A model generated the notes under the pieces. That model did not search any database and had not been told where the DNA came from. It saw nothing but the letters and a program-made list of their open reading frames with translations. Below, piece by piece: positions 1-64,000 of a stretch of 64,000 bases of DNA. Source of the DNA: Microthrixaceae bacterium (lineage in GTDB: Bacteria; Actinomycetota; Acidimicrobiia; Acidimicrobiales; Microtrichaceae); the NCBI GenBank assembly GCA_023957975.1, contig JAMLGM010000001.1, positions 372,001 through 436,000 of the forward strand, given 5' to 3'. Both the position numbers and the translations under genes were made by a program. Each line of letters starts with the position of its first letter. The stretch's first letter is position 1.

Positions 1-202
1 TGTGCCGCTGTCGGGTGGTGCGCTCAACGGAGTCGACGCCCTGTATTCGACCGTGCAGATGCCCAAGGGCATTCCGGTTGCGACGGTCGCGGTCGACGGG
101 TCGATGAATGCAGCCCTGCTCGTCGTGCAGATGTTGGCGATCAGTGACGCGGATCTCGCTGCCAAACTCGCCGATCACCGCGCCGAGATGGCCGGCGCTT
201 GA
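1..202 (+). CDS. purE: PurE, N5-carboxyaminoimidazole ribonucleotide mutase (3' end only)
   Basis: C-terminal fragment of the mutase that converts N5-CAIR to CAIR in purine synthesis. The reading frame is open at the window edge (first full codon at base 2), so the N-terminal two thirds lie outside. The visible part has the family's conserved tail: a loop ending in LNGVDALYS, then VQMP, then [11 protein letters not shown], an N-A-LL helix and a short C-terminal helix. purB starts 30 nt downstream on the same strand, so this is the first visible gene of a pur operon. The GTG at base 2 is an internal valine, not a start. Confidence 0.9.
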
Positions 203-232
203 ACTCCCAGCACCCCACCCGATGAGGACTCC

Positions 233-1663
233 GTGAGCGACACCTCGATTCCGAACGTACTCGCAGCCCGCTACGCATCGACCGAGATGGTCGAGGTGTG
301 GTCGCCGCGCCGCAAGGTGATCCTCGAGCGGCAGTTGTGGATCGCGGTGATGCGTGCGCAGGCGGAACTCGGCATCGACATCCCCGCCGAAGCGATCGCC
401 GCGTACGAGTCGGTGATCGATCAGGTCGATCTGACATCCATTGCGGAGCGTGAACGGGTCACCCGCCACGACGTGAAGGCGCGCATCGACGAGTTCTGTG
501 CACTGGCCGGCCACGAACACATCCACAAGGGGATGACGAGTCGCGACCTCACCGAGAACGTCGAACAGCTTCAGATCCGCCTGGCGCTCGAGTTGGTACG
601 CGACCGAATGGTGAGCGCGCTCGCGAAGCTGGGCAATCGGGTCGGCGAATTCGCCGAGCAGCCGCTGACCGGCCGGAGCCACAACGTGGCGGCGCAGACG
701 ACCACGCTGGGCAAACGCTTTGCCAACGCCGGCCAGGAGCTGCTCGTCGCGTTCGACCGCATCGAAGACCTGTTGGAGCGCTACCCGCTGCGGGGATTGA
801 AAGGCCCGGTGGGCACCCAACAGGATCAAATGGATCTGCTGGGAGGCGATGCGAGGGCGATGGGTGAACTCGAAGCTCGAGTTGCTGCACACCTCGGGTT
901 CGGGCACGTGCTCACCAACGTCGGTCAGGTCTACCCACGAAGCCTCGACTTCGATGTCGTTGCGGCATTGGTGCAGGCCGCGGCGGCTCCCTCCAGCCTG
1001 GCGACGACCATGCGCTTGATGGCCGGTCATGATCTTGTGACCGAGGGGTTCAAGCCGGGCCAGGTGGGTTCGTCGGCGATGCCGCACAAGATGAACAGCC
1101 GCAGCTGCGAACGCATCTGTGGGTTTCACACCATCCTCAACGGGTATCTCACGATGGTCGGAGGCCTCGCGGGAGACCAGTGGAACGAGGGAGACGTCAG
1201 TTGTTCGGTGGTGCGCCGCGTGGCGTTGCCCGACGCGTTCTTCGCCATCGATGGTCTTTTCGAGACGTTGTTGACGGTGCTCGACGAACTCGGCGCGTAT
1301 CCGGCGGTGATCCAGCGCGAACTCGACCGCTATCTGCCATTCCTCGCCACGACCAAGGTGCTCATGGCGGCGGTTCAACACGGTGTCGGGCGCGAGGTCG
1401 CCCATGAGGTCATCAAGGAGCATGCCGTGGCCGCAGCTCTGGCGATGCGCGAACACCTGGACGGTTCAAACGACCTCGTCGAGCGCCTCGAGACGGATGA
1501 TCGCCTCGGCTTGGCCCCGGGGACGCTCGCCGCGCTCTTCGCGGAACCGTTGCGTTTCACGGGCAACGCCGTCGCCCAGAGCGCGGCGTTCGTCGACCAG
1601 GTCGAGGCCCTGGCACGTCGTTACCCAGCAGCCGCAGCCTACGCTCCGGCCCCGATCCTGTAG
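233..1663 (+). CDS. purB: Adenylosuccinate lyase
   Basis: 476 aa, normal family length. PurB cleaves SAICAR to AICAR and fumarate, and adenylosuccinate to AMP and fumarate. The fumarase/lyase signature is clear around residues 280-295 (GSSAMPHKMNS), which carries the mobile catalytic-loop serine. An N-terminal HDVKA and a GMTSRDLTENV segment match the H and T/S positions of the active site. The start is GTG, 30 nt after purE, with purC 33 nt downstream, so the gene sits inside the purE-B-C-S-Q run. Nothing looks broken. Confidence 0.95.
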   Translation: MSDTSIPNVLAARYASTEMVEVWSPRRKVILERQLWIAVMRAQAELGIDIPAEAIAAYESVIDQVDLTSIAERERVTRHDVKARIDEFCALAGHEHIHKGMTSRDLTENVEQLQIRLALELVRDRMVSALAKLGNRVGEFAEQPLTGRSHNVAAQTTTLGKRFANAGQELLVAFDRIEDLLERYPLRGLKGPVGTQQDQMDLLGGDARAMGELEARVAAHLGFGHVLTNVGQVYPRSLDFDVVAALVQAAAAPSSLATTMRLMAGHDLVTEGFKPGQVGSSAMPHKMNSRSCERICGFHTILNGYLTMVGGLAGDQWNEGDVSCSVVRRVALPDAFFAIDGLFETLLTVLDELGAYPAVIQRELDRYLPFLATTKVLMAAVQHGVGREVAHEVIKEHAVAAALAMREHLDGSNDLVERLETDDRLGLAPGTLAALFAEPLRFTGNAVAQSAAFVDQVEALARRYPAAAAYAPAPIL

Positions 1664-1696
1664 TCGCTTCTCCTCCCGCCCCAGAAAGGGCCACCC

Positions 1697-2581
1697 ATGA
1701 TTGATCTCGGTCTCCCCCACATCTACTCCGGCAAGGTCCGCGACATCTATGACGCCGGCGACGGGCGCTGGGTCATGGTCGCTTCGGACCGCATCAGCGC
1801 CTTCGACGTGGTCATGAACGAGCCCGTTCCCAACAAGGGCAGGGTCCTCACCGCAATGTCGGCGTTCTGGTTTGAACAGTTCGCCGATCTCGTCGGGAGT
1901 CATCTCATCTCCACCGATCTCGCCGATCTGCCGGAGGGCGCCCGAAACGATGAAATCGCCGGACGGTTCATGCTGGTCCGCAAGGCGGAGATGCTGCCGA
2001 TCGAGTGCATCGTGCGCGGATATATCACCGGATCGGCATGGAAGGAATACAAGAACCACTCCACGATGCACGGACAGCGGCTCGCCGCCGGGCTACAGGA
2101 ATCGGACAAGCTCCCCGAGCCGGTATTCACGCCCTCGACCAAGGCCGAAGTCGGGGACCACGACGAGAACATCAGCTTTGAGCAGGCGGTCGACATCGTC
2201 GGCGCCGAGTTGGCCAGCAAGGCTCGCGACCTGTCGATTGAGTTGTATCGGCGTGGTTCCGAGCTGGCGGCGCAACGGGGCATCATCATTGCCGATACGA
2301 AGTTCGAGATGGGGATCCTCGATGGCGAACTCGTGCTCGCTGATGAGGTGCTGACGCCGGACTCGTCGCGCTTTTGGCCCGTCGATTCGTGGATCCCGGG
2401 AACCACCCCTCCGAGCTTTGATAAGCAGCCGGTTCGCGACTATCTCGAGACCCTCGACTGGGACAAGACCCCGCCGCCCCCGCAACTTCCCGGTGAGGTG
2501 GTCGCTGCATCGAGCCAGCGTTATGCCGAGGCGTACGAACGGGTCTCCGGTCGGCGGCTGAGCGAGTGGCCCGGAGCCTGA
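1697..2581 (+). CDS. purC: SAICAR synthase
   Basis: 294 aa phosphoribosylaminoimidazole-succinocarboxamide synthase. It joins CAIR and aspartate using ATP, immediately before PurB acts. The N-terminus has the nucleotide-binding GKVRDIYD segment. The family signature IECIVRGYITGSAWKEY lies near residues 95-112, and the C-terminal half has the IIADTKFEMG segment. ATG start with upstream AGAAAGG as a plausible ribosome binding site. It belongs to the purE-B-C-S-Q series. Confidence 0.95.
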   Translation: MIDLGLPHIYSGKVRDIYDAGDGRWVMVASDRISAFDVVMNEPVPNKGRVLTAMSAFWFEQFADLVGSHLISTDLADLPEGARNDEIAGRFMLVRKAEMLPIECIVRGYITGSAWKEYKNHSTMHGQRLAAGLQESDKLPEPVFTPSTKAEVGDHDENISFEQAVDIVGAELASKARDLSIELYRRGSELAAQRGIIIADTKFEMGILDGELVLADEVLTPDSSRFWPVDSWIPGTTPPSFDKQPVRDYLETLDWDKTPPPPQLPGEVVAASSQRYAEAYERVSGRRLSEWPGA

Positions 2582-2586
2582 TCCTC

Positions 2587-2620
2587 CCGGTTCAAACCGG
2601 CCCGGACCGAATCACGGTCC
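2587..2620 (+). other. Two small tandem hairpins between purC and purS
   Basis: The 73-nt purC-purS gap, unusually wide for this cluster, holds two consecutive inverted repeats. CCGGT/ACCGG (2587-2600) has a 4-nt loop, and GGACCG/CGGTCC (2604-2620) has a 5-nt loop. Neither is followed by a T tract, so they do not look like an intrinsic terminator. They could affect mRNA stability or be incidental in GC-rich DNA. The purS ribosome binding site (GAAAGAG) follows at about 2640. Confidence 0.35.
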
Positions 2621-2654
2621 ATGTCGCCCCCGTCAATGTGAAAGAGTTTCCAAC

Positions 2655-2909
2655 ATGATCTTCGACTGTCACGTGGATGTGCAGCTTCGCCCCGGCATCG
2701 CCGACCCGCAGGGATCGACGATTGAACGGGCGATGCCCGCACTGGGTTTCGATGGAGTGAGTGGGGTGCGCGTCGGAAAGAGCATCCGTTTCCAGGTCGA
2801 GGCGAGCGACGAGGCATCCGCTCGAAGCGAGGTCGAGGACATGTGCGCCCGATTCTTGACCAACCCGGTCATCGAGGACGCCGTCATCGATCTCGTGGAG
2901 CGCAGCTGA
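2655..2909 (+). CDS. purS: FGAM synthase subunit PurS
   Basis: 84 aa, typical for PurS, the small dimeric subunit that bridges PurL and PurQ in three-part FGAM synthetases. The order is as in the family: a beta strand (FDCHVDVQL), the PGIADPQGSTIERA segment, GFDGVSGVRVGKSIRF, and a C-terminal helix and strand ending with NPVIEDAVIDL. GAAAGAG 8 nt before the ATG is a fair ribosome binding site. purQ follows after a single base, which implies translational coupling. The presence of PurS predicts the short PurL found at 4326. Confidence 0.95.
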   Translation: MIFDCHVDVQLRPGIADPQGSTIERAMPALGFDGVSGVRVGKSIRFQVEASDEASARSEVEDMCARFLTNPVIEDAVIDLVERS

Positions 2910-2910
2910 C

Positions 2911-3579
2911 ATGGCCGTCACGGTTGGGGTGGTTCAGTTCCCTGGGACGAACTGCGAACTCGACGTGATCGAAGGCGTCGCCTCGCTCGGAGCCCAAGGT
3001 TCCATTCTGTGGCACGGAGATGACTCGGTGGGGTCGGTGGATGCCGTGGTGATAGCTGGTGGGTTCGCCCATGGCGATTACCTCCGCCCCGGGGCCATCG
3101 CCCGTTTTTCGCCGATCATGGCGGCGGTCGCCCAATTCGCGGCAGATGGAGGCCCGGTCGTCGGGATCTGCAACGGGTTCCAGGTTCTGACCGAAGCAGG
3201 GCTGCTGCCCGGGGCGTTGCAGAAAAACGCCGGTCTCAAATTCAAGTGCGCCGAGACGGAACTGCGAGTTGAGACGACCGATTCGGTGTTGACGGGAGAC
3301 GCCCGGGCTGGTCAGGTTCTTCGCATGCCCATCAATCATTTCGAGGGCAATTACACCTGTTCGGCCGAGACGTTGGCTCACCTGCGTGACGAGGACCGCG
3401 TCGTGGTGCGCTACGTCGACAATCCGAATGGCTCGATCGACAACATCGCCGGGGTCTGTTCCGCCGGTCGCAATGTCGTGGGGCTGATGCCGCACCCCGA
3501 ACGGGCCACCCACGAGTTGTTGGGCTCAACCGATGGTCGCGTGTTGCTGGGATCGCTTCTGAGCGCAGCAACACAGTAA
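2911..3579 (+). CDS. purQ: FGAM synthase glutaminase subunit PurQ
   Basis: 222 aa class I glutamine amidotransferase that supplies ammonia to PurL. The nucleophile elbow is GICNGFQ near residue 88, carrying the catalytic cysteine. The catalytic His-Glu pair is in the C-terminal MPHPERA. The N-terminus VGVVQFPGTNCELD is diagnostic for PurQ. It starts 1 nt after the purS stop. A long inverted repeat follows the stop and separates it from a convergent gene. Confidence 0.96.
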   Translation: MAVTVGVVQFPGTNCELDVIEGVASLGAQGSILWHGDDSVGSVDAVVIAGGFAHGDYLRPGAIARFSPIMAAVAQFAADGGPVVGICNGFQVLTEAGLLPGALQKNAGLKFKCAETELRVETTDSVLTGDARAGQVLRMPINHFEGNYTCSAETLAHLRDEDRVVVRYVDNPNGSIDNIAGVCSAGRNVVGLMPHPERATHELLGSTDGRVLLGSLLSAATQ

Positions 3580-3646
3580 AGCCCGGCGGTGTTCGATCCG
3601 CCGACGAACGGGATCGACCGGTCGTCGGCGGATCGCCCGCGGGGCT
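3579..3646. terminator. Bidirectional terminator between purQ and the convergent small gene
   Basis: A perfect 14-bp inverted repeat (CGATCCGCCGACGA at 3594-3607 with its complement at 3622-3635) surrounds a 14-nt loop. An outer AAGCCC/GGGGCTT pairing flanks it. It fills the gap between two convergent stop codons, the expected place for a shared terminator. There is no long T tract. Confidence 0.6.
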
Positions 3647-4051
3647 TCAGCGCTTGATGCCGGCCTTGGCCAAGACCTCGGCGCTCACGCCGACCTTTCG
3701 CCAGGTCGAATACTCGATGCCTTTGGCCTTGGAGTATGCCTGACCAACCTTGATGAACTCGGCTTCGAGTTCGGTGATATCGACATCTGTATCGATGGTC
3801 GAGAGTTCCTTTTCGAGGTTGGCCTGCTCCTGCAACAAGAGAACTTCTTGCAGCGCATCTGCGGTCGGAAGTTCGTCGGCGATCGCGCCGAGACGCTTGG
3901 TGATCGATTCTGTGGTGCGCTTGCGGCCACGTTTCGGCTTGTTGGACTGAAGCGCGGTGAGATACGTCTTGACCGCTCGGCTCTGGTGGCGTCCGGCGGC
4001 CAATGCTTCCTTGTGCGCGTCACTCATAGGACGTGTCGTACCGTCTTGCAT
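3647..4051 (-). CDS. Small basic protein with AT-hook-like motif, function unknown
   Basis: 134 aa that I cannot assign to a named family with confidence. Visible parts are an N-terminal helical segment rich in K/R and A, and a strongly basic KPKRGRKR patch near residues 37-44 that resembles an AT-hook. A charged helix or coiled-coil stretch follows (QEVLLLQEQANLEKEL). The C-terminal segment (AKGIEYSTWRKVGVSAEVL) looks like a small helix-turn-helix or helical DNA-binding unit. ATG with GGAGAT 8 nt upstream fixes the start; an in-frame ATG nine codons in is the alternative. It interrupts the pur cluster on the opposite strand. A chromatin-type DNA-binding role is inference only. Confidence 0.7.
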   Translation of the reverse strand: MQDGTTRPMSDAHKEALAAGRHQSRAVKTYLTALQSNKPKRGRKRTTESITKRLGAIADELPTADALQEVLLLQEQANLEKELSTIDTDVDITELEAEFIKVGQAYSKAKGIEYSTWRKVGVSAEVLAKAGIKR

Positions 4052-4313
4052 TATTCACATCTCCGTCATGGATTACTTGGGGCGACGCTCGTCGCCAACG
4101 GGGGCCGATCCGCACACTTACCAGGCCATCGTCAGATCGAGCGAACGTCCAAATGTTACACGGCCTATTTCGGTGCCGGTGGACACCCGTTGATTTGTTG
4201 ATCTGACTTCGCCAGCATCTTCATCAACCGTATTTCACCGCATTGCCGAAATCGCGAAGGCGGCATCACCCGGTGTCGCAACCGCGACGGCCGACCCACC
4301 GCCGGTTGCCCGC

Positions 4314-4319
4314 TAGATT
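4314..4319 (+). promoter_or_regulatory. -10 box of a leaderless promoter for purL
   Basis: TAGATT ends 6 nt before the purL ATG at 4326, so transcription should start at or next to the start codon. No Shine-Dalgarno sequence is present in the gap. The upstream 4052-4313 stretch otherwise holds only the start region of the reversed small gene, and I see no further gene there. Confidence 0.6.
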
Positions 4320-4325
4320 TTCGCT

Positions 4326-6572
4326 ATGGCCGCACCCGTAGATGTTCCCGTCCACCAAGCGTTGGGGCTCACCGACAGTGAGCTTGACGACATCATCGAG
4401 ACGCTGGGACGCGAACCCAACCATCTGGAATTGGCGATGTACTCGGTGATGTGGTCGGAACATTGTTCCTACAAGTCGTCGCGGGTCCACCTGAAGCGCC
4501 TCCCCACCGAGGCCGAGTGGGTGATGGTGGGGCCTGGCGAGAACGCCGGAGTGGTCGATGTCGGCGACGGCATCGCGCTGGCGATGCGTATCGAGAGCCA
4601 CAACCACCCCTCCGCGATCGAGCCGTATCAGGGAGCAGCGACCGGGGTAGGTGGGATTCTGCGCGACATCTTCACGATGGGAGCACGGCCGATCGCGTTG
4701 ATGGACCCGTTGCGGTTCGGGTCGCTCGACGACGCCCGCAGCCGTTGGATCGCCGAAGGGGTCGTGTCGGGGGTGAGCGGCTATGGAAACTCCGTCGGTG
4801 TCCCCACGATCGGCGGCGAGACCGTTTTCGACGCGACCTACCAGGGCAATCCGCTCGTGAACGTGTTCTGCGCGGGGATCCTGCCCCACGAGCGTCTCGT
4901 GCTCGCCAAAGCGTCGGGTCACGGGAACCTCGCGGTGTTGTTGGGGTCGAGCACGGGACGTGACGGCATCGGTGGCGTGTCGGTGCTCGCTTCGGCAGGC
5001 TTCGGCGATGAGGAACAGGAACAGGCCAAGCGGCCGTCGGTGCAGGTGGGCGACCCCTATGAGGAAAAGCGCCTGATCGAGGCGTGTCTGGCGCTGCTCG
5101 ATGCGGGCTATGTCGTCGGCATCCAGGACCTCGGGGGAGCGGGCCTGGTATGCGCCACGTCGGAGACGGCTGCGAGCGGTGGCGTCGGCATGGACGTCTA
5201 CGTGCGCGCCGTACCCCAGCGAGAAGCCGACATGGAGCCCTTCGAGATCATGACTTCGGAGTCGCAGGAGCGGATGTTGGCGATCGTCGAGCCGTCGAAT
5301 CTCGAGGCGGTGCTCGGCATCTGTCGCCGGTGGGAGATCAACGCTGCGGTGGTGGGCACGGTCAACACCGAGGCGGATGGCATGTTGAGGATCTTCGACT
5401 GTGCCGATGCCTCCTCAGCGACCCCGGAGCGGATGGTGGGCTGTGTGCCAGCCAAGTCCCTCGATGAGGACAGCCCGGTGTATCACCGGCCGATGGCCGA
5501 GCCTGAGGGCCATTCGAAGCGTCGGGCGAACAGTGCGAACGGCCTTGCCGCGCCGGATGACGTCGCCGCAGACCTGCTGGAGATGTTGTGTGACACGAGT
5601 TGGGTGTACAGCCAGTACGACCATCAACTGTTTCTGAACACGGTGGAAACCCCCGGTGGCGATGCCGCGGTGTTGCGGCTCAAGCACCCGTCGACCGGCG
5701 CGGACACCGGCAAGGGCCTGGCGTTCACCACCGACGGCAATCACCGTTGGTGCGCGGTCGACCCGAGGGTGGGCACGGCGGCGACCGTGGCGGAATCCAT
5801 CATGAACCTCGCCTCGGTGGGTGCACGCCCGCTAGCGGTGGTGAACTGCCTGAACTTCGGCAACCCCGAACACCCGGTGGTCATGTGGCAGCTTTCCGAG
5901 GCGGTCGACGGGATGACCGAGGCTTGCCTCGCGTTCGGGGTGCCGGTGATCGGCGGCAACGTCAGCCTCTACAACGAGAGCCGCGGTTCCGACATCGATC
6001 CCACCCCGGTCGTGGGAACCCTTGGCCTCATCGACGAACTCACGGTTCGACCGCCATCGGTTGCGCTGGTCGAGGGTGGGCGGATTCTGTTGCTCGGCGA
6101 AACGCAGCGAGAGCTGTCGGGTTCGTTGTGGGCGCGCAACCAGGGCCATGTCGAGGGGACGTTGCCCGAGGTGGATTACGACGCGATCGCCAAGGTCGCG
6201 GGTCTGGTCCGGCAACTGGTTGCGGACCGGATGGTCGTCGGCACCCATGACGTGAGTTCCGGAGGCGTCGGCTTGGCGGTCGCGGAGATGGCGGTGCGAA
6301 GCGGGGTTGGGGCACGCCTCGCCCGGATTTCCGACCACATCGATCTGTTCTCCGAGTCCGTTGGCCGAACGATCGTGTGCGTCGAAGCAGACCGTGCCCG
6401 CGAGGTCCTCGACCTGTGCGAGTTGCACGGGGTGCCGGTGACACAACTCGGTGCGGCAGGCGGCGAGGTGCTGTCGGTGAAAGACCTCTTCGAGGTGCCG
6501 CTTTCCTCGGCGGTCAGCGCCTGGCGGGACCGGCTCAGCGACGCGCTCGGCTCGGGCACCGTCCAGGGTTGA
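4326..6572 (+). CDS. purL: FGAM synthase subunit PurL (short form)
   Basis: 748 aa, the short PurL that needs PurS and PurQ, both encoded just upstream. It converts FGAR, ATP and glutamine-derived ammonia to FGAM. Recognisable parts are [10 protein letters not shown] near residue 40, [21 protein letters not shown] near residues 90-110 (the ATP/FGAR-binding core), the second AIRS-type half with FTTDGN and GGNVSLYNE, and a C-terminal THDVSSGG. The ATG lies immediately behind a TAGATT box, so it is probably the first nucleotide of the transcript. purF follows after 68 nt. Confidence 0.96.
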
Positions 6573-6640
6573 GCACCCGCCGGGGCGGGCGCGCGGTCGC
6601 GGGTTCGCGACAGTCCCCGTTCGTGTGAAACGATGGAGAT

Positions 6641-8182
6641 GTGACGGCAATCGAGTCATTTCCCGGTGAGCTCTCGGATCGGGATCTCATCGATGACGGT
6701 CGACCCGGCGAGGAGTGTGGCGTCTTTGGCGTCTACGCCCCTGGCAAGGCCGTCGGCCACCTCTGCTATCTCGGAATCTTCGCGCTGCAGCACCGCGGCC
6801 AGGAGTCTGCAGGAATCGCCACCAGCGATGGCCATCACCTGACGGTGGTCAAAGACGTGGGGCTGGTCTCATCGGTGTTCGACGACCGCACGCTCGCGGC
6901 GCTCGACGGCCAGATGGGGATCGGCCACACCCGTTACTCGACCACCGGCTCAAGCGCGTGGATGAACTCCCAGCCGATGTTTCGCGATGTCGGCCACACC
7001 CAGTTAGCCCTCGCTCACAACGGAAACCTCGCCAACACCGCCGACCTGGCGGAGGAGGCGGGGATGCTTCCGGGTTTGGCGAGTTCCGATACCGAGGTGA
7101 TGGCGGAACTGCTGAGCCGTCAACTCGGCAGCGTTCCGGGAGGCTCGGGCAACGAGCTGGAACAGGCGCTGTGCGCGGTGCTTCCTTCGTTGCAGGGAGC
7201 GTTCTCGTTGGTGATCACCGACACGAACCACATCTTCGGTGTCCGCGATCCGAACGGTTTTCGTCCGCTGTGTCTCGGCCGGCTCGACGGTGGGTGGGTC
7301 CTCGCAAGTGAGACTCCAGCGCTCGACATCGTCGGAGCCCACTTCGTGCGCGAGATCGACCCCGGCGAAATGGTGGTCATCGATCGCGACGGCGTGCGCT
7401 CGTTGCGGGTGTTTCCTGAGGAACGGATCGATCCGACGCTTTGCTTGTTCGAGTTCGTGTACTTCGCCCGACCCGACTCGACGTTGTACGGGCGAAGTGT
7501 CCACGCCGCCCGGGTTCGTATGGGCGAGCGCCTTGCCCAACAATCGCCCGTCGAAGCCGACCTCGTCATGGGGGTTCCCGAGTCGGGGGTGCCGGCGGCG
7601 GAAGGATACGCCCGCCATTCGGCCATTCCGTTCGGACAAGGCCTGGTCAAGAACCGCTACATCGGAAGAACGTTCATCGCCCCGACCCAGGACATGCGGT
7701 CGATGGCGGTGCGGATGAAACTCAATCCGTTGCGCGAAAACATTGCCGGCAAACGTCTGGTGGTGGTCGACGATTCGATCGTTCGGGGAACGACAACTCG
7801 AGCGATGATCCAGATGCTTCGTGAGGCGGGAGCGATCGAGGTACACCTGCGCATCAGTTCGCCGCCGTATCGCTGGCCGTGTTTCTACGGCATGGACACG
7901 GGCACCCGATCGGAGTTGCTCGCCGCGAACATGACGGTCGACGAGATCCGTGACTACCTCGGCGTCGACACCTTGGCGTATCTGTCCCTCGATCGGCTGA
8001 TCGAGGCAACCGGTGCGACGAACGCCGGGTATTGCACCGCCTGCCTCACCGGGAACTATCCGGTTCCCGTTCCAGTGGAGTTGTCGACCGCGGCCGGGTC
8101 GACCTCGGACCTTTCGTCGGCCGATGAACGAGGGGATCACCGGATCGTCGACGTCGATGTCGCCGCCGGACCGAAGCCATGA
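6641..8182 (+). CDS. purF: Amidophosphoribosyltransferase
   Basis: 513 aa committed-step enzyme making phosphoribosylamine from PRPP and glutamine. The N-terminal glutaminase cysteine is Cys26 in EECGVFGVY, preceded by a propeptide that must be removed, as in Bacillus-type PurF. Cysteines in LCLFEFVY, WPCFYG and YCTAC match the four Fe-S ligands of that type. The PRPP loop is VVVDDSIVRGTT. A C-terminal tail of about 40 residues is low-complexity. GTG start; upstream AACGAT 6 nt before it could be a weak -10, since the GGAG is too close to act as a ribosome binding site. It overlaps purM by 4 nt. Confidence 0.95.
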   Translation: MTAIESFPGELSDRDLIDDGRPGEECGVFGVYAPGKAVGHLCYLGIFALQHRGQESAGIATSDGHHLTVVKDVGLVSSVFDDRTLAALDGQMGIGHTRYSTTGSSAWMNSQPMFRDVGHTQLALAHNGNLANTADLAEEAGMLPGLASSDTEVMAELLSRQLGSVPGGSGNELEQALCAVLPSLQGAFSLVITDTNHIFGVRDPNGFRPLCLGRLDGGWVLASETPALDIVGAHFVREIDPGEMVVIDRDGVRSLRVFPEERIDPTLCLFEFVYFARPDSTLYGRSVHAARVRMGERLAQQSPVEADLVMGVPESGVPAAEGYARHSAIPFGQGLVKNRYIGRTFIAPTQDMRSMAVRMKLNPLRENIAGKRLVVVDDSIVRGTTTRAMIQMLREAGAIEVHLRISSPPYRWPCFYGMDTGTRSELLAANMTVDEIRDYLGVDTLAYLSLDRLIEATGATNAGYCTACLTGNYPVPVPVELSTAAGSTSDLSSADERGDHRIVDVDVAAGPKP

Positions 8183-9234
8183 ACGACAATTCCACGGCCC
8201 AGCAAGGTGCCACCTACGAAGCGGCAGGCGTGTCGATTCATGCCGGCGACGAGGCGGTAGCTCGCATCAAGAACTCGGTGCGTTCGACGTTTCGACCTGA
8301 GGTGCTCGGCGACATCGGCGGGTTCGGAGGCCTCTTCGCCCTCGGGACTAGGTACCGCGACCCGGTGCTGGTGTCGACAACCGACGGCGTCGGCACAAAG
8401 GCGATGGTCGCGACCGCCGCGGGCCGCTTCGACACGATCGGACTCGATCTCGTGGCCATGTGTGTCGACGACCTGGTGTGCCAAGGCGCCGAGCCGCTGT
8501 TCTTTCTCGACTACATCAGCATCGGCAAACTCGACCCCGACCACGTCGCCAAACTGGTCGACGGGGTCGCTGAAGGTTGTCGCCAGGCGGGCTGCGCTCT
8601 GATCGGCGGTGAGATGGCCGAGCACCCGGGGGCCATGGATCCGGGAGAGTTCGATCTGGTCGGGTTTGCCGTCGGCGTCGTGGAACGAACCGAGATCATC
8701 GACGGATCCCGAGTGGCACCCGGCGACGTGTTGATCGGACTGCACTCGCCGGGGCTTCGTTCCAACGGCTACTCGCTGGCTCGCCACGTGGTGTTCGATG
8801 TCGCAGGCATGTCGCTCGAAGACCCGGCATGGGACGCGCAGGACGCCCCGAGCCTTGCGGATGAGTTGCTCGTTCCCTCGGTGATCTACGCGCCGACGGT
8901 TCGTGAACTGGGTTCGCAGGTGGAGATTCACTCCGTCGCCCACATCACCGGCGGTGGGATCGGCGGCAACTTGAATCGGGTACTCAACGACCACACCGAC
9001 GCCATCGTCGAGCGAGGGTCGTGGGAGCCACCGCGGATCTTCGCGGAGATTCAGCGGCTCGGGTCCATCTCCGACGAGGAGATGGCGAAGGTCTTCAACC
9101 TGGGTATCGGCATGATCGTGACCATTCCCGAAAGTGAGTCGCAGCGAGCGCTTGAGGTGCTCGAATCGCTCGGCCAGCGGGCGGCGGTGATCGGGCGGAT
9201 CGTCGAAGGCACCGGTGCGGTGGTGCTCTCGTGA
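8179..9234 (+). CDS. purM: AIR synthetase
   Basis: 351 aa phosphoribosylformylglycinamidine cyclo-ligase, which closes FGAM to AIR. Family landmarks are GFGGLFAL near residue 50, STDGVGTK, a D-D-L region followed by FFLDYIS, GGEMAEHPG and GLHSPGLRSNGYSLAR. The ATG overlaps the purF stop (ATGA), and the gene itself overlaps pyrE by 4 nt, so purF-purM-pyrE should be translated as a coupled unit. Confidence 0.96.
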   Translation: MNDNSTAQQGATYEAAGVSIHAGDEAVARIKNSVRSTFRPEVLGDIGGFGGLFALGTRYRDPVLVSTTDGVGTKAMVATAAGRFDTIGLDLVAMCVDDLVCQGAEPLFFLDYISIGKLDPDHVAKLVDGVAEGCRQAGCALIGGEMAEHPGAMDPGEFDLVGFAVGVVERTEIIDGSRVAPGDVLIGLHSPGLRSNGYSLARHVVFDVAGMSLEDPAWDAQDAPSLADELLVPSVIYAPTVRELGSQVEIHSVAHITGGGIGGNLNRVLNDHTDAIVERGSWEPPRIFAEIQRLGSISDEEMAKVFNLGIGMIVTIPESESQRALEVLESLGQRAAVIGRIVEGTGAVVLS

Positions 9235-9797
9235 CGACCGCCAAAGACCGTCTCGTTCGGCACCTGCTCGACCATTCGGTCAAACACGGTGATTTCACCC
9301 TCAAGTCGGGACGCAAATCGCCGTACTTCCTCGACTCCAAACAGACCGCGTGCGACCCCGATGGGGTTCAGCTCATGGCTGAGGTCGCACTCGAGTTCAT
9401 CCCGCCCGACGCCACCGCCATCGGCGGCATCACGGTGGGGGCCGACCCGGTGGCCTACGGGATCGCGGCAGTAGCCGCCACGAAAGGTCGCCGTCTGCGT
9501 AGTTTCACCATCCGCAAGGAGGCAAAGGACCATGGCGTCACCGGTCGAGTTGCCGGGGCGCTGCGGCCAGGGGACAAGGTGGTCATCACCGAGGACACGA
9601 CGTCTCGTGGCGTCACCATCGCTGACGCGGTGGAGACCGTACGCTCCTTTGGAGCCGAGCCAGTGTTGGTGCTGGCGCTTGTCGACCGGGGCGGTACCGC
9701 GGAGGGTTACGCCACCGCCGCAGGCGTGCCGTTCGTCGCGTTGACCACGGCGGAGGATCTCGGGTTCGCGCTGGACCGCGACACTGCCGAGGGCTGA
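9231..9797 (+). CDS. pyrE: Orotate phosphoribosyltransferase
   Basis: 188 aa enzyme joining orotate and PRPP to give OMP in pyrimidine synthesis. The PRPP loop appears as VITEDTTSRG near residues 118-127. The KSGRKSPYFLDSK motif at the N-terminus and the flexible-loop lysines IRKEAKDHG are in place. GTGA overlap with purM places a pyrimidine gene at the end of a purine operon, so both pathways may share this transcript. Confidence 0.93.
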   Translation: MTTAKDRLVRHLLDHSVKHGDFTLKSGRKSPYFLDSKQTACDPDGVQLMAEVALEFIPPDATAIGGITVGADPVAYGIAAVAATKGRRLRSFTIRKEAKDHGVTGRVAGALRPGDKVVITEDTTSRGVTIADAVETVRSFGAEPVLVLALVDRGGTAEGYATAAGVPFVALTTAEDLGFALDRDTAEG

Positions 9798-9888
9798 GCG
9801 GCCGCGCTCGGTTCGCACGGCGCTCGATCCGCAGAGAACTCGATCAACGAAACCCCATCTCAGGTTCGTTCCGCAAACGTCCGTTTCG

Positions 9889-9894
9889 TAGACT
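9889..9894 (+). promoter_or_regulatory. -10 box of a leaderless promoter for the malic enzyme gene
   Basis: TAGACT ends 8 nt before the ATG at 9903. A TTCGTT hexamer 18 nt upstream is a possible -35. No ribosome binding site is visible, which fits a leaderless transcript. Confidence 0.55.
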
Positions 9895-9902
9895 GCCGGT
9901 TC

Positions 9903-11303
9903 ATGGATCATTCGACGACCGCCGCCTATTCGGTCCGAGTTCAAGTTCGCATGTCGAACGAACCCGGCATGCTCGGACGCCTGACGCTCGCTATCGGCGA
10001 GGCCGGCGCCAACATCTTGGGGATGGGCGGATTCGAGGTGAAGAGCGAGACCGTCGTCGACGACATCATCATCAACTGTTCGAGCGTCGCGCATCAGGAG
10101 GCGGTCCGCAGCGTCATCGAGGGCCTTGAGGGCATCGAAGTGCTCGACTGGCAAGATCGAACCTTCGCCATGCACGAGGGGGGCAAGATCACCTCGATCG
10201 CGAAGTCGCCCCTGGTCGACGCGGACGACCTGTCGATGGCCTACACCCCCGGGGTCGCGCGGGTCTGCATGGAGATCGCGAAGAACGAGGCTCGCAGCCA
10301 CGATCTGACCATCCGCAAGAACACCGTCGCCATCGTCTCGGATGGCACAGCGGTGCTCGGCCTCGGAGATATCGGCCCCTACGGCGCCATGCCGGTGATG
10401 GAGGGCAAGGCATTGTTGTTCAAGCACTTCGCCGATGTCGATGCCTTTCCGATCTGCATCAAGGCCAGCACCGCGGATGAGATCGTGGACCTTGTCATGC
10501 GCCTCGAGCCGACCTTCGGGGGCATCAACCTCGAGGACATCAAGGCCCCCGAAGCCTTCGAGGTTGAAGAGCGTCTCGTCGAGGCGCTCGACATCCCGGT
10601 CTTTCACGACGACCAGCACGGCACCGCGATCGTGACGTTGGCGGCGCTGCAAAATGCCCTCAAGATCGTCGACAAGCGTATCGATGAGGTGAACGTCGTC
10701 GTCGCCGGTGTGGGTGCGGCAGGCGTCGCGGTCACGAAGATTCTGATGAATGCCGGCGTTCGCCACGTCATCGGTGTCGACCGCTCCGGGTGCGTCTTCT
10801 CGGGACGCGAGGGGCTCAACTCGTCAAAGCAATGGTTTGCAGAAAACACCAACCGTGGCGAGGTGCAGGGCCCGATCTCGAATGCCATCAAGGGCGCCGA
10901 CGTGTTCATCGGGCTGTCCGGACCCGATCTCATCACGGTCGACGACGTGCGGTCGATGGCCTCGGATCCGATCGTGTTCGCTATGGCGAACCCCGACCCT
11001 GAGATCCGACCCGAACTGATCCACGACATCGCGGCGGTCATCGCGACCGGGCGTTCCGACTTCCCGAACCAGATCAACAACGTGTTGGCCTTTCCTGGAA
11101 TCTTCCGCGGGGCCTTCGACGCCGGTGCCCGCAAGATCACCGAGAACATGAAGGTCGCTGCAGCCAATGCCATCGCCGAGGTCGTGGGCGACGATCTCAC
11201 CGCCGAGTACATCATCCCCTCGGTGTTCGATGATCGGGTTGCACCAGCGGTTGCCGAGGCCTCGCGTCGAGCCGCGATCGCCGATGGTGTGTGTCGGTCG
11301 TAG
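9903..11303 (+). CDS. NAD(P)-dependent malic enzyme with N-terminal ACT domain
   Basis: 466 aa. Residues 1-90 form an ACT-like regulatory domain (VRVQVRMSNEPGMLGRLT, then GGFEVKSE). Residues 95-465 are a malic enzyme that oxidatively decarboxylates malate to pyruvate. Markers are the YTPGVARVC catalytic tyrosine segment, SDGTAVLGLGDIG, the metal-ligand run NLEDIKAPEAFEVEERL, FHDDQHGTA, and a Rossmann GVGAAG near 265. It has its own leaderless promoter and a strong terminator behind it, so it is monocistronic. Cofactor preference cannot be read from the sequence. An ACT domain suggests allosteric control by a small ligand, which is an inference from the domain family. Confidence 0.93.
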   Translation: MDHSTTAAYSVRVQVRMSNEPGMLGRLTLAIGEAGANILGMGGFEVKSETVVDDIIINCSSVAHQEAVRSVIEGLEGIEVLDWQDRTFAMHEGGKITSIAKSPLVDADDLSMAYTPGVARVCMEIAKNEARSHDLTIRKNTVAIVSDGTAVLGLGDIGPYGAMPVMEGKALLFKHFADVDAFPICIKASTADEIVDLVMRLEPTFGGINLEDIKAPEAFEVEERLVEALDIPVFHDDQHGTAIVTLAALQNALKIVDKRIDEVNVVVAGVGAAGVAVTKILMNAGVRHVIGVDRSGCVFSGREGLNSSKQWFAENTNRGEVQGPISNAIKGADVFIGLSGPDLITVDDVRSMASDPIVFAMANPDPEIRPELIHDIAAVIATGRSDFPNQINNVLAFPGIFRGAFDAGARKITENMKVAAANAIAEVVGDDLTAEYIIPSVFDDRVAPAVAEASRRAAIADGVCRS

Positions 11304-11320
11304 CTGATCGGAGAAGCGAC

Positions 11321-11346
11321 AAGGGCCCCGCCGTGGCGGGGCCCTT
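11321..11346. terminator. GC-rich terminator shared by the malic enzyme gene and tRNA-Phe
   Basis: 12-nt arms AAGGGCCCCGCC and GGCGGGGCCCTT face each other with almost no loop. The hairpin starts 17 nt after the malic enzyme stop and 11 nt beyond the 3' end of the reverse-strand tRNA-Phe, so it can serve both directions. Confidence 0.75.
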
Positions 11347-11357
11347 CTCATTGGAGG

Positions 11358-11430
11358 TGGTCAGGCGGGGCGTCGATCCCCGGACCTACCGCTTTTCAGG
11401 CGGTCGCTCTGCCGACTGAGCTACCTGACC
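11358..11430 (-). tRNA. tRNA-Phe (GAA)
   Basis: 73 nt with a complete cloverleaf: acceptor GGTCAGG/CCTGACC, discriminator A, D stem GCTC/GAGC with G18-G19, anticodon stem ACCGC/GCGGT with loop CTGAAAA, 5-nt variable loop, and T stem CGGGG/CCCCG. The anticodon GAA reads phenylalanine. CCA is not encoded. The T loop reads ATCGACG, so position 54 is A where nearly all bacterial tRNAs have T. Confidence 0.95.
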
Positions 11431-11467
11431 GAGTGTCGACGAGGGACGAACGCCCGATGACGACGAC

Positions 11468-11489
11468 ACCCCCGCCGAGGCGAGGGGGT
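11468..11489 (-). terminator. Possible terminator or processing hairpin behind tRNA-Asp
   Basis: A 6-bp stem ACCCCC/GGGGGT lies 2 nt past the 3' end of tRNA-Asp on the reverse strand. It is short and has no T run. It may separate tRNA-Asp from tRNA-Phe, or mark a processing site. Confidence 0.35.
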
Positions 11490-11491
11490 TG

Positions 11492-11566
11492 CGGTCCCGA
11501 CGAGATTTGAACTCGCGACCTCCGCCTTGACAGGGCGGCGTGCACTCCAGACTGCACCACGGGACC
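11492..11566 (-). tRNA. tRNA-Asp (GTC)
   Basis: 75 nt: acceptor GGTCCCG/CGGGACC with discriminator G as usual for Asp, D stem GTGC/GCAC, anticodon stem CCGCC/GGCGG with loop CTGTCAA, T loop TTCAAAT. The anticodon GTC reads aspartate. The following bases do not spell CCA. It lies upstream of tRNA-Phe on the same strand. Confidence 0.96.
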
Positions 11567-11733
11567 TTCTGGCCGATTGGCCGACGGCTACTTTACAGAT
11601 GGGCGGTCGGGCGATGCCAACTCGGTCGAAGAAAATTCGTGTGGGTCGATCACGGTGACGTCTGATGGCGAGCCGACCGATTAGGACTGAGACGACGTGG
11701 GGCTGCTAAGCTGCATCGCGCCCTAACGGGCAG

Positions 11734-11806
11734 GCCCCCATCGTCTAGCGGCCTAGGACACCGCCCTTTCACGGCGGCAGCACGGGTTCGAATCCCGTTG
11801 GGGGTA
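11734..11806 (+). tRNA. tRNA-Glu (TTC)
   Basis: 73 nt: acceptor GCCCCCA/TGGGGGT with a G-U first pair, anticodon stem CCGCC/GGCGG with loop CTTTCAC, T stem ACGGG/CCCGT with loop TTCGAAT, discriminator A. The anticodon TTC reads glutamate. CCA is not encoded. It stands alone, divergent from the other two tRNAs and convergent with kup. Confidence 0.96.
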
Positions 11807-11857
11807 CACCGTTGGGGTACGCGCCGAGTGCGGGCCGCCGAGACGACTTGCCTGACG

Positions 11858-13879
11858 TCAGATTTCGACCTGGACTCCGAGCTCGACGGTGCGGTCGGGC
11901 GGCAACTTGAAGAAGGCGTCGGCCGGGGTCGCGTTGCGGAGCATGAACACGAAGAGGTGTTCACGCCAGATCGCCATCCCCGGTCGCCCGGTCACGCGCA
12001 GGGTCTCACGGCCGAGGATGAAGGTCGCCGAGTCGAACGAGAGCGGCGTGTACAGGGGTGCTTCCTCAGCGAGCAGCGCCGGTATGTCGATCGTGTCGGA
12101 GAACCCGCTGTGGTGCACGATGCGGTGCACTCCGTGCCCGAGGTCGGTGTAGGCGATCCGATCCTGTCCGGTGACGTACGGCCGGTTCTCGAACTTGATG
12201 GCGAGGACGACCACGGTCGACGGGAGCACCCGCGCATGTCGCAGGTGTGAGGAAAGGGCTTGGGGAACGATGTCGGGATTCGATCCCATATAGACCCCGA
12301 GCCCGGGATTGCGCATGATGTCGCGCTCGTCGAGCAGTTCGATGAACGACTCGAGCGGTTTGGCTTCAGCGGCGAGACGCCGTGCGGTGATGCGACGCCC
12401 GGTGTACCAGGTCGTGAAGACGGTCAGGAAGGCTGCCCCGATGGCGAGCGGAACCCAACCCCCGTCGGGAATCTTCGGAATGTTCGCCGACAGAAAGCCC
12501 AGATCGACGATGAGGAGCCCGCCGAGGACCCACATCGCCTTGGCCTTCGGCCATCCGAACCGGTCGCGGGCGACGCGGTAGAACAACACCGTCGTGATCA
12601 CCATGGTTCCGGTGACCGCGAGGCCGTACGCGGCGGCGAGATTGTTCGAGGTGCGAAATCCCAGCACCAAGGCGACACATGCGGCACACAGCAACCAGTT
12701 GATCGCCGGCACGTAGATTTGGCCCTCCTCGCTGTCGGAGGTATGGGAGATCCGCACGCGGGGCAGATAGCCGAGTTGTACCGCTTGGCGCGTGAGGGAG
12801 AACGCCCCGGAGATGAGGGCTTGAGATGCGATCACCGTCGCGGCGGTCGACAACACCACCAGCGGCCACACCGACCAGGACGGAGCCATGCGATAGAAGG
12901 GATTGTCGATGTAGCCAGGATGACTGAGCAGCATCGCCCCCTGTCCGAAGTAGTTCAACATGAGCCCGGGGAGCACCATGGCGAACCAGGCCAACTTGAT
13001 CGGACGCCGACCGAAGTGGCCCATGTCGGCGTAGAGGGCCTCGCCACCGGTGACGACCAGTACGACCGATCCCAGGCAGAACAGCCCGAGCATCCCGTTC
13101 TGAATGAAGAAGTCGACTGCGTACCACGGTGCGATAGCTCGAAACACCGACGGATCATCGAAGATGCGGATCAGCCCGAGCACCCCGAGCGTGAGGAACC
13201 ACACCACCATCACCGGCCCGAATATCCGGCCGACCGTGGCGGTGCCCCGTCGTTGAATCCAAAACAGCGCCACGAGGATCACGATCGCGATCGGCACGAC
13301 GTACCGCGTCATCGAGTCCGTCACCGTCTCCGTACCTTCGAGCGCGGAAAGCACAGAGATGGCGGGGGTGATCATGCCGTCTCCGTACAGGAGAGCGGCA
13401 CCGAACAGGCCGAACAGCACCAACTTGCCGGCGTTGGCTTTGGCCTTCGTCCCATCCGGACGCACGAGCGCCGTCAACACCAAGATGCCACCCTCGCCGT
13501 CGTTGTCGGCGCGCATCACGTAGAAGATGTACTTGATCGAGATCACGATCACCAGCGACCAGAACACCAGCGATAACAGCCCGAGAACGCTCGCGTCGCT
13601 GATTTCGAGCGTCCGATCGTGATGTTCGTGGAACGCTTCCTTCAGCGAGTACAGCGGGCTGGTTCCGATGTCGCCGAAGACGACGCCGAGCGCACCGATG
13701 GTCAGCGCGGCGATGGGCTTCGGAACCCCGTGACCGCTGTCGGCGGCCTCGGAGGTGCTAGCGGACTCGGCGAGTTCGGGATCGGTTGCTGATTCGGCGG
13801 GCTCGGGCTCGGATGCACCGTGCTGGCCCACCGAGGAATCGGCGTCCGCGACACCATCTGAAGGCGACTGATCGGTCAT
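11858..13879 (-). CDS. kup: Kup-family potassium uptake permease
   Basis: 673 aa K+/H+ symporter-type permease. The first ~50 residues are an acidic, Ser/Ala-rich cytoplasmic tail (EPEPAESA), longer than in E. coli Kup. Twelve hydrophobic segments follow from residue 55 on, starting with GALGVVFGDIGTSPLYSLKE, the family signature, and including GEGGILVLTAL and YGDGMITPAISVLSA. The C-terminal ~150 residues are the soluble domain. TACAGT ends 11 nt before the ATG, giving a 5' leader of only a few bases. Transcribed alone; the DUF2017 gene ends 61 nt upstream. Confidence 0.93.
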   Translation of the reverse strand: MTDQSPSDGVADADSSVGQHGASEPEPAESATDPELAESASTSEAADSGHGVPKPIAALTIGALGVVFGDIGTSPLYSLKEAFHEHHDRTLEISDASVLGLLSLVFWSLVIVISIKYIFYVMRADNDGEGGILVLTALVRPDGTKAKANAGKLVLFGLFGAALLYGDGMITPAISVLSALEGTETVTDSMTRYVVPIAIVILVALFWIQRRGTATVGRIFGPVMVVWFLTLGVLGLIRIFDDPSVFRAIAPWYAVDFFIQNGMLGLFCLGSVVLVVTGGEALYADMGHFGRRPIKLAWFAMVLPGLMLNYFGQGAMLLSHPGYIDNPFYRMAPSWSVWPLVVLSTAATVIASQALISGAFSLTRQAVQLGYLPRVRISHTSDSEEGQIYVPAINWLLCAACVALVLGFRTSNNLAAAYGLAVTGTMVITTVLFYRVARDRFGWPKAKAMWVLGGLLIVDLGFLSANIPKIPDGGWVPLAIGAAFLTVFTTWYTGRRITARRLAAEAKPLESFIELLDERDIMRNPGLGVYMGSNPDIVPQALSSHLRHARVLPSTVVVLAIKFENRPYVTGQDRIAYTDLGHGVHRIVHHSGFSDTIDIPALLAEEAPLYTPLSFDSATFILGRETLRVTGRPGMAIWREHLFVFMLRNATPADAFFKLPPDRTVELGVQVEI

Positions 13880-13940
13880 AGGTTCTCAGCACTGTACGCA
13901 CTCGGCACGACCCGGGCGTAGTTGGCGAGTTGAACCGTTG

Positions 13941-14855
13941 CTACAGCGTCGAGCGGAGTGCGGTGACGGCGTCATAGACGATTCCGCCCAGCAACTCATA
14001 GACCCGGTGAAGCCGCCGTTGTTCGTCGGTCCCGGTGGCGACTCCGCCGGGTTCGGTGATCCCAAGTTGGGTGCCGAAGACCAGGCGGGAGTCGTTCACC
14101 GTCCTCATCAACATCGAGAGCTCCTCGGCCGTCGCTCGCTTGGTGTCCATCAGGCGACGAACGGTCTCGAGTGACGCTCGCCGCCGATCGACCAACTCCG
14201 AGCGGGCAAGAATGCTCCACGCGGCATTGCGTTCCTCGTCATCCCCGTATGGGGCAGGAAATAGCCGTTCGATAGCCGGGTCATCCGATTCCAGCAGCCG
14301 GTCCAGTTCCTCGACTGCGTCCTCGATGAGCTTGCGATCGGCGGGGTGCCAGCGGAGCGCGAAGGTCCCGTCGCGCCGTGGGCGGAATCGGGTGAACAGC
14401 ATCGTCGTGCAGTTTGTTGTGAGGTGGTCGAGCGCGTCCACCCAACGAGCGCGCGGGGAAACGTCTTGCCCGCTGAGCCGGCGATGTTCGAGGTCTGCAG
14501 ACGCGACAGTGGCCATGGTGGAAACGGCGCCGGCGAACTCCTCGAGCAGTCCCTCGGTGAAGTCCTGGTGTTCGAGGCCGTAGCGCACCTTGTCGGCACA
14601 CATGTCGACGATGGCCATCAACTCCTCGCGGCCCAGTATCCGGCGTCGCCCGCGGTCGTTTTCGGCGATCTCGACACCGGCGGCGACATCGTCGGCCAGG
14701 TGGGCCAGCCCCGCTGTCAGGACTTCATGCGCGTCGACTGGGAGGTGCAACTCGAAACGGTCGTCGTCGAGCTGGCTGAGCCAAGGGGAATCAGGGGCCC
14801 ATCCGCCGTCGCGCGGGACGTCATCGAAGAGGTCTTCCCCGTCGGACATCGACAT
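13941..14855 (-). CDS. DUF2017 protein with a long N-terminal extension
   Basis: 304 aa. Residues ~156-304 match the DUF2017 family commonly found next to clpS in actinobacteria: RFRPRRDGTFALRW, an IERLFPAPYGDDEERN segment and a C-terminal LVFGTQLGI helix. Residues 1-155 are additional, acidic and helical, and begin with a FELHLPVDAHEVL segment that weakly echoes the start of the DUF2017 domain. The ATG at 14855 shares one base with the clpS stop (TGATG), which is why I prefer it over an ATG at 14882. The family's biochemical role is unknown to me; neighbours suggest a link with ClpS-dependent proteolysis. Confidence 0.8.
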   Translation of the reverse strand: MSMSDGEDLFDDVPRDGGWAPDSPWLSQLDDDRFELHLPVDAHEVLTAGLAHLADDVAAGVEIAENDRGRRRILGREELMAIVDMCADKVRYGLEHQDFTEGLLEEFAGAVSTMATVASADLEHRRLSGQDVSPRARWVDALDHLTTNCTTMLFTRFRPRRDGTFALRWHPADRKLIEDAVEELDRLLESDDPAIERLFPAPYGDDEERNAAWSILARSELVDRRRASLETVRRLMDTKRATAEELSMLMRTVNDSRLVFGTQLGITEPGGVATGTDEQRRLHRVYELLGGIVYDAVTALRSTL

Positions 14856-15160
14856 CAGGTGTCCTGTTGCATGGTCGCCCACAGGCCGTGCTCGTGGAGC
14901 CGCAGCACGTCGACCTCGGCGCTGGCACGATCTCCCGAACTGACCACCGCCTTTCCCTCGTTGTGGACCTGCATCATCAACCGGGTGGCTTTGGTCTTGG
15001 AGTAACCGAAGACCTTCTGGAAAACGAAGGTCACGTATTCCATGAGGTTGATCGGGTCGTCCCAGACCAGCACGACCCAGGGGGAATCGACCTCGCTCGC
15101 CTCGTCGCGTTCAAGAACGCCGACGGGTCCGCTCGGCTCCAACGGGGAGTCGTCGGTCAT
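14855..15160 (-). CDS. clpS: ClpS, N-end rule adaptor of the Clp protease
   Basis: 101 aa adaptor that delivers N-degron substrates to ClpA/ClpC. After a ~27-residue variable tail comes the ClpS core: [16 protein letters not shown] (substrate-pocket Asp and the N-L-M-E-Y helix), [25 protein letters not shown] and a final [12 protein letters not shown]. It overlaps ctaA upstream by ATGA and shares one base with the downstream DUF2017 gene, so the three are translationally coupled. Confidence 0.95.
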
Positions 15161-16149
15161 GAGGCCTCCGCCTTCGAGCCGGCCAGTGCCGGGGTGGACG
15201 GGTACGGCTTGCGGCCGTCGGCCTCAGGGTGCGCACGAGGCGTGACCGCCGCCTCGGCAAAGGCGAGACGCAGCGCAAGGATCCAGACCAGTGTCGCGCC
15301 CGCCACGTGGAACCCGACGAGGAGGGCGGGCACTCCGGCGAAGTACTGCCAGTAGCCGAGAGCGCCTTGGGCGACAACCGCGATGAGCAAGTCCTTGGCC
15401 TCGCGAGAAGGCACTCCTCGTCTCGCCGACCGTAGGACCATCCAGACGGTCATCAGACACAACAGCCACACGGTCGCTGAGTGCAGTTGGACGACGGGAC
15501 GCAACTCGATGGGGAGGCGTTCGATCAGGATCTCGGTCCCGTCGTGGCCGACCTTCGCTCCGGTGTGTGCCCCCGCGCTCGTCACCATCGCCCCGCCGAA
15601 CAGGACCAACGCCCCCAAGGTCACGAGCAGCTTCGACTCGAAGGACCACGTTCGCCGGATTGCGGCGACGGCCTTGCCGGGTTCGGTCTCATGATCGGGA
15701 TCGGTCGAGCGTTTCCAGAGCACCATCGCGGCCCACACCAGCATCATGGAGACGAGGAAATGCACCGCGACGACCGAGTAGCGCAGCTCCGACAGCGTGA
15801 CCGCCGCGCCGATCAGAATCTGTGCGACCACCCCGATGACGAGGACCCACGACCAGCGGGTGAGATCGGAGCGTCGCGGCCGTCGACGCAGCGAGCCGAG
15901 CACCGCGAGCACCACCGCGATCGATACGAGGCCGGTGATCAGGCGGTTGACGAACTCGATCATCGGGTGAAACGACAGGGACGCGACGAGCTCACCGTCC
16001 TCACAGGTCGGCCAATCGCTACATCCGAGCCCGGACCCCGTCAGGCGCACCGCCGCGCCGGTGACGATGATGCTGGAAAGCGCCGCGACGGAGATCTGCA
16101 CGATGCGTTCGTAGCCCCGCGGCGTCGGACGGAATCGTTCTGCGGCCAC
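15157..16149 (-). CDS. ctaA: Heme A synthase (COX15/CtaA)
   Basis: 330 aa membrane protein oxidising heme O to heme A for the cytochrome oxidase encoded next door. Eight hydrophobic segments are visible. Conserved histidines lie in [29 protein letters not shown] and [12 protein letters not shown]. The first periplasmic loop has [10 protein letters not shown], the cysteine pair of the Bacillus-type enzyme. GTG start with TAGCGT 6 nt upstream, hence leaderless. It diverges from ctaB, so heme O and heme A synthesis genes share one intergenic region. Confidence 0.94.
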
Positions 16150-16155
16150 GGGGTC

Positions 16156-16161
16156 ACGCTA
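16156..16161 (-). promoter_or_regulatory. -10 box of a leaderless promoter for ctaA
   Basis: Read on the reverse strand the hexamer is TAGCGT, with 6 nt to the GTG start at 16149. It is back to back with the ctaB promoter about 95 bp away. Confidence 0.55.
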
Positions 16162-16254
16162 GGCGTTAGGGCGAAGCGGGTTCACATCGGCTTGTCCATC
16201 GGGCGTGCCCACTCGCCTGAACGGCTGCATTGGCCCACCGCCGCCGGCTGGGCG

Positions 16255-16260
16255 TAACTT
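16255..16260 (+). promoter_or_regulatory. -10 box of a leaderless promoter for ctaB
   Basis: TAACTT lies 8 nt before the GTG at 16269 and 5 nt before the preceding GTG at 16266. The spacing favours 16269 as both transcription and translation start. Confidence 0.5.
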
Positions 16261-16268
16261 GGGCCGTG

Positions 16269-17180
16269 GTGTCTTCCACGATCGTGTCATCCACCCCGTC
16301 CACGTCGCCGGGAATCGTCACGAAGCTCGGCGGCTACGTCGCGCTCACGAAGCCGCGCATCATCGAACTCCTGCTCATCAGCACCGTACCGACGATGTTC
16401 GTCGCTCAGCGTGGGGTTCCCGGCATCTGGCTGATGATCGCGACCGTCGTCGGTGGGACGTTGTCGGCTGGCGGTGCGAACGCCATCAACATGTACGTTG
16501 ACCGCGACATCGATGCGTTGATGAGCCGCACGAAGAACCGCCCCTTAGTGACCGGAATCATCGCGCCGCGCAATGCGCTCGTGTTCGCGGTGGGCCTTGA
16601 GGTGGTGGCCTTCTTCTTCCTCTGGATCACGGTCAACCTGCTGTCGGCAGCGCTGGCCGTGGCCGCCTGCCTGTTCTATGTGTTCATCTACACCCTTTGG
16701 TTGAAGCGGTCCTCGGAACACAACATCGTGATCGGCGGGGCCGCCGGCGCGGTGCCTGTCTTAATCGGCTGGGCGGCGGTCACCAACGAAATCACGTTGG
16801 CGCCGATCGTGTTGTTCGCCTTCATGTTCTTCTGGACCCCACCGCATTTCTGGGCCCTTGCGATCAAGTACAAGGACGATTACTCAAAGGCAGCGGTACC
16901 GATGTTGCCGTCGGTGGCGAACTACGACACCGTGACGCGAAAGATCCTGAATTACACATTCTTGGTCGTGGTGTTCAGCCTGCTCTTCGCGGTGACCGCC
17001 GATCTCGGCGTCATCTACTGGACTGCAGCGACGGTGCTCGGAGCGCTGTTCATCTGGCTGGCGGTACGAGTCCGACGCACCGAGTCGCCGGCGATCGCCA
17101 TGAAGCTGTTCACCTACAGCATCACCTATGTCACCGTGCTGTTCGGCGCCATGGCGATCGATGTCCTGGTGGGAGGCTGA
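16269..17180 (+). CDS. ctaB: Protoheme IX farnesyltransferase
   Basis: 303 aa UbiA-superfamily membrane enzyme that farnesylates heme B to heme O, feeding CtaA. The first prenyl-diphosphate binding motif is NMYVDRDIDALMSRTKNRPL near residues 76-95. The second loop carries YKDDYSKAAVPMLP. Nine or so hydrophobic helices are visible. An in-frame ATG at 16230 would lengthen the protein but lies upstream of the TAACTT box, so I chose GTG 16269. It leads into the oxidase structural genes after 168 nt. In that gap I see a TACCGT at 17278 as a possible internal promoter. Confidence 0.92.
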   Translation: MSSTIVSSTPSTSPGIVTKLGGYVALTKPRIIELLLISTVPTMFVAQRGVPGIWLMIATVVGGTLSAGGANAINMYVDRDIDALMSRTKNRPLVTGIIAPRNALVFAVGLEVVAFFFLWITVNLLSAALAVAACLFYVFIYTLWLKRSSEHNIVIGGAAGAVPVLIGWAAVTNEITLAPIVLFAFMFFWTPPHFWALAIKYKDDYSKAAVPMLPSVANYDTVTRKILNYTFLVVVFSLLFAVTADLGVIYWTAATVLGALFIWLAVRVRRTESPAIAMKLFTYSITYVTVLFGAMAIDVLVGG

Positions 17181-17348
17181 CGCTGAGATGGGCTACAGGA
17201 TCCACCTTGACCCGGACGCGCCGACCCGCCGGTTTTTCCCAGACGCCGTTCCTCCAAGTATTGTCCCTTGCTGCAGTACCGTCCGACGTGCCCGCACCTG
17301 CGAGGTGGGGGTCGCCCGGAAGATCGACCACAAGCCTCGAGGCATCAC

Positions 17349-18905
17349 ATGGCACTGACCGAGACCCGACCCGAAACCGCTGTGTCCCCAGTCGTCGCCT
17401 CCGGCGGCGTGGAGCCGCGAACCACCCCGACCGCCGTGGAACGCGTGCTGGGATCGGGTGATCACGCTGTGGTCGGACGCATCCTGATCGGTGCGTCATT
17501 GCTGTTCCTTGCGATCGGCCTCGTCATCACAGCACTGTCCAACCTTCACCTCGCAGCGGGTGACTTCCTTGAAGAGAGCGTCGGGCAGCGGTTCGCTTTG
17601 GCCCACCCGCTGTTGCTGCTCTTCTGTGGAGTGCTGCCGCTTGTGCTCGGCCTCGCCTTTTCGATCGTGCCTCGGCAGTTGGGGGCGTCGACGCTGCTGT
17701 TTCCTCGTGCCGCTGCGATGTCTCTGTGGGGCTGGCTGTTCGGTGCGGTGCTCTTCTTGGTCTCGGTGTTTGCAAAGGGCTCCTATGGCGGAAGCAGCCT
17801 CGAGATGGTCCGTATGGGCCACGTTGCGATTGGGCTGATCGCCGTCTCATTGTTGGTCGGCATGGTGTCGGTCATGACCACGATCATGAGTGCCCGACCG
17901 GCCGGACTCGGAATCGCGCGAATCCCGTTCACCTCTTTCGCCTACCTGGTCACGGGGGCGCTCTGGCTCGTCACGATCCCACCCTTCCTCGCCCAGATCG
18001 TCCTGTGGCACATTCGCCAGCCGAACGTCATCGACCTCACGAACTCCGCGTACCCGCAACTCACCTGGATCTTCTTGCAGCCGGCGCTCTACATCGCCGC
18101 GATTCCGTTGCTCGGTTTCCTGGCCGACTCGGTCGCTACTGCGGCCGGAACACGTCAGGGCGGATACGGCGCCATGCAGGCGCTGATCGTCGGCTTCGGC
18201 GTGTTCTCCTTCGGAGCGTGGGCACAGACGGAGGTGTCCCGCGACAATTTGGTCTGGATCGCCACGTCGGTCCTCGTCGCCGTTCCGGTGCTCGGCGCGC
18301 TCGGTGCATCCCTCAATACGTTGCGGCGTGGCAACAAGCCGGTCGCCACCGCCGGGTTGGTTGCAGCGTTGCTCGCGACGTTGACGCTGTTGTTGGCCAT
18401 CGCCGCCGGGGCGGTGCAAGGAATTGCGACCGCCGGGGACGGCGAATTGTTCGATCTCGCACGGGGAGACTTTGCGACCTCGTCGCCGGGAATCTCGACC
18501 GGTCAGTTCTATCTGGTGATCGGGGCGGTCGTCGTCGGTGGCCTCGGAGCGTTGTTCGGATGGGGTAGTCGGATCGTCGACGGTGGCCTGCCGAAGGGCG
18601 CTGGTTTGGGGTTGGTTCCGCTGGCCGCTCTCGGAGCATTGGTGATGGGCCTCGGCGCCGCGATCATCGGGCTGACCAACGCCGGCGATATCGGTGCCTT
18701 GGCGACGGTTTCTGGGATCGGTGCGTTGATTCTCGGGGTCACCACCTTGGCCGCCTTGGCTGCACTCGGTGCAGCTGCGACCGGGCGGGCAGGCGACAAC
18801 GACGACCTCGTCGGCGGCACGCTTGAGTGGTTCGACGGCGCTGAGTTGCCGGCGATCGAAAGTGAGTATCCGGTGCTCGATCTGAACGAAAAGGGAGCGA
18901 ACTGA
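17349..18905 (+). CDS. Heme-copper oxidase subunit I paralog lacking metal ligands
   Basis: 518 aa, about 12 hydrophobic segments. It can be aligned by eye with CtaD (21583). AHPLLLLF near residue 86 matches the helix II segment MHGVTMVF and keeps its heme ligand histidine, followed by a matching PRQLGASTLLFPRAAAMSLW. The copper-B motif GHPEVY reads LQPALY (Gln244), the next HH pair in WAHHM reads WAQTE (Gln293, Thr294), and helix X HFHYVL reads GQFYLV (385-390). So copper B and heme a3 cannot bind as in an oxidase. The frame is intact and the gene is coupled (TGATG) to a subunit III paralog, so it is not a decayed pseudogene. GAGG 6 nt before the ATG sets the start. Role unknown; partner or assembly scaffold of the oxidase is inference. 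Confidence 0.8.
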   Translation: MALTETRPETAVSPVVASGGVEPRTTPTAVERVLGSGDHAVVGRILIGASLLFLAIGLVITALSNLHLAAGDFLEESVGQRFALAHPLLLLFCGVLPLVLGLAFSIVPRQLGASTLLFPRAAAMSLWGWLFGAVLFLVSVFAKGSYGGSSLEMVRMGHVAIGLIAVSLLVGMVSVMTTIMSARPAGLGIARIPFTSFAYLVTGALWLVTIPPFLAQIVLWHIRQPNVIDLTNSAYPQLTWIFLQPALYIAAIPLLGFLADSVATAAGTRQGGYGAMQALIVGFGVFSFGAWAQTEVSRDNLVWIATSVLVAVPVLGALGASLNTLRRGNKPVATAGLVAALLATLTLLLAIAAGAVQGIATAGDGELFDLARGDFATSSPGISTGQFYLVIGAVVVGGLGALFGWGSRIVDGGLPKGAGLGLVPLAALGALVMGLGAAIIGLTNAGDIGALATVSGIGALILGVTTLAALAALGAAATGRAGDNDDLVGGTLEWFDGAELPAIESEYPVLDLNEKGAN

Positions 18906-19483
18906 TGTCGATCATCCCGGCAGAAATTCCGGCAGCGGTGTTGCCGCGCCGGAGACAACTGCTCTTCGGCACGGTCTTCGTTTCGATTGCCGTCGCGATG
19001 TATCAGCTCGCGCTTGTGGGGCTCTACCTCCAGGAGCGCTCCGCTCGGTCGAATGTGTGGTTCGCCGAGCACACGATCCCGCTGACGCAGCCGAACATGC
19101 AGCTCAGCGCCCTCGGGCTGAGCGTGGTCTTTGTGCAGTGGGCCGTGTGGGCGATCGCACGCAACCAACGTGGGCAGGCCTACTTTGCGCTCGGCTGCAC
19201 GTTGCTCATGGGGTTCGCGTTTCTGAACCAGACCACCTTCCTGTGGACTGAGATCGGGCTGCCGATGACCAACGTCGAAGGTCCGCTGTTCTATGCGGTG
19301 ACCGCGAGCCACTTCGCGATCATCGTGGCCGCCATGGTGTTTTTGCTGGTGACGGCCTTTCGGACCCTCGCCGGTTCCAATTCCGCGGAACATCCTGAAG
19401 GCGTGTCGGCGGCGGCACTCTTCTGGCATGTTTCGGTCGCTCTCTACACGGTGGTCTGGCTCGCCGTGTACATCATGAAGTAG
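18905..19483 (+). CDS. Cytochrome oxidase subunit III paralog
   Basis: 192 aa with five or more hydrophobic segments and the subunit III layout. The central FALGCTLLMGFAFLN, then an ASHFAIIVAAMVFLL segment parallel to the GFHGAHVTIGILML of CtaE (23639), and a C-terminal FWHVSVALYTVVWLAVYIMK parallel to the CtaE end YWHFVDVVWILVFTIVYLIK. It shares one base with the stop of the subunit I paralog, implying the two are made as a pair. Lower conservation than CtaE at the N-terminus. A specific function cannot be stated. Confidence 0.78.
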   Translation: MSIIPAEIPAAVLPRRRQLLFGTVFVSIAVAMYQLALVGLYLQERSARSNVWFAEHTIPLTQPNMQLSALGLSVVFVQWAVWAIARNQRGQAYFALGCTLLMGFAFLNQTTFLWTEIGLPMTNVEGPLFYAVTASHFAIIVAAMVFLLVTAFRTLAGSNSAEHPEGVSAAALFWHVSVALYTVVWLAVYIMK

Positions 19484-19495
19484 CCGGAGTCGAAC

Positions 19496-20368
19496 ATGAT
19501 CACACGTGCTTCCAGAGTCTTCTTCGCCCTCGGTTTAGCGGCCTATTTCGCGGCCATCCTGTACGGCGTCATCACCAACGGCATCAATTCGGGTGGTGTC
19601 GTCGACACCCTCACCGGTGATGGCGTGGTGAACGCGTTGGTCGGACCGATCAGCTTCGGCTACAAGGGCGGGGTCGGTGAACACGTCGGCTACACCCTGT
19701 TCATGGCCGCAGCAGTCAGTTCGTTCTTTGCCGCTGGGGCATGCCTGGCCTTCCGCGACGGCGACGCCGAGGCCATCGCTCAGCTTGCTGGCACCGACAC
19801 GGCTCCCCCCGTCGTCGCCCCCGGCGATCTCAGCCCGTGGCCGATCGTGGCCGCGGGTGGCGCTGCCGTTGCGGTGATCGGCTTGGCTTCCAACCCGTTG
19901 CTGTTCGCAATCGGCTGCGTGGTCATCGGAATTGCCGGCGTCGAGTGGATCGTGAAGGACTGGTCCGAACGGGTGTCATCGGATCCGCAGATCAACGCCG
20001 TGGCCCGTGCCCGGCTCGCGCACCCCGTCGAATTGCCCGTCGGGGGCCTGCTGGTCATGGCGGTCCTGATCGGATCCTTCGCGAAGATTCTGCTCTCGTC
20101 GACCAAGACCGAAGCGATCATCGTGGCATCGATCATCGCGGCGCTGATCTTCGCGGTAGCGGTGATCATCGGAACTCGCCCGCAGATGCGCCGTACTGCG
20201 GTGGTCACCTCGGTCATCGTCGGATTTCTCGTGGTGATTGTGTTGGGTCTGATCGGAGCGATCCGCGGCGACTCGCCGGTTGAGCACCACGACAGCGGCG
20301 ACCATGCATCGGCCGTCGCGACGGATTACCGGTTGGCCTCTGCCTTGGGAGAGACTGAAGCATCATGA
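19496..20368 (+). CDS. Unknown membrane protein in the oxidase operon
   Basis: 290 aa that I do not recognise as a named family. An N-terminal transmembrane helix (FFALGLAAYFAAILYGVI) is followed by a Gly-rich loop, a second helix near residue 75, and a soluble stretch with TAPPVVAPGD. Two close helices lie around 118-150, then a loop with about 20 charged residues, and three more hydrophobic segments lie between 180 and 255. The tail is His/Asp-rich (EHHDSGDHAS). It sits 12 nt behind the subunit III paralog and overlaps ctaC by ATGA. Position suggests an extra oxidase subunit or assembly factor. Confidence 0.7.
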   Translation: MITRASRVFFALGLAAYFAAILYGVITNGINSGGVVDTLTGDGVVNALVGPISFGYKGGVGEHVGYTLFMAAAVSSFFAAGACLAFRDGDAEAIAQLAGTDTAPPVVAPGDLSPWPIVAAGGAAVAVIGLASNPLLFAIGCVVIGIAGVEWIVKDWSERVSSDPQINAVARARLAHPVELPVGGLLVMAVLIGSFAKILLSSTKTEAIIVASIIAALIFAVAVIIGTRPQMRRTAVVTSVIVGFLVVIVLGLIGAIRGDSPVEHHDSGDHASAVATDYRLASALGETEAS

Positions 20369-21573
20369 TTGAGCGAATGACGAAGCCCCACCGACTTTCG
20401 AGGTTGGTGTCGGTCAGCGCTATCACCTCCGCGGCGTTGTTCCTGTCGAGCTGCGGATACGTGCGCGACAGCGAGAATCACCCGCTCACCACGCTCGACC
20501 CCAAGGGGCCTCAGGCGCAGATGATCGACGATCTCTCGACGCCGGTCTTCGCGGTGGCGGGGGTCGTGTTTGTCCTGATCCAGGCACTCATGATCTACCT
20601 GATCGTGCGCTACCGCCGTCGCCCCGACGATGTCGACGGCGTCGACGAGCCCACTCAGATCCACGGCATGGACCGGCTCGAATGGGCGTGGACCATCACT
20701 CCCGCGGTCATCCTCGCCGGCCTCGCGATTCTCAACGTCCAGACGATCTGGAAGATGGAAGAACGCAACGATCCGAACATGATCACGGTGGAAATCATCG
20801 GTCAGCAGTGGTGGTGGGAGTACCGCTACGACTTCGATGCCGATGGGTCCGTCGACGTCATCACCGCCAACCAGATGGTGATTCCCGAGGACACGCTGGT
20901 CGATTTGCACATCCGGTCCAACGACGTGATCCACTCGTTCTGGATCCCGGCGCTCAACGGAAAGCGCGACGCCGTTCCTGGCCGCACGAACCGCTGGCTG
21001 TTGCAGGCCGACGACCCCGGCCTCTACGAGGGGACCTGCACCGAGTTCTGCGGTCTGAGCCACGCGTATATGCGCATGGAGGTCAAGGCACTCGATTCAG
21101 CGGATTGGGAGCAGTGGAAATCCGACCAGCTCGAACCCGCGAACATCCCTGCCGATCCCACGCCGGATGACGATTCCGACGATGACGCGGTGCTCACCGG
21201 CTACAAGACGTTCATCGCCAACTGTGCGTCGTGTCATCAGCTCAACGGCGTCGACGCAGGCGGCGAGGAGACCGACGGCACCCCGGATGCGGACTATCGC
21301 GGTGAGGATCATCCACTGACGGCGGGCAATGCCCCGAACCTCACCCACCTGATGAGCCGTAATCGCTATGCGGGCAACCTGTTTTCGCTGTGGACCACCG
21401 ATAGCGACGGCAACTACACCGACCAGGTCGACACGTCGACCCTCGGCGACTGGTTGCGCGATCCCGGGGCGCTGAAGCCGATGGCAGCCGACGCGAACCG
21501 CGGCATGCCGAACCTGCAACTGTCCGAAGATCAGATCTCGTCGCTGGTCGCGTTCCTGTCGACGCTCAAGTAG
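20365..21573 (+). CDS. ctaC: Cytochrome c oxidase subunit II with fused cytochrome c domain (caa3 type)
   Basis: 402 aa. A lipoprotein-like signal ends in LSSC (Cys30), followed by two transmembrane helices (about 55-80 and 105-130). The cupredoxin domain then carries the dinuclear CuA ligands: His in VIHSFW and the cluster C-T-E-F-C-G-L-S-H-A-Y-M at about 225-236. QQWWWEYRY near 150 is the aromatic electron-entry patch. An acidic linker (PTPDDDSDDD) leads to a class I cytochrome c domain with CASCH at 287-291 and a GMPNL methionine ligand near the end. The fusion means electrons can enter without a separate soluble cytochrome c. Confidence 0.95.
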   Translation: MIERMTKPHRLSRLVSVSAITSAALFLSSCGYVRDSENHPLTTLDPKGPQAQMIDDLSTPVFAVAGVVFVLIQALMIYLIVRYRRRPDDVDGVDEPTQIHGMDRLEWAWTITPAVILAGLAILNVQTIWKMEERNDPNMITVEIIGQQWWWEYRYDFDADGSVDVITANQMVIPEDTLVDLHIRSNDVIHSFWIPALNGKRDAVPGRTNRWLLQADDPGLYEGTCTEFCGLSHAYMRMEVKALDSADWEQWKSDQLEPANIPADPTPDDDSDDDAVLTGYKTFIANCASCHQLNGVDAGGEETDGTPDADYRGEDHPLTAGNAPNLTHLMSRNRYAGNLFSLWTTDSDGNYTDQVDTSTLGDWLRDPGALKPMAADANRGMPNLQLSEDQISSLVAFLSTLK

Positions 21574-21582
21574 GAGACCGAT

Positions 21583-23646
21583 ATGGCAATCATTGAAGCT
21601 CCGGCGCCGGTGGCTCTCGAATCGGGTCAGCCAGCCGCACGCCCCCTGGGCATTTTCGCCCGACCGACCTCCGCGCAAACCGGTTGGAAGTCGTGGCTCA
21701 CGTCGGTCGATCACAAGCGCATCGGCATCATGTACGGCATGGCCTCGATGTTCTTCTTTGTCATCGGTGGCAGCGAAGCCTTGTTGATCCGGCTTCAACT
21801 CGCCCGACCGAACCAGGCGTTGTTGAGTGCTGACCTGTACAACCAGGTGTACACGATGCATGGCGTCACGATGGTGTTCCTCGTGGTCATGCCACTCGCC
21901 GCAGCGTTTGCGAACTACCTCCTGCCACTGCAGATCGGCGCCCGGGATGTGTCCTTCCCGCGAATGAACGCGCTGTCGTTCTGGCTCTACTTCTTTGGTG
22001 GCCTGTTCCTGAATTCGTCGTGGTTCCTCGGCGGAGGCGCCGACGGTGGCTGGTTCAACTACGCACCGAACTCGGGTGTGCTGTTCAGCACCAGCCACGG
22101 CATCGACTTCTACGTCTTTGGTTTGATCATCACCGGTATCGCCTCGCTGGTGTCGTCGATCAACCTCATCGTGACGGTGATCAACCTGCGTGCACCGGGC
22201 ATGACGTGGTTCAAGCTTCCGTTGTTCACGTGGATGACGTTGGTGACGCAGTTCCTGTTGCTGTTCTCGCTGCCGGTGATCACGGTGGCGTTGTTCCTGC
22301 TGATGTTCGACCGCACGTTCGGCGCCACCTTCTTCGATGTCGCCCTGGGCGGCGATCCGATGTTGTGGCAGCACCTGTTCTGGATCTTCGGACACCCCGA
22401 GGTCTACATCATGGTCATGCCGGCCTTCGGCATCGTGTCGGAGATCATCCCGGTGTTCTCCCGCAAGCCGCTCTTCGGCTACTCGTTCATGGTGTTTTCC
22501 GGCATCGCCATCGGGTTCATGGGGTTCGGCGTGTGGGCCCACCACATGTTCGCCTCCGGAATGGGTCCGATGTCGGTGATGGCGTTCTCGCTGTCGACGA
22601 TGTTCATCGCCGTGCCGACCGGCGTGAAGATACTGAACTGGGTTGCCACCATGTATGGGGGCCGGCTCCGGTTCACGGCCGCGATGATGTTCGCGATGGG
22701 GTTGGTGTCGATGTTCACCATCGGCGGCCTCTCGGGTGTGACGCACGCCTTCGCCCCGGCCGACACCCAGCAGACCGACACCTACTACATCGTGGCCCAC
22801 TTCCACTACGTGCTGTTCGGCGGCGCGCTGCTCGGATTCTTCGGCGCCATGTATTTCTGGTGGCCGAAGATCTTCGGCCACTTCCTCGACGAGCGCATGG
22901 GTAAAGCCCATTTCTGGATGACGCTGGTCGGGTTCAACCTGACCTTCGGCCCGATGCACATCCTCGGCCTCCAAGGCATGAGCCGTCGCTATTTCACCTA
23001 CAGCGACGGCTACGGGTTCAACTTCTGGAACCTGGTCGCGACGATCGGTGCGTTCATGATCGCCATCGGCCTCGTGCAGTTCCTCGTCAACTGCTGGGTG
23101 TCCTATCGCAAGTGGAAGCGCGAGCCATACGATCCGGGAGCCGACCCGTGGGATTCCCGCAGCTTGGAGTGGATCACTCCTTCGCCGACCCCTGAGTACA
23201 ACTTCTCGGAGACCCCGGTCGTCCACGAGCTCGATGATTTCTGGCATCGCAAGTACGGTCACGACGAGCAGGGTCGAATGGTCCGCATCGCCGAGACCGA
23301 CGACATCGTGCAGAAGCGTGTGTCGGGCGACGACATCCATCTGCCCTCTCCGTCGTATTGGCCGATCGTGCTTTCCGCCGGTCTGCCGTTCATCGCCTAC
23401 GGCCTGATCTTCAGCTATTGGTGGCTGATTCTCGGCGCTGGTCTGACGGTTGCCGGTATCGCCGGATGGATCGTCGAGCCGTCGACTGATCCCGATGCGG
23501 GACACGATCATCACGACGCTCACGACGACGGCGACGACGATCATGGTGAAGCCATCACCGCCACCGATGTTGCCGGTGAGCTTGAGACCGTAGGCGCCGG
23601 CGTTGCCGGTGGCGCCGCTGCCAGCGAGGAGAACGCAGGTGAGTGA
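21583..23646 (+). CDS. ctaD: Cytochrome c oxidase subunit I
   Basis: 687 aa catalytic subunit that reduces O2 and pumps protons. All metal ligands are present: helix II MHGVTM, GHPEVYI (CuB His and cross-linked Tyr), WAHHMF (two CuB His), and AHFHYVLFG (heme a3 and heme a His). The Y-I-V-A-H segment and the proton-path GHPE are normal for A-type oxidases. After the core, residues ~520-640 include two additional hydrophobic segments. An acidic, His-rich tail (GHDHHDAHDDGDDDHGE) follows. It overlaps ctaE by 8 nt. Confidence 0.97.
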   Translation: MAIIEAPAPVALESGQPAARPLGIFARPTSAQTGWKSWLTSVDHKRIGIMYGMASMFFFVIGGSEALLIRLQLARPNQALLSADLYNQVYTMHGVTMVFLVVMPLAAAFANYLLPLQIGARDVSFPRMNALSFWLYFFGGLFLNSSWFLGGGADGGWFNYAPNSGVLFSTSHGIDFYVFGLIITGIASLVSSINLIVTVINLRAPGMTWFKLPLFTWMTLVTQFLLLFSLPVITVALFLLMFDRTFGATFFDVALGGDPMLWQHLFWIFGHPEVYIMVMPAFGIVSEIIPVFSRKPLFGYSFMVFSGIAIGFMGFGVWAHHMFASGMGPMSVMAFSLSTMFIAVPTGVKILNWVATMYGGRLRFTAAMMFAMGLVSMFTIGGLSGVTHAFAPADTQQTDTYYIVAHFHYVLFGGALLGFFGAMYFWWPKIFGHFLDERMGKAHFWMTLVGFNLTFGPMHILGLQGMSRRYFTYSDGYGFNFWNLVATIGAFMIAIGLVQFLVNCWVSYRKWKREPYDPGADPWDSRSLEWITPSPTPEYNFSETPVVHELDDFWHRKYGHDEQGRMVRIAETDDIVQKRVSGDDIHLPSPSYWPIVLSAGLPFIAYGLIFSYWWLILGAGLTVAGIAGWIVEPSTDPDAGHDHHDAHDDGDDDHGEAITATDVAGELETVGAGVAGGAAASEENAGE

Positions 23647-24289
23647 AGCACTGACCATGCCCGTCGCGGCGGTGGACGATCACGGCCACCCGCCGACCAA
23701 TACCGGGATCTCGAATGAGAAGCTGGGCATGTGGGTGTTCCTGGGATCGGAATGCCTGATGTTCGGTGGCCTCATCTCCACCTACTTCCTCTACAAGAAC
23801 CGTCCCGGCTCCATCGTGTCGGTTCGCGGCCGGGAGATCACAGGAAGCGACATCCGCCCGTCAGACCTGTTCGCCAACGGGTTCACGTCGGTCACTTCGT
23901 TCATCTTGTTGGCGTCCTCGCTGACGATGGTCTTCGCCGTCGCCGCCGCGAAGCGCAACGAGATGGCTCGCATGCGCTACTGGCTCGGCACGACCGCAGT
24001 GCTCGGCTCGCTGTTCATCGGCGGCCAGGTGTACGAGTTCACGACCTTCGTCCGAGAGGGCATGGGGTACACCTCGAACGTTGCGGCTTCAGCGTTCTAC
24101 ACCCTCACCGGCTTTCACGGTGCCCACGTCACGATCGGCATCTTGATGTTGCTGATCACGATCGCCATGTCCGCTCGAGGCCGGATTCCGCATGCGAAGG
24201 CCGAGGCGGTGGAAATCGTCGGGCTGTACTGGCACTTCGTCGACGTGGTGTGGATTCTCGTGTTCACCATCGTCTACCTGATCAAGTAA
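23639..24289 (+). CDS. ctaE: Cytochrome c oxidase subunit III
   Basis: 216 aa membrane protein of the oxidase core. Motifs include KLGMWVFLGSECLMFGGL, FTSVTSFILLASS, LTGFHGAHVTIGI (conserved Glu/His region) and the C-terminal YWHFVDVVWI. Start chosen at GTG 23639, inside the end of ctaD, because GAGGAG lies about 8 nt upstream and the resulting N-terminus is of usual length. An in-frame ATG 12 codons earlier would only extend into ctaD. ctaF follows 10 nt later. Confidence 0.95.
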   Translation: MSEALTMPVAAVDDHGHPPTNTGISNEKLGMWVFLGSECLMFGGLISTYFLYKNRPGSIVSVRGREITGSDIRPSDLFANGFTSVTSFILLASSLTMVFAVAAAKRNEMARMRYWLGTTAVLGSLFIGGQVYEFTTFVREGMGYTSNVAASAFYTLTGFHGAHVTIGILMLLITIAMSARGRIPHAKAEAVEIVGLYWHFVDVVWILVFTIVYLIK

Positions 24290-24299
24290 GCGAGGACGT

Positions 24300-24728
24300 A
24301 TGTCTGCAGTTGGCGCAACACACGCCCATCACGATGACCACGCCGACCACGGCGACGGCCTGTATTGGAAGACCTTCGTCGCGTTGGCGATTCTGACCGC
24401 CGTTGAGGTTTCGACCGAATGGTGGCCCGAGGGGCTCGGTTGGATCACGACCGCAGCGCTGATCGTCATGATGACGATCAAGTTCATTCTCGTGGCGCAG
24501 ATCTTCATGCACCTCCGTGACGATCACAATCTGCTCGGGCAGCTCTTCTATTTCGGGGCGATCCTCGCTATTGCGGTGTTCATGGGCGTGTTCGGCTCGA
24601 TGCGAATCTTCGAGAAGTCCGGCCTCGGTGGTGAGTTCACCTTCAACGATCCAACGATGCAGCGGCCCCTGCCCCCGCCTCCGACCGATCCGCCGCCGAT
24701 CATCCGCGAGACCACCGGCGGTCACTGA
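24300..24728 (+). CDS. ctaF: Cytochrome c oxidase subunit IV family protein
   Basis: 142 aa. A His/Asp-rich N-terminus (HAHHDDHADHGDG) precedes three transmembrane helices: TFVALAILTAVEVST, AALIVMMTIKFILVAQIFMHL and FYFGAILAIAVFMGVFGS. The KFILVAQIFMHLRD segment is the mark of the prokaryotic COX4/CyoD-like small subunit. A proline-rich C-terminus (RPLPPPPTDPPP) follows. It is the last gene of the oxidase operon, just before a strong hairpin. Confidence 0.88.
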   Translation: MSAVGATHAHHDDHADHGDGLYWKTFVALAILTAVEVSTEWWPEGLGWITTAALIVMMTIKFILVAQIFMHLRDDHNLLGQLFYFGAILAIAVFMGVFGSMRIFEKSGLGGEFTFNDPTMQRPLPPPPTDPPPIIRETTGGH

Positions 24729-24776
24729 CCGTCCGGGCGGGCTCGTCGGCCGACCGGGGCGAGAACGCTTCGAGAC

Positions 24777-24823
24777 AAACCCGTCGCTCACCGCGCATGA
24801 CCTGCACGGTGAGCGGCGGGTTT
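24777..24823. terminator. Bidirectional terminator behind ctaF and the ABC permease gene
   Basis: A 17-bp stem, with arms at 24777-24793 and 24807-24823, contains one G-U pair and a 13-nt loop. It begins with AAACCCG and ends with CGGGTTT, giving a T run on each strand. It sits between two convergent genes. Confidence 0.8.
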
Positions 24824-24885
24824 CGTCGTTTCCGCGAAGGTGCCGCTCTGCGCGTCGTACGGGCGGGCGGGCGTTCTGGTGACGA

Positions 24886-25608
24886 TCACTCCCAGCGGAA
24901 GAATCTAATCGCCAACAGCGGGGTCACGACGGCCCAGACGATCAGGACGAGCCACGCGTTCGAAGGGATCGATTCCGCCGGATGGAATGCCCCGAGCATG
25001 ATCTGTGACAGTGCGCCCGCCGGAAAGACCTTGGCTGCCGTCGCCATGGGGGTCGGCATCTCTGCGAGTGGGATGACCATGCCGCCGGTGACGAGCAGGA
25101 CGAGGTAGAGCGCGTTACAAAGGGCGAGGTTGGTGAGCCCCTTGAGGGTGCCGGCGAGGAGTAATGCAAGCCCGCCGAACGCCGACGTGGCGAGCGCAGC
25201 GGCAGCGATCGCCGGCAACCACCCCGATGCTTGAGGGGACCACCCCAGCGCCAGGGCGACGGCGACGATGACGCACCATTGAACGAGTTCGATGCACATG
25301 ATCGATCCGAATTTGGCGGCGACCCACCGGCCGCGACCGAGCGGCGTGGCGCCGAGCCGCTTCAGCACTCCGTAGAACCGTTCGAAACCGGTTCCCACCC
25401 CAAGACTCACGAGCGAGGAGCTCATGACCGCGAGGGCCAAAATGGTGGGTCCGAGGCGTTGAATCGGTTCGGTCGACTCGTCGAAGATGTCGATGTTTGC
25501 CATGAGGACGAGCAGTCCTAGCGGAATCAATAGGTTGACGAGGATCTGCTCGCCGTTGCGGAAGGCGAGGATCAATTCGAGGCGGAGCTGGGCGGTGAAC
25601 GCTCTCAT
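24886..25608 (-). CDS. ABC-2 type permease
   Basis: 240 aa, six hydrophobic helices in the ABC-2 arrangement: an N-terminal cytoplasmic LRLELILAFRNGEQ, helices near 25-40, 55-75, 110-130, 135-155, 165-190 and 215-235, and a FYGVLKRLGATPLGR cytoplasmic loop typical of these exporters. It overlaps the ATPase gene by 4 nt, so the two form one transporter. Substrate unknown. In mycobacteria a similar ABC pair lies near ctaB, so a link with heme or oxidase assembly is possible but only an analogy. Confidence 0.88.
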   Translation of the reverse strand: MRAFTAQLRLELILAFRNGEQILVNLLIPLGLLVLMANIDIFDESTEPIQRLGPTILALAVMSSSLVSLGVGTGFERFYGVLKRLGATPLGRGRWVAAKFGSIMCIELVQWCVIVAVALALGWSPQASGWLPAIAAAALATSAFGGLALLLAGTLKGLTNLALCNALYLVLLVTGGMVIPLAEMPTPMATAAKVFPAGALSQIMLGAFHPAESIPSNAWLVLIVWAVVTPLLAIRFFRWE

Positions 25609-26582
25609 CGCTGTCCCGTCCGCGGGGAGCGTCGCTGTGCCCGTGTGCGGCGCCCCGACTCGCTGCGACGGTCGGCTCCCGCCGTCTCGGAGGTGAGGCG
25701 CACGAAGAGCTGTTCGAGCCCCTGGCGGCCGGCTTGAAGGTCACCGAGCAGTATCGAACGTTCGGCGAGCCATCCCGTCAACGACGCGACGAGCGGCGGG
25801 GTCGGGGACGCTTCGACGTCGTACATGCCCTCGCCGAGGTCGGTGACGGCAACGCCGAGCACAGCGCTGAGCGCGGCGAGGTCGAGTCCGGGTTGGGCGC
25901 GGAACCGAAACGACGGTGCGTCGGCTCCAGACAGCAGATCGCTTGCGGACCCGGCGGCGACCACCCGTCCGTGATCGATGATGACGATGTCGTCCGCGAG
26001 GACTTCGATCTCCGCAAGGTCGTGGGTGGTCAACAACACGGTGACGCCCTGCGCCGCCAGGTCGGCGATGAGGTCGCGGATCAGCTTGCGGCCGGCGATG
26101 TCGACGCCGGCGGTCGGTTCGTCGAGCAGGACGACCTGTGGGCGTCCGATCACGGCGAGCGCAAGCGCCAACCGCTGCTGTTCTCCTCCGGATAGTGATC
26201 GCCACGGGGACTTCGCCCGATCTTGCAGGCCGACGAACGCCAACATGTCCGCCGGGGAGTGGGCATTGTCGTAGAGCGCCTCGTACAGGCGCAGGATCTC
26301 CATCGGTCGAACCGCGGGCTGGATTCCGCCGTGTTGCAACATCACGCCGACCCGCCGGGCGAACTCCCGGCGTTCGGTGAAGGGATCGATGTTGCCGATT
26401 CGGATCGTGCCGCCGCTCGGCCGTCGATAGCCCTCGATACATTCGATGGTCGAGGTCTTCCCCGCCCCGTTTGGGCCGAGAAGGACGGTGATTCTGGCCG
26501 GTTCGGCGACGAATCCGATGTCGTGTACCGCCACGAGGTCGCCGTAGCGGACGCTGAGGTGGTCGACGACGATGGCGGACAC
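25605..26582 (-). CDS. ABC transporter ATP-binding protein
   Basis: 325 aa. Walker A LLGPNGAGKTST at 34-45, Q-loop at MLQHGG, signature LSGGEQQRLALAL near 133, Walker B VVLLDEPTAG, and the switch histidine in LLTTHDLAE. After the ~215-residue nucleotide-binding core comes a DUF4162-like C-terminal region and a basic Arg/Ser tail. GTG start, 10 nt behind the HAD gene on the same strand, and overlapping the permease downstream. Confidence 0.93.
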   Translation of the reverse strand: MSAIVVDHLSVRYGDLVAVHDIGFVAEPARITVLLGPNGAGKTSTIECIEGYRRPSGGTIRIGNIDPFTERREFARRVGVMLQHGGIQPAVRPMEILRLYEALYDNAHSPADMLAFVGLQDRAKSPWRSLSGGEQQRLALALAVIGRPQVVLLDEPTAGVDIAGRKLIRDLIADLAAQGVTVLLTTHDLAEIEVLADDIVIIDHGRVVAAGSASDLLSGADAPSFRFRAQPGLDLAALSAVLGVAVTDLGEGMYDVEASPTPPLVASLTGWLAERSILLGDLQAGRQGLEQLFVRLTSETAGADRRSESGRRTRAQRRSPRTGQR

Positions 26583-26592
26583 GCGTGTGAAC

Positions 26593-27246
26593 CTACCGGT
26601 CGATGAGAACCGAGGCGAGTTGGCTGACGGTGTCGACGATGACGTGGGCGCCGGCAGCTTCGAGCTCGCCGGTGGGGGCGTATCCCCAATTCACCCCGAT
26701 GGTGTAGAGCCCGTTGGACAGGCCGCCCTCGATGTCGAAGTTCCGGTCGCCGACCATGACCGCCGAACGGGTGTTGAGGTCGGTGAGCGCTGCGGCGATG
26801 AGGTGTACCTTGCCGTGCGCGGCGGTCGCCATATCGGCGGCTCGGATGGAGTCGAAGTACTCGGTGAGTCCAAACGCCTCCAACATCCGGTGTGCGGTTT
26901 CGCGTCCCTTCGAGGTGGCGACGGCCATCGGTCGTCCATTCGCCGAGAGTCGTTCGAGCAGCTCAACAATGCCGGCGTAGACCTCGCACTCGGCCTCGCC
27001 GTGCTCGAAGTATCGGCGTCGGTACTCGAGGCGACCGGCCTCGATCTGACCGGACGGAAAGCCGAGGTCGCGAAGCATCATGTCCAGCGGCGGCCCGAGC
27101 GCGGCGCGCAGCGCATCTTCGCCGGGCACTTCGAGGTCGAAGTACTCGAAGGTCTCGACCAAGCAGCTGAGGATTCCCGGCGCGGAATCCCACAACGTCC
27201 CGTCGACATCGAAGATGACGGCATCGTTCGCTGGGTCGTGGTTCAC
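26593..27246 (-). CDS. HAD-family phosphatase, phosphoglycolate phosphatase-like
   Basis: 217 aa. Motif I FDVDGTLWDSAP near the N-terminus carries the nucleophile aspartate, a cap domain follows, motif II is ATSKG, motif III is the Lys of AHGKVHLI, and motif IV is MVGDRNFDIEGG. Order and length fit the Gph/5'-nucleotidase-like subfamily; the exact substrate is not readable. GTG 27246 is preferred over an upstream ATG at 27480 because TAGCTT lies 8 nt before it and the longer N-terminus is an Arg/Pro-rich artefact. First gene of a unit with the ABC transporter. Confidence 0.88.
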   Translation of the reverse strand: MNHDPANDAVIFDVDGTLWDSAPGILSCLVETFEYFDLEVPGEDALRAALGPPLDMMLRDLGFPSGQIEAGRLEYRRRYFEHGEAECEVYAGIVELLERLSANGRPMAVATSKGRETAHRMLEAFGLTEYFDSIRAADMATAAHGKVHLIAAALTDLNTRSAVMVGDRNFDIEGGLSNGLYTIGVNWGYAPTGELEAAGAHVIVDTVSQLASVLIDR

Positions 27247-27254
27247 GTGTCCAG

Positions 27255-27260
27255 AAGCTA
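27255..27260 (-). promoter_or_regulatory. -10 box of a leaderless promoter for the HAD gene
   Basis: TAGCTT on the reverse strand, 8 nt before the GTG at 27246. It faces away from the lipoprotein promoter in the same ~70 bp gap. Confidence 0.5.
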
Positions 27261-27304
27261 ACCGCTGGAGGGACCGTGGCGCCGATGGGCGACCGCGCCT
27301 GGCG

Positions 27305-27310
27305 TAGGGT
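27305..27310 (+). promoter_or_regulatory. -10 box of a leaderless promoter for the lipoprotein gene
   Basis: TAGGGT ends 7 nt before the GTG at 27318, so the transcript is predicted to begin at that codon. Confidence 0.5.
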
Positions 27311-27317
27311 ACCGGTG

Positions 27318-27692
27318 GTGGAGGTTCGTTCCTGGATGGTTCCCTTGGTGGCGGCCGCGCTGTTCGCGGCCGTCGCCGGAGGATGCAGTAGCGGCGATGG
27401 CACCTCGGCTGGAGATTCGACGGCGCGGTCGAGTGACGACGTGTCGACTTCAGCCACCGTCGCAATCTCCGAGGAGTCACCGGTGCAGGTGGCGCTTGCG
27501 AAGCTCACCTCAGTGTCGACCAACGATCTGCGGATGGGCGCTGCGTTCAATCACGACTTGGTCTCGATCGGGATGCGTTCGATGGGTTTCGACCTCGGCG
27601 AGTCCGCCTGCATTGCGGACGCTGTCACCGCGTCGATGGGGGAGGCGTTCGACCGTACGCCGGTCGCCTCGCTTTTGGTGCCGACTCGATGA
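27318..27692 (+). CDS. Small lipoprotein of unknown function
   Basis: 124 aa from GTG 27318. The signal peptide (MVPLVAAALFAAVAGGC) ends in a lipobox with the modified Cys about 20 residues in. A Ser/Thr/Asp-rich linker follows, then a helical stretch with MGFDLGESACIADAVTASMGEAF. I do not recognise the family. Its last codons overlap the next ORF by ATGA, and both proteins share a C-x-A-D-A-V helix, so they look like two halves or repeats of one domain. The start is chosen from the TAGGGT spacing; GTG 27315 and ATG 27333 are alternatives. Confidence 0.65.
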   Translation: MEVRSWMVPLVAAALFAAVAGGCSSGDGTSAGDSTARSSDDVSTSATVAISEESPVQVALAKLTSVSTNDLRMGAAFNHDLVSIGMRSMGFDLGESACIADAVTASMGEAFDRTPVASLLVPTR

Positions 27693-27997
27693 GCCCACAA
27701 GTACTCCTGGGTTGCACGACGTTGGAACGTGCCCAGGAGCTGGCCTCTGGCGCAGACGCTGCGCAGGTGCCAGAAGCGGAGATGCGCCGGGTGCTCGTGG
27801 GCCTCGCGTCGGCGGGGTACGAGCAGGCGGGGTTGAGCCCCACCGAGGCAACCTGTCTGGCGGCCGATGCGGTCGCGACGCTCGAAGACGACGGGTCGTT
27901 CGCGGCGCTTCAGTCGGGCGGCCTTTCCGACGGGATCAACGAGGCAGCGCTGCGGAGGTGTGTGAGCGACGACCGGATCGTCGAACTCGCGAAGTAA
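27689..27997 (+). CDS. Helical protein coupled to the upstream lipoprotein, function unknown
   Basis: 102 aa without a signal peptide. Residues ~45-75 (GLSPTEATCLAADAVATL) repeat the pattern of the upstream lipoprotein (G-x-x-x-x-E-x-x-C-x-A-D-A-V). There is a second Cys near the end. The ATG overlaps the upstream stop (ATGA). Without a signal it would stay cytoplasmic while its partner is exported, which is odd; a frameshift joining the two into one secreted protein is the main alternative. Confidence 0.55.
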   Translation: MSPQVLLGCTTLERAQELASGADAAQVPEAEMRRVLVGLASAGYEQAGLSPTEATCLAADAVATLEDDGSFAALQSGGLSDGINEAALRRCVSDDRIVELAK

Positions 27998-28025
27998 CCG
28001 GGATTCGGTTGGGTCCGGTCGGCGA

Positions 28026-28031
28026 TAGCGT
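28026..28031 (+). promoter_or_regulatory. -10 box of a leaderless promoter for serS
   Basis: TAGCGT ends 7 nt before the serS ATG at 28039. TTCGGT 16 nt upstream could be the -35. No ribosome binding site is seen. Confidence 0.55.
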
Positions 28032-28038
28032 TGCAGGA

Positions 28039-29334
28039 ATGTTGGACATCAGACTGTTCCGCAACGACCTCGAAACCGTGAGCGAAGGCTTGGCGCGTCG
28101 CGGTGAGGATCCCGAGGCGATCGCCGCCGTCGTGTCGCTCGACGCCGAGGTTCGGCGGGTGAACGCCGAGCGTGACGAATTGCGTTCGCGTATTCGCGCG
28201 TTGTCGAGCGAGGTCGGTCAACTGATGCGCGACGGACAGCGTGAACTCGCTGCGGAGTTGCAGGCCGAGTCCCGCTCCCTCGGTGAACACGAAAAGGAAC
28301 TCGACCAGCGATCCGATGTCGCCTCTGCGGAGTTGCACGAGTTGTTGTTGCGCATTCCGAACCTGCCGTCCGACGATGCCCCGGCGGGTCGATCCGAGCA
28401 CGACAACGTGGTGGCGCGCATCGAGCAGTTCGAGGAGTCGGCCTACGGCGAGCACCAGCGGGTGGCGCACTGGGACATCGGTGAGGCACTCGGGATCCTC
28501 GATGTCGAGCGGGGCGTGAAGATGTCGGGCTCGATGTTCGTCATGTACCGCAAGGCTGGTGCCCAACTCGTTCGTGCGCTCTGTCAGCTGGCGCTCGACC
28601 GCAACGCCGACCTCTACGAGGAGGTGCGGCCGCCGACGCTGGTGCGTACCGACACGATGGTGGCGACCGGCCACCTTCCGAAGTTCGCCGACGACGCCTA
28701 TCACCTCGAGCGCGACGATCTGTACGCCATCCCGACCGCCGAGGTGCCGCTGACCTCCTTGGCCCGTGGGGAAATCATCGCCGAGGCCGAATTGCCGATG
28801 CGGCTGATGGCGCACACGTCGTGCTTCCGGCGCGAAGCCGGGTCCGCTGGCAAGGACACCCGTGGGCTCCTGCGGGTGCACGAGTTCGACAAGGTCGAGA
28901 TTCTGGCGCTCGGAACCGCGGCGCAGGCGGCGGAACTCCACGCAGAGATCCTCCAACGCGCCGAGTCGCTCATCCGAGATCTCGGCCTCGCCTACCGGGT
29001 GCTGGACCTGTGCGCGGGCGACCTCGGCAATTCCTCTCGTCGCACGTTCGATCTTGAGGTGTACGCCCCGGGTGTCGACCGTTGGTTGGAGGTGTCCTCG
29101 GTGTCGTGGTTCGGCGACTACCAGGCCCGTCGTGCCAACATCCGCTACCGGCTGGCCGAGGGCAAGGGAACCGAGGTGTGTCACACCTTGAACGGCTCCG
29201 CGCTTGCCGTGCCACGGGTGTGGGCGGGCATCGTCGAGACCTATCGACAGCCCGACGGCACCGTGGTCATCCCGGAGATTCTGCGCCCGTACATGCGAGG
29301 TCTTGAACGCATCGAGTTGCCGGTACGCCCATGA
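28039..29334 (+). CDS. serS: Seryl-tRNA synthetase
   Basis: 431 aa class II synthetase. Residues ~25-105 form the long antiparallel coiled-coil arm that grips tRNA-Ser (rich in E, R, L). Motif 1 region starts near 155. Motif 2 is CFRREAGSAGKDTRGLLRVHEFDK, and motif 3 is the NGSALAVPRVWAGIVE segment. The reading frame is open far upstream, but the TAGCGT promoter and the canonical N-terminus MLDIRLFRNDL fix the start at 28039. ATGA overlap couples it to pdxH. Confidence 0.96.
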   Translation: MLDIRLFRNDLETVSEGLARRGEDPEAIAAVVSLDAEVRRVNAERDELRSRIRALSSEVGQLMRDGQRELAAELQAESRSLGEHEKELDQRSDVASAELHELLLRIPNLPSDDAPAGRSEHDNVVARIEQFEESAYGEHQRVAHWDIGEALGILDVERGVKMSGSMFVMYRKAGAQLVRALCQLALDRNADLYEEVRPPTLVRTDTMVATGHLPKFADDAYHLERDDLYAIPTAEVPLTSLARGEIIAEAELPMRLMAHTSCFRREAGSAGKDTRGLLRVHEFDKVEILALGTAAQAAELHAEILQRAESLIRDLGLAYRVLDLCAGDLGNSSRRTFDLEVYAPGVDRWLEVSSVSWFGDYQARRANIRYRLAEGKGTEVCHTLNGSALAVPRVWAGIVETYRQPDGTVVIPEILRPYMRGLERIELPVRP

Positions 29335-30086
29335 GTGGTGTCGATCCTGCGAGCGTCGTGGGCGCCGACGATGCCGCAGGCTCAGACGGATCGGCGACGG
29401 GATCGTTCGTCGGCGAGCGGTCGACCTACGAACACGGCGTCCTGATCGAATCCGAGGTGGCCGACAACCCGATCGACCAGCTTCGTCGCTGGATCGACGA
29501 AGCCGAACAGGCGGCGGTCCCCGAACCGACGGCGATGACCCTGTCGACGGTGTCGAGCACCGGCAGGCTGACCTCGCGCACCGTGCTGCTCCGACAGCTG
29601 AGCGCCGAGGGTCCGGTGTTCTACACGAACTACAGCAGTGCGAAGGCCGACGACCTTGAGGCGCATCCGAACTGTGCGGCGCAGTTGCTGTGGATCCCGC
29701 TTCAACGACAGGTGCGGATCGAGGGCACGGCTCGGCCGGTTCCCCCAGCGACGTCGGACGCGTACTTCGCCGACCGTCCTCGCGGCAGCCAGGTGGGTGC
29801 GTGGGCGTCGCCGCAGTCGGAGGTCATCGCCGGGCGTGCCGAACTGGAGGCGATGGTCGCCGACGCCGAGGCGAGATTCGAACATGTCGAGAACGTCCCG
29901 AGACCACCGCATTGGGGTGGGTACGAACTCGTGGCCGATGTGGTGGAGTTCTGGCAGGGCCGGCCGAGTCGCCTTCACGACCGACTGCGCTACCGCAGGG
30001 TCGGGCCTGAGGGCGAGCGCGGGTCTGATGGCGAGCGCGGGTCTGATGGCGAGCGCGACTGGGTGCTCGAACGGCTTGCGCCGTGA
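29331..30086 (+). CDS. pdxH: Pyridoxamine 5'-phosphate oxidase
   Basis: 251 aa FMN enzyme that oxidises PNP or PMP to PLP. A ~30-residue Ala/Asp/Ser-rich N-terminal extension precedes the core. Family landmarks: MTLSTVSSTGRLTSRTVLLR, FYTNYSSAKADDL, QVRIEG, the YFADRPRGSQVGAWASPQS segment, and the C-terminal VEFWQGRPSRLHDRLRY. Between that and the closing W-x-x-x-R-L-A-P, two and a half copies of GERGSD are inserted by an 18-nt tandem repeat. Coupled to serS by ATGA; its stop touches that of the convergent next gene. Confidence 0.93.
   Translation: MSGVDPASVVGADDAAGSDGSATGSFVGERSTYEHGVLIESEVADNPIDQLRRWIDEAEQAAVPEPTAMTLSTVSSTGRLTSRTVLLRQLSAEGPVFYTNYSSAKADDLEAHPNCAAQLLWIPLQRQVRIEGTARPVPPATSDAYFADRPRGSQVGAWASPQSEVIAGRAELEAMVADAEARFEHVENVPRPPHWGGYELVADVVEFWQGRPSRLHDRLRYRRVGPEGERGSDGERGSDGERDWVLERLAP
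30012..30057 (+). repeat. 18-nt tandem repeat inside pdxH
   Basis: Two complete copies of GGCGAGCGCGGGTCTGAT plus ten bases of a third. They encode GERGSD repeats in the loop before the C-terminal strand. The unit keeps the frame, so copy-number change would alter loop length without truncation. Confidence 0.9.
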
Positions 30087-31472
30087 TCAGCCGCCGGTCG
30101 AGTTGAATACCGCCGCGGCGTCGTCGGTGACGAGCCATGGTGCGCCGTACCAGCCGATCTCGGTCGGGCCGAACCCGTCGGCATGCATGGCGCGAGCGAA
30201 CGCCGCGGTCGAGTCGACATCAGCGGTGATCAGGATCGCGGTCGGCTGGGCCGCTGCGACGATCGCCGCCACCGCGGCGGCCTGACCGGCCGATGTGAGC
30301 TCGACGCGACTCGTGATGGTCCCGTCCAAACTGGTGAACGCCATCGCCATGTTGTCGGCGACGACTCGTTCGTCGTCGCTCGCACCGTCGACGATGACGA
30401 CGCCCGTGTGTCCGTCGAACGACGCAAGTTGTCCGACGACCCAGCCCTGCAACTCGGTGGTCGGCGTGGTGCGGAAGAACCTTCCGTCGGCGCCGGCCGT
30501 TTGGGCTGCGCCACCATCCAGCGGCGAGATCAAGACGACGCCCGCCGGTCGGACCACGTCGAGCACTCGTTGCGTGGTCGTCGAATCGAGGCCGCCGATG
30601 ATGACATCGGCGCCAGCATCGACGAGGGCCTGCGCTCCTCGGGCGATGTCGTCGGGGGTGCCGGTGCCGGAGGCATCGTCGAGGAGGTCGAGGTCTGAAC
30701 CGATGACTCCACCCACCGTGTACTCGTTGATCTCCTCAACCGCGAGACGCACCCCGGCCATAGCGGAGCGCGAGGCCGTGGTGAGTCCGGGGCTGTCGAG
30801 GTCGGTCGGCAGCAGGGTCCCGACGCGAAGGATGCCGTCGGGCAATGGCCCTGAGCGGGGGTCGGCACCCGAGGACTCGCCGAGTTCTCCGGGGCTGCGC
30901 AGCTGCCCACCGACGGACTCTGAAGCGGTTGGCACGCCGTTGGTGGAGATGCGCACGACCTCGAACTCGCCCTCCAACGGGATGCCGTTGCGTTCGAGCG
31001 CGGCCGAGCCGGAGTAGCCCGTGTACGCGATGTCGGTTCGTTTGAGGATCTTCGCGCGACAGTTCGCGAACCCGAGACACGGCTCGCCGCCGACGGTGAT
31101 ACCGGGGATGGCGCTGGCGATACGGCCCGGGGCGTCACTGCGCGCCTCTTCGGCGGCCAATGCAGCGATGATCACGGCGTCGTAGGCAGAGGCTGCAGCC
31201 GCTTGATCGGTGGCGGTCGGATCGATTCCGGCCAGGCGTCCGCTGAAGTCGGGATTTGAGCTCCACGAGCGGGCGATGCCGGTCATCGTGGCGAACGGAC
31301 TGTCGTCGACCGTCGCCACGTCGTTCGTCGACGGGGTCACAAATGTTGGCGCTGGAGCATCGCCGATCGTGTCGTCAAAGCTCGCGTTCGTGCAACCGCC
31401 GATCACGGCCGCCGCGCCGAGGAGCGCCACGGTTCGGCGGATGCGGCGTCGAAACGTGGTGCGCACAACCAT
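30087..31472 (-). CDS. Periplasmic-binding-type lipoprotein of an amino-acid (branched-chain-like) transporter
   Basis: 461 aa. The N-terminus has two arginines then ALLGAAAVIGGC, a lipoprotein signal. The body has the two-lobed type I periplasmic-binding layout: RVGTLLPTDLDSPGL at the first strand, GVRLAVEEIN, a DDASGTGTPD segment, and GADVIIGGLDS then VVLISP. No transport permease is nearby, so it may act as an orphan receptor or work with a distant transporter. Start chosen at ATG 31472, seven nt behind a TAACAT box, rather than the ATG at 31481 that overlaps it. Confidence 0.82.
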   Translation of the reverse strand: MVVRTTFRRRIRRTVALLGAAAVIGGCTNASFDDTIGDAPAPTFVTPSTNDVATVDDSPFATMTGIARSWSSNPDFSGRLAGIDPTATDQAAAASAYDAVIIAALAAEEARSDAPGRIASAIPGITVGGEPCLGFANCRAKILKRTDIAYTGYSGSAALERNGIPLEGEFEVVRISTNGVPTASESVGGQLRSPGELGESSGADPRSGPLPDGILRVGTLLPTDLDSPGLTTASRSAMAGVRLAVEEINEYTVGGVIGSDLDLLDDASGTGTPDDIARGAQALVDAGADVIIGGLDSTTTQRVLDVVRPAGVVLISPLDGGAAQTAGADGRFFRTTPTTELQGWVVGQLASFDGHTGVVIVDGASDDERVVADNMAMAFTSLDGTITSRVELTSAGQAAAVAAIVAAAQPTAILITADVDSTAAFARAMHADGFGPTEIGWYGAPWLVTDDAAAVFNSTGG

Positions 31473-31479
31473 CGCTGTC

Positions 31480-31485
31480 ATGTTA
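31480..31485 (-). promoter_or_regulatory. -10 box of a leaderless promoter for the binding-protein gene
   Basis: TAACAT on the reverse strand, 7 nt before ATG 31472. It overlaps the alternative ATG at 31481, which argues against that upstream start. Confidence 0.45.
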
Positions 31486-31555
31486 GAGGTGCCCGGGTGG
31501 TGTCACGGCTCGCGATGTCTTTGGCTGGCGGCAGCCGACCGGCAATACTGGCGAG

Positions 31556-32095
31556 ATGCCTGATACCGCGCAGCCACAGCTCGACCAGACCCTCGTCGGA
31601 CTTTCCTTTGAGGACGGGTTTCGGGCGACCGAGTTCCTGACGGCGACGGCGCGGTTGGCGGCGAGTGGCTATCTGCGGATCATCGACGCGGTGATCGTGA
31701 CCAAGGACGAGCAGGGCAAGACGACCGTGCGTGAGACGACCGATCTTCAGATCGGCGAGTCGGCGTTGTCGGGAGCACTGTGGGCCGGACTGTTCGGCGT
31801 GGTCCTTGGCGGTCCGGTCGGATGGCTCGCCGGCATGGCGGTCGGAGCGGGGGCAGGCGCTTTGACGGCCAAGGTGGTCGACCTGGGCCTGTCGGATGAG
31901 TGGGTGGATTGGTTCCGGGAGGTGGTCCAACCCAACACCACGACGGTTGCCCTACTCGCCACCGATATCGACAACAACGCCCTCGTTGCTGAAGCCGAAC
32001 GATTCAGCGGAGCGCGGCTCGTCTACACCAACCTCCCGCCGGCAACCCTCGACCGGGTGAAACAGGCCCTCAACGACAACAGCGCGAGCGACTGA
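31556..32095 (+). CDS. DUF1269-type membrane-associated protein
   Basis: 179 aa. The N-terminal half has F-x-x-x-x-A-x-x-F and an IIDAVIVTKDEQGK strand typical of DUF1269. A glycine-rich hydrophobic hairpin (ALWAGLFGVVLGGPVGWLAG) follows, then a second alpha-beta half (TTTVALLATDID...). The biochemical role of the family is unknown. AATACT 6 nt before the ATG is a near-match to the leaderless -10 seen elsewhere. It converges with dnaJ. Confidence 0.75.
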   Translation: MPDTAQPQLDQTLVGLSFEDGFRATEFLTATARLAASGYLRIIDAVIVTKDEQGKTTVRETTDLQIGESALSGALWAGLFGVVLGGPVGWLAGMAVGAGAGALTAKVVDLGLSDEWVDWFREVVQPNTTTVALLATDIDNNALVAEAERFSGARLVYTNLPPATLDRVKQALNDNSASD

Positions 32096-32116
32096 CCGGC
32101 GTCGTCCTCCGGGGGG

Positions 32117-33067
32117 TTACACGCCGCGGGGCTTGAACAGCGACTCTTGAGCGAGCTGTTCGAACAGGTCGGCCTCGCGGTCGGTGAGTGACTCGGGAAC
32201 GACGATGGAGATGACGGCATACAGGTCGCCGTCGTCGCCGCGCCGGTTGGGCAGCCCGCGGCCGCGTAACCGCAGTCGCTTGCCCGACGACGACCCCGGG
32301 GGCACCTTGACCTGGGCGGGGCCGCTCAACGTGGGCACCGTGGCCTTGGCGCCGAGCGCCGCCTCCCACGGGCTCACCGCGAGTGTGACCGACAAGTCCC
32401 GTCCGTCGACGGTGAAGGTCGGATCCGGTGCCAGCTTCACCTTCAACAACAGGTCGCCGGCGGGTCCGCCGCCGGATCCCGGTCCCCCCTCGCCGCGGAC
32501 CCGGATCTTTTGGCCCGCGGTCACTCCCACGGGGATCTTCACGGTGATGTTGCGGACGCCTGTCGGGCCGCTCATCGTGACCTGACGCTCACCCCCGCCG
32601 AAGGCCTCCTCGAGCGACAGGATGATCTCTGCGTCCTGGTCGGCTCCGCGTTGCGGGCCGCTGCTGCGACGGCCCTGACCGAACAACCCGCCGAGCAGGT
32701 CCTCGAAGCCGCCTCCTCCGCCACCTCCGCCTCCGAACGCACTCCCGAATCCTCCACTGAACCCGCCGCCGCCGAATCCGCCTCCGTTGCCAGTGGTAGC
32801 GCCCCGTTGCGCTCGGGCCCACGCCGCCGGGTCGGTTCCGGGCGGCACCTTGCGGAAGTCGGCACCGAACGCGTCGTAGCGTTTGCGGGTCTCGGCGTCG
32901 GACAGGACGTCGTAGGCCTCCGAGATCGCCTTGAAGCGGTCCTCGGCCTCGGACGACTGGTTGACGTCGGGATGCCACACGCGGGCGAGCTTGCGATACG
33001 CCTTCTGGATCTCGTCCGAGGTGGCGTTGCGGGAGACCCCGAGCGTGTCGTAATAGCTGCTCGCCAT
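32117..33067 (-). CDS. DnaJ/CbpA-type Hsp40 co-chaperone
   Basis: 316 aa class B J-protein that stimulates DnaK ATPase. J-domain residues 1-70 contain YDTLGV, the HPD motif in VWHPDVN, and ISEAYDVLSD. A Gly/Phe-rich linker of unusual length (GGGFGGGGFSGGFGS) spans about 95-135. There is no zinc finger. The two C-terminal beta-sandwich domains follow (PTGVRNITVKIPVGV, then SPWEAALGAKATVPT). ATG 33067 lies 7 nt behind TACCGT. Divergent from the Wadjet operon. Confidence 0.93.
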   Translation of the reverse strand: MASSYYDTLGVSRNATSDEIQKAYRKLARVWHPDVNQSSEAEDRFKAISEAYDVLSDAETRKRYDAFGADFRKVPPGTDPAAWARAQRGATTGNGGGFGGGGFSGGFGSAFGGGGGGGGGFEDLLGGLFGQGRRSSGPQRGADQDAEIILSLEEAFGGGERQVTMSGPTGVRNITVKIPVGVTAGQKIRVRGEGGPGSGGGPAGDLLLKVKLAPDPTFTVDGRDLSVTLAVSPWEAALGAKATVPTLSGPAQVKVPPGSSSGKRLRLRGRGLPNRRGDDGDLYAVISIVVPESLTDREADLFEQLAQESLFKPRGV

Positions 33068-33074
33068 GGCGTTC

Positions 33075-33080
33075 ACGGTA
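33075..33080 (-). promoter_or_regulatory. -10 box of a leaderless promoter for the dnaJ-like gene
   Basis: TACCGT on the reverse strand, 7 nt before ATG 33067. I do not see a CIRCE or HAIR-type heat-shock operator in the ~155-nt gap to jetA. Confidence 0.5.
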
Positions 33081-33221
33081 GCGGTCCACGCCCGTCGCTG
33101 GGTGCGGAGGGTCGTGCGGATCGTCCGGCGGCCACTCGCTCGACGCGACGGTCGCCGATTCGGCGAAGTTCGGCCATCATGGAACTTGGAATCGGCGGTC
33201 GCGGCTGTCGAATGGGAGCAT

Positions 33222-34745
33222 GTGCGCGTGGATTTCGACGAGATCGAACACCTGAAGGCCAGACATGGCGCGTGGTCGCTGCTGCGCGCCGACAACGTCG
33301 CGCTGGTGCTCAGTTTCTTGAGCCGGGTCTTTCTCGACGCCAACCAGGCCAACCTCCCGGCATCGAAGGTGCTGAGCGAACTCGACGACGAGCTCTATGC
33401 GCTCAACCAGCGGATTGGTGAAAGCCGGTTTCCGAAATCGGCCAAGGCCTACCTCGACGATTGGTCCGCCTCCGAACGGGGTTGGTTGCGCCGCCACGTT
33501 CCCGCCGGTGCCGACGAACCCCACTATGACCTCACCCCGTCGGTGGAAAGGGCGGTCGCGTGGGTCGAAGGCCTCCGATCTCGCAGCTTCGTCGGAACCG
33601 AGTCGCGCCTTGGCATCGTCGTCGAGCTCTTGCGTCAGCTGATCTATGGAGCCGCGGAGGACTCGTCTGAACGTCTCGCGGATCTGCGACGGCGCCGCGA
33701 TGAGATCGATGCCACGATCGCCCAGCTCGAGGCGGGAGAACTCGGCGTGGACGACCCGGTGGTTCAGCGTGACCGTTATCAGCAGTTCTCCCGCACGGCC
33801 CGCGAACTGCTCGGCGATTTTCGCGAGGTCGAGGAGAACTTCCGGGAACTCGACCGAGACCTTCGGGCCAAGATTGCCGGATGGACCGGGTCGAAAGGCG
33901 AATTGCTCGACGATGTCGTGTCGACGCGCAGCGGTATCGCCGACTCAGATCAAGGCCGGAGTTTCGCGGCGTTCTACGACCTGTTGCTGTCGGGGGAACG
34001 TCAACAGGAGTTGGCCGATCTGTTGGCTCGGCTTCGCGACCTCGACGACATTCCCGAGTTCGACCCCAGGCTGGAACGGATTCAGCGTGATTGGCTCGAT
34101 GCGAGCGAGCGAACTCAGGCCACGATCCGCCAGCTTTCCGAGCAACTCCGACGGTTTCTCGACGACCAGGTCTGGTTGGAGAACCGCCGGGTGTTCGACC
34201 TGCTCCGTTCGATCGAAGCCAACGCTCTCGCGGTGCGAGATGTTGCTGTGGTCGATGTCCACACCGAGGTCGACGACACCAGGGTCTCGCTGCGCCTCCC
34301 GATGGAGCGTCCCCTCTACCAGAAGGTGCGAACCACGTCGCTGCAGAACTCGACGATCGAAATCGGCACTGGCGATGTCGATTCCAAGCTGCTCGCAGAT
34401 CATCCGTTCATCGACACCGTGTTGCTCACCCAGCGGGTGCTCGCCAGCCTCGGCGCGGGCGAGCAGGTTGGTTTGAACCAGGTGATCGACGAAACGCCGC
34501 TCGACGAGGGACTCGCCGAGGTCATCGCGTACCTGACCCTCGCCGACGAGTCGCTTGACGTCGACATCTCCGAACAGGATCGCACCGAGCTCAGCTGGAC
34601 CGAGTCCACGTGGCCCCATGGGGTCGCGCCCGACGCCGACGACGTCGAGGATGCCGAGGATGTCGAGGATGTCGACGAGGTAGTCCTGCGCGTCCTCGAT
34701 CTTCCCGCTGTCACCTTCAAACGAACCCCGGGAGGCCCGTCGTGA
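33222..34745 (+). CDS. jetA: JetA (DUF3375), Wadjet kleisin-like subunit
   Basis: 507 aa from GTG 33222. The N-terminus reads LKARHGAWSLLRADNVALVLSF, the diagnostic start of DUF3375/JetA. Long helical, charged regions (RLADLRRRRDEIDATIAQLE and the 300-350 stretch) fit a kleisin that joins the SMC heads. The last ~40 residues are very acidic (DADDVEDAEDVEDVDEV). In Wadjet systems JetA links JetB and JetC in a condensin-like motor. An ORF frame extends upstream to 33066 but encodes an Arg-rich stretch unlike the family; GTG 33228 is also possible. First gene of a 4-gene overlapping operon. Confidence 0.88.
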   Translation: MRVDFDEIEHLKARHGAWSLLRADNVALVLSFLSRVFLDANQANLPASKVLSELDDELYALNQRIGESRFPKSAKAYLDDWSASERGWLRRHVPAGADEPHYDLTPSVERAVAWVEGLRSRSFVGTESRLGIVVELLRQLIYGAAEDSSERLADLRRRRDEIDATIAQLEAGELGVDDPVVQRDRYQQFSRTARELLGDFREVEENFRELDRDLRAKIAGWTGSKGELLDDVVSTRSGIADSDQGRSFAAFYDLLLSGERQQELADLLARLRDLDDIPEFDPRLERIQRDWLDASERTQATIRQLSEQLRRFLDDQVWLENRRVFDLLRSIEANALAVRDVAVVDVHTEVDDTRVSLRLPMERPLYQKVRTTSLQNSTIEIGTGDVDSKLLADHPFIDTVLLTQRVLASLGAGEQVGLNQVIDETPLDEGLAEVIAYLTLADESLDVDISEQDRTELSWTESTWPHGVAPDADDVEDAEDVEDVDEVVLRVLDLPAVTFKRTPGGPS

Positions 34746-35389
34746 CGACCCGAAGCCCAGGCGAATCGAGCCGAAGCGGCCAGGCCACCCACAGCGCGCA
34801 CCTCGCCCCCGACGATCTCTCGCTCGTCGCCATCGCGCTGATGCGAGGCCCGATCACCCGCGAGCACGACCAGAAGCTGTGGCCGGCCCTGATCAAGATC
34901 GAACACCGGGTCGCCGACTATGTCGGGGTGCTCGGACTGCGGCTCGTGCTCGACGAATCCGACGGTTATGCGTTCCTCCGCAGCGCCCGAGAAGACGAAG
35001 TCGAGGGCGAATTTCCTCGACTCGTCAACCGGCATCGCCTGCCCTTTCAGGTGAGTCTTCTGATCGCGTTGCTTCGCAAGCGACTCGCTGAGTTCGACGC
35101 CACGAGTTCGGACGCCCGGCTGATGTTGACCCGCGACCAGATCACCGACCTGATGCGTACCTACATCCCTGACAGCTCCGACGACGTCAAGTTGCGCCGC
35201 AAGGTCGATGAGCACATCGCGTCGGTCGAGAAGCTGGGATTCCTCAAGAAGCTCCGCAGCGACTACGACGCGTACGAGGTGCGTCGCATCATCCGTGCGT
35301 TCGTCGACGGGCAGTGGCTTGCGGACTTCGATCGTCGCTTGGCGGAGTACGTCGAACAGGCCGGCCTGGCCGATCAGGAGGCGCCATGA
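34742..35389 (+). CDS. jetB: JetB (DUF4194), Wadjet KITE-like subunit
   Basis: 215 aa. After a ~25-residue polar leader, LVAIALMRGPITREHDQKLW starts the winged-helix core. The DUF4194 landmarks VLGLRLVLDESDGYAFLR and PFQVSLLIALLRKRLAEFD follow, then a second winged helix (DEHIASVEKLGFLKKLR...YEVRRIIRAF). It overlaps jetA by GTGA and jetC by ATGA. In the complex it dimerises and bridges the JetA kleisin. Confidence 0.9.
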   Translation: MTTRSPGESSRSGQATHSAHLAPDDLSLVAIALMRGPITREHDQKLWPALIKIEHRVADYVGVLGLRLVLDESDGYAFLRSAREDEVEGEFPRLVNRHRLPFQVSLLIALLRKRLAEFDATSSDARLMLTRDQITDLMRTYIPDSSDDVKLRRKVDEHIASVEKLGFLKKLRSDYDAYEVRRIIRAFVDGQWLADFDRRLAEYVEQAGLADQEAP

Positions 35390-38300
35390 GCCTGTTCGAG
35401 GTCGAGCCGGGCACCGACCATGACGAGCAGGCCCCTGCGGTGGGTGCCGGAACGCGGTTGCACCGAATAGAGATCTTCAACTGGGGCACCTTCCACGAGA
35501 AGGTGTGGACCCTCGACCTGGGTGGGCGCAACGCGCTCCTGACCGGTGACATCGGGTCGGGGAAATCCACGATGGTCGATGCGGTCACCACGTTGTTGGT
35601 GCCCGCCCAGCGCATCTCCTACAACAAGGCTGCGGGGGCGGAGACCCGAGAGCGAGACCTCCGCTCCTATGTGTTGGGGTTCTACAAGTCCGAACGCAAC
35701 GAGGAGGCCGGTGGTTCCCGCCCGGTCGGGTTGCGCGGCCCCGAACACTTCTCGGTGATCCTGGGGGTGTTTCGAGACGTCGAACGCGCCACCACAACCA
35801 CCCTCGCGCAGGTGTTTCGGGCACGTGAGGACACCTCCCAGCCCGAGCGGTTCTTCGTTGTCTTCGACGGCGAACTTTCGATTACCGAGCATTTCTCGAA
35901 CCCAGGCGACTCGCTTGCCGACCTCCGCAAGCAACTCAAGTCGCTCGGCGCGAACGTCAGCGACGGGTTCAACGAATACCGACGCAGTTTCCGTCGGCGG
36001 CTTGGCATCACCTCCGATCAGGCGCTCGACCTGTTCTTGCAGACCGTGTCGATGAAGGCGGTCGACAACCTGAACGAGTTCGTGCGGTCCCACATGTTGG
36101 AACCCGTCGATATGTCGAAGCGGATCGATGCGCTCGTCGCGCACTTCGACGACCTCACCAAGGCCCATGACGCGGTCGTTCGCGCCCGAGACCAGCTCGA
36201 ATTGCTCGTGCCGCTCGTCGGGCACCTCGACGCCTACGACGAACACAGCGAAGCGGCGCAGCGGTTGGGTCGCCTCATCGAGACGGCACCGTTCTACTTC
36301 GCGACGGCACACGACTCGCTGTTGGAAATCAAGGCGGAGCGGCTTGCGGGTGAACTCGACCGGCTGCAACGTCTCGACGCAGATATCGGGACCCGCCTCG
36401 ATCAACTTCGCACCGACGAACGTCATCTGCACGCTCAGATCGACGGAAACGGCGGCAACCGGCTGGCCCTCATCGAGAGCGAACTGCGACGCCTGCGAGG
36501 CGAGCTTCCCCGACGCCAACACGCGGTGGACGAACACAACCGCAAGCTGGAAGCGGTTGGGCTCGAACCGGTTGGCGACGAAGCGCAGTTCATCGAGCGC
36601 CGAAGCCAGCTCGGCCAACGCGAACGCTCGGTCGAGGCCGAGCGTGTGGATGTCGACAACAAGATCGGGGAATTGACGGTTCGCGACCGGGACGAGCGCG
36701 TCGCGATCGACGAAATCACCAACGAACTCGACAGCCTCGCGAAACGGCGGTCGAATATCCCGTCGCGCAGCCTCGAGCTTCGGGAGCGGCTGATCGGCGA
36801 CCTTCGACTCACCCCTGACGAGTTGGTGTTCGCCGGGGAATTGATGGCGATCGACGACCAATACGACCGCTGGGAGGGCGCGGCGGAGCGGGTGCTTCAC
36901 AGCTTCGCACTGTCGCTGCTCGTTCCCAACGAGCGGTATCGCGAGGTTGCGGCGTGGATCGATTCGCACCACCTTCGAGGCCGCATCGTCTACTACCGGG
37001 TGCCCGAGCGGGTCGCGCCGGCCGGAGACCCGAATCGTCACGCTGCGTATCCCTTGCTCATGGACATGGTGAACATCCGGCCCGATACCCCGTTCGCGGA
37101 GTTCATCAGGCGCGAGCTCACCCATCGAGCCGACTACCTCTGCGTCCCCGACACCTCGACGTTTTCAACCCTCGATCGAGCGATCACCCCGGCGGGTCAG
37201 ATCAAATCGAAGGACCGTCACGAAAAGGACGACCGCAGCCGTATCGACGACCGGTCGCGATACGTACTCGGCTGGGACAACCGGGCAAAGGTCGAGGCCC
37301 TGCGGGCTGAGCGCGAGACACTCATCGGCAACCACGCCGAGTCGCGGCGCCTGCTCGACGTCGCGCAGGCCGACCAACGACGCCTGATCTCGATGGGCAC
37401 CACGTTGATCGATCTCGCCCGTGTGGACGATTGGGTCAGCCTCGACGTCGAGTCCCTCACCAAGCAGGTGGAGGACCTGTCGGGCGAACACGAAACGCTG
37501 CGGGCAGCGTCGGTCGAGCTGCAGGGACTGACCGCACAACTCGACGCCGTCGTGGCCAAGATCGTCGAGGAATCAACCGAACGCGACTCGGTGAAAACCG
37601 AGATCGGACGGGTGACCGGAGAGGCCGAGCGGACCGAGGCCCAGCGCAACGATCTGCAGCAGCTCTTGGGTCTTGTCGAAGCCGAGGTGGCCCGCGGGTA
37701 CTTCGATGAACTCGAGGAACACCTCAGCATCGAGCATCGTCGAGGCGCGCTGCAACTCGACGGAATCGACAGCGCCCGCAGCGGTGCAACGGAGGGCCTT
37801 CGAAGTGCCCAGCACCGCGCGACCGAGCGTGCACATGGTGCAGAGCGTCAGGCCGAGCGGGCCATGGCCGGTTTCCGAGCACGCTTCCAACGCGAGACTG
37901 CGGAACTCGACGCGTCGGTGGCCGCGGGGCCGGAATACCGCGAGATGTACGAACGCGTGCGCACCGACGACCTACCTCGTTTCGAGGCGGAATTCCGGAC
38001 CTCGTTGCGCGAGAACACGATCAAGGAGATCGCGCAGCTTTCGGCCGACCTCGAAGGCCGTCAGCGCGACATTCGCCGCCACATCGACACGATCAACGGG
38101 TCGCTCCACGAGATCGATTACAACCCCGGGCGTTTCATCCGGCTACTGCCCGAAGCGACACCGAACACCGAAATCCGCGGCTTTCGCGACGAGCTGCGGG
38201 CCGTGACGAGCCGTACCACGAACCCTGGCGACGACGACTACTCCGAGCACCGCTTCTTACAGGTGAAGGCGTTGATCGATCGTTTCGTCGGCCGGGAGGG

Positions 38301-38772
38301 ATCGACCGACCAGGACCGGGCTTGGACGAAGCGGGTGACCGACGTTCGCAACTGGTTCGTGTTTTCGGCATCGGAGCGATGGCGAAGCGACGACACCGAA
38401 TACGAGAACTACGCGGACTCCTCCGGTAAGTCCGGCGGCCAGAAGGAAAAGCTCGCCTACACCGTGCTGGCGGCCTCGCTCGCGTACCAGTTCAGTCACG
38501 GTTCGACCGCGGGTGCCGGATCGTTTCGCTTCGTGGCGATCGACGAGGCGTTCGGCCGCGGCTCCGATGAGTCAACCCGGTTCGGCCTCCGGCTCTTTCG
38601 CACACTCGGCCTGCAGTTGCTCATCGTGACGCCGTTGCAGAAGATCCGCGTGATCGAACCGTTCGTGTCGACGGTCGGCTACGTCGTCAATCCCGAGGAG
38701 AACAACTCCCAACTGGTGCAGATGACGATGAGCGAACACCATCGCCGCCGTGAATCCGCCGGGCAGGCGTGA
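35386..38772 (+). CDS. jetC: JetC, Wadjet SMC-like ATPase
   Basis: 1128 aa. Walker A GDIGSGKSTMVDAV near residue 54 is preceded by the typical LHRIEIFNWGTFHEKVW. Two long coiled-coil arms (about 250-480 and 640-880) flank a hinge region (about 500-620). The ABC signature KSGGQKEKLAYTVL lies near 1013 and Walker B FVAIDEAFGRGSDES near 1050. This is the DNA-translocating motor that extrudes loops of small circular plasmids. ATG 35386 overlaps the jetB stop; an ORF that begins earlier is only frame read-through. No hint of truncation. Confidence 0.93.
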   Translation: MSLFEVEPGTDHDEQAPAVGAGTRLHRIEIFNWGTFHEKVWTLDLGGRNALLTGDIGSGKSTMVDAVTTLLVPAQRISYNKAAGAETRERDLRSYVLGFYKSERNEEAGGSRPVGLRGPEHFSVILGVFRDVERATTTTLAQVFRAREDTSQPERFFVVFDGELSITEHFSNPGDSLADLRKQLKSLGANVSDGFNEYRRSFRRRLGITSDQALDLFLQTVSMKAVDNLNEFVRSHMLEPVDMSKRIDALVAHFDDLTKAHDAVVRARDQLELLVPLVGHLDAYDEHSEAAQRLGRLIETAPFYFATAHDSLLEIKAERLAGELDRLQRLDADIGTRLDQLRTDERHLHAQIDGNGGNRLALIESELRRLRGELPRRQHAVDEHNRKLEAVGLEPVGDEAQFIERRSQLGQRERSVEAERVDVDNKIGELTVRDRDERVAIDEITNELDSLAKRRSNIPSRSLELRERLIGDLRLTPDELVFAGELMAIDDQYDRWEGAAERVLHSFALSLLVPNERYREVAAWIDSHHLRGRIVYYRVPERVAPAGDPNRHAAYPLLMDMVNIRPDTPFAEFIRRELTHRADYLCVPDTSTFSTLDRAITPAGQIKSKDRHEKDDRSRIDDRSRYVLGWDNRAKVEALRAERETLIGNHAESRRLLDVAQADQRRLISMGTTLIDLARVDDWVSLDVESLTKQVEDLSGEHETLRAASVELQGLTAQLDAVVAKIVEESTERDSVKTEIGRVTGEAERTEAQRNDLQQLLGLVEAEVARGYFDELEEHLSIEHRRGALQLDGIDSARSGATEGLRSAQHRATERAHGAERQAERAMAGFRARFQRETAELDASVAAGPEYREMYERVRTDDLPRFEAEFRTSLRENTIKEIAQLSADLEGRQRDIRRHIDTINGSLHEIDYNPGRFIRLLPEATPNTEIRGFRDELRAVTSRTTNPGDDDYSEHRFLQVKALIDRFVGREGSTDQDRAWTKRVTDVRNWFVFSASERWRSDDTEYENYADSSGKSGGQKEKLAYTVLAASLAYQFSHGSTAGAGSFRFVAIDEAFGRGSDESTRFGLRLFRTLGLQLLIVTPLQKIRVIEPFVSTVGYVVNPEENNSQLVQMTMSEHHRRRESAGQA

Positions 38773-40025
38773 GGCCGCGCGAGGTGAACCCGGCATCCGC
38801 GAGCGGTGGATCCGGGCCGAGGCCGCGCTGGAAGACGTACCGGGATGTGGTCGCAACCCTGAACGCCCGGTGGCAGCGTGGCCGGTACCTCCGTGAAGCG
38901 CTGCTGGGCGAACCCTTTGAGCCGGTGAGGGTTTCGCTCGGCGGTCCGAAGGCAGCCGACCTGTCTCAGCATTTCAGTGAGGTCATCGATTGGGCCGATG
39001 CGGTGCATTCGGCGGCCGCGCCTCACGGCCGGGTCGAGACTCGAACGATGAAGACCCGATCGATCGGGGAGAACGAGATTCCGGTCGCCGTGTGGTTCGA
39101 TTCGATCGACCAACTCATTGCCGCGCTCGGCGTGCGTCGCGAACTGCAACAGGCCGAGCAGTTGGTGGCGGCGACCGGAGCGGCGCTCGGCGACGAGGCG
39201 GCGCGGTGGGTCGCTCAACACCCACACCCGGCACTCGGATCGCAACCGTGGTGGCCGGGAATCATCGCGGTCACTCAGTGGATCGCGGCGACCGATGTCT
39301 CGGGGCTCGACCTGCGCCATGTCGATGTCGGGGGAGCGGGAGCGCAATACGGGATCGACACCAAGTTCATCACCGCCCACGGTGCGATCATCGGGTCGTT
39401 GCTCGATGTGGTGTTGCCCCCCGAACGGGTCAACCCCATCGAATCCGAGTTCGTTGCGCGGTACGGATTTCGTCGGCCACCTCGCTACGTGAGGTTTCGG
39501 TTGCTCGACGAGGTCGAGGAACTGCCGGATGGAATCAGCGAGCTCACCTTGCGAACCGACGAACTCGCGGCGATGCCGCTGTCGGTGGAGCAGGTCTTCA
39601 TCGTCGAGAACCAGGCGACGTACCTCGCGTTTCCCCCGGTCCCACGGTCGATCGTCATCTTCGGCGGAGGCTTTGGGGCAACCCAACTCGGCGATATCGC
39701 CTGGCTGGCCGAACGACGGGTGCTCTACTGGGGGGACCTCGACCTCGCGGGTTTCGCCATCCTGGACGCCGTTCGCCAGCGGGTCGGCAACGTCGAGTCC
39801 ATGTTGATGGATCGCGCCACACTCAGCTCGCATCTTGCCCATGTGGTGAACGACGCGAAGGCAAAGCCAGCCATGCTCACCCACCTCACCGCGGAGGAGT
39901 CGGCGACCTACCGTGATCTGGTGGAGGACCGCTATGGCGCATCGCTGCGGCTTGAACAGGAGCGGATCCGGTTCTCCCACGTGAGGGCAGCGCTCAGCGA
40001 GCTACGGCGCGGCGACATCGACTAG
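38769..40025 (+). CDS. jetD: JetD (DUF3322/DUF2220), Wadjet Toprim nuclease
   Basis: 418 aa. The N-terminal DUF3322 arm domain (RWKTYRDVVATLNARW) is followed by the Toprim half. The invariant acidic residues are present: the Glu of FIVENQATY near 277 and the D-x-D of LYWGDLDLAGF near 322. A predicted metal-dependent double-strand nuclease, it cleaves the plasmid once the JetABC motor stalls. GTGA overlap with jetC completes the operon. Confidence 0.92.
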   Translation: MRPREVNPASASGGSGPRPRWKTYRDVVATLNARWQRGRYLREALLGEPFEPVRVSLGGPKAADLSQHFSEVIDWADAVHSAAAPHGRVETRTMKTRSIGENEIPVAVWFDSIDQLIAALGVRRELQQAEQLVAATGAALGDEAARWVAQHPHPALGSQPWWPGIIAVTQWIAATDVSGLDLRHVDVGGAGAQYGIDTKFITAHGAIIGSLLDVVLPPERVNPIESEFVARYGFRRPPRYVRFRLLDEVEELPDGISELTLRTDELAAMPLSVEQVFIVENQATYLAFPPVPRSIVIFGGGFGATQLGDIAWLAERRVLYWGDLDLAGFAILDAVRQRVGNVESMLMDRATLSSHLAHVVNDAKAKPAMLTHLTAEESATYRDLVEDRYGASLRLEQERIRFSHVRAALSELRRGDID

Positions 40026-40034
40026 CAAAGAGCT

Positions 40035-40571
40035 GTGAGCCAACCCTCGTCCGACAGGCCGGCAGAGCCCGACCACGCCAACCCCAACGGCAACACGGCG
40101 CCGTTTGACACCGACCTTGCTGCGATGCGCGAGTTGTCCGACCGCCTCATCGCCGTGGCCACCGTCGGCGTGCATCGGTGGGTACTCGACGTGGTCGCCG
40201 AACGGATCTCCGGCCTCGACGCCACTCGTGCGGCGGCGGTTCTCGACGCGGCGCGGGGCGCGGCCGACGAGGCGGCTACCGACGTGCACAAGCATCTCAC
40301 CGAACTGCTCGCCGTTCCGGTCGACGAGCAGTCGACGACGCCGCTCGCGATCCTTCGGGGCGCGCACCGCTACCCGACGGCGGTGCTGAGCGAGGCCGGA
40401 GCAATTCCGGTGCAGCGCGATCCGTTCGAAGAACGGGTGAATCCCGATGACCTCTTTGGCGTTGCGCCGGGCTCATGGGCTGACTTCGGCGAGGAGGTGC
40501 TCGACGCCGGTATGGCGTGGGGAGCAGCCAAGGCGTTCCTGCACAAGCGGGCTCGGCGCCAAGCCCCGTAG
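40035..40571 (+). CDS. Conserved actinobacterial hypothetical protein
   Basis: 178 aa, GTG start 9 nt behind jetD with AAGAGCT upstream, so it may be co-transcribed with the Wadjet genes. After a polar, Pro/Asn-rich N-terminus comes a helical core (LIAVATVGVHRWVLDVVAERI) and a conserved C-terminal half: LRGAHRYPTAVL, VQRDPFEERVNPDDLFGVAP, then GMAWGAAKAFLHKRAR. I recognise this pattern as widespread in actinobacteria but with no assigned function. It usually stands alone, so a role in defence is not implied by family knowledge. Confidence 0.75.
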   Translation: MSQPSSDRPAEPDHANPNGNTAPFDTDLAAMRELSDRLIAVATVGVHRWVLDVVAERISGLDATRAAAVLDAARGAADEAATDVHKHLTELLAVPVDEQSTTPLAILRGAHRYPTAVLSEAGAIPVQRDPFEERVNPDDLFGVAPGSWADFGEEVLDAGMAWGAAKAFLHKRARRQAP

Positions 40572-40653
40572 GCGGGGCCACCCGACCCATTCGGCGCGCG
40601 ATCTGTTCACGCTGCGTTCACCATCCGTAGGCAGGACGGGGATGCGTCGGCGG

Positions 40654-40659
40654 TAGGTT
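40654..40659 (+). promoter_or_regulatory. -10 box upstream of glnD
   Basis: TAGGTT lies 36 nt before the glnD ATG; a TSS near 40666 would leave a ~29-nt leader containing GACGGAGGCG as a ribosome binding site, unlike the leaderless genes here. Confidence 0.4.
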
Positions 40660-40694
40660 CGACCCACCCGAGGATCCGACGGAGGCGCCTGCCC

Positions 40695-43001
40695 ATGAAG
40701 GTGGAAACCGAACTCGCCGCCCTGCTTCAACGCAGCGACCTGTTGGGCCGGGCCTTTACGACCGACTACACCGCCGTCGTCGAACGATGGCTGTGCTCGC
40801 TCTACGAAGATCTGGTCGGTCTCGGCGATGGGGTGGCGCTCGTCGCGACCGGCGGGCAAGGGCGCGGGGAGCTGTCGCCGTTCAGCGACCTCGACCTGCT
40901 GTTGTTACACGATGGTTCGCTCGACGGCTCCACCGCTCAGTCGCTGTGGTATCCGCTGTGGGACGCGAAGATGAAGGTCGGACATGCGGTGCGGACCCCG
41001 GCGGAAACCCTGCAACTCGCCGCGACCGACCTGGCGACGGCTACCGGGCTGTTGAGTGCGCGCCATCTCGCGGGCGACGCGTCATTGACCGCGGCGCTCG
41101 TCGAGGCCCACCTCGTCGAGTGGAAGCGTCGCGCCAAACGGGCCTTCGGGGAGCTCGTCGACACGACCACTCGTCGTCACGCTGATGCGAGCAGTGTCGC
41201 CAACGCGCTCGAACCGGACTTGAAGGAGGGTCGGGGCGGCCTGCGCGACGTCCACCTGCTGAGCTGGATCGAGGCTGCGGACCAGGGCCTGGACATCGCC
41301 TCGGCCGACGACCTGGCCGAGGACTACGACCTGGTGTTGGCGGTACGCGTCGAACTGCACCGTCTGAGCAACCGGCCCGGCGACGTGATCCGGCTCGACG
41401 ATCAGGCGGAGGTTGCGTCGCGCCTTGGGTTCGCCGACGCGATGGAGTTGATGTCGGAGCTTGCGGGCAGTGCCCGCCGCATCGCATGGGCGGCCGATGA
41501 CGCCTGCAGTCGCCTGCAAGGCTGGCTGCGCCCCAGCTCGAGGCTCCGACCGCGGCGATCACCGTCGCTGGAGGGCCCCTACGAGCTCGATGGTGGGTTC
41601 GTGGTCGTGGCGCCGGACGCGCCGAGCAGCGTCGATGCCATCGAACCACTGCTCGTCGCGCTTGCAGCGGCGCGACACGGCGCCAGAATCCACCGCGGAG
41701 CTCTCGAGCGGATCAGTACGGCGGCCGCAGCCGAGGAGCCGTGGCCGGATGAGCTGCGGCGGCGGTTCGTCGAGTTGTTGGCGTGCGGACCAGCAGCGAT
41801 CGAGGCGATCGAGTCGCTCGACCTCGTCGACAGTTGGGTTGCGCTGATCCCCGAGTGGGCACCGTTGCGATGTCGATCGCAGCGAAACGCCTATCACCGG
41901 TTCGCGGTCGATCGGCATTCGTGGGAATGCGTCGCCATGGCCGCGGACTTCTTCGATCGGGTCGATCGCGGTGACCTGCTGTTGTTGGCGGCGCTCTTTC
42001 ACGACATTGGCAAGGGGTACCCGGGCGATCACAGCGTCGTCGGGGTGCAGGTTGCCAGACCGGCCTTGCGTCGCATGGGGCTCTCCGAAGCCGACGTGCG
42101 AACCGTCGAGGTGCTGATCGAACATCACCTGCTGCTCGCGGACGTCGCGACGCGTCGAGACCTCGATGATCCGCTGACGATTCTGTCCGTCGCCGCGCGA
42201 GTCGAGACGGTGCAACGCCTCGGCCTCCTCGAAGCCCTGACCACCGCGGACTCGTTGGCGACCGGATCCACCGCCTGGAGCCCGTGGAAGGCCGGTCTCG
42301 TCGCCGAGCTGGTGCGAAAGGTCGGTCACGTGCTCGGCGGGGGCGCAGTCGAGGACGTGACCGGAGCGGCGACGCTGAGCGCCGATCGGCGGCGCCTCAT
42401 CGAAGGGCGCGACCCGAACGCCGAGCCGGTGGTCGAGGCGGACGGGAATCGGGTCACCATCGTGTGCATCGACCGTCCCGGAGTGTTCAGCCGCATCACC
42501 GGGGTGCTCGCGCTCAACGGACTGGATGTTCTCGAGGCGACGGTGCAGTCCGACGACGGCTGGGCCGTCGAGGAGTTTGTCGTCGAGTCGACATTCGCTT
42601 CGGAGATTCCGTGGGCGAAGGTTGCCCGCGACATCGACCGGGCGTTGCGCTCGAGATTCGCACTCGAGGCGCGCCTAGCAGAACGCCGACGCAGCTACCG
42701 CCGTGCCGTTCGAACCGTTGGGACCCTGGAGCCGAAGGTCCGTGTCGTGCGAGGGGAGGCGTCGGATGGCGCCACCGTGGTCGAGGTCATCGGGCGGGAC
42801 CGAATCGGTCTCCTGCACCAGCTGACGCGCGTGCTGTCGGATCTCGATGTCGACATCGTCCGAGCCAAGATCGCCACCCTCGGCGGCGATGTGGTCGACA
42901 CGTTCTATGTCCGCGGTCGCGACGACCTGCCCATCGACGACGATGACCTCGTCGAGATCAAGTCGGCGCTGCTGTTCGAACTGCGTCGCCCCGATGCCTG
43001 A
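40695..43001 (+). CDS. glnD: PII uridylyltransferase / uridylyl-removing enzyme
   Basis: 768 aa, shorter at the N-terminus than E. coli GlnD. Nucleotidyltransferase motif GGQGRGELSPFSDLDLLL at about 53-70, a GlnD-type PII-UTase helical domain, the HD hydrolase motif ALFHDIGKGYPGDHS near 433, and two C-terminal ACT domains (VTIVCIDRPGVFSRIT at ~590 and VEVIGRDRIGLLHQLT at ~695). The protein modifies and demodifies PII in response to glutamine. All catalytic motifs are intact. PII and ammonium transporter genes are not in the window. Confidence 0.93.
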   Translation: MKVETELAALLQRSDLLGRAFTTDYTAVVERWLCSLYEDLVGLGDGVALVATGGQGRGELSPFSDLDLLLLHDGSLDGSTAQSLWYPLWDAKMKVGHAVRTPAETLQLAATDLATATGLLSARHLAGDASLTAALVEAHLVEWKRRAKRAFGELVDTTTRRHADASSVANALEPDLKEGRGGLRDVHLLSWIEAADQGLDIASADDLAEDYDLVLAVRVELHRLSNRPGDVIRLDDQAEVASRLGFADAMELMSELAGSARRIAWAADDACSRLQGWLRPSSRLRPRRSPSLEGPYELDGGFVVVAPDAPSSVDAIEPLLVALAAARHGARIHRGALERISTAAAAEEPWPDELRRRFVELLACGPAAIEAIESLDLVDSWVALIPEWAPLRCRSQRNAYHRFAVDRHSWECVAMAADFFDRVDRGDLLLLAALFHDIGKGYPGDHSVVGVQVARPALRRMGLSEADVRTVEVLIEHHLLLADVATRRDLDDPLTILSVAARVETVQRLGLLEALTTADSLATGSTAWSPWKAGLVAELVRKVGHVLGGGAVEDVTGAATLSADRRRLIEGRDPNAEPVVEADGNRVTIVCIDRPGVFSRITGVLALNGLDVLEATVQSDDGWAVEEFVVESTFASEIPWAKVARDIDRALRSRFALEARLAERRRSYRRAVRTVGTLEPKVRVVRGEASDGATVVEVIGRDRIGLLHQLTRVLSDLDVDIVRAKIATLGGDVVDTFYVRGRDDLPIDDDDLVEIKSALLFELRRPDA

Positions 43002-43032
43002 GCCGGGCGGCGAACGCCGATGCCGGTCGCTA

Positions 43033-43872
43033 CTACTGGTCGCGTAGGAACGCCTCGACCTCGCTGACCAATGCGTCGGCGCTGTGTCCGGCGAGCGCTT
43101 CGCGGTCGTAACGCTCTTCGAGATGGGCGACATAGGTGACCGTGTCGTCGTCCTCGGACACCATGTCGGTGATCTGGCGGTCATAGTCCTCGACGTCGTC
43201 GTCGAGTTCTTCGATGGGAAGGTCGATCCCCAGAATTCGGCTGACCTCGACCGCGAGGGCTCGGGTCGCCTTGGGTGACGGGGCCGACGGAACGTAACTG
43301 GGTACCGTCGCCCACAACGACGCGCTGTGGGTGCCACGTGTTGCGCACAGTTCGTGAAGCACGCCTGAGATTCCGGTGGGCCCCTCATACCGGGACGGCT
43401 CGTAGTCGAGAATCCGCGACACCTCGACGTTGCCGGCGGCCCCGAAGACCTGAGAGGGGCGAGTGTGGGGAACCTCCGCGAGGAGGCTTCCGAGCGTCAA
43501 CACGAGTCGGGCGTCGAGGTGTTGTGCCACTTCGAGCACGCAGTGCGAAAACGCTCGCCAACGAAGCTGGGGTTCGATTCCACACAGCAGCACGATCGGC
43601 GGTGAACCTTCGGGCGTCGCCACACGAAAGACGTTCTCGGGCCAGTCGATGCGCCGAATACCGTCCCCATCGCTTCCGATGTGGGGCCGAACGACGGTGA
43701 AGTCGAAGAACTCCTCGGGGTCGATGTCGACGAAGGGGGTCGCGTCGAGCCAGCGCTCCAACAGACGAACGGTCTGTGATGCGGCCTCACCGGCGTCGTT
43801 CCAACCCTCGAACGATGCGATGACGATCGGTTCTTTGACCGCCGGTCGGTCGAGCCATCGAAGATAGGTCAC
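43033..43872 (-). CDS. PAC2-family protein
   Basis: 279 aa. Starts MTYLRWLDRPAVKEPIVIASFEGWNDAGEAAS, the typical PAC2 opening. Later are VLLCGIEPQLRWRAF, LVLTLGSLLAEVPHTRP and a helical C-terminus. The family resembles proteasome-assembly chaperone 2; in actinobacteria it has no established substrate. GTG 43872 has TAGCGT 7 nt upstream; the ATG further upstream would run into the divergent GNAT gene. Confidence 0.88.
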   Translation of the reverse strand: MTYLRWLDRPAVKEPIVIASFEGWNDAGEAASQTVRLLERWLDATPFVDIDPEEFFDFTVVRPHIGSDGDGIRRIDWPENVFRVATPEGSPPIVLLCGIEPQLRWRAFSHCVLEVAQHLDARLVLTLGSLLAEVPHTRPSQVFGAAGNVEVSRILDYEPSRYEGPTGISGVLHELCATRGTHSASLWATVPSYVPSAPSPKATRALAVEVSRILGIDLPIEELDDDVEDYDRQITDMVSEDDDTVTYVAHLEERYDREALAGHSADALVSEVEAFLRDQ

Positions 43873-43879
43873 CCACAAA

Positions 43880-43885
43880 ACGCTA
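43880..43885 (-). promoter_or_regulatory. -10 box of a leaderless promoter for the PAC2 gene
   Basis: TAGCGT on the reverse strand, 7 nt before the GTG at 43872. Confidence 0.5.
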
Positions 43886-43933
43886 TCGACGAACACGTCA
43901 GTTCCCTCCGTCTGGAACCGAAACGCGATCCCG

Positions 43934-43939
43934 TACGCT
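43934..43939 (+). promoter_or_regulatory. -10 box of a leaderless promoter for the GNAT gene
   Basis: TACGCT, 6 nt before the ATG at 43946. Two leaderless promoters face outward from the same 73-bp gap. Confidence 0.5.
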
Positions 43940-43945
43940 GGAGCC

Positions 43946-44404
43946 ATGGGAACCGATGCCACCGTGACCGTTCGCGAACTCTCCGCCGCCGATGTCGACG
44001 CCTCCATCGCCGAGGCCTTCGTCGGCCTGCTCCCGCAGTTGAGTTCGTCGTCGCCGCGCCCGACGGTCGAACAACTCGCCCGGATTGCCGGCTCGGACTG
44101 TAATCACCTGCTCATCGCGGAATCGGAGGATTCCACCGTGCTCGGCTCGATGACCTTGGTGGTCTTCGAGATCCCCACCGGGGTCCGCGCCTGGATCGAG
44201 GACGTGGTGGTCGACGAGTCGGCTCGCGGCCGTGGCGTGGGAGAAGCCCTCAACCGGCGTGCGATCGACATTGCCCACGAGGTTGGAGCGAAATCGGTGG
44301 ACCTGACCTCGCGGCCGAGTCGCGAGGCGGCGAATCGCCTGTATCAGAAGCTGGGTTTCGTCGCCCGGGAGACGAACGTCTATCGCTATCAGGGTTCGCG
44401 ATAG
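43946..44404 (+). CDS. GNAT-family N-acetyltransferase
   Basis: 152 aa. The acetyl-CoA-binding motif A is WIEDVVVDESARGRGVGEALNRRAI (R/Q-x-x-G-x-G/A type), followed by SREAANRLYQKLGFV. The N-terminal strand VTVRELSAADVDASI fits the fold. Substrate unknown. Ends 28 nt from the convergent dehydrogenase gene, with a hairpin in between. Confidence 0.88.
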   Translation: MGTDATVTVRELSAADVDASIAEAFVGLLPQLSSSSPRPTVEQLARIAGSDCNHLLIAESEDSTVLGSMTLVVFEIPTGVRAWIEDVVVDESARGRGVGEALNRRAIDIAHEVGAKSVDLTSRPSREAANRLYQKLGFVARETNVYRYQGSR

Positions 44405-44416
44405 GCGAGGTCGGGT

Positions 44417-44447
44417 GTCGACCCCGGCCAGCTCAGGCCGGGTCGAC
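44417..44447. terminator. Bidirectional terminator overlapping the end of the sugar-dehydrogenase gene
   Basis: GTCGACC-CGGCC pairs with GGCCGGGTCGAC across the loop AGCTCA. The stem is 12 bp with one bulged C. The 3' arm covers the last codons of the reverse-strand gene that ends at 44433. Confidence 0.55.
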
Positions 44448-45704
44448 CCGCCAGACCGTGCCGCTGAGTGAGGCGATGTACACCTCGTCATTCGGGCCGA
44501 CGCCAAAGCTGACGACCGAGTTCATCGTCGTGTCGTTCGTGTCGATCTCTCCGGAATCGACGACCGCGTCACCGTCGACGCGTAGGCCCCACAGCTTCGC
44601 TGCGGCGAAATCGGAATAGAGGTAGACCCCGTCAAGTTCGCCGAGGCGGGGATCGCGCACGACGACGCCGCCGGTGATCGACGCTCCCTGGTCGTGGCCG
44701 TAGTCGAGGATCGGCTCATGAAATCCGCCGTCGGGGTGCGACCCGTCGTCCTCGTCGGTCGGGTGAGTGCCCTCGCGCCGGTCCCAACCGAGATTCGCGC
44801 CGCGTCCCAAGCCGTCGGCGGCTCGCAACACGTTGACTTCCTCCCACGAGTTCGCGCCGACATCGGCGATCCACAGGTCACCGGTCGCCTGGTCGAACGA
44901 GAAGCGCCAGGGGTTTCTCACCCCAGCGATCCAGATCTCACGACGCGCCCCTCCGGGGCCGTCGACATAGGGGTTGTCGGCGGGAATGGTGTAGGTCGGT
45001 GCGGCGACGTCGATCCGCAGAATCTTTCCGAGCAACGACGTCAGGTCTTGAGCGCGGTTGCCCGGATCGCCCTGCCCTCCGCCGTCGCCGAATCCGATGT
45101 ACAGCATCGAGTCCGGTCCGAACTCGACGTGGCCGCCGTTGTGGTTCGTGGCGGGTTGAGCGACGCGAAGCAACTCGGTTGGGTCGGCCGATGGGCTTTG
45201 GGCACCCGCTTCGAAGGGGTAGCGCTCGATCACGCTCGCACCGCCGTCGTCGCCGTCGGTGTAGGACACGATCAACACGGTACCGTCGAGGTTCCAAGCG
45301 ATCCCCAACAACCCCTGCTCGCCCTGATAGTCGCCGACGCGGTCGCGCAGGTCGAGCAACATCGACGGGTCCGAGCCATCGAGCGGTATCCGTTCGATTC
45401 GCCCGTCGCGGGACGCGACGTACATCGCGTCATCGTCGCCGAAGCGTCGAGCGAGGGCGATCGCCTCGGCCACGTCGGCAACTTCGGTGAGGGTGACCCG
45501 GGCCGTCGCGAGCGGTGCGGCCGACGTCGCCGGTGCGGAGGTCGAGGTCACGGAGACTGTCGTCGAGGTGACAGCGGAAGCCACGGGAGCCGTGTCCGGC
45601 GTGTCGGAACCACCTCCGTCTCCGCACGCGCCCAGCGTCGCCAACGCCGAGACCCCGAGCACGGCCGCCAACCGGCGGGTGGGTGGCGTAGGGCGGTGGC
45701 GCAT
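44433..45704 (-). CDS. Lipoprotein of the glucose/sorbosone dehydrogenase family (PQQ-type beta-propeller)
   Basis: 423 aa from ATG 45704 (two GTGs just upstream are possible starts). Signal peptide ends LATLGAC (lipobox). A Gly/Asp/Thr linker is followed by a six-bladed propeller: YQGEQGLLGIAWN, NHNGGHVEFGPDSMLYIGFGDG, AQDLTSLLGKILRID, GVRNPWRFSFD and a WIADVGANSWEEVN blade. The NHNGG histidine matches the catalytic histidine of soluble glucose dehydrogenases. Activity and cofactor are not proven; many family members are Asd-like. It is 1-8 nt behind tesB on the same strand. Confidence 0.86.
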   Translation of the reverse strand: MRHRPTPPTRRLAAVLGVSALATLGACGDGGGSDTPDTAPVASAVTSTTVSVTSTSAPATSAAPLATARVTLTEVADVAEAIALARRFGDDDAMYVASRDGRIERIPLDGSDPSMLLDLRDRVGDYQGEQGLLGIAWNLDGTVLIVSYTDGDDGGASVIERYPFEAGAQSPSADPTELLRVAQPATNHNGGHVEFGPDSMLYIGFGDGGGQGDPGNRAQDLTSLLGKILRIDVAAPTYTIPADNPYVDGPGGARREIWIAGVRNPWRFSFDQATGDLWIADVGANSWEEVNVLRAADGLGRGANLGWDRREGTHPTDEDDGSHPDGGFHEPILDYGHDQGASITGGVVVRDPRLGELDGVYLYSDFAAAKLWGLRVDGDAVVDSGEIDTNDTTMNSVVSFGVGPNDEVYIASLSGTVWRVDPA

Positions 45705-45711
45705 CACCACC

Positions 45712-46605
45712 TCACCGCTGCGAACGCCCGTCGGCGTCGGGCCTCAGCACCGGCACGCGAGCCGGACGAATAACCCCCTCCTGCATCACCGACGCGACCA
45801 GGGTTCCGTCACTACTGAAGATCAGCCCACGGCCGAGCCCCCGCCCGCCCTGCGCTGTTGGGGTGTCCTGGTGATACAACAGCCACTCATCGGCGCGAAA
45901 CGGGCGGTGGAACCACATGGCGTGATCGAGGCTGGCCATGAACACATCGCCCAACCCGCTGCCGCCGTGGGGTTTCAACGAGGTGTCGAGCAACGTGATG
46001 TCGGAGGCATAGGCCATCACGCACTGGTGGAGCACGGGGTCGTCCGGAAGTACGCCGTTGGCGCGAAACCAGACATCGTCGATCAACGTCCCCGGCGAGC
46101 GGTCATCAGGCGGCTGCCAGTTGCAGTAGCGGGTGTCGATGGCCCGCGGCCGGTCGTACCAGGAGCCCAACAGGTGGCGGTAGGGGGCCATGCGGTCGCG
46201 AAAGTCCGGTAGCGACTCGGGTTCGGGCAGACCCAACGGCATTGGCACCTGATGCTCATAGCCCTCTTCAGCGCGTTGAAACGACGCGGTCAGCCCGAAG
46301 ATCGGACGTCCGTGTTGAATCGCCTGAACCCGACGGGTGCAGAAGCTTCGGGCGTCGCGAATTCGCGCGACCTCATACAGGATCGGGACCCCGACATCGC
46401 CGCTTCGCAGAAAGTATCCGTGCAGCGAATGGACGCCGAACCCAGCCTCCACGGTCCGGGTCGCCGCAACGAGCGCCTGCCCGGCGACCTGGCCGCCGAA
46501 GGTGCGCTGGCGCTCCTCGTCGGGGCTTTGACCTCGAAAGATGTTCACCTCGATCGGTTCGAGGTCCAAGAGAACGATCAACGAATCCACGGCGGCCTGA
46601 TCCAT
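45712..46605 (-). CDS. tesB: Acyl-CoA thioesterase II
   Basis: 297 aa double hot-dog thioesterase that hydrolyses acyl-CoA. The N-terminal hot dog has FGGQVAGQALVAATRTV and VHSLHGYFLRSGD. The C-terminal half has LLDTSLKPHG and SLDHAMWFHRPFRADEWLLYHQD. The active-site Asp-Gln/Thr triad is in place by position. ATG 46605 begins MDQAAVDSL; the ATG at 46614 adds MVG. A longer frame upstream is antisense to gtrA and not real. Confidence 0.92.
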   Translation of the reverse strand: MDQAAVDSLIVLLDLEPIEVNIFRGQSPDEERQRTFGGQVAGQALVAATRTVEAGFGVHSLHGYFLRSGDVGVPILYEVARIRDARSFCTRRVQAIQHGRPIFGLTASFQRAEEGYEHQVPMPLGLPEPESLPDFRDRMAPYRHLLGSWYDRPRAIDTRYCNWQPPDDRSPGTLIDDVWFRANGVLPDDPVLHQCVMAYASDITLLDTSLKPHGGSGLGDVFMASLDHAMWFHRPFRADEWLLYHQDTPTAQGGRGLGRGLIFSSDGTLVASVMQEGVIRPARVPVLRPDADGRSQR

Positions 46606-46675
46606 GCCAACCATCTTGCCCGACGCCGACGGATGAACGGATCGTCGTTGATTCGGACTGCCGTCGTCAGGGCGA

Positions 46676-46681
46676 TACGAT
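46676..46681 (+). promoter_or_regulatory. -10 box of a leaderless promoter for the gtrA gene
   Basis: TACGAT lies 8 nt before the GTG at 46690. Confidence 0.5.
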
Positions 46682-46689
46682 CTCACGTC

Positions 46690-47202
46690 GTGAAGCTGAC
46701 TCCCTCGGGACTGATCGAGCACGCCAGGAGCGACGAGGGCCGAAAGCAGCTTCGTTACGCCGCGGTCTCGGTGGTGTTCGTGCCGCTCGGACAGGTGCTG
46801 GTTCAGGTGCTGCGCTGGGTGTTCGAGGTTCGCGAGTACTGGGCGGTGCTGATTTCGGCATGCATCCTCACCATCCCGAACTACCTGGCCAACAAGTTCA
46901 TGGTGTGGCGCGATAAGTCGAAGGACAATCGAACCACCGAGGTCATCGTGTTCTGGAGCGCAGCGGTGCTCGGGACCGGATTTGCGATGGGCTTCGTCTG
47001 GTTGGCCGGGCAATGGTTCCCCGAAGACCGTGGTAAGGCGGTGCACGGTTTCGCCATCTTCATCGCTCAGCTCGTCGGCTACGGCATCGTTTGGGTCGCC
47101 CGGTACGTGTTTCTCGACCGCTGGCTGTTCAAAGCGACCCACCACGGCGAAGAACCGCCCAGGGAGTTCCTCGAAGACCTTCACGGCGAGCTTCCGCTGT
47201 GA
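46690..47202 (+). CDS. GtrA-like membrane protein
   Basis: 170 aa with four transmembrane helices: LRYAAVSVVFVPLGQVLVQ, VLISACILTIPNYLANKF, VIVFWSAAVLGTGFAMGF and IFIAQLVGYGIVWVARYVF. A conserved NKFMVWR follows helix 2, as in the GtrA family, whose members assist transfer of prenyl-linked sugars. GTG 46690 is chosen for the TACGAT box at 8 nt. GTGA overlap with the downstream methyltransferase. Confidence 0.85.
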   Translation: MKLTPSGLIEHARSDEGRKQLRYAAVSVVFVPLGQVLVQVLRWVFEVREYWAVLISACILTIPNYLANKFMVWRDKSKDNRTTEVIVFWSAAVLGTGFAMGFVWLAGQWFPEDRGKAVHGFAIFIAQLVGYGIVWVARYVFLDRWLFKATHHGEEPPREFLEDLHGELPL

Positions 47203-47894
47203 CGGGCACCGGCAACGAGGCCCCCATGGACGAGACCTTGCGCAGTGCCGCTCAGGCGGCGCGTGGCTTCATGCCGATCGACGAGGGTGATGCCCTGTAT
47301 GAGGCGGGCCTCGAGGCGACACGTCGGGTGCCGGGCCTCCCGCTGTTGGAGATCGGAAGCTACTGCGGTAAGTCCGGGGTCTACCTCGGGGCCGCGGCGC
47401 GAGCCGGTGAGGTCGTGTTGTTCGCAGTCGACCATCACCGCGGATCCGAGGAGAACCAACCGGGTTGGGAATGGCACGAACCCGACCTTGTCGATCCCGC
47501 GGTGAACAAGATGGACACGTTGCCGATCTTTCGGCGCACGATCCACGATGCCGGTCTCGAACGCCATGTCGTGGCAGTCGTTGCCGACTCTCCGACCCTC
47601 AGCCGCTTCTGGACGACGCCGCTGGCCCTGCTGTTCATCGACGGTGGGCATGGCGAGGAGCCGGCGCATCGTGATTACGAACGCTGGAGCGCTCACGTTG
47701 CCCCCGGCGGAATTCTCGCCATCCACGACGTGTTTCCAAACCCTTCCGACGGCGGCCGTCCACCCTATGAGATCTACCTCCGGGCGTTGGAGTCGGGGAA
47801 CTTCACCGAACTCTCGGCCACCGGCTCGTTGAGGGTCTTGGCGCGAGCCGACAACGCTCGGGTTCACCGACCAGAGCCGAAGCGGTTCGACTGA
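47199..47894 (+). CDS. Class I SAM-dependent methyltransferase (Methyltransf_24-like)
   Basis: 231 aa from GTG 47199, overlapping the gtrA stop; ATG 47226 is the alternative. Motif I LLEIGSYCGKSGVYLGA near 50-60, an acidic loop, LLFIDGGHGEEPAHRDYE and ILAIHDVF mark a cephalosporin-hydroxylase/Methyltransf_24-type fold. Coupling to a GtrA protein suggests a sugar or lipid acceptor, but that is inference. Confidence 0.85.
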   Translation: MTGTGNEAPMDETLRSAAQAARGFMPIDEGDALYEAGLEATRRVPGLPLLEIGSYCGKSGVYLGAAARAGEVVLFAVDHHRGSEENQPGWEWHEPDLVDPAVNKMDTLPIFRRTIHDAGLERHVVAVVADSPTLSRFWTTPLALLFIDGGHGEEPAHRDYERWSAHVAPGGILAIHDVFPNPSDGGRPPYEIYLRALESGNFTELSATGSLRVLARADNARVHRPEPKRFD

Positions 47895-47916
47895 CGGCCG
47901 ACGCCTCCAGGCGGCG

Positions 47917-48327
47917 CTAACGCTCGGCGGTCGGATCGTCCTGTTCGTAGATCGTCGTGGGGTCGGGCATCTTGGTGCCGAACTCCTCGCGTTTGCGGCG
48001 TGACTCGAGGGTCACGGCGATGACGATCGTCGCGAGTCCGCCGATGATCACCGCGAAGACCAGGTACTGCTCCCCGCTGCCCGGCTCGCCGGGTTGGACT
48101 TCGTAGTCTCCTGAGGAGTGTGGAACCGGGATGATCGAGGGGGCCTCACCCGGGCGCAACTCGGGCTCTGTCGCGCTCGACGCCGCCGGAGTCGTCGTGG
48201 TCGCGATTTCGCTGCCGTCGTCTTGTGCCCCAGCGTGCGGCGCTGCGCTGAACAGCCCGATGGCAAGTGCCACGAACGCGGCCGCCCCAAAGGCTCGCAC
48301 GCGGTGCGCGAACCCAGCCGCGTTCAC
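47917..48327 (-). CDS. Small exported membrane protein, unknown function
   Basis: 136 aa. Signal peptide (FVALAIGLFSAAPHAGA), a ~55-residue Thr/Pro/Glu-rich outer segment, one transmembrane helix (YLVFAVIIGGLATIVIAVTL) and a charged cytoplasmic tail (SRRKREEFG). No family recognised. GTGA overlap with the upstream gene puts it last in a glycosyltransferase operon. Confidence 0.72.
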   Translation of the reverse strand: MNAAGFAHRVRAFGAAAFVALAIGLFSAAPHAGAQDDGSEIATTTTPAASSATEPELRPGEAPSIIPVPHSSGDYEVQPGEPGSGEQYLVFAVIIGGLATIVIAVTLESRRKREEFGTKMPDPTTIYEQDDPTAER

Positions 48328-49400
48328 GCGTCTCCTGAATGCTCGGTGACGGCGTCGTCGGCCCCGATATCGATCAGTGCAGGGAACGCGCCGTGGTCGG
48401 TGAACAGGTGCGATGCAGGGCTCTTGGCCGCAAGCGCGTCGGCCCCCAGCACCACTGCAGCAGCGGTGTACGACGACTGCTCGCCACCCGGAAAGTGCAC
48501 CTCATCGGGGTACACGATGCCGGTCCAGTAGCGGCCCTCGTCATCGCGATGCCGCTGGGCCCAGCCGAACAGGGCCTCGCCGCGTTCGCGATCGTCGATC
48601 GCCAACAAGGCCATGACCAACTCGCAGGTCTCGGCCGCGGTGATCCACGGTCGATCCGACACGCACCGCACGCCCCGGGATTCCTCGACGAACGCGTCGT
48701 AGCGCTCATCGATGCGCTGTTGGGCGGCCTCGCCGACGATCGCCCCGCACAGCACCGGGTAGTACCAGTCCATCGCCCAACGGTGCTTGGGAGCGAACGC
48801 CTCGGGCACGTTGCGGATCGTGTTGCCGAGCCGCGCGGCGGACAACTCCCATTCCGGTCGGGCTTGATCCAGGGTGTCGGCGATAGCGACCGCGCAGCGG
48901 ATGCTGTGCAACATCGATGACGAACCGGTGAGGAGTGCGAAGGTCCACGGAGTCCCGTCGGCGTGGCGGGCCCAGATGATCTCGCCTCGAGGTGTCTGGA
49001 GTTCCAGCACGAACCCGATCGCCCGGTCGACCATCGGCCACATCGATTCGAGCCAGGCGCGATCCCCGGTGAGTAGCCAGTGGTGCCATACCCCAGCGGC
49101 GACGTACGCGATCACGTTGGCGTCGAGCTTGTCCTGTTCGACGCGGTCGGCGAGGTAGTACTGGTGCCAGGCGCCATCGGGGCGTTGAAGGTCGCGAAGC
49201 CAACTGAATCCGAGCCGGGCTTCGTCGATCCGTCCGCCGAGGGCCAGCGCCATCAACGCCTCTGTGTGGTTCCACGGGTCGGCGTGACCGCCTTCGAACC
49301 ACTGGACCATTCCGTTCGGAAGTTGCAGGGATGCGATGTAGTCGACGGTTTCGCTCAGTTGGTCGGCCGTGACGATGCCGTCGACATCATGCAGCCACAC
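48324..49400 (-). CDS. Alpha/alpha-barrel (prenyltransferase/cyclase-like) protein
   Basis: 358 aa. Repeats of the type Q-x-x-x-G-x-W are visible: SLQLPNGMVQWF, DLQRPDGAWHQ and LQTPRGEIIW, typical of the terpenoid-cyclase/prenyltransferase toroid fold. Other landmarks: DPWNHTEALMALAL and ANVIAYVAAGVWHHW. No signal peptide or transmembrane helix. Databases often call this group prenyltransferase, but catalytic residues are not evident, so a glycan-modifying barrel is an alternative. It overlaps the upstream methyltransferase by 14 nt and the downstream gene by 4 nt. Confidence 0.75.
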   Translation of the reverse strand: MWLHDVDGIVTADQLSETVDYIASLQLPNGMVQWFEGGHADPWNHTEALMALALGGRIDEARLGFSWLRDLQRPDGAWHQYYLADRVEQDKLDANVIAYVAAGVWHHWLLTGDRAWLESMWPMVDRAIGFVLELQTPRGEIIWARHADGTPWTFALLTGSSSMLHSIRCAVAIADTLDQARPEWELSAARLGNTIRNVPEAFAPKHRWAMDWYYPVLCGAIVGEAAQQRIDERYDAFVEESRGVRCVSDRPWITAAETCELVMALLAIDDRERGEALFGWAQRHRDDEGRYWTGIVYPDEVHFPGGEQSSYTAAAVVLGADALAAKSPASHLFTDHGAFPALIDIGADDAVTEHSGDA

Positions 49401-50145
49401 GGTCGTCGCTCCTACGGTGAGTTGGGGTGTTCGGCTTTTCTCCGTAGACGACGACGGCCTTGCCCAGGATGGGGTTGAGGAGGCGGTCGGCAGCCCGTGT
49501 GATGGCAGGTGCCTTCATCATGTCCCACACCAGGAAGTCGTGGTACGCCTTGACGAGCGGATGTGAGGAATTGGTTGGGCTGACGATGCAGCGCAGCGCC
49601 CAATAAGGAGAGTGCAGCGCGTGCTCTCGATGGGACTCCCCGAGGGTGAACCCCGTGGTTTCCAGGCGCTCACGGAGCAGTCGTTCGGTGTAGATGCGCA
49701 GGTGACCACCCTCGGCGAGGGGGGCGTGATACTCGGCTGAGAGGGTCCAGCAGATCTTCTCGGTCAACCACGTGGGAACGGACACGGCGATACGCCCACC
49801 CGGCTTCAGCACCCGGAAAAGTTCGGCCATCGCCGCGGCGTCGTCGTTCAGGTGTTCAAGGACTTCCGAGCAGATGATGCGGTCGAAGGTGTCATCCGCG
49901 AATGGCAACTGGTAGCCGTCGCCACGAACGGCCTGAGCATGGTGGGTCCTGGGGACCTCGTCGGTCTCGTGCATCGCCCAGAACAGGTCGCGGACCGATT
50001 CGAGGTCGCTGAAGGAATAGTCGAGCGCGACCACCTGGGCCCCGCGTCGAAACGCCTCGAAACTGTGGCGGCCGGCCCCGCACCCCATGTCGAGCAGTGA
50101 CATGCCGGGCTGCAGATCGAGGCGGTCGTAGTCGATGGTCAACAC
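49387..50145 (-). CDS. Class I SAM-dependent methyltransferase
   Basis: 252 aa. Motif I LLDMGCGAGRHSFEAFRRG near 18-30, motif II DYSFSDLE, motif IV FDRIICSEVLEHLND and the LKPGGRIAVSVP segment match the UbiE/COQ5-like group. C-terminal ~90 residues are a distinct lid region. It sits between the GT4 gene (9 nt upstream) and the alpha/alpha-barrel gene (14-nt overlap), so acceptor is likely shared with them; unknown. Confidence 0.9.
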   Translation of the reverse strand: MLTIDYDRLDLQPGMSLLDMGCGAGRHSFEAFRRGAQVVALDYSFSDLESVRDLFWAMHETDEVPRTHHAQAVRGDGYQLPFADDTFDRIICSEVLEHLNDDAAAMAELFRVLKPGGRIAVSVPTWLTEKICWTLSAEYHAPLAEGGHLRIYTERLLRERLETTGFTLGESHREHALHSPYWALRCIVSPTNSSHPLVKAYHDFLVWDMMKAPAITRAADRLLNPILGKAVVVYGEKPNTPTHRRSDDRVAA

Positions 50146-50154
50146 GGGCAGGTC

Positions 50155-51432
50155 CTAGCTCAACGCGAGTCGCGCACGATAATGGTCGACGGTGCGCACC
50201 GCGGTGTGTCGCCAACTCCAGCGGCTGATAACCCGTTCGCGTCCGGCGATGCCGATTCGCTTCGAGTCGTCCGGATTCTCGATCGCTCGACGGATCGCCG
50301 CTGCGAGCGCGTCGCTGTTGGCCGGTTCGCACGAGTAGCAGGTGTCGCCGTCCTTGCCGGTGACCTCGGGCAGCGCCCCACCGGTGGTCGCGACGAGAGG
50401 GCATCCGGTGGCCATCGCTTCGATCGCCGGCAAGGAGAATCCTTCATACAACGAGGGCACCACCGCGCAGGTGGACTCGTTGTACATCTCGACGATTCGT
50501 TCGTCGGGGACGCCGGAAACGAACTCGACGACACCGTCGAGGCCAAGCTCTTCAATCGTCCGTTTCGCCGCGGAACCCTCTTTGAGTTTGCCGATGATGA
50601 CGAGCTTGAGCTCGGGGAACTCGGCTCGGAGCTTCGCGAGGGCCTCGAGAAGGAACCGCTGCCCCTTCATGGCGACGTCGGCCGAGGCCGTCGAGATGAT
50701 CTGAAAGGGCTTGCGCTCGATGTCGTCGAGCGGCTTGAACAGATCCGGGTCGACCCCGACCGGCACGACGAACAACTTGTCGGGACTCACGTCGTGGGTC
50801 CGGCAGATGTCGTCGAAACTGTTCTGGGAGACGGTGATGATTCGCTTGAGGCGTTTCGCCACTCGGGTCTGCATCTTGGTGAACGCGTACCACCGTGCCT
50901 TGGAAAGGCGTTGGTAGGTCGTTTCCGCGTGTTCCATTTCGATGCGGCGATCGACGGTGATGGGGTGGTGGATCGTTCCGAGGACTGGAAGCCCAGCGGA
51001 CTCGATTGCCAGCAGGCCGTAGCCGAGGCACTGATTGTCCTGGACGAGATCGAACTCGTTCACGCGGTGCTTGAGGTGGTCCCAGGCTCGCAGCGAAAAC
51101 GCGAGGGGCTCGGGAAAGGTTCCGGTGCTGAACGCGGTCACCTCGGCGAAGTCGGTCCAGTTCTTGAGTTCCCAGAGCCCAGGCATCCGCATCGGGAAGT
51201 GGTCGTTGTAGATGTCGAGACTGGGCAACTGAACGAGCGGGACCCGCGGGTCGACAATCGGGTAGGGCTGGCCCGACAACACTTCGACGGAGTGCCCGAG
51301 GTCGACGAGTGCCTTGGTCAGGTGGCGTGTGTAGACGCCCTGCCCACCCACATGCGGCTTCCCCCGATACGTCAGGTACGCGATCCGGAGGGGATCGTCG
51401 TCACCTGGCCGTCGCTTCGAGTTGTTCTGCAT
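50155..51432 (-). CDS. Family 4 glycosyltransferase
   Basis: 425 aa GT-B enzyme. N-terminal Rossmann domain begins RIAYLTYRGKPHVGGQGVYTRHL; a middle LKRIITVSQNS is the hinge strand. The C-terminal domain has E-G-F-S-L-P-A-I-E-A-M-A-T-G-C-P, the E-x7-E sugar-nucleotide site near 330. Head of a reverse-strand operon (glycosyltransferase, methyltransferase, barrel protein, membrane protein) that together could build a methylated glycolipid or glycan. ATG 51432; no clear -10 within 10 nt. Confidence 0.92.
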   Translation of the reverse strand: MQNNSKRRPGDDDPLRIAYLTYRGKPHVGGQGVYTRHLTKALVDLGHSVEVLSGQPYPIVDPRVPLVQLPSLDIYNDHFPMRMPGLWELKNWTDFAEVTAFSTGTFPEPLAFSLRAWDHLKHRVNEFDLVQDNQCLGYGLLAIESAGLPVLGTIHHPITVDRRIEMEHAETTYQRLSKARWYAFTKMQTRVAKRLKRIITVSQNSFDDICRTHDVSPDKLFVVPVGVDPDLFKPLDDIERKPFQIISTASADVAMKGQRFLLEALAKLRAEFPELKLVIIGKLKEGSAAKRTIEELGLDGVVEFVSGVPDERIVEMYNESTCAVVPSLYEGFSLPAIEAMATGCPLVATTGGALPEVTGKDGDTCYSCEPANSDALAAAIRRAIENPDDSKRIGIAGRERVISRWSWRHTAVRTVDHYRARLALS

Positions 51433-51572
51433 AACAAACCAGCTTCCCTGCCCAGGCAGGCGCCGGTCAAACCCTGCGAGCAGCCACCTCGGCGATCGAT
51501 GTGTTGTGGAATTCTGGGCGCGATGTTCGAGTGATCGAATTCGTGGCCGGGGGGTGGGGTTGGGACGTGAAA

Positions 51573-51600
51573 CGGGCGGGGTTCGTATGAACCCCGCCCG
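51573..51600 (-). terminator. Terminator behind the TTAAP-repeat secreted protein gene
   Basis: CGGGCGGGGTTC and GAACCCCGCCCG form a perfect 12-bp stem with a 4-nt loop, 35 nt past the stop at 51636. On the reverse strand it is followed by TTTC. Confidence 0.75.
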
Positions 51601-51635
51601 CCGGACGATTCATTCCCAGGGGTGTTCAGTTGCTC

Positions 51636-52919
51636 TCAGCCGTTGTCCGCAACGGTGATGGCGACGGTGTAGTTGACCAGGCCGTCGTTCCAGGTCAACC
51701 AGCTGCCGGTTGCCCTGGCGGAACTCAACGACCCTGAGACCGGGGAGGCGAAGACCAGGGGCGTGGAGAGGTTGCGAATTCCTGCTCCGGGGTCGTTCAC
51801 CGAGATGGTGCCGAAGCTCCACCACAAGAAATTGGAGGCGTTCACGGTGACTCGCGCCGTGCCACCGTTGACGCCGGGGTAGGTGCCACTGCCGGAGATG
51901 GCGGAAGCCGACCGATTCGTGAGCGCGACCTTCAAGTTGCCGCTCGTCAGGCTGCTGGAGGCGTTGTAGTTCAGCCCACCACGGATCGCTACCGTGACGA
52001 CATCATCGCCGGCGGGGGCAGCGGTAGTTGGTGCAGCGGTAGTTGGTGCAGCGGTAGTTGGTGCAGCGGTAGTTGGTGCAGCGGTAGTTGGTGCAGCGGT
52101 AGTTGGTGCAGCGGTAGTTGGTGCAGCGGTAGTTGGTGCAGCGGTGGTCGGTGCAGCGGTGGTCGGTGCAGCGGTGGTCGGTGCAGCGGTAGTTGGTGCA
52201 GCGGTAGTTGGTGCAGCGGTCGTCGGTGCAGCAGTCGTCGAAGCGTTGCCAGCGATGACCGTGCGGCTCAACACTCGCGGCGCCGGTACATCGCACTGAA
52301 GGTTCAGGCGGTTGAGGTCGCCGAAGACGGGAATCGACAAATTGAGGTCGAGGCGCACGTTGGCGGGCCCGGCGAGGTAGTCGATCACATACGCGCCCGG
52401 CGTCGGGGTGAAGCTGCCGGCGAGCTGTTCCCTGATCGAGATCGCTCCTGGCTGGTTGAGGCTGATCGTTCGGGGCTCAAGGTCCTTGTTGACCTGCGCC
52501 GGGGTGGCCCCGGAGGTCTTCATCGAGATGTTGCCCGCTCCGACCTTGATGCTGTACTTGTTCAGCTTCTTCACCGTGTCCACCAGCGCCTGCGGGACAT
52601 CGATTGCATAGTCGAAGGTGGCGGTGGCGGCGCCTGCGGCGTTGACCGAGGCCGGAGCGTTCGCGTCGACGGTCACGGGCACAATCAACGGAAGCTCGAT
52701 GCTGCTGTCGTACTTCTGTAGTTCCGTCAGCATGGTGGCGGAGTTGACCCAACGGTTGCCGACCGAGATCTTGCCAGCCGTGTCGTTGGTTGCGCCCGCA
52801 CATGTGTAATAGACGACCTGGGTGATCGCTCCGGCCGGCGCCATGGCTATGCCCGTTGCGCCCGCTGTGGCGATGAGCGTCACAGCTGCAGCGACGCGTT
52901 GGGTCCGAGACAACTTCAC
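51636..52919 (-). CDS. Secreted protein with Thr-Thr-Ala-Ala-Pro repeat linker
   Basis: 427 aa from GTG 52919, which has GGAGGA 7-8 nt upstream. Signal peptide residues 1-31 ([19 protein letters not shown]). Domain A spans about 32-215 with a Cys pair (Cys40, Cys209) and a [16 protein letters not shown] strand; it resembles the N-terminal domain of the protein encoded at 53126. Residues 228-302 are exactly 15 TTAAP repeats, likely an extended, possibly O-glycosylated linker. Domain B (303-427) has beta-rich Gly/Ser/Asn segments. No catalytic motif seen. Not recognised. Confidence 0.8.
52014..52238 (-). repeat. 15-nt tandem repeat encoding 15 TTAAP units
   Basis: Fifteen 15-nt units, most of them ACTACCGCTGCACCA on the coding strand, with a third of the copies changed only at silent positions (e.g. 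ACGACC, ACCACC). The unit is a multiple of three, so gain or loss keeps the frame. Units near 52141-52185 form a separate silent-variant block, implying duplication of several units at a time. Confidence 0.97.
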
Positions 52920-53060
52920 TGGATCCTCCAAACGATACCGACCTCGCCCAAGGTCGGCGCGACGTGCAATTTAAACGCATATCGGCACTTGTGTCGAATT
53001 TCACTCGTTGGAGCGACGCATGTCGGAGGGCGGTTTCGTCAGGGAGTTCGGACAGAACGT

Positions 53061-53098
53061 AAAGGGGGGAGCGACACCGAAGCGTCGCTCCCCCCTTT
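53061..53098. terminator. Long-stem terminator between the two secreted-protein genes
   Basis: A perfect 15-bp stem: arms at 53061-53075 (AAAGGGGGGAGCGAC) and 53084-53098, with an 8-nt loop. It lies 28 nt past the stop of the gene at 53126 and upstream of the next gene's promoter region. Confidence 0.8.
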
Positions 53099-53125
53099 AC
53101 GTTCAATGGTCCTTGATGATGGCGG

Positions 53126-54871
53126 TTAGGCCTTGACGGTGACCGTCCTGCAGACCCGCTTCTTGACCCACTTGCCTTTCGACTTCACCTTCTTGTAGCT
53201 GCAGCGCTTGACCTTCTTGGTCCGTGTTGCAGTCGCAGACTGAACCTGAGCAGCGAGGAAAGGATTGGGGACGATGAAGTAGCCGATCTGGAACGGGCTG
53301 CACAGCGGCCCGGTTTCGGAGGCGGGAATCGTCGTCTTGCCGGCGTTGACCACGGCAACTTCGGGGCTCTTGGGGAACATGGCGGTGATGTTCGCAATCA
53401 TCTCGGGGGTTGTTGCGCCCGCGATGATGTTGGCCTTCAGCAGTTCGCCCTGGCCCTCGAGCCACTCGTCGAACTTGATCGCGCCGCTCATCAACTCGTT
53501 GTTGAGTTGATCGGCCGTCTTCGGGGCCGCGCCGCCCGCCTCGCCGCCGCTCGCACCGGGCATCAGTGCCATGAGTGATGCCAGACCGTCGGAGGGAAGC
53601 CAGGTGTTCCACTCGGCGATCTCGATCGCCGGTTGCGGAGCATCGGCCAAGGAGCCGACGAACTCGATGTCGTAGCCGCCGCCTTCGTGCCGGGTGACTT
53701 TGACGTTCCCCTTACCGATCGTCGACAGCTTCTCCAGCGCGGTCTGCACGGCGGTTGGTGACGGAGCGACGAACTTGCCGAAGAAGCGGTGGAAGAAGTC
53801 GAGCATCTTTTCGTTGCTCGGGGACGGTTGACCGTTGAGCTGAGCGAGCGAGATGGGGCTCGTCGTCTGGCCCTTGAAGCCCAGCCTCATCGACAGCGGA
53901 TGGGCGTTGAGCCCCTTGTCGGCATAGCTCTCGGGCCAGGTGAGGGTCTGGGTCGCGTTGGCGCCCGGTATGGCCGCGACGGGGAGTGATCCGGCGCAGA
54001 CGTTGTAGTTGGCGACGTAGTAGCCCGGCTCCTGTGGGGCGAGGAAGAACGCTGCACCACCACCGACAGCGGTGTATCCACCATTCGGCGCTTGGGCGGT
54101 CACCGCGAGGGTGTCCGGGTGAATCGCGTTGTTGTTGTCCGGGGTGATGTTCGAGCCGAGAAGCCCAAGGCCCGTCACCGCGGCGGTGTAGCCAGCGACG
54201 TTGAGCGGCTGGGCGACGTTGGGCGACCCGGGGATCTGTACCGCGGTCATGCCGATGTCGTTGCCGCCGGTGCAGGTCACGGTGAGGGCGTTGATCTGCA
54301 CTCCGGCGACCGACTGGTTGATGGCGATGGTCAGGCGAGTCGACGCGGAGACGCTGTAGATGATCGCTCCCGGACCCGTGGGAGTGATGGTTCCCGACAT
54401 GGACTGCTGGATGACCACCGGGTTGGACGTCAGCGAGATGACCTCAGACGGCACGGTCTTGGAGATCAACGTGCTCGCAGCGCCGCTCGCCTGGATCGCG
54501 TAGGTGGCGTCGGTGACGGTGACCGCGGACAGACCGAGAAGGTCGCGGGCGGGGCCCATCAACGATGCCGGCATCGTCATCGTCAAGTTGAAGTCGGCGT
54601 TGAAAGGACCTGCGTTGGGCTGAACCTTTGCCGGGGCGTTGGTCGTGATCTCGGCCGGGAAGGAGAGCCCGGAGCCGCCGCCGGGGCTGATCGATGAGAG
54701 GAGTCCGAGCGTCGCTTTCGAGTCGCCCAACGACGAGGCGTTATCGCCAGTGATCCCCTGACAGTTGATGCTGACCGCTGTGGCGCCAGCACCAACTGGT
54801 GCGATGGCCTCAAGGCCCACGGTTGCGACGGCGGCTGTGAGGCCGACCGCAATCCAACGTTTCACCTTCAT
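53126..54871 (-). CDS. Large secreted protein, function unknown
   Basis: 581 aa. Signal peptide residues 1-31 (GLTAAVATVGLEAIAPVGAGA). Domain A (32-200) shares with the protein at 51636 a first and last cysteine (Cys37, Cys200), a NAPAKVQPNAGPF strand and a SGTITPTGPGAI strand. A middle region (~205-330) has Gly/Ala-rich beta segments and a YNVCAGSLP cysteine. Residues ~380-520 are helical with a repeat-like AAPKTADQLNNELMSG. The last ~35 residues are Lys/Arg-rich with two cysteines (RCSYKKVKSKGKW, KKRVCRTVTV), a tail seen in other secreted actinobacterial proteins. GGGGGAG stands close before the ATG. Confidence 0.78.
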   Translation of the reverse strand: MKVKRWIAVGLTAAVATVGLEAIAPVGAGATAVSINCQGITGDNASSLGDSKATLGLLSSISPGGGSGLSFPAEITTNAPAKVQPNAGPFNADFNLTMTMPASLMGPARDLLGLSAVTVTDATYAIQASGAASTLISKTVPSEVISLTSNPVVIQQSMSGTITPTGPGAIIYSVSASTRLTIAINQSVAGVQINALTVTCTGGNDIGMTAVQIPGSPNVAQPLNVAGYTAAVTGLGLLGSNITPDNNNAIHPDTLAVTAQAPNGGYTAVGGGAAFFLAPQEPGYYVANYNVCAGSLPVAAIPGANATQTLTWPESYADKGLNAHPLSMRLGFKGQTTSPISLAQLNGQPSPSNEKMLDFFHRFFGKFVAPSPTAVQTALEKLSTIGKGNVKVTRHEGGGYDIEFVGSLADAPQPAIEIAEWNTWLPSDGLASLMALMPGASGGEAGGAAPKTADQLNNELMSGAIKFDEWLEGQGELLKANIIAGATTPEMIANITAMFPKSPEVAVVNAGKTTIPASETGPLCSPFQIGYFIVPNPFLAAQVQSATATRTKKVKRCSYKKVKSKGKWVKKRVCRTVTVKA

Positions 54872-54904
54872 AGCTCCCCCGGAAAGTCCGTTCGGTGTTC
54901 GCCC

Positions 54905-54928
54905 GTAGACATGCGGACGCGTGTCTAC
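54905..54928. promoter_or_regulatory. 24-bp near-palindrome between the Lnt-like gene and the secreted-protein gene
   Basis: GTAGACATGCG-GA-CGCGTGTCTAC, 10 of 11 positions matching, starts directly behind the lnt stop (54929) and about 33 nt upstream of the secreted-protein start. It could be an operator or a terminator stem without a T run. No known site matches it from memory. Confidence 0.5.
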
Positions 54929-56473
54929 CTAGGCGTTGGACGGTAGCGGGTTGTCCTCACCATTACCAGAGGGAACCTGAAAACGATCTTCCCCCGAGGA
55001 TTCGGGGTTTTTCCGTGTCGCGTGGCGCCTCCACGCGAATGCCACGGCGATCGCGGAGAGCACGAGGACCGGTACTTCGTTCCAGCGCATCGCGAGCGTG
55101 GTGCCGGTTCGGAGTTCCGCAGTCGCCTCCAGGACGGTTGCCTCGCCGATCCCGGAACGGGCAACGACATTGCCGCTTGGGTCGATGATGGCGCTCATCC
55201 CGGTGGGGGCGGCCTGAACCAGCCACCTGCCGCTTTCGACCGCGCGCAGGGTCGAGGAGGCGACCTGTTGTGTCTGCACCTGGGAGAGCCAGTAGCTCGA
55301 ACCGTTGGTCGGGTTGGTGAGAATCTCCGCTCCGTGATGGAGCGAGTCGCGGACGCGTCGGGGAAAGAACGTCTCCCACGAGATGACGACGCCGATCGTG
55401 GCGAGGTCGGTGTGCAGGACTGCCGGCAGGTCGCCAGGGACGGCATCGCGTCCCGGAAGTTGGCCCGACGCGAATCGTGCGATGAGTCCGCGCAGCGGGA
55501 CGTACTCACCGAACGGCACGCGGCGCACCTTGTCGTATCGACCTTCGTCGTTGCCGTTCGGATTGAGCGCGGTCGCGAAGTTCCAGAAGTGATCGGCGCT
55601 GTCTCGATCCTCGACGACCCCCACGATGAGGGTGGTCTGGAGTTTGCGGTTGAGTTCGACGAGACGTGCCCGTTCCGATGAGGTCTCCCACCGCCCATTG
55701 ACGTTCACGATGTTCTCCGGCAGGACGACGAGGTCCGCATGGCCGCTCAGGGTGAGGGACGTGTCGATGTGTCGCTGCAGGACCTCGTCGTAGTCGGTCG
55801 CGAAGTGCTCGGTCTCCTGTTCCCCGCCACCTTGGACCGCAGCGACGCGAATCTGGCTGGTGGCGGTGCCGCGCGGGGCGACGACCCCACCGAGGGTCAC
55901 GAGGATGAGCGCGGCAGCGGTGATCGCCGCGTTTCGATAGGTGTGACGCCGAACCAGCCCGGCGAGCGCCACTCCGGCCATGGCGACCGCTGCGGACACC
56001 GCGAGGGTGCCGCCGATGCGGGCAACCGGCAGCAGTGGGCCTCGGGCCTGGGTGTACGCGAACATCGACAGCGGCACACCACCGAACGGCGCGTGCCAGC
56101 GGACCCACTCGGCGAGCACCACGGCGCCGGGGAGTGCGAGCGCGACACCCGACGGCGGACAAGACGCGGAAACGAGACCGAACACGAGTGGGAACCAGAT
56201 CGACACGCCGATCGGCCAACCGAGCGGTGTCATCTTCACCATCCACATCGTGGACGGCAGGTACAGCGCGAGGCCGACTCCGGCGCCGATCCAGAACCGC
56301 GCTCGTGCCGGCTGGTCGTGCAACAGGAGCGCCCAAACCGCCACACCGACGATCGTGAGGGGCCACCATCCCCACGGCGGAAGCCCGGCGCACATCGCCA
56401 ATCCGGCCCCGAGCGAGAGCGCGATTCGGGCAGCCCGAGAGCTTGGCGGGGTCACGTTCACGGCGCTCAGCAT
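54929..56473 (-). CDS. lnt: Apolipoprotein N-acyltransferase-like protein with Ser for the catalytic Cys
   Basis: 514 aa. Six to seven membrane segments (about 15-195), then a nitrilase-type domain (205-460) and a final transmembrane helix. Catalytic Glu253 (LPEN), Lys315 (YDKVRRVPFGEYVP) and Glu367 (SWE) are present, but the third triad position is Ser365 in VVISWETFF where Lnt has Cys (ICYE in E. coli). The codon is TCG, two changes from a Cys codon, so a sequencing error is unlikely. Follows cgoX by 16 nt. Acylation by a Ser nucleophile, loss of activity, or a different reaction are all open. Confidence 0.75.
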   Translation of the reverse strand: MLSAVNVTPPSSRAARIALSLGAGLAMCAGLPPWGWWPLTIVGVAVWALLLHDQPARARFWIGAGVGLALYLPSTMWMVKMTPLGWPIGVSIWFPLVFGLVSASCPPSGVALALPGAVVLAEWVRWHAPFGGVPLSMFAYTQARGPLLPVARIGGTLAVSAAVAMAGVALAGLVRRHTYRNAAITAAALILVTLGGVVAPRGTATSQIRVAAVQGGGEQETEHFATDYDEVLQRHIDTSLTLSGHADLVVLPENIVNVNGRWETSSERARLVELNRKLQTTLIVGVVEDRDSADHFWNFATALNPNGNDEGRYDKVRRVPFGEYVPLRGLIARFASGQLPGRDAVPGDLPAVLHTDLATIGVVISWETFFPRRVRDSLHHGAEILTNPTNGSSYWLSQVQTQQVASSTLRAVESGRWLVQAAPTGMSAIIDPSGNVVARSGIGEATVLEATAELRTGTTLAMRWNEVPVLVLSAIAVAFAWRRHATRKNPESSGEDRFQVPSGNGEDNPLPSNA

Positions 56474-56489
56474 GGCAGCAATCGGGTGT

Positions 56490-57842
56490 TCAACGCGAGT
56501 CGTGCCCCAGGTTCTGAACGCGATCGATCAGCCCACTCGCTGCTCGACGCGCCTCGCGAACACACGCCGGAATCCCCACACCGCGATGGGCCATGCCGCA
56601 CAACGCGACCCGCGGCGCGCCTGTTGCCAGGAGTTGTTCGACCCGCTCGGTCAACTCAAGGTGGCCGACCCGGTACTGGGGAAATCCCTTCCGGAACCGT
56701 GCGATTCGAACGTCGACCGGCGCCGCGGTGATCCCCATGGTGGTGTTCAGGTCGCGGCGGATGGTGGCGATGACCTCATCGTCGGAGGCATCGATCGAGC
56801 GATGATCGTGGCGGTGTCCCATCGAGACGCGAAGGATCGCCGGATCGCCGGCAAGGTGCGCCCACTTGGTGGACGACCACGACGCGGCGGTGACGGTGAG
56901 CCCGGCACCTCGGGGGACGAGGAACCCCGAGGCATCGAGGTCGGTGGGGAGATCGTCGGCGGCGAATGCGATGGCCGTGAACACAACCGACGCGAATTCG
57001 ATCGACGACAGCAGCTGGGCTGCCTCGGGAACCCGACCGCGCAGCAACTTCGCATGCAGCGCCGCATCAGCGCTGAGCACCACGCCGTCGGCATCGGGGA
57101 GCCGGTCGACCGGGGTATTGAGGCGAAACTCGACCCCCCGTTCGCGGAGGCGCTCGATCAGTGTGGAGATGAGCACCTCCATCCCGCCTCGAGGCGCGGC
57201 GAAGACCGGCTCGACACCCGCGGTCGACGTCGTTGATTCGAGCGCGGACCGCAGCGCGGCGGTCATCGACGGCCCTTGCCGTGCGGCCGCAGCCAGCTGC
57301 GGAGCACACGCGTCGAGGCTCATCTCGTCGAGGTCGCCAGCGGCGATTCCTCCGAGTAGCGGGCCGACGAGTCGCTCGGCCACCTCGTCGCCGTAGCGAG
57401 CCCGGATGAGACCTCCGATGGCGGCGTCCTCGTCGATCGGCAATCCCGCCAACCCCGCTTCGCCGTGAGCGCGTTCGAGTCCGGCCGCGCTCAGAATCGT
57501 GGAACGGTCGAGATCGTCGAAGTGGGCGGGTGCGCCGAGCACGAGGCCGGTGGGGATCGGGACCAGCGCGCCGTCGAGGTAGACGCGAGCTGTGCCGTGG
57601 GCCGGAGCGATGAGATCGTCGAGGCCGATTTCGGCGCACAGGGCCAGCGCGTCGGGGACGCGCCGCAGAAACGCATCGGGTCCCAGGTCGACCTCGCGGC
57701 CCACGAACGGTTCGGTGCGGATCTTGCCACCCAAGCGGTTCGACGATTCCACGACGGTGACGTGAACGTCGGGGTGTGCGGATAACTCCCATGCCGCGGC
57801 GAGTCCGGACACCCCGCCCCCGACGACTGCGATGTCGGTCAC
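56490..57842 (-). CDS. hemY: Coproporphyrinogen III / protoporphyrinogen oxidase (CgoX/HemY type)
   Basis: 450 aa FAD enzyme. N-terminal VVGGGVSGLAAAWEL and an ESSNRLGGKIRTEPF match the dinucleotide fold and substrate-side start. A GPDAFLRRVPDAL segment follows, and the C-terminal CGMAHRGVGIPACV closes the FAD site. Actinobacteria use it to oxidise coproporphyrinogen III (established for the coproporphyrin-dependent pathway); substrate here is by analogy. ATGA overlap with the ferrochelatase gene. Confidence 0.92.
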   Translation of the reverse strand: MTDIAVVGGGVSGLAAAWELSAHPDVHVTVVESSNRLGGKIRTEPFVGREVDLGPDAFLRRVPDALALCAEIGLDDLIAPAHGTARVYLDGALVPIPTGLVLGAPAHFDDLDRSTILSAAGLERAHGEAGLAGLPIDEDAAIGGLIRARYGDEVAERLVGPLLGGIAAGDLDEMSLDACAPQLAAAARQGPSMTAALRSALESTTSTAGVEPVFAAPRGGMEVLISTLIERLRERGVEFRLNTPVDRLPDADGVVLSADAALHAKLLRGRVPEAAQLLSSIEFASVVFTAIAFAADDLPTDLDASGFLVPRGAGLTVTAASWSSTKWAHLAGDPAILRVSMGHRHDHRSIDASDDEVIATIRRDLNTTMGITAAPVDVRIARFRKGFPQYRVGHLELTERVEQLLATGAPRVALCGMAHRGVGIPACVREARRAASGLIDRVQNLGHDSR

Positions 57843-58753
57843 GAGGCGAGCGCCCGGATCTGTGCCGCGAGCGCGCCCATCACGGCCGGGTCGGCGTTGA
57901 CCACCGAAGGACGGCGCAACTCGAGTCCCCGGCGGGCCGCATGGCGCGACGCTTCGATGTCGATGTCGTAGAGCACCTCAAGGTGATCGGAGGTGAAGCC
58001 GTGAGGCACCACCACGATGCCTTCGGCTCGGCCGGTGTCGGCCAGGTCGTCGATGACCGTCAACAGGTCCGGTCCCCGCCACGGTTCGGGTGTTCGTCCG
58101 GCGCTTTGCCAGGCGATCCCCCATCCTGCCCAACGGGCCAGCCCGGCACGGGTCGCGATGAGCTCGGCGCCGGCGAAGAGTTGGTCGGCGTAGGGGTCGT
58201 CCACCAGCACGCGTTCGGGCAGGGAGTGAGCGCTGAACACGACTTTGGTGCGTTGAGGCATCTCGTCGAGCACCACCCGCAGCGCGCTCGCATGGAACGA
58301 GACGTGGGCGTCGAGCGCGTACCAGTCGTCGATTCCCACGTACTCGATGTCGCGCTCGCCGGCGGTCTCTGCGGCGCGGGCGTGGTACTCGCCGACCGAG
58401 GCGCGTGAATAGTGGGGGGCCAAGACGACCCCGATGATGCGATCGACGTCGTACTCCGCGAGGGTGGCGACGCCGTCCTCGATGAACGGGGACGTGTGCT
58501 TCTGGCCGAGTGCGACGACGAAGCGGCCAGGGTCGGTGGCGTCGAGCGCGTCGGCGATGGCGGCTCGTTGCGCCTCGGTTCGTGCCGCGAGCGGGGAGGT
58601 GCCGCCAAGGGCGTCGTATCGTGCCGTCAGGTCGGCGAGTTGTGTCGGCTCGGGCGGACGACCATGGCGAATGTGGGTGTAGTAGGCCTCGATGTCCTCG
58701 GTGGATCCCGGAGTGCCGTAGGCCATCACCAACACGCCGATCCGCTGGTTCAT
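57839..58753 (-). CDS. hemH: Ferrochelatase (coproporphyrin type)
   Basis: 304 aa that inserts Fe2+ into coproporphyrin III in actinobacteria. Landmarks: VLVMAYGTPGSTEDIEAYYTHIRHG, the SPFIEDGV segment, VVLAPHYSRASVGEYHARA (metal-binding His), VVFSAHSLPERVL, and PHGFTSDHLEVLYDIDIEA. ATG 58753 overlaps the hemE stop; a longer frame reaching 59272 is antisense read-through. Downstream in the operon from hemE, upstream of cgoX. Confidence 0.94.
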   Translation of the reverse strand: MNQRIGVLVMAYGTPGSTEDIEAYYTHIRHGRPPEPTQLADLTARYDALGGTSPLAARTEAQRAAIADALDATDPGRFVVALGQKHTSPFIEDGVATLAEYDVDRIIGVVLAPHYSRASVGEYHARAAETAGERDIEYVGIDDWYALDAHVSFHASALRVVLDEMPQRTKVVFSAHSLPERVLVDDPYADQLFAGAELIATRAGLARWAGWGIAWQSAGRTPEPWRGPDLLTVIDDLADTGRAEGIVVVPHGFTSDHLEVLYDIDIEASRHAARRGLELRRPSVVNADPAVMGALAAQIRALAS

Positions 58754-59799
58754 GGTCGGCCTCCGGCGGGCTGCTCGTGCAGCCATGCGACCAGTTGTTC
58801 CAACACACCGGGATCGGTTTCGGGAAGAACTCCGTGTCCCAGGTTGAAGATGTGGCCCGGATGTCCGGCGTTTCGAACGAGGATCGATTCGGCCTCGGCC
58901 CTGGTTGCCTCCCAGCCGGCGATGACGACGGCGGGATCGAGGTTGCCCTGCAGCGCGCACCGCTCCGGGACCCGGCGGCGTGCTGCGTCGAGCGGGGTGC
59001 GCCAGTCGACCCCGACCACGTCGGTTCCGGTCTCGGCCATGAGTCCGAGCAACTCGCCGGTGTGCACGCCGAAGTGGATCGTCGGCACGCCCAACGAGCG
59101 GATTCCGTCGAACACCTTTTGCGACGACGGCAGGACGAAGCGTCGGTACTGGTCGGGAGAGAGCGCTCCCGCCCATGAATCGAAGATCTGGGCGGCGCTC
59201 GCGCCGTTGGTCACCTGGCTCGTGACCGAGGCGATGGCCAGGTCGGCCAGCCGATCCATCAGCCGGTGCCACAGCGCCTCATCGCGGTACATGAGCGACT
59301 TCACCTTCGTGTAGGTGCGCGACGGACGCCCTTCGATCAGGTAGCTCGCGACGGTGAACGGAGCACCCGCGAACGCGATGAGTGGGCAGGGCAACTCGGC
59401 GACGAGATTCTTGACCGTCTCGATGACATAGGGGGTGTCGACGTCCGCTTCGAGCGGGCGGAGCCGGTCGAGGTCGGCGGCCCGCTCGAAGGGGCGCTCG
59501 ACCACCGGCCCGACTCCGGGGACGATGTCGACCCCGAACCCGATGGCGTGAACCGGGGTGACGATGTCGGAATACAGGATCGCGGCGTCGGTGCCATAGC
59601 GACGTACCGGTTGCAGCGTGATCTCGGTCGCCAGGTCCGGTTGGGCGATGGCATGCAGAATCGAGCCCGACCCGCGAATCGCCCGGTATTCGGGAAGGGA
59701 GCGGCCCGCCTGTCGCATGAACCACACGGGGATGCGGTCGTGTGGTTCGCTGCGTGCCGCGGCGAGGAATGGATCGGATGGCGAAGCCGGTGAGGTCAC
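58750..59799 (-). CDS. hemE: Uroporphyrinogen decarboxylase
   Basis: 349 aa. Converts uroporphyrinogen III to coproporphyrinogen III. Signature IPVWFMRQAGRSLPEYRAIR and the YSDIVTP active-site Asp segment, plus FAGAPFTVASYLIEG and IFDSWAGALSP. GTG 59799 is preferred because TAGCTT lies 6 nt upstream; GTG 59802 would leave only 3 nt. Heads the hemE-hemH-hemY-lnt unit. Confidence 0.95.
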   Translation of the reverse strand: MTSPASPSDPFLAAARSEPHDRIPVWFMRQAGRSLPEYRAIRGSGSILHAIAQPDLATEITLQPVRRYGTDAAILYSDIVTPVHAIGFGVDIVPGVGPVVERPFERAADLDRLRPLEADVDTPYVIETVKNLVAELPCPLIAFAGAPFTVASYLIEGRPSRTYTKVKSLMYRDEALWHRLMDRLADLAIASVTSQVTNGASAAQIFDSWAGALSPDQYRRFVLPSSQKVFDGIRSLGVPTIHFGVHTGELLGLMAETGTDVVGVDWRTPLDAARRRVPERCALQGNLDPAVVIAGWEATRAEAESILVRNAGHPGHIFNLGHGVLPETDPGVLEQLVAWLHEQPAGGRP

Positions 59800-59805
59800 C
59801 ACACC

Positions 59806-59811
59806 AAGCTA
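59806..59811 (-). promoter_or_regulatory. -10 box of a leaderless promoter for hemE
   Basis: TAGCTT on the reverse strand, 6 nt before GTG 59799. It drives the heme operon. Confidence 0.5.
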
Positions 59812-59882
59812 TCGGTGCTCGGGGGTTCGGCCGCGACGGGGAGCCGCTCAGATCGCGGTCGTTGACGGGCGAATGGGTCCGC

Positions 59883-59888
59883 TAGTCT
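59883..59888 (+). promoter_or_regulatory. -10 box upstream of the HelD-type helicase gene
   Basis: TAGTCT, giving a leader of about 40 nt; CGGAG at about 59921 provides a ribosome binding site. Divergent from hemE. Confidence 0.35.
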
Positions 59889-59935
59889 CGTCTACCCCCG
59901 ATTTTCCATGGTGACCCTCCCGGAGTGTTTCGCGC

Positions 59936-61999
59936 ATGCCGACCAAGTCCGAACTCGAGGCCGAACAGGCGTACATCGACCGTGCGTATGACTGCCTCGA
60001 GCGGACGCGGGAGCGTGCCCGCTCGGTCGGCAGCGACCCCGAAGCGGATCGGGGTGGAACTTTTCAGGCGCGCTACGAACGCGACGTGCTCATCGAACGC
60101 GCTCAGCATCGGCTCGCCCAGACCGACCTTGGCGACCAGTCGTTGTGCTTCGGGCGGATCGACCTCGAATCGGGCGAGCGGTACTACATCGGTCGCATAG
60201 CGGTCAGCGACGAACGTGCCGAACCGGTCGTGGTCGACTGGCGCGCGCCGGTTTCCGAGCCCTTCTACCGAGCTACCGGCAACGATCCGATGGGGTTGTC
60301 ACGGCGTCGCCACTTCGCATCGTCGGGCAAGGTGCTGCGGGGCATCGAGGACGAGTTCTTCGGCGAGGCCCGCGACCGTCTCGGCGACGGTCGGGTCAAC
60401 GGTGAGGGCGCATTGATCAGCGCGCTCGAGACCGCACGGTCGGGCAAGTTGGGCGACATCGTCGCGACGATCCAGGGCGAGCAGGACGAGGTCATTCGTG
60501 CGCCGCTTTCCGGGGTGTTGGTCGTGCAGGGTGGGCCGGGCACCGGAAAGACGGTCGTCGCACTGCACCGGGCTGCGTACCTGCTCTACACCCACCGCTT
60601 CCCCCTCGAAGGCCAAGGCGTGTTGGTGCTCGGTCCGAACCGTCTGTTCCTCTCCTATATCGAGCAGGTATTGCCCTCCCTCGGCGAGGCTGGGGTCGAG
60701 ATCGCCGTCATCGCCGATCTGGTTCCGAACGTTCGGGCGACCGGGTTCGACCCGCCGGAGGCGGCCCGCCTCAAGGGCGACCTTCGCATGTGCAATGTGA
60801 TCGCCAAGGCGGTGCGCGATCGTCAACGTCCGTTGCGCGAGACCGCGGTCATCCCGCTCGGGGTCGAACGCCTCCGCATCACCCCGGAGGACACCCGCGA
60901 GTTGATCTCGCAGACGCGGCGGCGCTCCCGCACCCACAACGGTGGCCGAAAGGCGTTCTTGGAGGGGTTCTACGCGCTGGTGGCGTCGAAGATGCGCGAG
61001 CCGCTCGACCCCGGCGTCGTACGCGACCGGATCCGGTCCTTGCCCGAGACGCGCGAGATCGTCGAACGGGTCTGGCCGACGTTGTCGCCGGCGCAACTAC
61101 TGAACGACCTGTTTTCCTCGAAAGGCCTGACTCGTCTCGCCGCCAACAAGTGGTTGAGCGACACCGAGCAACTGCTGTTGTTGCGTTCCCGGGCCGACGA
61201 CGCGGACGACATCGTCTGGAGCGTTCACGATGTCCCGTTGCTCGACGAAGCGCTCGAACTGCTCGGGCCGCGACCCAAATTCCGCGAGACCGAGACCGTA
61301 CGAACCTATGGTCATATCGTCGTCGACGAGGCCCAGGACCTGTCGCCGATGGAGTTGCGGGTCATCGATCGGCGATCGCTGAACGGCTCGATGACGATCG
61401 TGGGCGACATCGCTCAAGCGACCTCGGCCTCCGCCCATGACAGTTGGGACTCGGTGCTGGCCAACCTGCCGGCCAAGCGCTCACCTCGGTTCACCGAGCT
61501 CGCTATCGGATACCGGGTGCCGGCGCCGGCGATGGAACTGGCGAGTCGCGTGCTTCGCCTCGCGGCCCCCGGTCTGCGCCCACCGAGGTCGATCCGAGAG
61601 GTCGGCGACGAGCCGATCATCGAGGCGACTACCGTCGACAGGTTCGCCGAGGCCTTGGCTACCGCGGTCCGACGCGAGGTCGCGGAAATCGGCGCAGGAA
61701 GCGTCGCAGTGATTTGCGCCACCTCGTGGATCGCCCGCGTCGAGGACGCATTGACGTCGGGAGGAGTCGACTTCGGGCGGGCGCACCGCGGGCGATTCGA
61801 CCACCAGGTCACGGTCGCACCGATCACGCTGGTGAAGGGGTTGGAGTTGGACGCCACGATCGTGATCGAGCCCGAGGCGGTGCTCGACCAGGAGTTCCGG
61901 GGCGCGCAGGCGCTGTATGTGGGGCTCACCCGCGCGACCAAGCGGTTGTCGTTGCTGCACGTCGGCCCGCTCCCCGACGTGCTCGTCGAACCGCTCTAG
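59936..61999 (+). CDS. HelD/UvrD-like superfamily 1 helicase
   Basis: 687 aa. An N-terminal helical arm rich in E/R (about 5-60) leads to the Walker A GGPGTGKTVVALHRA near 200. Walker B is VVDEAQDLSPMEL near 460. Motif III is SMTIVGDIAQ, motif V is TLVKGLELDATIV and motif VI is YVGLTRATKRLSLL. The arm and length match the HelD group, which strips stalled RNA polymerase from DNA. Genes of this group are widespread in actinobacteria. It faces the hemE gene. Confidence 0.86.
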   Translation: MPTKSELEAEQAYIDRAYDCLERTRERARSVGSDPEADRGGTFQARYERDVLIERAQHRLAQTDLGDQSLCFGRIDLESGERYYIGRIAVSDERAEPVVVDWRAPVSEPFYRATGNDPMGLSRRRHFASSGKVLRGIEDEFFGEARDRLGDGRVNGEGALISALETARSGKLGDIVATIQGEQDEVIRAPLSGVLVVQGGPGTGKTVVALHRAAYLLYTHRFPLEGQGVLVLGPNRLFLSYIEQVLPSLGEAGVEIAVIADLVPNVRATGFDPPEAARLKGDLRMCNVIAKAVRDRQRPLRETAVIPLGVERLRITPEDTRELISQTRRRSRTHNGGRKAFLEGFYALVASKMREPLDPGVVRDRIRSLPETREIVERVWPTLSPAQLLNDLFSSKGLTRLAANKWLSDTEQLLLLRSRADDADDIVWSVHDVPLLDEALELLGPRPKFRETETVRTYGHIVVDEAQDLSPMELRVIDRRSLNGSMTIVGDIAQATSASAHDSWDSVLANLPAKRSPRFTELAIGYRVPAPAMELASRVLRLAAPGLRPPRSIREVGDEPIIEATTVDRFAEALATAVRREVAEIGAGSVAVICATSWIARVEDALTSGGVDFGRAHRGRFDHQVTVAPITLVKGLELDATIVIEPEAVLDQEFRGAQALYVGLTRATKRLSLLHVGPLPDVLVEPL

Positions 62000-62039
62000 C
62001 CGCTCGCCGGTTCGCCCGATCGGTCGGCCGCTCGCCGAC

Positions 62040-63578
62040 CTAGCCGTTTGCCCCGCGCAGCCAATAGGCCAACGAGGCCGCGAGCGGGTTGTCGTCGAGC
62101 GTGGTCTCGACATCGAAGCGCACCACCGGGCGCGAGCCGTTGCCGGGCAGATGCGGCCAGGAGTCGAGTGATGCGATCGAGGGGATGCCGTCACGGGCGA
62201 AGGTTGCCCAGGCGTTCGACATGGCATCGGCGACCTGCTGAGGTGGCTCGGGTCCGAACAGCGGCGCCAGGCGGGTGTCGTGCAGTTGCGAGAACACGAA
62301 CGGCAACTCCACCGCGTGTGCCGCCCCGAGCATCGGGCTCTCCCAATCGAACTGGTATTGCCACACCGGAGCGTGTGACGAATGTGCGGCAGCCAATTCG
62401 GCGGTCGGTACTCGAAAGACGATGTCGGTAATGATCGCGCATTCGAGCTCGGCGGGTGACGCCTCGGGATGATCGATGCGATAGGCCTCGATGAGGGTGG
62501 CGGCGTCGGCCCCGAGCAGGGTGGCGCGCTCGACGAGTTGTTCCTCGGTCTCAGCGCCCGGCATGAGGAGCGCGAACAGACGCCACTCGTCGCGGTTGTG
62601 TCCGATCACCAGCGGGACACCGGCTGCGGCGCCTTGGGCGATCGCGGCCAGCGGGTCGGTCGGAACGGCGTGGCCGTCGCGGACCGGTCGAAAGGCCATG
62701 GCAGCGAGAAGTTCGCCCGATTCGGCGAGGGTGGCGTTGGGGTTTCCCCATCGCTGGGCCATGATCGTCGCGTGGACTGCGAGCAGGTCGGCGAGGGGCG
62801 CGTTCTGGGCTTCGGTGACGCTCGACCACCCGCCAAGGCGCATCACCTCGGCACCTTCGGTCCTAGCGAATTCGAGGTCGCGGGCGGCATTCACGCCACC
62901 GGACTGACAGATCGCTCGGTGGAAGAGCCCGTCGGTGAGCGAGGAACTCATGAGCAGCGAGGTGCTCATCGACCCGGCCGACTCGCCGAACACGGTCACG
63001 TTGTCGGGGTCGCCACCGAAGCCGGCGATGTTGGTCTGCACCCATCGCAGCGCCTCGATCTGGTCGAGTAGGCCGGCGTTGCCGGAACCGAGGAACTCGT
63101 CGTCGAGACCACTGAGTTCGAGGAACCCGAGCGGGCCGAGGCGGTAGTTGATCGAGACGAACACTGCCCCCTGTTTGGCGAACGCGGTGCCGTCGTAGAT
63201 CGAGGTCGACCCGCTGCCCATCTCGAAAGCGCCGCCGTGAATCCAGAACATGACGGGCAGTGCCTCGTCGCCGCTGAGTCCGGGATCGGGGGTGTAGATG
63301 TTCAGCCTCAGGCAGTCCTCGCTCTGCGGTTCCGGTTCGAGGCCGAACAGCAGGTCCATGAACGAGGGGTTCTGCGGTGCGATCGGACCGAATTCGGTGG
63401 CGTCGAAGACGCCCTGCCAGGGGTTTCGGGGTTGTGGTGCACGGAAGCGAAGCGCCCCGACCGGCGCCTCGGCGTAGGGGATGCCGGCGAATCGGGCGAC
63501 CCCGTCGAGCCACTGCCCCCGCACCGTTCCGGCCGCGGTGTCGACCGTGAGTGTGCTGTGATCCTGCTGGGTGGTCAT
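62040..63578 (-). CDS. Type B carboxylesterase
   Basis: 512 aa alpha/beta hydrolase. An IPYAEAPVGALRFRAPQP opening, the oxyanion HGGAFEMGS, the nucleophile elbow GESAGSMS near 195, and a C-terminal VELPFVFSQLHD give the catalytic Ser-Glu-His layout; the His is likely in the FARDGIPS-type end region. No signal peptide. Substrate is not readable. ATGA overlap with the dtxR-type gene. Confidence 0.88.
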   Translation of the reverse strand: MTTQQDHSTLTVDTAAGTVRGQWLDGVARFAGIPYAEAPVGALRFRAPQPRNPWQGVFDATEFGPIAPQNPSFMDLLFGLEPEPQSEDCLRLNIYTPDPGLSGDEALPVMFWIHGGAFEMGSGSTSIYDGTAFAKQGAVFVSINYRLGPLGFLELSGLDDEFLGSGNAGLLDQIEALRWVQTNIAGFGGDPDNVTVFGESAGSMSTSLLMSSSLTDGLFHRAICQSGGVNAARDLEFARTEGAEVMRLGGWSSVTEAQNAPLADLLAVHATIMAQRWGNPNATLAESGELLAAMAFRPVRDGHAVPTDPLAAIAQGAAAGVPLVIGHNRDEWRLFALLMPGAETEEQLVERATLLGADAATLIEAYRIDHPEASPAELECAIITDIVFRVPTAELAAAHSSHAPVWQYQFDWESPMLGAAHAVELPFVFSQLHDTRLAPLFGPEPPQQVADAMSNAWATFARDGIPSIASLDSWPHLPGNGSRPVVRFDVETTLDDNPLAASLAYWLRGANG

Positions 63579-64000
63579 GGACCGATGCTTACCAGAATCC
63601 GTTCGCTCGCGAAGGCTCCGAGCGCGACGGTGGCCCCGGCGATCTCGACGACCTGTTCACCTCGGAGTCCGCTCGACACCACGGTTCCCTGCTTGCCGGG
63701 TTGCAGCGAGTGGTCCTCGAGGAAGTCCAACATGCCGTCGGCAAATTCGAGTTCTTCGGGGATTCGACGCACCGTGAACGTCGTGCCGACGGGCAGGTTG
63801 GCCAACGCGATGGTCTCGGGGGGGCGATAGTTCGATCCCGGGATCGGGTTGCCGTGCGGGCAGGTCGACGGGTTTCCCAGCAGCTCGGCGAGGCGTTCCT
63901 CGACGAGTGGGCTGATGACGTGTTCCCACTTGCCGGCCTCTTCGTGCGCGAGCGCCCAACTGAGTCCCAACACGTCGGTGAGCATGCGTTCGGCCAGCCG
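63575..64000 (-). CDS. DtxR-family metal-dependent regulator (3' part)
   Basis: Only the C-terminal ~141 codons lie in the window; the frame is open to base 64000 so the winged-helix DNA-binding domain is outside. Seen are ERMLTDVLGLSWALAHEEAGKWEHVIS (dimerisation and metal-site residues), CPHGNPIPG and a terminal SH3-like FeoA segment. Such proteins repress iron or manganese uptake genes. Being first in a pair with the esterase suggests shared regulation. Confidence 0.88.
   Translation of the reverse strand, partial: RLAERMLTDVLGLSWALAHEEAGKWEHVISPLVEERLAELLGNPSTCPHGNPIPGSNYRPPETIALANLPVGTTFTVRRIPEELEFADGMLDFLEDHSLQPGKQGTVVSSGLRGEQVVEIAGATVALGAFASERILVSIGP

Follow-up and report, generated by a model that had tools for sequence, protein, structure and literature searches.

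Organization of the oxidase locus

A complete caa3-type oxidase operon (ctaC-D-E-F), the four genes of which are all normal, is encoded in the window, i.e. the whole stretch of 64,000 nucleotides of a Microthrixaceae bacterium that was analysed (GCA_023957975.1, contig JAMLGM010000001.1, positions 372,001 to 436,000). Between ctaB and this operon lies a module of three genes (17349-20368), namely a subunit I paralog (pCtaD), a subunit III paralog (pCtaE) and a membrane protein (P3) (Table 1). The stop codon of pCtaD and the start codon of pCtaE overlap in the sequence TGATG, P3 starts 12 bp past pCtaE, and the end of P3 overlaps ctaC by 4 bp. The initial annotation had described a TGATG-coupled pair of subunit I- and subunit III-like proteins ahead of the caa3 operon. 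Both open reading frames and their coupling are exact, but the third gene was overlooked, and the locus therefore carries a I'-III'-IV'-TM module rather than a pair. The gene order ctaA(-) / ctaB-pCtaD-pCtaE-P3-ctaC-ctaD-ctaE-ctaF is recurrent across the Acidimicrobiales.

Table 1. Genes of the module and of its surroundings, and codons at the former ligand positions of pCtaD
Feature	Coordinates	Strand	Description	Basis
ctaA	15157..16149	-	heme A synthase, divergent neighbour	order kept in most module loci
ctaB	16230..17180	+	heme O synthase, immediately upstream of pCtaD	homology between loci, conserved order
pCtaD (P0001)	17349..18905	+	subunit I paralog devoid of metal ligands; 518 aa with 12 predicted TM helices	PF00115, AlphaFold2 model, Foldseek
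H86 codon	17604..17606	+	helix II heme a ligand position, kept without its partner	
Q244 codon	18078..18080	+	helix VI CuB His position	
Q293-T294 codons	18225..18230	+	helix VII CuB His-His position	
G385-Q386-F387 codons	18501..18509	+	helix X heme a3 / heme a His-x-His position	
pCtaE (P0002)	18905..19483	+	COX subunit III paralog, 192 aa	PF00510, E 1.6e-9; orthologs in 134 loci
P3 (P0003)	19496..20368	+	membrane protein, 290 aa, subunit IV-like N-half and TM C-half	hhalign
ctaC	20365..21573	+	subunit II, CuA and cytochrome c domains	domain/family searches
ctaD	21583..23646	+	active subunit I, full ligand set and fused subunit IV domain	
ctaE	23657..24289	+	active subunit III	
ctaF	24300..24728	+	COX4_pro small subunit	

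The subunit IV domain fused to the C-terminus of the active CtaD (PF12270) is present besides the separate COX4_pro gene. The CtaA protein has an asparagine (N68, in the motif EFVNR) in place of the first heme-ligand histidine of heme A synthases. An asparagine at this position is common to most CtaA proteins examined in the order, and H60N-type CtaA has been listed for Acidimicrobiaceae (PMC8239418). A link between the module and Asn-type CtaA was rejected, since the asparagine is also found in most genomes of the order that lack the module.

Subunit I and subunit III paralogs

The sole Pfam match of pCtaD is COX1 (PF00115, E 2.9e-25, cut-off passed); the protein scores far too low for any functional subunit I model (TIGR02891: 111 bits for a cut-off of 671) and shares 22% identity over its full length with the window's own CtaD. 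Similarly, pCtaE matches COX3 (PF00510) with 38.5 bits for a cut-off of 23.8, lies far under the cut-offs of the functional subunit III families and shares 30% identity with the window's CtaE. A CtaM (DUF420) identity was also considered for this second protein and rejected: PF04238 scores 18.1 bits, below the cut-off of 30.5, and the genuine CtaE also matches this family weakly. An AlphaFold2 model of pCtaD, computed from 46 aligned orthologs, reached a pLDDT of 88.9 and a pTM of 0.92. Its best PDB matches by Foldseek are mycobacterial and corynebacterial aa3 subunits I (TM about 0.80), and it groups with aa3 and bo3 subunits I. The subunit I fold that had been read from the 518-aa protein thus holds, and an unrelated transporter fold is ruled out by the Pfam match, the model and the Foldseek comparison.

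The alignment confirmed the ligand substitutions reported at the outset (GHPEVY to LQPALY, WAHHM to WAQTE and HFHYVL to GQFYLV), and the histidine reported in helix II is H86. The window's pCtaD contains five histidines in all (39, 67, 86, 158, 221); the proximal histidine of heme a3 and the bis-histidine pair of heme a are missing, and H86 alone is left. No histidine occurs near the helix X ligand position in this protein, the alignment of helix X in the most diverged members being uncertain by one residue.

The third protein of the module

P3 has no Pfam match above the cut-off, PF12270 included, and its homology is seen by profile-profile comparison only. Its N-terminal half corresponds to actinobacterial subunit IV (hhalign 97.3%, E 2.1e-11), and its C-terminal half to the membrane part of an actinobacterial TM-cupredoxin protein of ~215 aa (hhalign 99.8%, E 8.7e-28). 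This type-1-copper protein is encoded beside ctaC-D-E-F-ctaG in other actinobacterial classes, and its homology with P3 is therefore a further link of the module to caa3. The P3 of the window ends before the cupredoxin domain, while in basal P3 proteins the cupredoxin is still there, together with the ligand residues His, Cys, His and Met. The P3 model reached a pLDDT of 79.6 and a pTM of 0.55, and a Foldseek search of this model against the PDB gave no significant match.

In several of the actinobacterial caa3 operons (L117-L127, L133), this protein, a type-1-copper cupredoxin anchored in the membrane, is encoded after ctaG. In four module loci (L074, L077, L079, L081), the C-terminal domain of P3 looks like a cupredoxin and is devoid of copper ligands; that of L074 has no Pfam match.

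Distribution and co-occurrence with caa3

Among the 148 Acidimicrobiales genomes, 97 have a strong P3 match (E below 1e-20) and 90 a caa3-type ctaD, four truncated genes counted in. The overlap, counted from the two match lists, shows that P3 is carried by 89 of the 90 genomes with a caa3 ctaD. In the single caa3 genome without P3 (G025), a contig ends inside ctaC and the upstream region is unseen. The tie between the module and ctaC-D-E-F, which the initial annotation had proposed to check across the class, is thereby supported within the order; co-occurrence and operon linkage with caa3, as expected of a supernumerary subunit or assembly factor, are both found.

Eight genomes have P3 and no caa3 ctaD, and in most of these the operon is split or cut by a contig end (e.g. 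L225, L226, L231, L232, L235). G024 (locus L051) is the real candidate exception: pCtaD and pCtaE are intact, P3 is truncated and the caa3 operon (ctaC-F downstream) is missing. Its assembly, in 430 contigs, is 6% contaminated, and it is possible either that caa3 was lost with the module left behind or that the assembly is in error. Some 50 genomes (~50) carry neither P3 nor a caa3 ctaD, and mostly have an aa3-type ctaD instead. In other orders of the class, caa3 operons occur without the module (L127, L128). The best 80 matches in a species-level genome collection were mostly labelled as Acidimicrobiia or as unspecified actinobacteria, with a few evident mislabels; a genome-contig scan with P0001 as sole query gave no match. 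A replacement of CtaG by the module was ruled out, CtaG being present in 139 of the 148 genomes.

Stepwise loss of the cofactor ligands

Few known proteins are as constrained as subunit I of cytochrome oxidase. Among 124 distinct pCtaD sequences, none has the CuB histidine triad, and a single histidine at one of its three positions is found in four; the K-channel lysine is absent from all and the D-channel aspartate is present in one. The heme a histidine pair is complete in 15/124. Three basal groups keep it, namely the L080-like (10/10), L076-like (4/4) and L069-like (3/3) groups, and the copper ligands of the cupredoxin are kept in 14/14 genomes checked of the L080-like (10/10) and L076-like groups. 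In the L080-like clade, the heme a3 histidine is also present in 8/10 and an arginine occupies the helix VI CuB position in 10/10 (GRPEVY-type). With these residues and a P3 cupredoxin that has its copper ligands, the members of this clade (L080, L082, L085, L086, L089, L219-L223) could possibly form a redox-active CuB-less complex. Most later lineages, including that of the window, have lost both the heme a pair and the cupredoxin.

On the tree, one or two changes are found per CuB ligand position and four to seven for the heme histidines, which indicates that CuB was lost at the base of the module and that the ligands of heme and copper disappeared later, on several occasions. Histidines in shifted positions in homologs had been named as an observation that would speak against inactivity. 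Some homologs do hold ligands: the basal ones keep those of heme a, at the normal positions, so that the module became redox-dead stepwise. Simple counts strongly associate retention of the heme pair with that of the cupredoxin (Fisher 1.5e-7); this association finds no support in phylogenetically independent pairs and was therefore treated as shared ancestry.

Selection, descent and remaining constraint

The module has long open frames in the 135 loci examined and is retained over tens of families. The dN/dS ratio of pCtaD is 0.045-0.165 in close pairs, which shows purifying selection, and that of CtaD is 0.009-0.059 in the pairs with a value. Pseudogene decay is ruled out by the open frames and by these ratios, in agreement with the earlier view of inactive paralogs that are not decaying.

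All pCtaD sequences form one clade, parted by a branch with 100/100 support from every active sequence, of caa3 as well as aa3 type. The caa3 ctaD was therefore rejected as the source of pCtaD by recent tandem duplication. From this phylogeny, pCtaD may derive either from an aa3-like oxidase or from a common stem. The pCtaD and CtaD trees have 28 of 47 splits in common (0.2 expected by chance), with a Mantel r of 0.79 (0/2000 permutations), and pCtaD distances are about 2.2 times the CtaD distances, i.e. pCtaD evolves faster.

The hemes, CuB and the docking site of subunit II lie towards the periplasmic side in established oxidase structures. Oxidase-invariant positions, scored as kept when present in at least 80% of pCtaD and assigned to a side from the predicted helices, are kept at 22/53 on the cytoplasmic side (42%), at 8/26 in the mid-membrane region and at 5/56 on the periplasmic side (9%). 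The surviving motifs include the N-terminal D-H, loop II-III (PxQxGA..FPRAA), loop IV-V and the C-tail (TLEWxxxSPPPxxNF), and the conserved pCtaD positions are nearly all inherited from the oxidase and not new.

Proposed function of the module

The best explanation, in which we have moderate confidence, is that the module encodes a redox-inactive I'-III'-IV' complex that serves the caa3 oxidase as an accessory subcomplex, as a scaffold or as an assembly factor. Indeed, the module tracks the caa3 operon, keeps the fold and the cytoplasmic face and drops the cofactor sites, and is therefore best read as a structural partner. Furthermore, since heme a and the cupredoxin were lost in most lineages, the retained role cannot need redox cofactors. 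pCtaD, pCtaE and P3, made from the caa3 operon, would assemble into a redox-inactive mock oxidase core, which would bind CtaC, CtaD, CtaE and CtaF in the membrane, either as a permanent supernumerary subcomplex or as a dedicated assembly or stability scaffold. The contact site would be on the cytoplasmic side, at loops II-III and IV-V and the C-tail, and the mock core would thereby affect caa3 assembly or stability. Part of the conservation of the cytoplasmic face could come from folding and not from an interface. The ancestor would have been a CuB-less subunit I that still held heme a and the subunit IV of which was fused to a type-1-copper cupredoxin, and most lineages would later have lost both. 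A counter-point to a partnership with caa3 is provided by the caa3 operons of other orders that have no module, which is thus not intrinsically needed for caa3. Among the roles initially put forward (assembly scaffold, heme chaperone, structural subunit), a scaffold or structural partner fits best, physical association being presumed; a heme chaperone is unlikely in the case of the window's protein, as several lineages have lost the heme histidine pair and kept the protein. Basal members may still have such a role. Similarly, a cofactor-loading or electron-relay role is possible in basal lineages and excluded for the window's protein.

A more elaborate version of the structural-partner reading, rather unlikely as a whole, is a hetero-oligomeric oxidase in which the active caa3 core would be permanently joined to the mock core. 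The latter would have begun CuB-less with heme a and type-1 copper (and, in one clade, possibly with a five-coordinate heme a3 and an arginine for CuB) and would have served to load cofactors, to relay electrons or to sense gas, before it became purely structural in most lineages. Alternatively, the fold could have been put to a new use, in the transport of ions, protons or solutes or in the binding of a lipid or quinone, with only transcription in common with caa3. Many pseudoenzymes take on unrelated roles, and G024 keeps the pCtaD and pCtaE genes in the absence of a caa3 operon; nevertheless, the tight co-occurrence and co-inheritance with caa3, the loss of K- and D-channel residues and the oxidase ancestry of nearly all conserved pCtaD positions make such an independent membrane function unlikely. 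The position of the module next to ctaB and ctaA, the low-spin heme histidine pair of three basal groups and the copper-ligand cupredoxin of two would suit a loading station, in which the mock subunit I would hold heme A from the ctaB and ctaA products and the cupredoxin would hold copper, for delivery to CtaD. This proposal is quite doubtful, given that most lineages, including that of the window, no longer have the pair or the cupredoxin, with the proteins still under selection, and that CtaG is still widespread in the order.

The ligand set of the L080-like clade is also compatible with a redox-active CuB-less relay or gas-binding complex, in which electrons would pass from type-1 copper to heme a, possibly with a five-coordinate heme a3 by the arginine at the CuB position. 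However, this is inapplicable to the window's protein, which has H86 alone of these features, and is very unlikely as an account of the module. Finally, a second oxidase in slow decay, held by operon polarity and devoid of a function of its own, would be in line with the successive disappearance of the ligands for CuB, heme and copper and with the faster evolution of pCtaD, but it is highly improbable in view of the long open frames, dN/dS values well below 1, conserved cytoplasmic motifs and retention across tens of families.

Significance and comparison with known systems

An order-wide ligand-free I-III-IV set beside a working enzyme, with lineages at several stages of cofactor loss, makes it possible to ask what role the oxidase fold has without redox chemistry, and provides a bacterial system for studying oxidase assembly or supercomplex architecture. 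Since the module proteins pass the generic COX1 and COX3 cut-offs, domain-based annotation of Acidimicrobiia genomes and metagenomes can count inactive copies as oxidases. No description of the module was found in the open-access literature, to which the search was confined. Its parts belong to known families, and the conserved redox-dead set with a graded series of losses appears to be undescribed.

A second subunit I (FoxA') is present in the fox clusters of Sulfolobales. Compared with A-family subunits I (CtaD/COX1, PF00115), pCtaD has the same 12-TM fold, an N-terminal DHK-type motif, the loop II-III P.Q.GA..FPR and the C-tail TLEW..SPPP, but it lacks the CuB ligands, the helix X histidines and the K- and D-channel residues and forms a separate clade. 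pCtaE resembles subunit III (CtaE/COX3, PF00510) in passing the Pfam cut-off and in directly following a subunit I paralog, but remains far beneath the functional family cut-offs. The N-terminal half of P3 is similar to subunit IV (PF12270), and P3 follows subunit III, as subunit IV does in an aa3 operon of another class (L130), but it falls below the Pfam cut-off and has an additional C-terminal membrane half. This C-terminal half is homologous to the TM-cupredoxin protein (PF13473 / PF00127) encoded downstream of ctaCDEF-ctaG, the copper ligands of which are kept in basal P3, but here it is fused to a subunit IV-like half and, in the window, has no cupredoxin domain. The AdoMetDC prozyme of trypanosomes (PMC5201418) is likewise an inactive paralog kept with an active relative, which it partners; the likeness is one of analogy only, as here a whole membrane subcomplex is concerned and its interaction with the active enzyme is putative.
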